A stretch of 21,235 bases of DNA, taken from Gemmatimonadota bacterium (lineage in GTDB: Bacteria; 4572-55; J002). Position numbers and translations under genes: made by a program. The stretch is taken from positions 1 to 21,235 of the forward strand of contig RFFQ01000179.1 in the NCBI GenBank assembly GCA_003697105.1. The letters are read 5' to 3'. Below the pieces are notes generated by a model that made no database searches, was not told the origin of the DNA, and was given only the letters and a program-made list of their open reading frames with translations. This document shows positions 1 through 21,235 of this stretch, one piece after another (position 1 is the first letter of the stretch; every line of letters begins with the position of its first letter).

Positions 1-1
1 C

Positions 2-1396
2 GGTCAAACCGTGACCTTGACCGGCGTGGCAGACTGTTTCAGCGGTGCACCCCAATATCTACCCGCATATCCGGATCATATCAGCAGTGCCGGCGGTGGG
101 AGTCCCGTGATTTCCAATATCGTGTACAATCCCGCCGATCCGGAAGCGGGTGAAACTGTGACGGTCTCGGCAACAGTTTCCGATGATGGCTCAATAACGA
201 CGGTAGACCTGATTTACAACGCCGGTAGCGGCGATGTCACCACTGCCATGACTCCGATTGGGGGCGATGTGTATGAAGGTGAAATCCCCGGTTTTGCTGA
301 CGGTACGTCGGTTTCGTTTTGGGTGCAAGCGACGGATAATGACGGTAACACCACTACGTCAGCTCCCCAAATTTATATCGTCGGGCAAAGCGATGGGCTG
401 TACTCCATTCAGTTCATTCAGGAAAACCGCGATGCGCTCCTAAACCAAACGGTAACGGTAGAAGCCACAGTAACGATGGGTTTTGGCTCTCTGCGAAGTG
501 ATCGCACCAGCATTTACATTCAGGACGATTCGGGTTATGGGCTTAACTTGTATAATGCGGCGGCGTTGACGGATTTAGTGCGCGGAACCCGGCTGCGGGT
601 TACGGGGACAATCACGGAGTTTAACGGTGTTCTGGAAATTGAACCGCAAAACCCCGCTCAAGATATTGAAATTTTGGCAACGGGTCTGCCAGTAGAGGAC
701 TTGGTCGAGGAGGTGAGTATCGCTCAAGCCAAATCTGCCCGTTGGGATGGGGCGTTGATCCGGGTGAAAGGAACCGTAATCGAAGTGGGTACCAACATCG
801 GCGGTGGCTCAAACATTTTGGTGCGGGATTTTTCCGGTAGCATTGTCGTGCGAATTTGGGATAGCGCGGTGGAAGCCGGTCTTTTTGGAGAGAACACGGG
901 AAGTCCGGCAGAGGTCATCGAACGTATCTTTCAAAAAGATGATTTTTACCAGATTACCGGTATTGGGTCGGTCTATAACGGTGAATATCAAATTTTGACA
1001 GGTTATGGGGAAGATGTCGTCAATCTGACCGAGTCCTTGGGAGACAACATTATCTTTAATGTGGAAACCCTCATGCCCGGACAAATCCCCGGTAACGGGT
1101 TAAAAGATGAACCCTTTGCCCCAGATTTAGGGGAAATGCTGCACCTGACGATCAATTGCCCAACCGAAAGCCGCTTTACCTTGATGGTGTACGATCTGGA
1201 TGGGCGCGAAGTTCGCAATTTAACCCCCGGCGGGAATGCCGCCGGAGGATATTACGAAATTAGCTGGAACGGCACCGATGACAACCGGGAACGGCTCAAT
1301 ATTGGCATTTATTTGCTCTATTTTGAAATCCGTGACTCCCACGGAAAGGTGCAAACGGAAATAAAACCCGTCGTGCTAGGTACGCCAACAGATTAA
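2..1396 (+). CDS. Secreted/cell-surface protein with Ig-like, OB-fold-like and C-terminal FlgD-type Ig domains (5' partial)
   Basis: The reading frame is already open at base 2, and the first residues (GQTVTLTGV) read as the middle of a beta domain, so the gene starts outside the window; the GTG at 11 is probably not the real start. Counting from codon 1 at base 2, an Ig-like module covers about residues 34-128. Two OB-fold-like modules follow at about 133-230 and 237-345, of the type found in secreted nucleases and surface proteins (patterns such as LRVTGTITEFNGVLEI and LIRVKGTVIEV). The C-terminal ~95 residues (VYDLDGREVRNL, then SWNGTDDNRERLNIGIYLL) match the FlgD Ig-like module that ends many exported proteins in FCB-type bacteria and may act in sorting or surface attachment. 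No catalytic domain is visible in this part; one may lie upstream. The assignment to secretion is inferred from domain type. Confidence 0.75.
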   Translation, partial: GQTVTLTGVADCFSGAPQYLPAYPDHISSAGGGSPVISNIVYNPADPEAGETVTVSATVSDDGSITTVDLIYNAGSGDVTTAMTPIGGDVYEGEIPGFADGTSVSFWVQATDNDGNTTTSAPQIYIVGQSDGLYSIQFIQENRDALLNQTVTVEATVTMGFGSLRSDRTSIYIQDDSGYGLNLYNAAALTDLVRGTRLRVTGTITEFNGVLEIEPQNPAQDIEILATGLPVEDLVEEVSIAQAKSARWDGALIRVKGTVIEVGTNIGGGSNILVRDFSGSIVVRIWDSAVEAGLFGENTGSPAEVIERIFQKDDFYQITGIGSVYNGEYQILTGYGEDVVNLTESLGDNIIFNVETLMPGQIPGNGLKDEPFAPDLGEMLHLTINCPTESRFTLMVYDLDGREVRNLTPGGNAAGGYYEISWNGTDDNRERLNIGIYLLYFEIRDSHGKVQTEIKPVVLGTPTD

Positions 1397-1424
1397 CGTA
1401 AACTCAATATGAAAGGGACTATCC

Positions 1425-2138
1425 ATGAAATTAATGACCATCAGCCTTGTACTTGCCGGTTTGTGCGCACCTGTGGCGCTTTTTGCCGAAGAGGGTCCGG
1501 ATATGAATATCACCGTGGATTATGTGAACAAATATATCTTTCGGGGGATGGACTTATTGGCAGATGATAAACCAGCAGTTCAACCCTCGCTCACGCTGAC
1601 ATCCAATGGGCTTTTGCTCAGCATCTGGACCTCGATGGGACTGAGTGACCGAGAGACATACAAAGAAGCAGATGAAATTGATCTGATTGGCGAGTATAGT
1701 GCCGCATTTACAGACTGGATGACCTACACGTTCGGCGCAATTGCCTTTATCAACCCGAACATTCCGGTGACCTTTTCGGAATTATATGCCGGTATCGCGC
1801 TGGAAGCACCCCTCAATCCGTCGTTGATGTACTATTACGAGTACACCCATGGTAACAATGGCTTTTTAGAATTCGGCGTGGCACATACACACTCGTTGAT
1901 GCGCTCGGTGTCTGTTACGGCTACCGCGAATATGGGCTATGATAACGGATTGATGGTTGAAGACCCGGCAATTAGCCATGTGGATATTGCCTTAATACCG
2001 AGTTTTAGCGCACAAAATTATGAACTTTACGGACAATTCCATTATGTGATCGTACCCGATAAAGATGTGGGTATCAATGATGAAGATGAATTCTGGTTTG
2101 GGATCGGTCTCAGTGCCAATTTCACGTTAGTGCGCTAA
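1425..2138 (+). CDS. Putative outer-membrane beta-barrel, TorF-like porin
   Basis: This is a 237-residue protein with a clear signal peptide (residues 1-21, hydrophobic core TISLVLAGLCAPVALF, cleavage likely after FA). The mature part is made of alternating amphipathic strands rich in Y, F and W. The start of the barrel (DYVNKYIFRGMDLLADDKPAVQPSL) resembles the TorF family signature, in which a V-x-x-Y-x-F-R-G motif is followed by a conserved DKPAVQ block. It ends in a barrel-like strand (FGIGLSANFTLVR), although without the usual final aromatic residue. AAAGGG lies just upstream of the ATG. The transport substrate cannot be read from the sequence. The gene is separated by 28 nt from the preceding surface-protein gene and is followed by a strong terminator. 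Confidence 0.7.
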   Translation: MKLMTISLVLAGLCAPVALFAEEGPDMNITVDYVNKYIFRGMDLLADDKPAVQPSLTLTSNGLLLSIWTSMGLSDRETYKEADEIDLIGEYSAAFTDWMTYTFGAIAFINPNIPVTFSELYAGIALEAPLNPSLMYYYEYTHGNNGFLEFGVAHTHSLMRSVSVTATANMGYDNGLMVEDPAISHVDIALIPSFSAQNYELYGQFHYVIVPDKDVGINDEDEFWFGIGLSANFTLVR

Positions 2139-2154
2139 AATTTGCTGAAATGGA

Positions 2155-2183
2155 TTGACAATTCAGCGGGTATCATATATATA
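2155..2183 (+). promoter_or_regulatory. Sigma70-like promoter candidate upstream of the radical SAM/DUF59 pair
   Basis: A perfect TTGACA -35 hexamer lies at 2155-2160. The AT tract TATATA at 2178-2183 gives 17-bp spacing; a copy at 2176-2181 gives 15 bp. The predicted transcription start near 2190 lies directly before the terminator hairpin at 2201. The -35 match is strong and the -10 match is moderate. Confidence 0.5.
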
Positions 2184-2186
2184 CCC
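2168..2186. promoter_or_regulatory. Inverted repeat overlapping the -10 region, operator candidate
   Basis: GGGTAT (2168-2173) and ATACCC (2181-2186) are perfect inverted arms separated by 7 nt. The repeat covers the proposed -10 element, so a bound dimeric regulator would block polymerase. The binding protein is unknown, and AT-rich flanks give palindromes by chance fairly easily. Confidence 0.35.
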
Positions 2187-2200
2187 ACCACATACCTTGC

Positions 2201-2240
2201 AGAGCCTGAAATTCAGGCTCTCTTTTTTTCTTTATTTTTT
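2201..2240 (+). terminator. Rho-independent terminator downstream of the TorF-like porin gene
   Basis: AGAGCCTG (2201-2208) pairs with CAGGCTCT (2214-2221) around a short AAATT loop. The hairpin is followed by seven T residues (2223-2229) and a further T-rich stretch. It ends the porin transcript, and because it also lies after the candidate promoter at 2155 it could act as an attenuator for the next gene. Confidence 0.85.
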
Positions 2241-2251
2241 CAGGTGTCGTG

Positions 2252-3571
2252 ATGAGCCAACAGCCATATCTTGTATTTGCCGATGACTGCGGGCAGATTT
2301 ATGATCATCCTCGTCTGTGGGCTGTGGGAAATTCTGGACACGAGACCCTTCTTCCAGAACCGGATGAATGGATTCCGATTCCCTACGGCAGTGAATTGTA
2401 TATCCTACCCCAGACATTTCCGTTGGGTTACCAACCGCAAACGGGTCAAATAAGACCATTGGAGTTTCAGCGGTTAAACGGCAAACGGCGCCGGGTGTAC
2501 GCGGTCTCGGCATACACCCCACCAGCTTACACCCGAACATTGCTACCTGCCGCCCAATATACCCAACCGCGGGAGTGGTTGCCGTTGAGGTCTTATACGG
2601 CAGTAGGGTGGAAAGACGGTCAATTTTGGGTAGCGGTTTTTAAGTCGGATCCGCGTGACGGATGGAATCCCATCTACTATCAGGAGGATTTAACCGCAGT
2701 TGTTCAGCAAAAACTGGCAGACTATCCCCATAACCGGGTTTGGAAGCAATTAGCACGCTGTACGTTGGAATATCAGTGCAATGCCGCGTATAATGCTATG
2801 AAAAAACGGCTCGAAATCCCCTTGCCGACTTCCTCAGCGTGTAATTCCAGTTGTGTGGGATGTCTATCGTTCCAGCCGGAAGATTCCTGCCCAGCCAGCC
2901 ATGACCGGGTGACGTACCGGCTACGTGCTCACGAAATCGCCGAGGCGGCGGTACCGCATTTAGAATCCGTCGATCAAGCTGTTGCCAGTTTTGGTCAGGG
3001 CTGTGAGGGCGAACCCTTATTACAAACCAAGGTCATTGCCGAAGCAATCCAGCTGATCCGGCAGCATACCGCTAAAGGGACGATTAATATCAACACCAAC
3101 GGTAGCCTCCCGCGTGAAGTCCAAAAACTGTGTGATGCCGGTCTGGATGCGATTCGGGTGAGCCTCAATAGTGGCGTGACCGAAAGCTATAACCGGTACT
3201 ACCAACCCCGCGGCTACACCTTTGCCGATGTCAAAAAGTCGTTGAAAATTTGTAAGGAAAATGGTATATTCACCTCAATCAATTTGCTGGTATTTCCAGG
3301 AATTACCGACCAACCTTGCGAAATCGAGGGACTCTTCCAATTAATTGAAGAGACCCAACTGGATTACATTCAGTTACGGAATATGAGCATCGATCCACTG
3401 ATGTATTTGGATTTATACCCAGAATATTCGCACGCCGGTAGGGGCATTCGCCAAATGGTTCAGCAACTACAGAAACATTTCCCTTCGGTACAATTTGGCT
3501 ACTTCAACCGGGCTAAAGAACAGTGGTATTCATTTGCAGAGACCACGCAAAAGATAACTGGAAACAAATAG
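2252..3571 (+). CDS. Radical SAM protein with a long unassigned N-terminal extension
   Basis: The protein has 439 residues. The radical SAM signature C-x3-C-x2-C (CNSSCVGC) is at residues 197, 201 and 204. After it come a GGE-like stretch (FGQGCEGEPLL) and further barrel strands (NINTNGSLP, DAIRVSLNS), typical of enzymes that bind a [4Fe-4S] cluster and S-adenosylmethionine. The cluster motif normally sits near the start of the barrel, so residues 1-190 form an extra domain that I do not recognise; it is rich in P, Y and W. I chose ATG 2252 over the in-frame GTG at 2249 because AGGTG (2242-2246) is 5 nt away from the ATG. No B12-binding domain is visible. The next gene starts 1 nt after the stop, so the two are almost certainly co-transcribed. 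The substrate is unknown. Confidence 0.8.
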   Translation: MSQQPYLVFADDCGQIYDHPRLWAVGNSGHETLLPEPDEWIPIPYGSELYILPQTFPLGYQPQTGQIRPLEFQRLNGKRRRVYAVSAYTPPAYTRTLLPAAQYTQPREWLPLRSYTAVGWKDGQFWVAVFKSDPRDGWNPIYYQEDLTAVVQQKLADYPHNRVWKQLARCTLEYQCNAAYNAMKKRLEIPLPTSSACNSSCVGCLSFQPEDSCPASHDRVTYRLRAHEIAEAAVPHLESVDQAVASFGQGCEGEPLLQTKVIAEAIQLIRQHTAKGTININTNGSLPREVQKLCDAGLDAIRVSLNSGVTESYNRYYQPRGYTFADVKKSLKICKENGIFTSINLLVFPGITDQPCEIEGLFQLIEETQLDYIQLRNMSIDPLMYLDLYPEYSHAGRGIRQMVQQLQKHFPSVQFGYFNRAKEQWYSFAETTQKITGNK

Positions 3572-3572
3572 A

Positions 3573-3920
3573 ATGGCACATATTACCGAAGCCCAAATTT
3601 GGGAGAAATTAAAAGAGTTTTATGACCCTGAAATTCCCATCAATGTGGTTGACTTGGGTCTGATTTACGGGGTTCAAGTGCGGGGTACTCAGGTTTCCAT
3701 CAAGGCAACTCTGACCGTGCCTGCCTGCCCACTTAAAGGGCACATGATCGATGGTATTCGGCGTACTATCCTTCAATTGGAGGGTGTCGATCATGTGGAT
3801 GTGGAATTGATTTGGACACCTCCGTGGAGTCCAGCGTTGATGACTGATGAAGGTAAACGCCGCTACCAGCAACTTCGTGACGCCTCTCATCCAAATCCAA
3901 TTCGTATAGGACGCCGGTAA
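3573..3920 (+). CDS. DUF59/MIP18-family metal-sulfur cluster assembly protein (SufT/PaaD-like)
   Basis: This 115-residue protein carries the family hallmarks: DPEIPINVVDLGLIY at residues 18-32, TVPACP at 48-53 with the conserved Cys52, and WTPPWSP at 81-87. Family members help mature or deliver Fe-S clusters (SufT, human MIP18/FAM96B) or take part in phenylacetate oxygenase assembly (PaaD). No phenylacetate genes are nearby. The gene directly follows a radical SAM gene whose product needs a [4Fe-4S] cluster, so a role in cluster supply to that enzyme is a reasonable inference. A short tail after the WTPPWSP motif (about 28 residues) is basic and probably disordered. Confidence 0.88.
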   Translation: MAHITEAQIWEKLKEFYDPEIPINVVDLGLIYGVQVRGTQVSIKATLTVPACPLKGHMIDGIRRTILQLEGVDHVDVELIWTPPWSPALMTDEGKRRYQQLRDASHPNPIRIGRR

Positions 3921-3934
3921 AGGGGGATTCCGGT

Positions 3935-3957
3935 TATAATTGCTCGGTTATTGAGCA
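3935..3957 (+). promoter_or_regulatory. Perfect -10 hexamer followed by a small hairpin before the receiver-domain gene
   Basis: TATAAT is at 3935-3940, with no convincing -35 element upstream. TGCTC (3941-3945) and GAGCA (3953-3957) can pair around a 7-nt loop. This could be a weak promoter for the following gene. Confidence 0.25.
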
Positions 3958-3979
3958 CGCTGAGAAGAGGGAGACACTC

Positions 3980-4381
3980 ATGGCAGTCCCAGAAAGCTTT
4001 GATGGAATCATTTTAGTTGCCGATGATGACGTTCAGATCGGAAAATTAATCAAAAAAGCACTTGAGGTAGAAGGTTTTGAAGTGATGGTCGTCACCAATG
4101 GGGAGGAAGCCATGACCGCCGCGCGCCACCCCCGAGTGAAGTTGATTATTATGGATGCCTTAATGCCGAAAGTCAATGGATTTGAAGCGAGTGAAAAAAT
4201 CAAAAAATCACTGAATCCACAAGTGGCTATCATTTTACTGACTGCCGTATATCGTCAAACCCGCTTCAAATTGAAAGCAAAAAAAGAATGGGGTATTGAT
4301 TCATTTATGACAAAACCTTTTGACATCAATGAGTTAATATCCGAAGTTAAACGATTACTCCGCTTTCCCGGTTACGCCTGA
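3980..4381 (+). CDS. Stand-alone response regulator receiver domain (CheY-like)
   Basis: The 133-residue protein is a single receiver domain with no output domain. The conserved residues are all in place: acidic pocket D15-D16-D17, phosphoacceptor D59 in IIMDALMP, T88 in LLTAV and K112 in MTKPF. Single-domain receivers usually act by binding partner proteins (chemotaxis, phosphorelay or polarity systems) after phosphorylation by a histidine kinase. No kinase is encoded in the window, so the signal and partner are unknown. A good ribosome site (AGAGGGAG, 3965-3972) lies 7-8 nt before the ATG. The stop overlaps the ATG of the next reading frame (ATGA-type junction). Confidence 0.9.
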   Translation: MAVPESFDGIILVADDDVQIGKLIKKALEVEGFEVMVVTNGEEAMTAARHPRVKLIIMDALMPKVNGFEASEKIKKSLNPQVAIILLTAVYRQTRFKLKAKKEWGIDSFMTKPFDINELISEVKRLLRFPGYA

Positions 4382-4776
4382 TGGTTCGCTTCATTACCCC
4401 TTATAAACCATATCTTTCGGGACTATGGGTCGTTATTTTGTTGATTACGACCCTTTCTCTTATTGAAATGCCTGCGAATGAAGTTGTTCCGGTTACCGAT
4501 TCCGGCTGGTCAACCTCCGCAACCCACTATTGCTTCCAGATGCGTCACCTATCCTATTTGGCGGGCATTTTACCCTCTGGATACACTCTCAATGGGCGCG
4601 AATTCCGGCAACACGTTTATGCCACCGTTACGGCAATGTCCTCTTCGGGTATTGCTTGCCTCCGCAACAAGCCTATACCCCATCAATTTGGGGGAAATCC
4701 TCACGTTTTAGTTAAAAAATGGCGATTCGTCTATCGCCTTACTCGTGATAGGGATGGCCTGCCCCTACCGGTATAA
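4381..4776 (+). CDS. Small putative membrane protein, possibly frameshifted or degraded
   Basis: This 131-codon frame starts on the ATG that overlaps the stop of the receiver gene. Residues 1-30 look like a genuine membrane-protein start: a polar YKPYLSG segment then a hydrophobic helix (LWVVILLITTLSLIEMP). After about residue 40 the composition no longer looks like a folded protein. The other two plus-strand frames are also open here, to stops at 4711 and 4715, and one reads more hydrophobically (for example PILFGGHFTLWIH and CHRYGNVLFGYCLPPQQAYTP). The N-terminus and those fragments faintly recall VanZ-type small membrane proteins broken by a frameshift, but this is a guess. The last 20 codons run through a hairpin at 4721-4738, which also argues that the true end is near 4711-4715. 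Confidence 0.3.
   Translation: MVRFITPYKPYLSGLWVVILLITTLSLIEMPANEVVPVTDSGWSTSATHYCFQMRHLSYLAGILPSGYTLNGREFRQHVYATVTAMSSSGIACLRNKPIPHQFGGNPHVLVKKWRFVYRLTRDRDGLPLPV
4711..4738 (-). terminator. Hairpin with A-tract, reading as a terminator on the minus strand
   Basis: GGCGAT (4721-4726) and ATCGCC (4733-4738) form a 6-bp stem, preceded on the plus strand by AAAAAA. Read on the minus strand this is a stem followed by a T tract. No minus-strand gene is visible nearby, so it may instead be the remains of a bidirectional terminator at the end of the preceding broken ORF. Confidence 0.3.
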
Positions 4777-4834
4777 TCCCACTGATACATTAAAAGTAAC
4801 TCAGGTGATGTTCAGACTCGTCCCGGAGTATCTG

Positions 4835-4869
4835 GAGACGGGTCTCAATTCGTCCCCGGACTGTCCGGG
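4835..4869 (+). promoter_or_regulatory. Two adjacent inverted repeats in the secD leader
   Basis: GAGAC-GG-GTCTC (4835-4846) is a perfect short palindrome. CCCGGA (4855-4860) and TCCGGG (4864-4869) form a 6-bp GC-rich stem around CTG. The second hairpin lies about 30 nt before the secD ribosome site and has no T tract, so it is not a standard terminator. Possible roles are an operator or an mRNA leader structure; no known riboswitch class is recognised. Confidence 0.3.
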
Positions 4870-4912
4870 AGAATATAGGGAATTCCATTTTATTTTTATG
4901 GAGGATAACTAG

Positions 4913-6541
4913 ATGTCTCTTAATAACTTATGGGTGCGAGTTGGTATCGCATTTATCGCGTTGGGTTTAGCGGTGTTTTATCTGATGCCGACGTACCAGT
5001 TGTATTCTTTAAAAGCAAAAGATACGCTGACCCCGGCAGATTCGCTTAAAATTGAAGAATTGAGCGAAAAAGCCATTAATTTGGGTCTGGACTTGCAAGG
5101 TGGGATGCACCTTGTGGTTGAAATTGATAAGAGCGAACTCTCAGGAGAAGATGAAATTGAAGAAGCCCGGGATCGCGCTCTGCAAGTCATCCGTAACCGT
5201 ATTGATGAATTTGGGGTGCGAGAACCGATCATCCAAAAACAAGGTGATGAACGTATTATCGTGCAATTGGCAGGCGTGACCGACCCGGATCGCGCAAAGG
5301 CTATCGTCAATCGAACGGCATTCTTGGAATTTAAATTGGTCGAAAAGCCAGACGAATTGAATGAACTTCTACAAAAAATTGATGAAACCTTAGCGTCCAG
5401 CTCCTCCGATACCGCGGGTTTCAATACGGATCAAAATCCATTCACCAAATTGTTATCCAGTTCCGGTAGTGATCTGCTCATCCCCGATGAGAATCTGGAT
5501 GAAGTCCGCCGGATTCTGGGAGACCCGGTGCTCTACCGCCGAGCCGACCCCCAAGATAAACCCAAATATGCCGGCGACCCGCGGGTGAAACGCTTGATCA
5601 AAAAACAAAATGAAATTGCCTATGGAAAACGAGAACAATACCCCGATGGACAGTATTACACCCCCCTATTTCTGCTGAAATCCAAAGCAGAACTCACCGG
5701 GGAACATTTGAAAGATGCCCGGGTTGAGCTGGGACAGGGCTATGACCCGAAAACAGCGGGTAAACCGTATGTCTCCTTGACCTTCACTAGTGAAGGGGCG
5801 GACCTCTTTGCCGATGTGACCGGTGCCAACATCAAAGAACGGTTAGCTATTGTATTAGACGGCCGAGTCCAATCCGCTCCGGTAATTCAGGATAAAATTC
5901 GGGGCGGTCGGGCGCAAATCACCGGTGATTTTAGCATGGAAGAGGCAAAAGACCTGCGGGTTGTCCTCAAAGCCGGTTCCTTGCCCGTACCGATCCGGAT
6001 TGAAGAGGAACGCACCGTTGGCGCCACGCTGGGGGCAGACTCCATCCGCAGTGGGCAACTGGCAACCATCGTGGGTCTGGCGGCAGTGGCTGTGTTTATT
6101 GTGATCTGGTACAAACTGTCCGGTTTTGTGGCGTTGCTGGCGTTGGTGCTCAACGTGGTCTTTATCATGGCGGCGTTGGCTGGGTTTGGTGCTACCCTGA
6201 CCCTGCCCGGTATTGCCGGTATCATCTTGACTATCGGGATGGCGGTCGATGCAAACGTGCTCATCTTTGAACGTATCCGGGAAGAATTGCGCACCGGCAA
6301 AAGTGTCCGGGCGGCAATTGATGCCGGTTATGGACGCGCGTTCCGTACAATTTTGGATGCCAATGTGACAACCTTGATTACGGCGATAGTCCTCTACCAA
6401 TTTGGGACGGGTCCCATCAAAGGGTTCGCGGTTACCCTGAGTATCGGGATTGTGATGAGTATGTTTACCGCTATTTTTGTCACCCGTATTGTCTTTGATG
6501 CCATTCTGGCAAACCGTCCCCTGCAAAAATTGAGCATCTAA
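4913..6541 (+). CDS. secD: Protein translocase subunit SecD
   Basis: SecD works with SecF in the inner membrane and uses the proton-motive force to complete export of Sec substrates. The 542-residue protein has an N-terminal membrane helix (about 7-27), the P1 signature NLGLDLQGGMHLVVEI near residues 57-71, a large periplasmic region, and a C-terminal bundle of five membrane helices (from about 380). That bundle contains GMAVDANVLIFERIREE with the conserved Asp446, implicated in proton transfer. GGAGG at 4900-4904 lies 8 nt before the ATG. About 70 residues between the P1 signature region and the second periplasmic block (around 155-245) are charged and poorly conserved. secF follows after 19 nt, and the two are clearly an operon. 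Confidence 0.97.
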   Translation: MSLNNLWVRVGIAFIALGLAVFYLMPTYQLYSLKAKDTLTPADSLKIEELSEKAINLGLDLQGGMHLVVEIDKSELSGEDEIEEARDRALQVIRNRIDEFGVREPIIQKQGDERIIVQLAGVTDPDRAKAIVNRTAFLEFKLVEKPDELNELLQKIDETLASSSSDTAGFNTDQNPFTKLLSSSGSDLLIPDENLDEVRRILGDPVLYRRADPQDKPKYAGDPRVKRLIKKQNEIAYGKREQYPDGQYYTPLFLLKSKAELTGEHLKDARVELGQGYDPKTAGKPYVSLTFTSEGADLFADVTGANIKERLAIVLDGRVQSAPVIQDKIRGGRAQITGDFSMEEAKDLRVVLKAGSLPVPIRIEEERTVGATLGADSIRSGQLATIVGLAAVAVFIVIWYKLSGFVALLALVLNVVFIMAALAGFGATLTLPGIAGIILTIGMAVDANVLIFERIREELRTGKSVRAAIDAGYGRAFRTILDANVTTLITAIVLYQFGTGPIKGFAVTLSIGIVMSMFTAIFVTRIVFDAILANRPLQKLSI

Positions 6542-6560
6542 CCCAAAAGGAGAATACGTA

Positions 6561-7517
6561 ATGGAGATTTTTACCAACACAAATGTAGATTTTATTGGCA
6601 AACGGAAAGTTGCCTTTATCGTCTCACTGGTGATCATTTCACTGGGAATCATTTCCTTGATTGTTCACGGTGGACCCCGTTTAAGTATTGATTTTGAAGG
6701 AGGATTGCAACTTCAATTTCGCTTTGAAAAACCCGTCGATATTGCTGAAATTCGCCGTATTTTAGCCGAAACCGGACACCCCTCGGCTGAAATCCAGATG
6801 TTTGGCGCTGAAACCGAAGTGTTGATCCGTATCAAAGGCACAGAAGGAACCACCGAAACGGAGGAAGGCAAAAATCCGTTGGTACATGAAATCCAAGAAG
6901 CATTTGCCGAAGCCTTCCCCGATAATCCGGCAATCATTGACCGCCAAGAGCAGGTTGGTCCCAAGGTAGGGCAGGAACTGAAAGGACAAGCCCTTTTGGC
7001 AATTTTATATTCCATGATCGGGATTATTTTGTACATCTGGTGGCGGTTTGAGTTTAAATTTGGTGCCGCTGCTGTTATTGCACTTTTTCATGATGTGGTG
7101 ATTACCATTGGGGTGTTTTCCCTGATCGATCATGAAATTTCATTGACGATCATCGCCGCCCTTTTGACGATTGTGGGATATTCCCTCAATGATACCATCG
7201 TGGTCTTTGACCGTATCCGCGAAAATCTGCGGAATATGCGCCGTAAAGAATATAGCGAAATCATTAATGCCAGCATCAATCAGACCCTGAGCCGGACGTT
7301 ATTAACTTCCGGTACGACCTTTTTGGTGGTGCTGTCCCTGATCATCCTTGGCGGCTCGGTGATTCAGGATTTCGGAATTGCCTTATTGGTCGGGATTGTC
7401 GTTGGTACGTATTCCTCTATTTTTGTTGCCAGCCCCATGCTGGTGGAATGGCAAGCGCGTCAAGAAGCCAATCAAAAGGCGAAAGTACGCACCAACGTCA
7501 AACGGAAGAAAAAATAA
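6561..7517 (+). CDS. secF: Protein translocase subunit SecF
   Basis: SecF pairs with SecD in the accessory export complex. The 318-residue protein has a first membrane helix at about 17-36 and a short periplasmic domain containing the SIDFEGGLQLQFRF signature. Five further helices follow, with the VGYSLNDTIVVFDRIREN motif that holds the conserved acidic residue. AAAGGAG (6545-6551) lies before the ATG. The C-terminus is a short, strongly basic cytoplasmic tail (KVRTNVKRKKK). A terminator follows directly, closing the secDF transcript. Confidence 0.97.
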   Translation: MEIFTNTNVDFIGKRKVAFIVSLVIISLGIISLIVHGGPRLSIDFEGGLQLQFRFEKPVDIAEIRRILAETGHPSAEIQMFGAETEVLIRIKGTEGTTETEEGKNPLVHEIQEAFAEAFPDNPAIIDRQEQVGPKVGQELKGQALLAILYSMIGIILYIWWRFEFKFGAAAVIALFHDVVITIGVFSLIDHEISLTIIAALLTIVGYSLNDTIVVFDRIRENLRNMRRKEYSEIINASINQTLSRTLLTSGTTFLVVLSLIILGGSVIQDFGIALLVGIVVGTYSSIFVASPMLVEWQARQEANQKAKVRTNVKRKKK

Positions 7518-7525
7518 TAACCATG

Positions 7526-7568
7526 AGATTCCATCCTTCATCCGCAAGGATGGAATCTTTTCATTTTT
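7526..7568 (+). terminator. Rho-independent terminator after secF
   Basis: A perfect 13-bp stem forms from AGATTCCATCCTT (7526-7538) and AAGGATGGAATCT (7546-7558), around the loop CATCCGC. It is followed by a T-rich tract interrupted by CA (to 7568). It separates secDF from the downstream block. Confidence 0.9.
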
Positions 7569-7585
7569 ACCGAGGAGGTGTATTC

Positions 7586-7792
7586 ATGCGAACTCAATTG
7601 GTGGTTAATGACATGAGCTGCGGGCATTGTGAAAAAGCAATTTATAACGCCATCAATGCCCTAGAAGGGGTGACTCATGTCGAGGTCACCTTAAAAACAA
7701 AAACGGTGGATGTGGAGCATGATTTAACCCCAGATGCGCTCATCAATGCAATTGAAGCGGCGGGCTACGAAGAAATTGAAGTGATTAGCTAA
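7586..7792 (+). CDS. CopZ-like heavy-metal-associated (HMA) protein
   Basis: This is a 68-residue single HMA domain. The metal-binding motif M-x-C-x-x-C is at residues 10-15 (MSCGHC), followed by the typical ferredoxin-like fold pattern ending AAGYEEIEV. Such proteins bind Cu(I), Zn or other soft metals and hand them to P-type ATPases. I chose ATG 7586 because AGGAGG (7573-7578) is 7 nt upstream; longer in-frame starts would run back through the secF terminator. No metal ATPase is nearby. The stop overlaps the murC start by one base (TAATG), so the two are probably translationally coupled, an odd pairing of functions. Confidence 0.92.
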   Translation: MRTQLVVNDMSCGHCEKAIYNAINALEGVTHVEVTLKTKTVDVEHDLTPDALINAIEAAGYEEIEVIS

Positions 7793-9171
7793 TGTTTCAT
7801 CGTTTGAAAAATATCCATATGGTCGGAATCGGCGGCGCCGGCATGAGCGGTATCGCGGAAATTCTGCTTAACCGGGGGCATAACATCACCGGTTCGGACT
7901 TAAATTTGACGGAGGTCACCGCCCGCTTGGAACAACTCGGCGCAACGATTATGGCGGGACATGATGCCGCAAACCTCCAACAAGCGGATGTGGTCGTGAT
8001 CTCATCTGCCGTGCCAGAAACCAACCCGGAGGTCGTTGCGGCGAAAGAACGGGGTATTCCGGTTATCAAACGCTCGATTATGCTGGCGGAACTCATGCGG
8101 ATGCATTACGGCATTTGCATCGCCGGAACCCATGGCAAAACCACAACCACCTCGATGGTCGGGTGCATCGTACGGGATGCCGGACTCGACCCAACGATTA
8201 TTGTCGGCGGGCGTGTTGGCTACTTGCAAAGTAACGCCCATGCCGGTAAAGGCGAATATCTGATTGTGGAAGCCGATGAATTTGACCGTACCTTTTTGGA
8301 ACTCACGCCCTCTATCGCCGTTATCACCACCATTGAATCCGAACATCTGGACTGCTACGAAGACATCAATGACATCAAGCAAGCCTTTTTAACCTTTGCC
8401 GCAAAAGTGCCATTTTATGGCGCCGTAATCGCCTGTTTGGATAACCCCGGCGTGCAAGAAATTATCCCCCAGTTGCAAACCCGCAAACGGTTGATTACCT
8501 ACGGAATTGAGAACCCGCAAGCGACCTTCCAAGCATATCCGGTAGATCGAGCCTCATCTACATTTGAAGTCCGGTTAGAGGGTACCTCGTTGGGTAAGAT
8601 TCATCTAAAATCGCCCGGCGACCACAATATTTCCAATGCGTTAGCAGCAGTGGCAGTGGCTTCCGAACTGGAAATTCCATTTGATCAAATTAAAGCGGCT
8701 CTGGAAGGGTTTAGCGGTGTCCACCGTCGATTTGAAATCAAAGGCGAGATTGAGAGCATCACAGTAGCCGATGATTACGCCCACCACCCCACCGAAGTCA
8801 AAGCGACCCTAAAAGCGGCGCAACAATCAGGTTACCAACGGGTGGTGGTGGTTTTCCAACCCCACCTATATACCCGTACCCGTGATTTTTGTGATGAATT
8901 TGCCCGCTCCTTTTACCAAGCGGATGTGCTCATTGTCACCGATGTTTATCCCTCGCGGGAAAAACCGATTGAAGGGATTACCGGCAAATTAATCGCCGAT
9001 GCCGCGAAAACCTACGGGCATAAACAGGTACACTATATCGCGGATAAAGTGGATGTTCCCGCCTACCTCGCCAAGATTACCCGCGCCGGCGACTTGGTGT
9101 TGACGATGGGCGCCGGTGATATTGTCCATTTTGGTGAGCGTTTTTTACAGCAACTTTCTGAAAAAGGTTGA
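7792..9171 (+). CDS. murC: UDP-N-acetylmuramate--L-alanine ligase (MurC)
   Basis: MurC adds L-alanine to UDP-N-acetylmuramate in the cytoplasm, using ATP, as the first step of peptide stem synthesis for peptidoglycan. The 459-residue protein has the N-terminal Rossmann motif GIGGAGM (12-18), the ATP loop GTHGKTTTT (112-120), a central ligase domain with EADEFDRTF, the HRRFE motif and DDYAHHPTEV in the C-terminal domain. Length and motifs fit MurC. The related recycling ligase Mpl is less likely but cannot be fully excluded. It stands alone, with no other mur/fts genes in the window. Expression is probably coupled to the upstream HMA gene through the TAATG overlap. Confidence 0.93.
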   Translation: MFHRLKNIHMVGIGGAGMSGIAEILLNRGHNITGSDLNLTEVTARLEQLGATIMAGHDAANLQQADVVVISSAVPETNPEVVAAKERGIPVIKRSIMLAELMRMHYGICIAGTHGKTTTTSMVGCIVRDAGLDPTIIVGGRVGYLQSNAHAGKGEYLIVEADEFDRTFLELTPSIAVITTIESEHLDCYEDINDIKQAFLTFAAKVPFYGAVIACLDNPGVQEIIPQLQTRKRLITYGIENPQATFQAYPVDRASSTFEVRLEGTSLGKIHLKSPGDHNISNALAAVAVASELEIPFDQIKAALEGFSGVHRRFEIKGEIESITVADDYAHHPTEVKATLKAAQQSGYQRVVVVFQPHLYTRTRDFCDEFARSFYQADVLIVTDVYPSREKPIEGITGKLIADAAKTYGHKQVHYIADKVDVPAYLAKITRAGDLVLTMGAGDIVHFGERFLQQLSEKG

Positions 9172-9216
9172 CTTTAAACACCCTGATCTGCAACTTACCG
9201 GAAGGGAGAACAGGCG

Positions 9217-10365
9217 TTGGCAACGGAATGTTTCCGCATTACTTACGATAGCCCAGAATGTGACGCCCGGTTAGGGGAAGTCATAACGCCCCATGGCACG
9301 TTTGAAACGCCCATTTTTATGCCCGTCGGGACACAAGCAACGGTCAAAGGGATGACCCCCGAAGAAATGGAGCGCAACGGGGCGCAGATCATTCTCAACA
9401 ATACCTATCACCTCTACCTGCGCCCGGGACACGACCTCATCCGCCAAGCGGGAGGTTTGCACGCGTTTCAAGGCTGGTATAAACCCATTTTAACCGATAG
9501 TGGCGGGTTTCAGGTCTTTAGCCTCAGCAGTTTCCGCAAAATTACAGAAGAGGGGGTGCAATTTCAGGCACATCATGATGGAGCCTATCACATGTTGACT
9601 CCAGAAAAGGTGATGGACATCCAACAGGCGCTCGGTTCAGATATTGCCATGGCGTTTGACGAATGCCCGCCCCCAGATTGCGGGTACGAGTACGCAAAAA
9701 AATCCAATAAAATTACCCTAGATTGGGCACGCCGTTGCAAGAAACATCACGCAACCATTCCCCATCCAACTACTCCCGGCCAACTGCTCTTCGGCATCTG
9801 TCAGGGAAATATTTATACCGATTTACGCGCCGAAAGCACCCGCGCCATAGTCGATTTGGACTTTGACGGAAATGCCATTGGCGGGCTTTCCGTAGGGGAA
9901 GAAAAAAATGCCACGCGCGAGATGGTGCAACTTGCCTGCGAAATTTATCCCCCAACCAAACCCCGTTATTTGATGGGGGTAGGGTATCCTGAAGATATAG
10001 TGGAAGCGGTGGCGATGGGCGTTGATATGTTTGATTGTGTCGTCCCAACACGCTATGCCCGTAATGGAACGGTGTTTACCCACACCGGAAAATTGGTACT
10101 ACGCCATGCCGCCCGGAAAGAAGAATTCTTCCCGATTGAAGAAGATTGTGAATGCTATACCTGCCAGAACTTTAGCCGAGCATATCTGAAACATCTCTTC
10201 CAAACCCATGAAATGCTCGGTCCCCGCCTCGCCACGTGGCACAATATCTATTTTTGGCAGAAATTTACCCGCAATATGCGGGCGGCTATCCGGGAAAATC
10301 GATTTTTGAGCTGGAAACAAGCCTTTTTAGAAAAATATTTATCGTCTGAAAATTCAGACCATTAG
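9217..10365 (+). CDS. tgt: Queuine tRNA-ribosyltransferase (tRNA-guanine transglycosylase)
   Basis: Tgt exchanges guanine at position 34 of tRNAs with GUN anticodons for the queuosine precursor preQ1. The 382-residue protein has the catalytic Asp94 in DSGGFQ, a GGLSVGE motif at 223-229, the second conserved Asp in VDMFDCVVPTR (D273), and the zinc site C311-x-C313-x2-C316 with His342. The start codon is TTG at 9217, supported by GGGAG at 9204-9208, 8 nt upstream; the nearby ATG at 9228 is out of frame. yajC follows after 14 nt, a common neighbour in bacteria. No other queuosine genes are present in the window. Confidence 0.96.
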   Translation: MATECFRITYDSPECDARLGEVITPHGTFETPIFMPVGTQATVKGMTPEEMERNGAQIILNNTYHLYLRPGHDLIRQAGGLHAFQGWYKPILTDSGGFQVFSLSSFRKITEEGVQFQAHHDGAYHMLTPEKVMDIQQALGSDIAMAFDECPPPDCGYEYAKKSNKITLDWARRCKKHHATIPHPTTPGQLLFGICQGNIYTDLRAESTRAIVDLDFDGNAIGGLSVGEEKNATREMVQLACEIYPPTKPRYLMGVGYPEDIVEAVAMGVDMFDCVVPTRYARNGTVFTHTGKLVLRHAARKEEFFPIEEDCECYTCQNFSRAYLKHLFQTHEMLGPRLATWHNIYFWQKFTRNMRAAIRENRFLSWKQAFLEKYLSSENSDH

Positions 10366-10379
10366 AGGAGGATAAACCC

Positions 10380-10721
10380 TTGGAACTATTAACCGCACTA
10401 CTCATGGCACCACCGCCCGGCGGCAGTGGTGAGGCACCGAGTTTTTTGGTGCAAATGATGCCCTTTTTCGTGATCTTTGCCATTATCTATTTTATGATGA
10501 TCCGTCCCCAACAACAAGAACACAAAAAACGAATGGAGATGCTGGAAAATCTGAAAAAAGGTGACCGGATTGTCACCACCGGTGGTATCATCGGGCGGAT
10601 TGACCACCTGAAAGGGAAAGATGTGGTGGTGGTACAGATCGCCAATAACGTGAAAGTGGAAATGCGCCGCAGCGCGGTGGGCGAAGTCATCACCAAAGAG
10701 AATACAGAGGAGAAAAAATAA
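10380..10721 (+). CDS. yajC: Preprotein translocase subunit YajC
   Basis: YajC is a small inner-membrane protein associated with SecDF. The 113-residue protein has a short N-terminal periplasmic segment rich in P and G, one membrane helix (FLVQMMPFFVIFAIIYFMMI, about 23-42), and the hallmark RPQQQEHKKRMEML followed by the cytoplasmic KGDRIVTTGGIIGRI domain. The start is TTG at 10380, preceded by AGAGGAGG (10364-10371) at 8 nt; the ATG at 10404 would leave too little leader before the helix. The stop overlaps def by one base (TAATG). Confidence 0.95.
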   Translation: MELLTALLMAPPPGGSGEAPSFLVQMMPFFVIFAIIYFMMIRPQQQEHKKRMEMLENLKKGDRIVTTGGIIGRIDHLKGKDVVVVQIANNVKVEMRRSAVGEVITKENTEEKK

Positions 10722-11242
10722 TGGCTGTGTTAGATATCCGTATTTATGGCGATCCGGTTCTGCGCAAAACATGCGAACCCGTTACGGAAATTACACCCGA
10801 ATTACTCAAACTTGCCGACGATATGATTGAAACCATGTATGAAGCAAACGGGGTCGGTTTAGCCGCACCGCAAGTGGGCAAAACAATCCGTTTAACGGTG
10901 ATTGACCCTCAAGATGACGTGGAGACAAATCCGAACTATGATTACCCCTTAGTGCTATTTAATCCGGAGGTCATCGAAAGCGAAGGAAGCGATGTCTTTG
11001 AGGAAGGATGCCTCAGCATCCCGGGTGTCCGCCGCAATGTGACCCGTCCCCAGCGGGTCGTCGTAAAAGCACTAGACCGGCATAACAACGAAATCCGCAT
11101 TGAAGATGACCAACTTCTCGCCCGGGTACTCCAGCACGAAATTGACCATCTCAACGGGGTACTCTTCATTGATCATCTCTCCATGATTGACCGTCTTGCC
11201 GTTGAACCACAATTACGCAAGCTGAAAACATCCAAGATATAA
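10721..11242 (+). CDS. def: Peptide deformylase
   Basis: Peptide deformylase removes the N-formyl group from new proteins in the cytoplasm. All three motifs are present in the 173-residue protein: GVGLAAPQVG (44-53), EGCLS (95-99) and QHEIDH (138-143). Metal ligands are Cys97, His139 and His143, with catalytic Glu140. The ATG overlaps the last base of yajC, so translation is probably coupled. A terminator follows 5 nt after the stop. fmt, often next to def, is not in the window. Confidence 0.97.
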   Translation: MAVLDIRIYGDPVLRKTCEPVTEITPELLKLADDMIETMYEANGVGLAAPQVGKTIRLTVIDPQDDVETNPNYDYPLVLFNPEVIESEGSDVFEEGCLSIPGVRRNVTRPQRVVVKALDRHNNEIRIEDDQLLARVLQHEIDHLNGVLFIDHLSMIDRLAVEPQLRKLKTSKI

Positions 11243-11247
11243 ACCAA

Positions 11248-11279
11248 GAAGGGTTGCCATAGGGTAACCCTTTCTTTTT
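11248..11279 (+). terminator. Rho-independent terminator after def
   Basis: AAGGGTTGCC (11249-11258) pairs with GGTAACCCTT (11263-11272; one G-T pair) around a 4-nt loop, followed by TTTCTTTTT. It closes the tgt-yajC-def unit. Confidence 0.85.
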
Positions 11280-11338
11280 ACGGGCGCGGGCTTTGGAATC
11301 CATTCCGAAACCACTCGCGATTCGCTCAGGAGGATACA

Positions 11339-12445
11339 ATGTCAATTCGGACACCATTTTACGATAAACATATTGCCGCCGGCGCACGCATGGTCGATTT
11401 TGCCGGCTATGAAATGCCCATTCAGTACCAGGGCATTATTGCGGAACACGTGACCGTCCGCCAGTCGGTCGGTATGTTCGACTTATCGCACATGGGTGAA
11501 TTTTGGGTCAGTGGGGCAGATGCCCTCCCCTTTTTGATGAAAATGATGACCAACAATGCCAGTAAACTTGCGCCGGGGCAGGTGATGTATAGCGCGATGT
11601 GTTACGAGGACGGCGGTATTGTGGATGACCTTTTGGTGTACCGCGATATGGCGGAAAACCGGTATCTGCTGGTGGTCAATGCGGCTAATATTCAAAAAGA
11701 TTTTGATTGGCTCCAGCGCCATCTGGAAGGGGATGTAACGCTGGAAAATAAAAGTGCCGAAACCGGTTTGCTGGCGATTCAAGGACCCCAAGCAGAGGCA
11801 GTTGTCGCTAAAATGACAGACCTCAATCTGGCAGACATGCGCTATTACCATTTCGACTACGGTAAAATTGCTGGCTATGATGCCTTAATCTCTCGCACCG
11901 GTTATACCGGCGAAGATGGCTTTGAACTCTACCTCCCGCCAGAAGCGTGTCCTGCCGCCTGGGATGCCGCCGTAGAAGCCGGCGCCGAGTTTGGCATCAA
12001 ACCGGTCGGCTTAGGCGCCCGGGATACGCTCCGGTTAGAAATGAAAATGGCACTTTATGGCAATGATATTGACCACACCACCAACCCGATTGAAGCGGGT
12101 CTGGGATGGATTTGCAAAACAAAAAATCGAGAATTTATCGGGCGCGATGCGATTGTCCGCATGAAAACAGAAAAACCTGCCCGCAAGCTGATCTGCTTTG
12201 AAATGCAGGACAAAAATATCCCCCGCCCCCACTATAAAATTTTTGCCGGAGACCAAGAAGTGGGCACCGTCACCAGTGGTACTAAATCCCCGTCGTTAAA
12301 GATCGGCATCGGTTTGGGCTATGTCCAACGTGAGTTCACCCAAGAGGGCACGGAACTGCAGATCGAAATCCGCCAGAAAAAAGCCCCGGCAAAAGTGGTT
12401 AAGCCTCCCTTTTACAAAAACGGCACAGTTAAAATCGGTAAGTAA
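11339..12445 (+). CDS. gcvT: Aminomethyltransferase, glycine cleavage system T protein
   Basis: GcvT transfers the methylene group from the aminomethyl-lipoyl H protein to tetrahydrofolate and releases ammonia. The 368-residue protein matches the family over its whole length: FAGYEMPIQY near the start, DLSHMGEF (48-55), GGIVDDLLVY (92-101) with the conserved Asp pair, SRTGYTGEDGFELY, and a C-terminal domain with TSGTKSPSLKIGIGLGYV. AGGAGG at 11328-11333 precedes the ATG by 5 nt. gcvH and gcvP are not in the window, so this is either the first gene of a split system or the related YgfZ-type protein; the full set of motifs favours GcvT. It lies between two terminators and is a single-gene unit. 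Confidence 0.93.
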   Translation: MSIRTPFYDKHIAAGARMVDFAGYEMPIQYQGIIAEHVTVRQSVGMFDLSHMGEFWVSGADALPFLMKMMTNNASKLAPGQVMYSAMCYEDGGIVDDLLVYRDMAENRYLLVVNAANIQKDFDWLQRHLEGDVTLENKSAETGLLAIQGPQAEAVVAKMTDLNLADMRYYHFDYGKIAGYDALISRTGYTGEDGFELYLPPEACPAAWDAAVEAGAEFGIKPVGLGARDTLRLEMKMALYGNDIDHTTNPIEAGLGWICKTKNREFIGRDAIVRMKTEKPARKLICFEMQDKNIPRPHYKIFAGDQEVGTVTSGTKSPSLKIGIGLGYVQREFTQEGTELQIEIRQKKAPAKVVKPPFYKNGTVKIGK

Positions 12446-12476
12446 AACTCTAGCTGACCGGATAGATACATAATGC

Positions 12477-12510
12477 GCGAGTCTCTGGAAAGGGGAGAGA
12501 CTCGCTTTTT
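12477..12510 (+). terminator. Rho-independent terminator after gcvT
   Basis: A perfect 10-bp stem GCGAGTCTCT (12477-12486) / AGAGACTCGC (12496-12505) with a 9-nt purine loop, followed by five T residues. It isolates the downstream radical SAM cluster from gcvT. Confidence 0.9.
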
Positions 12511-12566
12511 AATAGTCAGACCTTCAGTTCACCGTTTAGGGGTGGCTACGGTCTCGGAGAAAATTG

Positions 12567-13868
12567 ATGCGAATTACTTTTATTCGTCCAAATCTGGCAG
12601 ATATGCGTTCTACGGACGCGATGCCACCGCTTGCGTTTGCGGTTTTAGCCGGTGCCACACCTCCAGACTGCGAACTTACGCTACAAGATGAACGATTAGC
12701 ACCGATCTCCCTCGATTCACCCACAGACCTCGTTGCCATCACGGTGGAGACCTACACCGCGCGGCGGGCATACCAAATTGCCAGTGATTTTCAAGCTCGG
12801 CATGTACCGGTAGTGATGGGAGGGTTTCATCCCACATTTTTACCACAAGAAGCCGACGCTCACGCCGACGCTGTCGTTATCGGGGATGCAGAAACGGTCT
12901 GGCCTCAGATTGTCCAGGATGCCCGACACGGCAAATTACAACCCATCTATCGCCAACGCAATGGTTCCCCCACAGTGCAGTACCACTGTGACCGCTCGAT
13001 TTTTGCGAAAAAGAGGTACGTCCCGGTCCATCCGGTCCAGTTCGGACGGGGATGCAAATTTAACTGCGAGTTTTGCTCAATTCATGTCTTTTATGGGCAC
13101 CCTCACCGCCACCGTCCGGTTGCCGACATAGTGCGGGAGATTGAACAGCTAGACCGGCGTCACATCTTTTTTGTGGATGACAATCTCTTTTACCATCCGC
13201 AACAAACTGAGACCTTTTTACAGGCATTAATTCCTCTCCACCTCCGCTGGACTGGCCAAATTAGCATTGATATTGCTCGTCATTCACGTCTAATGGACTT
13301 GCTGGCAAAAAGTGGTTGTATTATGGCGTTGATTGGCTTTGAGTCCTTGAATCCACACAATCTTACCCAAATGCACAAAGCGTGGAACCGCCCACAAGAC
13401 TATTCCCGCGCCATCCGGGAATTTTACGAGCGGGACATCATGCTCTACGGCACGTTTGTGCTGGGGTATGATGAAGACTCCCTAGATACTTTTGATCGCA
13501 TCCTTGATTTTGCGTTGGAACAGCACTTTTTTCTGGCAAATTTTAACCCGTTGACACCGATGCCCGGCACGGCACTTTATGCCCGGCTCAAGCGTGAGCA
13601 CCGCTTGATCTATGACCGCTGGTGGTTACACCCAGACTTCCGCTACGGGAACGCGGTTTTTCACCCGCGAGGCATGACCGCCGAACAACTGGCGGCAGGT
13701 TGCTACCGTCTTCGGCAAGAATTTAACCGCTATTCCTCGATGTTCCGGCGTGCCTACGCCGCCCCTCATCGAAACTTAGACCGGATGGGATTATTTCTGG
13801 CAGCGAATCTCATCTCACGGCGTGAAATCCACAAAAAACAGGGGCTTCCGTTGGGAGGAACGGCATGA
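12567..13868 (+). CDS. B12-binding-type radical SAM protein 1
   Basis: This 433-residue enzyme has a cobalamin-binding-type Rossmann domain at about 1-140 (DLVAITVETYTARRAYQIA, then VPVVMGGFHPTFLPQEA and DAVVIGDAETVW). A radical SAM barrel follows, with C163-x3-C167-x2-C170 (CKFNCEFC) and IFFVDDN. The usual DxHxxG cobalamin motif is not visible, as in many members of this class. Known relatives methylate unactivated carbon or cyclise lipids and tetrapyrroles (HpnP, BchE, BchQ/R, Tes/Grs types), but the substrate here cannot be assigned. ATG 12567 is used (CGGAG at 12555-12559); a TTG lies just upstream. Its stop overlaps the next ATG (ATGA), so it is coupled to copy 2. The C-terminal ~90 residues share a basic RREIHKKQGLPLG ending with copies 2 and 4. 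Confidence 0.85.
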   Translation: MRITFIRPNLADMRSTDAMPPLAFAVLAGATPPDCELTLQDERLAPISLDSPTDLVAITVETYTARRAYQIASDFQARHVPVVMGGFHPTFLPQEADAHADAVVIGDAETVWPQIVQDARHGKLQPIYRQRNGSPTVQYHCDRSIFAKKRYVPVHPVQFGRGCKFNCEFCSIHVFYGHPHRHRPVADIVREIEQLDRRHIFFVDDNLFYHPQQTETFLQALIPLHLRWTGQISIDIARHSRLMDLLAKSGCIMALIGFESLNPHNLTQMHKAWNRPQDYSRAIREFYERDIMLYGTFVLGYDEDSLDTFDRILDFALEQHFFLANFNPLTPMPGTALYARLKREHRLIYDRWWLHPDFRYGNAVFHPRGMTAEQLAAGCYRLRQEFNRYSSMFRRAYAAPHRNLDRMGLFLAANLISRREIHKKQGLPLGGTA

Positions 13869-15205
13869 AAATCACCCTAATAAAGCCTAATATCGGACGG
13901 ATGGAACATAGTCTTTACGTGGATGAAGCCCGCATGGAACCTCTACAACTGGGTGTGCTGGCGGCATTGACCCCACCGGACGTGGAAGTGGTATTGTACG
14001 ATGACCGCATGGAAACCATTCCCTATGATGAGCCAACCGATTTGGTAGCCATCACCGTGGAGACCTTCACGGCACGACGTGCGTACGAAATCAGTGCCGA
14101 ATTTCGCCAACGGGGTGTACCGGTCATCATGGGTGGGATGCACCCGACACTCATTCCTGAAGATGCCGCGCCCCACGCGGATGCGATTTTGACCGGCGAT
14201 GCCGAGTTTGTATGGTCGCATGTGGTGGAGGATGCGCAACGCGGCAGATTGCAACCCCGATATACGGCAGATGTTGGACGGGTGCAACCCGGCACCCCTA
14301 CCCGGCGCGATATTTTTCAGGGTAAAGGTTATCTGCCGATCACGTTAGTGCAATTCAGCCGGGGATGCCGGTTCGCCTGCGAATTTTGTGCGGTCAGTGC
14401 TTATTTTGGTCAAACCCACCTTGTGCGGAACGTGCGAGAGGTGGTAGAGGAGATCGAAGCCCAAGAGCGCCGGCTGATTTTCTTCGTCGATGACAATCTG
14501 CTGGCGAATCATGCGGCCGCTAAACGGCTTTTCCGGGAATTGATCCCGCTTAAGATTCGCTGGGTCTCACAGGCGAGTATCGATATGACACAGGATCGGG
14601 AACTGATGCAACTCATGGTGAAAAGTGGCTGTCTGGGGCATGTCGTCGGATTTGAATCGATCAACCCCCCCAGTCTGCGTGGAATGAAAAAAACACCGAA
14701 CCTCGCTACTGCTGGGGAAGGCTACGCCGAGCCGATCCGTATCCTCAAAAACCACGGTTTGCAAATTTGGGCGGCGTTCACCCTCGGCCATGACTCCGAT
14801 ACGCTCGACTCGATTCGGCGCACGCTGGATTTTGCCTTACATCATAAATTTACCTTTGCCGCCTTTAATATTTTAATGCCGTATCCCAATACACCATTAT
14901 ACCGGCGGTTACAGGCGGAAAATCGATTGATGTACGGCGGAAAATGGTGGGTACATCCCCAATATCGCTTTAATTACGCCGCCTTTCAACCGGCACAAAT
15001 GACTGCTACCCAATTGACCCGCGCCTGTTTCGAGGCACGCTCCCAATTTAACAGCATCAGCTCGATTTTCCGCCGGGCATGGGACTTCCAAACAAATATG
15101 CGCTCTCTGTACCGCTTCGCCCTCTATCTGACGTACAACCCCTTGTTTCGTAAAGAAACTTTCAAAAAACAAGGCATGAAACTCGGTTTGCGTCACGAAC
15201 ATTAA
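13865..15205 (+). CDS. B12-binding-type radical SAM protein 2
   Basis: The 446-residue protein is a close paralogue of the preceding one. The N-terminal domain carries VVLYDDRMETIPYDEPTDLV, ITVETFTARRAYEI and VIMGGMHPTLIPEDA, then DAILTGDAEFVW. The cluster motif CRFACEFC is at C168, C172 and C175, and LIFFVDDN follows. The C-terminus has a tail (KETFKKQGMKLG) like copies 1 and 4. It starts inside the stop of copy 1, so both are made from one message. After the stop there are 202 nt without a gene. Differences from copy 1 in the barrel (QASIDMTQDRELM against QISIDIARHSRLM) suggest a related but separate reaction or substrate position. The function is inferred only to the class. Confidence 0.86.
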   Translation: MKITLIKPNIGRMEHSLYVDEARMEPLQLGVLAALTPPDVEVVLYDDRMETIPYDEPTDLVAITVETFTARRAYEISAEFRQRGVPVIMGGMHPTLIPEDAAPHADAILTGDAEFVWSHVVEDAQRGRLQPRYTADVGRVQPGTPTRRDIFQGKGYLPITLVQFSRGCRFACEFCAVSAYFGQTHLVRNVREVVEEIEAQERRLIFFVDDNLLANHAAAKRLFRELIPLKIRWVSQASIDMTQDRELMQLMVKSGCLGHVVGFESINPPSLRGMKKTPNLATAGEGYAEPIRILKNHGLQIWAAFTLGHDSDTLDSIRRTLDFALHHKFTFAAFNILMPYPNTPLYRRLQAENRLMYGGKWWVHPQYRFNYAAFQPAQMTATQLTRACFEARSQFNSISSIFRRAWDFQTNMRSLYRFALYLTYNPLFRKETFKKQGMKLGLRHEH

Positions 15206-15407
15206 CGGGTAAAATTACATAAAAACGTCCGAAGTAGCGTGCCTGTTTGAACGCGGGGGCGGATAAATCCCGTAAGAATCTCAGAAGAAGTTCCTTTGTT
15301 TTGAGGGGTATAGGGCATCTTGCGACCACCGGGTAAAATACACGGTATCTTATGCGGGTATTACAGCTCGCCCTCAAAAACCCCGCACGAATAAGAGGAT
15401 ATGACTC
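15206..15407. other. Intergenic region in the radical SAM cluster
   Basis: This 202-nt stretch has no credible gene and no clear terminator. It contains several G/C-rich short inverted elements and AT-rich patches (for example TAAAAT at 15337-15342), but I could not find a matched -35/-10 pair. It probably holds the promoter of the alpha/beta hydrolase gene. Confidence 0.4.
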
Positions 15408-16400
15408 GTGTTACGCTTCAGGGGATTACCTTGGTTATGCCTGTACAGTACAATGCTTTTCGCCCAACCCAACATGGAACACCCTTTTCATACCCCGCAA
15501 TTGCGGGAAAATCCTCCAATGCTGAATTTCGACCAACCGGATACCTCCGCTGTCATGCGAACATACCGGATGTATTACGGTCTGGAATTTGAGGATGTGG
15601 ATCATCATTTTGGTTATTTTCAAGTGGATAGCATTGCTCTCGCCGCACATATTTTCTGTCCCCAAGAACCACGAGGTACTGTGATTGTGTTACACGGCTA
15701 TCTCGATCATGTTGGATTGGTAGCAGGGGCTATTCGCGCTTGTGTGGGGCAGGGGTATGCGGTGGCCGCATATGACCTGCCGGGGCATGGCTTTTCTTTG
15801 GGTACACCTGCCACAATTGGCGATTTTGCAGAATATCAATCCGGGTTGGAGACGTTCTTGAACCTCTGCCAGTCAAAACTTCCTGCCCCGTATTATGCTA
15901 TCGGGCATAGCGCCGGGGCGGCAATTTTAATCGATTATATCTTGACGCGGGACGAACCTCTCTTTGCAAAAGCGGTGTTTTGTGCACCGCTCGTGCGGTC
16001 GGCACACTGGCGCGGCTCAAAATTAGGGGTTTTCCTCACCGGTTGGTGGATAAAAAGCGTACCGCGCCGCCAATTTCAGGGTAGCTCCGATTCAACATTT
16101 GTGGAACGGCTCAAAACAGACCCGTTTTCGCTTCGGAACGTTCCTCTTTCGTGGGTCAAGGCACTCTTCCGTTGGGAAAAGCGGCTACAACGCTACTCTC
16201 CTAGCGACCTACCCGTGCTGATTTTACAAGGGAATCACGATACTACCGTTGATTGGCGCTATAATCTGTCCTTTTTGCGGCAAAAATTCACGGCGGCACA
16301 GGTCATTGAATTTCCCGGTGCAGGACATCATCTATTGAACGAAGCAGAGCCATACCGGACGCAGATTTACGATAATCTCAACACTTTTCTCACCGAATAA
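15408..16400 (+). CDS. Alpha/beta hydrolase (serine aminopeptidase S33 / monoacylglycerol-lipase-like)
   Basis: The 330-residue protein has a complete catalytic apparatus for an esterase or lipase: oxyanion-region HGYLDH (about 96-101), nucleophile Ser168 in GHSAG (166-170), Asp278 in GNHDTTVDW and His307/308 in GAGHHLL. The fold pattern DLPGHGFS is typical of lysophospholipase-type members. The start is GTG at 15408 with AGAGGA (15393-15398) upstream. The first 20 residues are hydrophobic and may be a weak signal peptide (cleavage after LFA), so it may act in the periplasm; a shorter start at an internal Met is also possible. It sits between radical SAM copies 2 and 3, so it may hydrolyse an ester or thioester of the pathway intermediate. 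Substrate unknown. Confidence 0.85.
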   Translation: MLRFRGLPWLCLYSTMLFAQPNMEHPFHTPQLRENPPMLNFDQPDTSAVMRTYRMYYGLEFEDVDHHFGYFQVDSIALAAHIFCPQEPRGTVIVLHGYLDHVGLVAGAIRACVGQGYAVAAYDLPGHGFSLGTPATIGDFAEYQSGLETFLNLCQSKLPAPYYAIGHSAGAAILIDYILTRDEPLFAKAVFCAPLVRSAHWRGSKLGVFLTGWWIKSVPRRQFQGSSDSTFVERLKTDPFSLRNVPLSWVKALFRWEKRLQRYSPSDLPVLILQGNHDTTVDWRYNLSFLRQKFTAAQVIEFPGAGHHLLNEAEPYRTQIYDNLNTFLTE

Positions 16401-16484
16401 CGGTTTACCCTTCTCTTGAATCCCTCGGGAGAGAGGCTAGAGTATCAAAATCACCCGTAACCTCCGTCGAACAGGTTTTACACC

Positions 16485-17795
16485 ATGAAAATTGCGCTCA
16501 TCTCCCCCCGAGGAGCCTTATACAAGCATACCGGCGGTATCTGGAAGAAGTCTCTCCGCTATGCACCGCTGACCCTAACGACATTGGCATCGCTTGTGCC
16601 AGCGGAGTTGAACGCGGAGGTCATGTTGGTCGATGAGGGAGTCACCGATGTGGATTTACATCTGGACGCCGACCTGATCGGCATCAGCGCAATCACCGGT
16701 AGTGCCCTCCGCGCTTACGAACTGGCAGACCATTACCGGCGACGGGGTTTACCGGTGATCTTAGGGGGGGTGCACCCCACCCTAATGCCGGATGAAGCGG
16801 CGGAACATGCGGATACCGTTGTAGTCGGTTACGCCGAGCAAACCTTCCCCCAATTATTACGCGATTTTTCCGCGGGACACTTGCAAGCCCGGTACGTTCA
16901 ATCGCCAGATTTAAGCCTCGCGAATTTGCCCCATCCCCGTCGTGACTTGCTGAATCCACATGATTACACCACCATCCATACTAGCGAAGCAACACGCGGT
17001 TGCATTCACCAGTGTGACTTTTGCGTCGTACCTAGTGCTTGGGGACGCCCACGACACAAACCGGTGGCGGAAGTGATCGATGACATCCGCCAGATGCGGG
17101 CAAAAAAGCTCATCTTCCTTGACCTCAATCTGATCGCCAATGTGGCATATGCCAAGGAACTTTTTGCGGCATTGATCCCACTTCGGGTCACGTGGGGCGG
17201 GTTGGCAACAACGTTGATCGCCGGGGATGACGAATTGCTTGATCTGGCCGTGCGGAGTGGCTGCCGGGGCTTGCTGATCGGCTTTGAGACGCTCGCCGAG
17301 GAGGCGTTGCAATCGGTGCGCAAAGGGTTTAACCGGCATCATGAGTACCGCATTGTGATCGATAAGCTCCACGCTCACAAAATCGCTCTGATGGGCACCT
17401 TTGTGTTTGGCTTCGATCATGACACGAAGGAGACATTCGATCAGGTAGCGGATTTTGTCCTGGATTCTCACATCGATTTACCACGCTTTGCCATTTTAAC
17501 CCCTTTTCCGGGCACACCGTTATATCGTAAATTGGTTGCAGAAGATCGTATCCTGACTCAAAATTGGAGTCTCTACGATGGTCAGCATGTGGTCTTTCAA
17601 CCGTACCAGATGTCGCCAGAGGAACTTTGGCGGGGCACAGAAGCCGTCTGGAAACGGGTTTACCGGTATCGCTCCATTGCTCGGCGATTAGCGGGTGCGC
17701 GGGTGCAACTACCGCTGGTGATTCCGGCAAACATCGGCTACCGGTTTTATGCCTATCGCTTGCACCAATTTTATACCTGCGATTGGAGGAATTAA
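16485..17795 (+). CDS. B12-binding-type radical SAM protein 3 (divergent copy)
   Basis: The 436-residue enzyme has the same two-domain layout but is clearly the outlier of the four. Its N-terminus (LISPRGALYKHTGGIWKK) lacks the DDR-x-E-x-I-x-x-DEPTDLV block shared by the others, although the later motifs VILGGVHPTLMPDEA and DTVVVGYAEQTF remain. The cluster motif is CIHQCDFC at C173, C177 and C180, followed by LIFLDLNLIAN instead of FFVDDN. The C-terminus ends YRFYAYRLHQFYTCDWRN and lacks the basic K-x-x-G-x-x-LG tail. The ribosome site is weak (CAGG, 16469-16472). It is followed after only 1 nt by copy 4. A different reaction, such as cyclisation, coupling or a distinct methylation, is possible but cannot be read from the sequence. 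Confidence 0.85.
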   Translation: MKIALISPRGALYKHTGGIWKKSLRYAPLTLTTLASLVPAELNAEVMLVDEGVTDVDLHLDADLIGISAITGSALRAYELADHYRRRGLPVILGGVHPTLMPDEAAEHADTVVVGYAEQTFPQLLRDFSAGHLQARYVQSPDLSLANLPHPRRDLLNPHDYTTIHTSEATRGCIHQCDFCVVPSAWGRPRHKPVAEVIDDIRQMRAKKLIFLDLNLIANVAYAKELFAALIPLRVTWGGLATTLIAGDDELLDLAVRSGCRGLLIGFETLAEEALQSVRKGFNRHHEYRIVIDKLHAHKIALMGTFVFGFDHDTKETFDQVADFVLDSHIDLPRFAILTPFPGTPLYRKLVAEDRILTQNWSLYDGQHVVFQPYQMSPEELWRGTEAVWKRVYRYRSIARRLAGARVQLPLVIPANIGYRFYAYRLHQFYTCDWRN

Positions 17796-17796
17796 G

Positions 17797-19170
17797 ATGC
17801 GCTTAACTCTGATTCATCCGTGTATCGGACGGCGCCTGGGTGCGCCGTATATCCGGTCGTGGCAAATGGAACCCCTTGCCCCGGCAGTACTCGCCGGATT
17901 GACCCCACCGGAGATTGACATTACCTTTTATGATGACCGGCTAGAGCGCATCCCCTATGACGAACCCACCGATCTGGTGGCAATCAGCGTGGAAACCTAC
18001 ACCGCCCGCCGGGCATATCAAATTGCTTCTGAATATCGCCGGCGAGGTGTACCGGTTGTGATGGGTGGCTTTCATGCCACCCTTGTACCGGAGGAGGTTC
18101 AACAATACGCCGAAACCGTGATCATTGGCGAGGCAGAGGAGATTTGGCAGGATTTTATCGACGATTTTCGGACCGGAGCGCCACATCCCGTTTACCGGGC
18201 GGTTCGGCGACCCTCCCGCCGAGGGGTTCGCCCGGATCGTTCTCTTTTTACAGGCAAGCGGTATCTGCCGGTTGGTTTGGTTGAGGCGGGTAGAGGGTGC
18301 CAGTTCACTTGCGATTTTTGCGCGATCAGCGCCTATTTTGGCAATACCCAAACTCGCCGTCCCGTCGATGAAATCATTGATGAAATTCGCCAAATCCACA
18401 AACCACTTCTTTTTTTTGTGGATGACAACATTGCCGCCAATATGGATCAAGCGAAACCGTTTTTTCAGGCATTGATTCCCTTGAAGATCAAATGGGTCGG
18501 GCAAGCGAGCATCAACGCCGCCCATGATGAGGAATTTTTGCACCTGATCCGCGCTAGTGGCTGTCAGGGCTTATTGATCGGCTTTGAGACACTCAATCCA
18601 GACAATCTGCGGCAGATGCGCAAGGGGTTCAATACCATGAACGGAGGGTACGGCGCGGCGTTGGCAAATCTGCGGCGTTATGGCATCCGGCTCTACCCGA
18701 CGTTTGTCATCGGCTACGATCAGGATACCGAAGAGACCTTCCGGGAAGTCCTGGAATTCTCGCTCTATCACCAATTTTACATGGTGGCGTTTAACCACTT
18801 GACCCCGTTCCCCGGTACGCCCCTTTACACCCGCTTGGAACAGGAGGGACGGCTACGGTTTGACAAATGGTGGCTCGACCCGGCATACCGTTACGGGATG
18901 GTGCCGTTTATGCCCCAACACCTCGATCCGGTTACGCTACAGGAAAAATGTGTAGAAGCGCGAAAAGCATTTTATAGCTTGAGTTCGATTGTTAAACGCA
19001 GTCTGGATTTTCGGGTCAATTGCCGCAATTTTTTGATGGGGTCTAACTTTTTCGTGATTAACCTACTGCTGCGGAAGGAAGCTCAACAGCGGCGGGGCTA
19101 TCCCCTAGGTGATGAAGCGTTTCGTGGCGAATTGCTCAAGGTGGGGTCATACCATGAAATTCACGTTTAG
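17797..19170 (+). CDS. B12-binding-type radical SAM protein 4
   Basis: The 457-residue protein is closest to copies 1 and 2. It has FYDDRLERIPYDEPTDLV and ISVETYTARRAYQIA, then VVMGGFHATLVPEE (an Ala in place of the Pro of HPT). The cluster motif CQFTCDFC is at C168, C172 and C175, followed by LLFFVDDNIAAN. ATG 17797 is chosen because GGAGG (17785-17789) lies 7 nt upstream, although an in-frame start exists 48 nt earlier inside copy 3. The tail KEAQQRRGYPLG is longer than in the other copies (an extra ~20 residues). It overlaps the next gene by 17 nt, so both are co-translated. Function only to class level. Confidence 0.86.
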   Translation: MRLTLIHPCIGRRLGAPYIRSWQMEPLAPAVLAGLTPPEIDITFYDDRLERIPYDEPTDLVAISVETYTARRAYQIASEYRRRGVPVVMGGFHATLVPEEVQQYAETVIIGEAEEIWQDFIDDFRTGAPHPVYRAVRRPSRRGVRPDRSLFTGKRYLPVGLVEAGRGCQFTCDFCAISAYFGNTQTRRPVDEIIDEIRQIHKPLLFFVDDNIAANMDQAKPFFQALIPLKIKWVGQASINAAHDEEFLHLIRASGCQGLLIGFETLNPDNLRQMRKGFNTMNGGYGAALANLRRYGIRLYPTFVIGYDQDTEETFREVLEFSLYHQFYMVAFNHLTPFPGTPLYTRLEQEGRLRFDKWWLDPAYRYGMVPFMPQHLDPVTLQEKCVEARKAFYSLSSIVKRSLDFRVNCRNFLMGSNFFVINLLLRKEAQQRRGYPLGDEAFRGELLKVGSYHEIHV

Positions 19171-20266
19171 GTATGCCACTCCAAAAGATGACCCAGAGAT
19201 TCGGGAATTATTGCGCACCGTGCCGGTGCCGGGCGCGGTGCCAGTGACTTACGAGCGGGAACCCAATTATTTTCTTGGGTGCGGGGTGATGGGGCAGACC
19301 TGTCAGGTGCTCATTTCCCGGCACACCGCGAGTGGCAAACTGGCAGGGATTGCTTGCCGGGCAATCCGCCCGATGTATGTCAATAGTGAGGTGCGGCAGA
19401 TTGCCTATTTAAGCCAACTTCGGGTGCATCCGCAATTTCAAGGATATTGGATCACCTCAAAAGGATTCCGGTTTTTGCGGCAGGTACACGATGATCATCC
19501 AGCAGAGGGACAGCTAACCACCATTATTGAGGGCAACCGGCTAGCAAAATCAGTTCTAGTGGATAAACCCCGCCGTCATTTTCCGGTATATCGCTGGTGG
19601 GATCGCTTTTGTGTGTTGGCAATTGTGGTTACTCAATTCCGAAAAGATTTTAAGACATATCAAGATTTTGAAAATTCCGTTCCTACCGCATCCGATCTAC
19701 CTGAAATTATCGCTTTTTTGAACAAACATGGTGCAAAACGGCAGTTTTTCCCGGTTTACACGACCTCTGATTTTGCAGAATCCCCACTAACCCGAGATTT
19801 TCAGCCGGCGGATTTCCGGCTCGTGCGCCGGCAGGGGCAGATCGCCGGTGTGATGGGCTACTGGGATCAATCCCAGTTTAAGCAGACGGTTGTACAGGGA
19901 TATACCGGAATGTTACGCGGGTTGCGCCCGTTCTACAATGCGATAATGCCGTTTGTCGGGCATCCCCGTTTGCCAGAAGTGGGTAAGCCCATCCGCTACA
20001 GCTACGCTAGTTTTTGGGCAGTAAAAGAAGAGGATCCGACAATATTCGATCACCTCCTCCGGGCGATTGTTGCCCTTGCCGCAGAACGCCATCAGGCGTA
20101 TGTAATGATTGGACTTTCCACGCGGGACCCACTGTTTGCGCTTGCCCGAAAATGGCGTCATATCCCCTATTATAGCCACCTTTACACCGTCACTTGGAAC
20201 GATGGAGCCCCTTTCCATGAACAGCTCGACTCCCGCCCCCCCTACCTTGACATCGCCGCGTATTGA
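19154..20266 (+). CDS. GNAT-like acyltransferase (~370 residues)
   Basis: The 370-residue protein starts at ATG 19154 inside the end of radical SAM copy 4, with AAGGTGG about 9 nt upstream. Residues 1-150 read like a GNAT fold: RYATPKDDPEIRELL opening, a beta strand YLSQLRVHP (85-93) and an acetyl-CoA-loop-like QFQGYWITSKG (94-104) that only loosely fits the Q/R-x-x-G-x-G/A pattern. Residues 200-350 may be a second GNAT-like half. GNAT enzymes transfer acyl groups from acyl-CoA to amines or hydroxyls. The acceptor is unknown. The degenerate loop leaves open that it binds another acyl donor or is not catalytic. Its 3' end overlaps the next gene by about 50 nt. Confidence 0.65.
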   Translation: MKFTFRYATPKDDPEIRELLRTVPVPGAVPVTYEREPNYFLGCGVMGQTCQVLISRHTASGKLAGIACRAIRPMYVNSEVRQIAYLSQLRVHPQFQGYWITSKGFRFLRQVHDDHPAEGQLTTIIEGNRLAKSVLVDKPRRHFPVYRWWDRFCVLAIVVTQFRKDFKTYQDFENSVPTASDLPEIIAFLNKHGAKRQFFPVYTTSDFAESPLTRDFQPADFRLVRRQGQIAGVMGYWDQSQFKQTVVQGYTGMLRGLRPFYNAIMPFVGHPRLPEVGKPIRYSYASFWAVKEEDPTIFDHLLRAIVALAAERHQAYVMIGLSTRDPLFALARKWRHIPYYSHLYTVTWNDGAPFHEQLDSRPPYLDIAAY

Positions 20267-21008
20267 CCCCTGCCGGGGTAACCGCCTACAAGGACGTATC
20301 CAGCGGGTGGAATCCCTGACCTCCCTTGAAAAAAACCGCATGTTTGAATTATTGCAAAACCATTTTTTAGGAATCCATCATGCCCAATTTGAGCAAGATT
20401 TAGCCGAAAAATCGTGGGTGATCTTCCTCGATGAGGTACAAACCGGACAAATTCAGGGTTTTACTACCCTGATGCTCCTCCAGATAGAATTGGATGGTCA
20501 CCCCTATGCAGCCCTTTTCTCCGGGGACACGATTATCAACCGGGAATTTTGGGGAGAAACGGTGTTGCCCCGCTTGTGGATTCGATGGGCATTACAGGTA
20601 GCGAGGTCAATTCCGGTTCAGCCGGTATATTGGCTGTTAATCTGCTCCGGGTATAAAACATACCGCTTTTTGCCCCTTTTTTATCGCGAATTTTACCCCC
20701 ATTTTCGGCAAGCTACCCCACCCCACATCCAAAAAGTCATCGATACATTTGCCCGGCAAAAATTCGATACCGCATATGAGCCACAGCGTGGAATTGTACG
20801 TTTCGCGAATCCCTCGCCGCTACGTGCCGGAGTTGCCGAAATTACCCCCAACCGCCTCAAAGACCCACATATTGCCTTTTTTGCCCAAAAAAACCCGGGA
20901 CATCTTCACGGGGATGAACTGGTCTGCTTGACCCGGCTCGCTGTAGATAATCTAACTAAAGCGGGAAAACGGATGTTGGAAGGAGGAAGGAGGAAGGATG
21001 AAGGATGA
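20217..21008 (+). CDS. Uncharacterised protein, possibly acyltransferase-like, with repeat-encoded C-terminus
   Basis: I do not recognise this 263-residue protein with certainty. ATG 20217 is preferred (TGGAG at 20203-20207, 9 nt upstream); ATG 20202 is in frame and would add 5 residues. The central part has a Trp/Tyr-rich alpha/beta pattern (GFTTLMLLQIELDG, FSGDTIINREFWG, and YWLLICSGYKTYRFLPLFYREFYP at about 138-161) that could be a GNAT-like or acyl-CoA N-acyltransferase fold. There is no signal peptide. It overlaps the preceding GNAT-like gene by 50 nt, which indicates translational coupling and probably a shared complex or pathway. The last nine or so residues (EGGRRKDEG) and the stop are encoded by the heptanucleotide repeat, so the C-terminus depends on repeat state. 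Confidence 0.6.
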   Translation: MNSSTPAPPTLTSPRIDPCRGNRLQGRIQRVESLTSLEKNRMFELLQNHFLGIHHAQFEQDLAEKSWVIFLDEVQTGQIQGFTTLMLLQIELDGHPYAALFSGDTIINREFWGETVLPRLWIRWALQVARSIPVQPVYWLLICSGYKTYRFLPLFYREFYPHFRQATPPHIQKVIDTFARQKFDTAYEPQRGIVRFANPSPLRAGVAEITPNRLKDPHIAFFAQKNPGHLHGDELVCLTRLAVDNLTKAGKRMLEGGRRKDEG

Positions 21009-21222
21009 GGGATGAGGGATGAAGGAGGAAGGAGGAAGGATGAAGGATGAAGGATGAAGGATGAAGGATGAAGGATGAGGGATGAAGGATGAAGGATGAA
21101 GGAGGAAGGAGGAAGGAGGAAGGAGGAAGGAGGAAGGATGAAGGATGAGGGATGAAGGATGAAGGATGAAGGAGGAAGGAGGAAGGAGGAAGGAGGAAGG
21201 ATGAAGGAGGAAGGCGGAAGGA
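20978..21222. repeat. Heptanucleotide tandem repeat (35 in-phase units)
   Basis: From 20978 the sequence divides without a break into 35 seven-base units of three main types: GGAAGGA, TGAAGGA and TGAGGGA, with a single GGAAGGC near the end (21209-21215). A degenerate unit TGAATGG follows at 21223-21229. The plus strand is almost all purine apart from T at the first position of many units and one C. Unit order is 3 G-type, 1 T-type, 2 TGAGGGA, 1 T, 2 G, 5 T, 1 TGAGGGA, 3 T, 5 G, 1 T, 1 TGAGGGA, 3 T, 4 G, 1 T, GGAAGGC, 1 G. Short tandem heptamers of this kind are known in cyanobacteria (STRR elements) and elsewhere. The array begins inside the final gene. Confidence 0.97.
21063..21201. repeat. 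Higher-order duplication inside the heptamer array
   Basis: The 69 bp at 21063-21131 are identical to 21133-21201 (offset 70 = 10 units). The shared block is one T-type, one TGAGGGA, three T-type and four G-type units, plus six bases before it. This indicates a segmental duplication of about ten units rather than only single-unit slippage. Confidence 0.85.
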
Positions 21223-21235
21223 TGAATGGTAAAAG

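Follow-up and report, generated by a model that had tools for sequence, protein, structure and literature searches.

Do the seven genes crowded at one end of a contig from a Gemmatimonadota bacterium, four of them coding for radical SAM (rSAM) proteins, form a single biosynthetic pathway, and if so, what would such a pathway make? The window, that is, the whole stretch of DNA analysed, is 21,235 nucleotides long and comprises the entire contig C61 of a genome that is about 97% complete. Its relevant features are as follows.

g1, 12567..13868, plus strand: B12-binding-domain rSAM protein, first of the optional g1-g2 pair
g2, 13865..15205, plus strand: rSAM protein with a B12-type N-domain, second of the optional g1-g2 pair
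g3, 15408..16400, plus strand: alpha/beta hydrolase, probably exported, BipL-phospholipase-like, probably outside the conserved system
g4, 16485..17795, plus strand: B12-binding rSAM protein, core
g5, 17797..19170, plus strand: B12-binding rSAM protein, core
g6, 19154..20266, plus strand: tandem GNAT, N-myristoyltransferase-like acyltransferase as modelled, core
g7, 20217..21008, plus strand: single GNAT-fold protein as modelled, core
Minisatellite, 21009..21235, unstranded: 7-bp, purine-rich, reaching the contig end, at the position expected for GH3 by comparison with other genomes

All seven open reading frames were found on the plus strand at these coordinates, and the tight packing described in the earlier note was reproduced, with overlaps of 4, 17 and 50 nt and gaps of 202, 84 and 1 nt. 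The contig stops 227 nt past g7, and the 7-bp minisatellite on the 3' side of this gene occurs elsewhere in the genome on contig C49 only. No Rfam family was found in the window, and the g6 patterns had no match among viral contigs.

The CX3CX2C motif by which g1, g2, g4 and g5 had been read as rSAM proteins is kept in all four, as well as in their ortholog families (33/33 for g1, 28/28 for g2, 66/69 for g4 and 81/81 for g5), and each protein scores above the cut-off of Pfam Radical_SAM (53.9, 42.5, 57.0 and 51.5 bits, respectively). The N-terminal cobalamin-type domains claimed for the whole set are recovered above the Pfam B12-binding cut-off in g1 (34.1 bits), g4 (49.9 bits) and g5 (37.8 bits), and slightly below it in g2 (28.2 bits vs 32.1). 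By motif and domain, the four proteins are assigned to the cobalamin-type rSAM enzymes, with the reservation that in AprD4-type proteins the B12 domain may persist without the cofactor. In the phylogenetic comparison with known enzymes that had been called for, the four ortholog families form a clade of their own and true HpnJ lies outside it. Within this clade, they constitute four distinct orthologous groups (SH-aLRT 99 for g1, 100 for g2, 99 for g4 and 98 for g5). Orthologs of g2 reach 71% identity to it in Anaerolineales, and those of g5 are 55–70% identical across 80 loci. Two rSAM copies are present in 20 of the 45 cluster genomes and four copies in 18 of them. By sequence, the rSAM proteins come closest among solved structures to the aminoglycoside enzyme AprD4 and to 9ccb, titled just radical SAM protein; neither is a lipid enzyme, an observation which counts against a lipid reading.

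Neither g6 nor g7 has any match in Pfam or NCBIfam. Both are confidently modelled by AlphaFold as GNAT folds (pLDDT 94.6 and 92.8, respectively), which bears out the presence of two acyltransferase-like proteins, and on these models both are GNATs, including the one that the earlier note had left as an unrecognised partner. The predicted g6 is a tandem GNAT and NMT-like along its full length, as its model aligns with the N-myristoyltransferase (NMT) of A. fumigatus over 306 residues at 3.4 A (VIA-align Z 24.7). The catalytic base of NMT is its C-terminal carboxylate (PMC7048800). Of 47 homologs of g6, 45 end at the same alignment column, and the g6 terminus aligns with that of NMT in most rows of the structural alignment; this fixed end fits what would be expected if a terminal carboxylate also served as the base here. 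Unlike the eukaryotic enzymes, g6 is bacterial and, besides lacking a Pfam match, has a sequence identity to them of only ~10–12%. The best structural match of the g7 model is NatD (Z 13.5). Its conserved residues include D61/K65, an SGDT motif and a near-invariant Cys237, and 44 of the 45 cluster genomes carry the gene, usually as a single copy.

Among 80 named loci, which cover at least 15 named bacterial phyla, the recurrent order is g4-g5-g6-g7 with a GH3-type acyl ligase behind it. Adjacency was counted 63 times for g4-g5, 61 times for g5-g6, 53 times for g6-g7 and 61 times for g7-GH3; g4 itself is present at 70 of the loci and stands immediately upstream of g5 at 63. The g1-g2 pair is an optional addition to this core, and the exact window order, g1-g2-g4-g5-g6-g7 and then GH3, is seen at two loci (L027 and L085). 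The inter-genome distances of all seven genes correlate, most strongly for g7 and GH3 (rho 0.80), and such correlations may in part stem from the shared ancestry of the hosts. Six of the seven window genes (g1, g2 and g4–g7) are thus a real recurring pathway, their grouping being far beyond chance.

The seventh gene, g3, does not share in this pattern. It codes for an S33/Hydrolase_4 protein (Pfam Hydrolase_4, 122.7 bits), which scores below the cut-off of the BipL phospholipase model NF052543 (275.7 vs 450 bits). The hydrolase had been counted as a member of the cluster, and it was dropped because no g3 homolog adjoins the cluster at any of the 80 loci; of 97 other genomes sampled, one has a homolog. 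Hence g3, flanked by the 202- and 84-nt gaps, is probably a bystander outside the conserved system. Conversely, the GH3-type ligase is a consistent partner that was absent from the originally proposed set, being present in 42 of 44 cluster genomes. In the window genome, where the contig stops at the expected GH3 site, no GH3 (PF03321) was found, and the gene has either been lost or lies within an assembly gap.

What, then, might the pathway produce? The optional neighbours of the core include lipid-type genes, namely a desaturase (27 of the 80 loci), a PAP2 phosphatase (15+4), a Rieske oxygenase (14) and a SnoaL-like protein, and the accessory families also include AurF and a hexapeptide transferase. 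The desaturase was rejected as an obligatory partner, as it is missing from most loci and FA_desaturase was not found in the window genome. With neither GH3 nor FA_desaturase found here, the pathway in this organism may be incomplete or draw on another acyl source. The multi-step modification of one hydrophobic scaffold proposed in the earlier note holds insofar as a multi-gene pathway is conserved; a lipid-type scaffold is likely, and is inferred from the GH3 ligase, the NMT-like g6 and the accessory genes. We give an even chance to a pathway for an N-acyl (amide) lipid, whose unactivated carbons would be modified by the B12-type rSAM enzymes, both the product and the substrates being inferred.

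In the proposed scheme, GH3 would adenylate a fatty (or similar) acid and couple it to an amine, as does the bacterial GH3 enzyme OlsH in forming N-acyl-ornithine from a free fatty acid (PMC12493201). The g6 protein might then take a second acyl group, probably a long one, from acyl-CoA and place it on an amine, using the carboxylate of its own C-terminus as the base, as NMT does, and g7 could perform a third acyl step or shape the acceptor. The g4 and g5 enzymes, together with g1 and g2 where present, would work sequentially on different unactivated carbons by methylation, ring formation or C-C coupling, yielding an amide-linked molecule, either a lipid or a metabolite resembling one, whose skeleton would be unusually modified. 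A bolder version, which we regard as rather doubtful, would be a new class of membrane lipid, in which two acyl chains are amide-linked by GH3 and the NMT-like g6 to one amine head and subsequently acquire methyl branches, rings or cross-links through two or four B12-dependent rSAM enzymes, the whole being passed horizontally from phylum to phylum, plasmids included.

Known systems offer precedents for parts of this scheme. In the OlsH/OlsI ornithine-lipid pathway of Planctomycetes, a GH3-fold ligase likewise adjoins lipid genes and forms an amide from fatty acid and amine in an ATP-dependent manner, but the operon as described holds OlsG and OlsI without rSAM proteins or NMT-like GNATs (PMC12493201), the window genome has no detected GH3, and the single cluster GH3 tested (G119) reached 35.5 bits against the cut-off of 620 in the OlsH model NF052613. 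The archaeal tetraether lipid synthase (PMC9433317) and GMGT synthase (PMC11186832) are precedents by the chemistry described for them, namely rSAM-type C-C chemistry on unactivated lipid chains, their substrates being archaeal ether lipids.

The GNAT and GH3 folds also include polar amines and aromatic acids among their substrates. A polar secondary metabolite of the amino-acid or aminosugar type, antibiotic-like, in which amines on a small polar core are joined or acetylated by GH3 and the GNATs and the rSAM enzymes methylate or rearrange that core, is an alternative of appreciable weight, albeit an unlikely one. The PDB sequence nearest to g5 belongs to AprD4, from the apramycin pathway (3.8e-10), g7 matches AAC(2') aminoglycoside acetyltransferases about equally to other GNATs, and a sporadic, plasmid-borne spread is typical of secondary metabolites. 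However, the lipid-type accessories recur as counted above, g6 is modelled as NMT-like over its full length, and no glycosyltransferase, NRPS or PKS family is prominent among the recurrent neighbour clusters identified.

Protein modification is more improbable still. The NMT fold predicted for g6 and its fixed C-terminus, as well as weak matches to RiPP-type rSAM models such as ApyD, would suit a bacterial NMT-like protein acyltransferase accompanied by enzymes that methylate peptide carbons in a RiPP-like manner, but no recurrent precursor gene exists among neighbour families of at least 90 residues, and known GH3 ligases use free acids and amines.

The tailoring of a polycyclic scaffold (hopanoid, sterol or bacteriochlorophyll) by relatives of HpnJ, HpnR or BchE has very little probability. 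The best NCBIfam matches are BchE for g1, g4 and g5 and PhpK for g2, with HpnJ next closest, and the Rieske accessory is similar to ketosteroid hydroxylases as well as to SdmA, a sterol enzyme. The window rSAM proteins share the two-domain architecture and CX3CX2C with BchE, HpnJ, HpnR, PhpK and the ladderane-type TIGR04072, giving weak but significant profile matches, yet their scores lie ~5–18-fold under each curated cut-off (BchE 79–101 vs 481 bits, HpnJ 64–83 vs 577.6, HpnR 37–53 vs 650, TIGR04072 55–71 vs 360), and they keep to their own clade of four families, apart from true HpnJ. Squalene-hopene cyclase was not found in the window genome and is clear in 12 of 44 genomes searched, which rules out a hopanoid scaffold as a requirement. 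Hopanoid and bacteriochlorophyll-type scaffolds, both mentioned in the earlier note as substrates of this enzyme class, are disfavoured by these results, and ladderane and OlsH ornithine-lipid machinery by their own profile scores. Finally, an accidental grouping of unrelated genes, to which only the unconserved g3 and the gaps around it lend colour, is next to negligible, because the search of other genomes proposed in the earlier note found the order kept in dozens of loci across the phyla, refuting it for g1, g2 and g4–g7 and leaving it standing for g3 only.

The gene set is best explained as one instance of a biosynthetic cluster that is sporadically distributed and moves horizontally. On a mobilizable IncFIB/FII plasmid of Citrobacter portucalensis, the order is g7-GH3-g4-g5-g6-g1-g2-PAP2-c1-rSAM-desaturase; a near match to this version was found neither among 5,426 E. 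coli genomes nor on another plasmid. The set is here a transferable unit in an enterobacterium, and such carriage implies that the pathway probably starts from a common metabolite. No known pathway with this set had been recognised from the sequence, and none was found in the models or in the open-access literature, where the combination is undescribed; as far as searched within these sources, the pathway is new, and a description may exist outside open access. That a pathway held together in at least 15 phyla has no name in these sources leaves a wide gap in the chemistry of bacterial lipids or natural products, into which the cluster brings two to four related rSAM enzymes, presumably working on one molecule, and a bacterial acyltransferase modelled as NMT-like. 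Cultured carriers, which include Malikia spinosa 83 and Neoroseomonas oryzicola KCTC 22478, allow a direct hunt for the product.

The window, identical with contig C61 (21,235 bp) of a 4.18 Mb source genome (97%-complete, 199 contigs), carries a biosynthetic cluster that we are very confident is genuine, conserved, mobile and apparently new to the literature. Its seven genes (g1-g7) lie as the earlier note had placed them; neighbouring genes overlap by 4, 17 and 50 nt or are separated by 202, 84 and 1 nt. Four of them (g1, g2, g4 and g5) indeed encode radical SAM (rSAM) proteins carrying B12-type N-domains according to Pfam, that of g2 falling slightly below the cut-off. None of the window rSAMs reached the cut-off of a curated rSAM model, and the acyltransferase-like g6 and g7 matched no Pfam or NCBIfam model. 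Upstream on the same contig lies another radical SAM-like protein (CxxxCxxC; 2249-3571), with a small PaaD/MIP18-like protein (3573-3920; read by eye) immediately after it.

When 145 sampled genomes were initially surveyed, a single clear g6 homolog had this gene neighbourhood. It lies between two rSAM genes in genome G119, where g4-g5-g6-g1-g2 form one block and a g7 homolog, with a GH3-type acyl ligase gene (GH3) immediately after it, sits ~5 kb beyond. A genome-contig search with the rSAM alignment confirmed 457 relatives, the best 80 of which were analysed. In these 80 loci, distributed over 15 named phyla, g4 stands directly before g5 in 63, g5 before g6 in 61, g6 before g7 in 53, g7 before GH3 in 61, and g1 before g2 in 24, all lower bounds because some contigs are short and the simple ORF caller overlooks genes. 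The commonest order is g4-g5-g6-g7-GH3 (26 loci), while in L027 and L085 the arrangement is that of the window, g1-g2-g4-g5-g6-g7, with GH3 after g7. The grouping is thus not accidental, as the recurrence of the g4-g5-g6-g7 adjacency in dozens of these loci attests. In G119, an extra g4-like rSAM (L117, 6050-7402, contig C122) lies ~20 kb off the cluster, near an apparent MMPL-type transporter gene.

Phylogenetic analysis sorted the cluster rSAMs into four ortholog families. When 70 rSAM sequences were placed in a PMSF mixture-model tree, g1, g2, g4 and g5 each came out as one clade (SH-aLRT 99, 100, 99 and 98, respectively), with members from more than one phylum in every clade. A larger FastTree analysis gives the same picture, apart from the long branch of the G119 g1 and separately labelled Citrobacter copies, and places true HpnJ outside the cluster rSAMs. 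Phylum grouping is often broken in this tree, with a Halieaceae copy among Chloroflexota and with Citrobacter, Malikia, Sulfuricurvum and an Elusimicrobiota grouping together, which points to spread of the cluster by horizontal transfer. The seven genes have correlated pairwise distances between genomes, with the highest value for g7 and GH3 (rho 0.80); shared host ancestry could also contribute to these correlations. Two cluster-type rSAMs occur in 20/45 genomes and four in 18/45; the remainder carry three, five or six, counts that truncated contigs and distant paralogs explain in part. The window's genome holds a fifth, distant relative (L116, 9652-11340 on contig C103; 38% to g2), which branches outside the four families and whose neighbouring genes look unrelated.

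The alpha/beta hydrolase g3, which the earlier note had counted into the pathway, probably does not belong there: no homolog occurs in the best 80 loci and homologs are rare among the sampled genomes, and we therefore take it as a bystander. Its hydrophobic, signal-peptide-like N-terminus (g3, 15408-16400; read by eye) suggests that g3, and not the other cluster proteins, is probably exported.

Present in 44 of 45 cluster genomes, g7 is mostly adjoined by GH3, itself found in 42 of 44. No GH3 was found in the window's 97%-complete genome; since the contig ends 227 nt past g7, exactly where GH3 sits elsewhere, its true absence is not proven. The contig end is occupied by one feature:

20968-21235, purine-rich 7-bp minisatellite of GGATGAA/GGAGGAA units, starting within the last codons of g7 and reaching the contig end

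Elsewhere in the genome, the tested 27-mer of this repeat occurs only on contig C49 (30384-30417), and the repeat may therefore explain the assembly break.

Both proteins described earlier as acyltransferase-like gave confident AlphaFold models, with mean pLDDT values of 94.6 for g6 (47 homologs) and 92.8 for g7 (54 homologs), that bear out this description. The g6 model aligns over its full length with N-myristoyltransferases (NMTs; Z 24.7, 306 residues, 3.4 A), and its top Foldseek rank is 7q3a, a mycobacterial tandem GNAT. In 45 of 47 g6 homologs the C-terminus falls at one shared alignment column; of the two exceptions, one ends in Leu three columns later and the other is apparently frameshifted at its end. 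As human NMT1 uses its C-terminal carboxylate as catalytic base (PMC7048800), the predicted NMT-like g6 may operate likewise. The g7 model is a single GNAT, closest to NatD (Z 13.5), with conserved D61, K65, SGDT motif and near-invariant Cys237, and ragged C-termini among 12 aligned homologs. In genome G036 (contig C39), a distant g6-like tandem GNAT (L004, 293-1471; 24-25%) directly precedes an apparent ATP-grasp protein (1475-2728), with no rSAM seen within the 14 kb read, which suggests that NMT-like acyltransferases form a broader bacterial family with members in other pathways.

The NMT-like g6, the second GNAT and lipid-type accessory enzymes make an amide-linked lipid or lipid-like metabolite the most likely product. 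Bacterial GH3 enzymes can join fatty acid and amine, as OlsH does in converting free fatty acid to N-acyl-ornithine (PMC12493201), and the cluster GH3 may catalyse a reaction of this type; the two are far apart (model score 35.5 of 620 bits), so this reaction type serves as a pointer and does not assign a function. At unactivated carbons, the rSAM pairs would carry out methylation, cyclisation or coupling, which are indistinguishable from sequence. Optional neighbours in the best 80 loci include a fatty-acid-desaturase-type protein (27), a DUF4440/SnoaL-like protein with a membrane anchor (23), PAP2 (15 plus 4), a Rieske protein (14), a membrane protein without assigned family (13) and, more rarely, MMPL-type, AurF and hexapeptide proteins. 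The main rival is a polar secondary metabolite, because AprD4, an enzyme of apramycin biosynthesis, is the rSAM of solved structure that is closest in sequence. An amide lipid modified by B12-type rSAM enzymes is the best, if unproven, reading, to which we give roughly even chances. A hopanoid scaffold is disfavoured by squalene-hopene cyclase, absent from the window's genome and clear in only 12 of the 44 genomes searched. A literature search of open-access papers found no published description of the gene set, in line with the earlier note, which recognised no known pathway with this exact set.

One copy lies on a mobilizable IncFIB/IncFII plasmid of Citrobacter portucalensis 64A:C, from a yellow-legged gull:

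L096, 11361-23456 (NZ_CP134684.1), cluster on the IncF plasmid of Citrobacter portucalensis

It comprises a g7 homolog, GH3, g4-g5-[g6]-g1-g2, PAP2, the c1 protein, a fifth, g4-like rSAM diverged from g4, and a desaturase. No near copy was found on other plasmids of the collection or in the E. coli genomes searched. About 5 kb from the plasmid cluster lies an alpha-2-macroglobulin/DUF2300 gene group.
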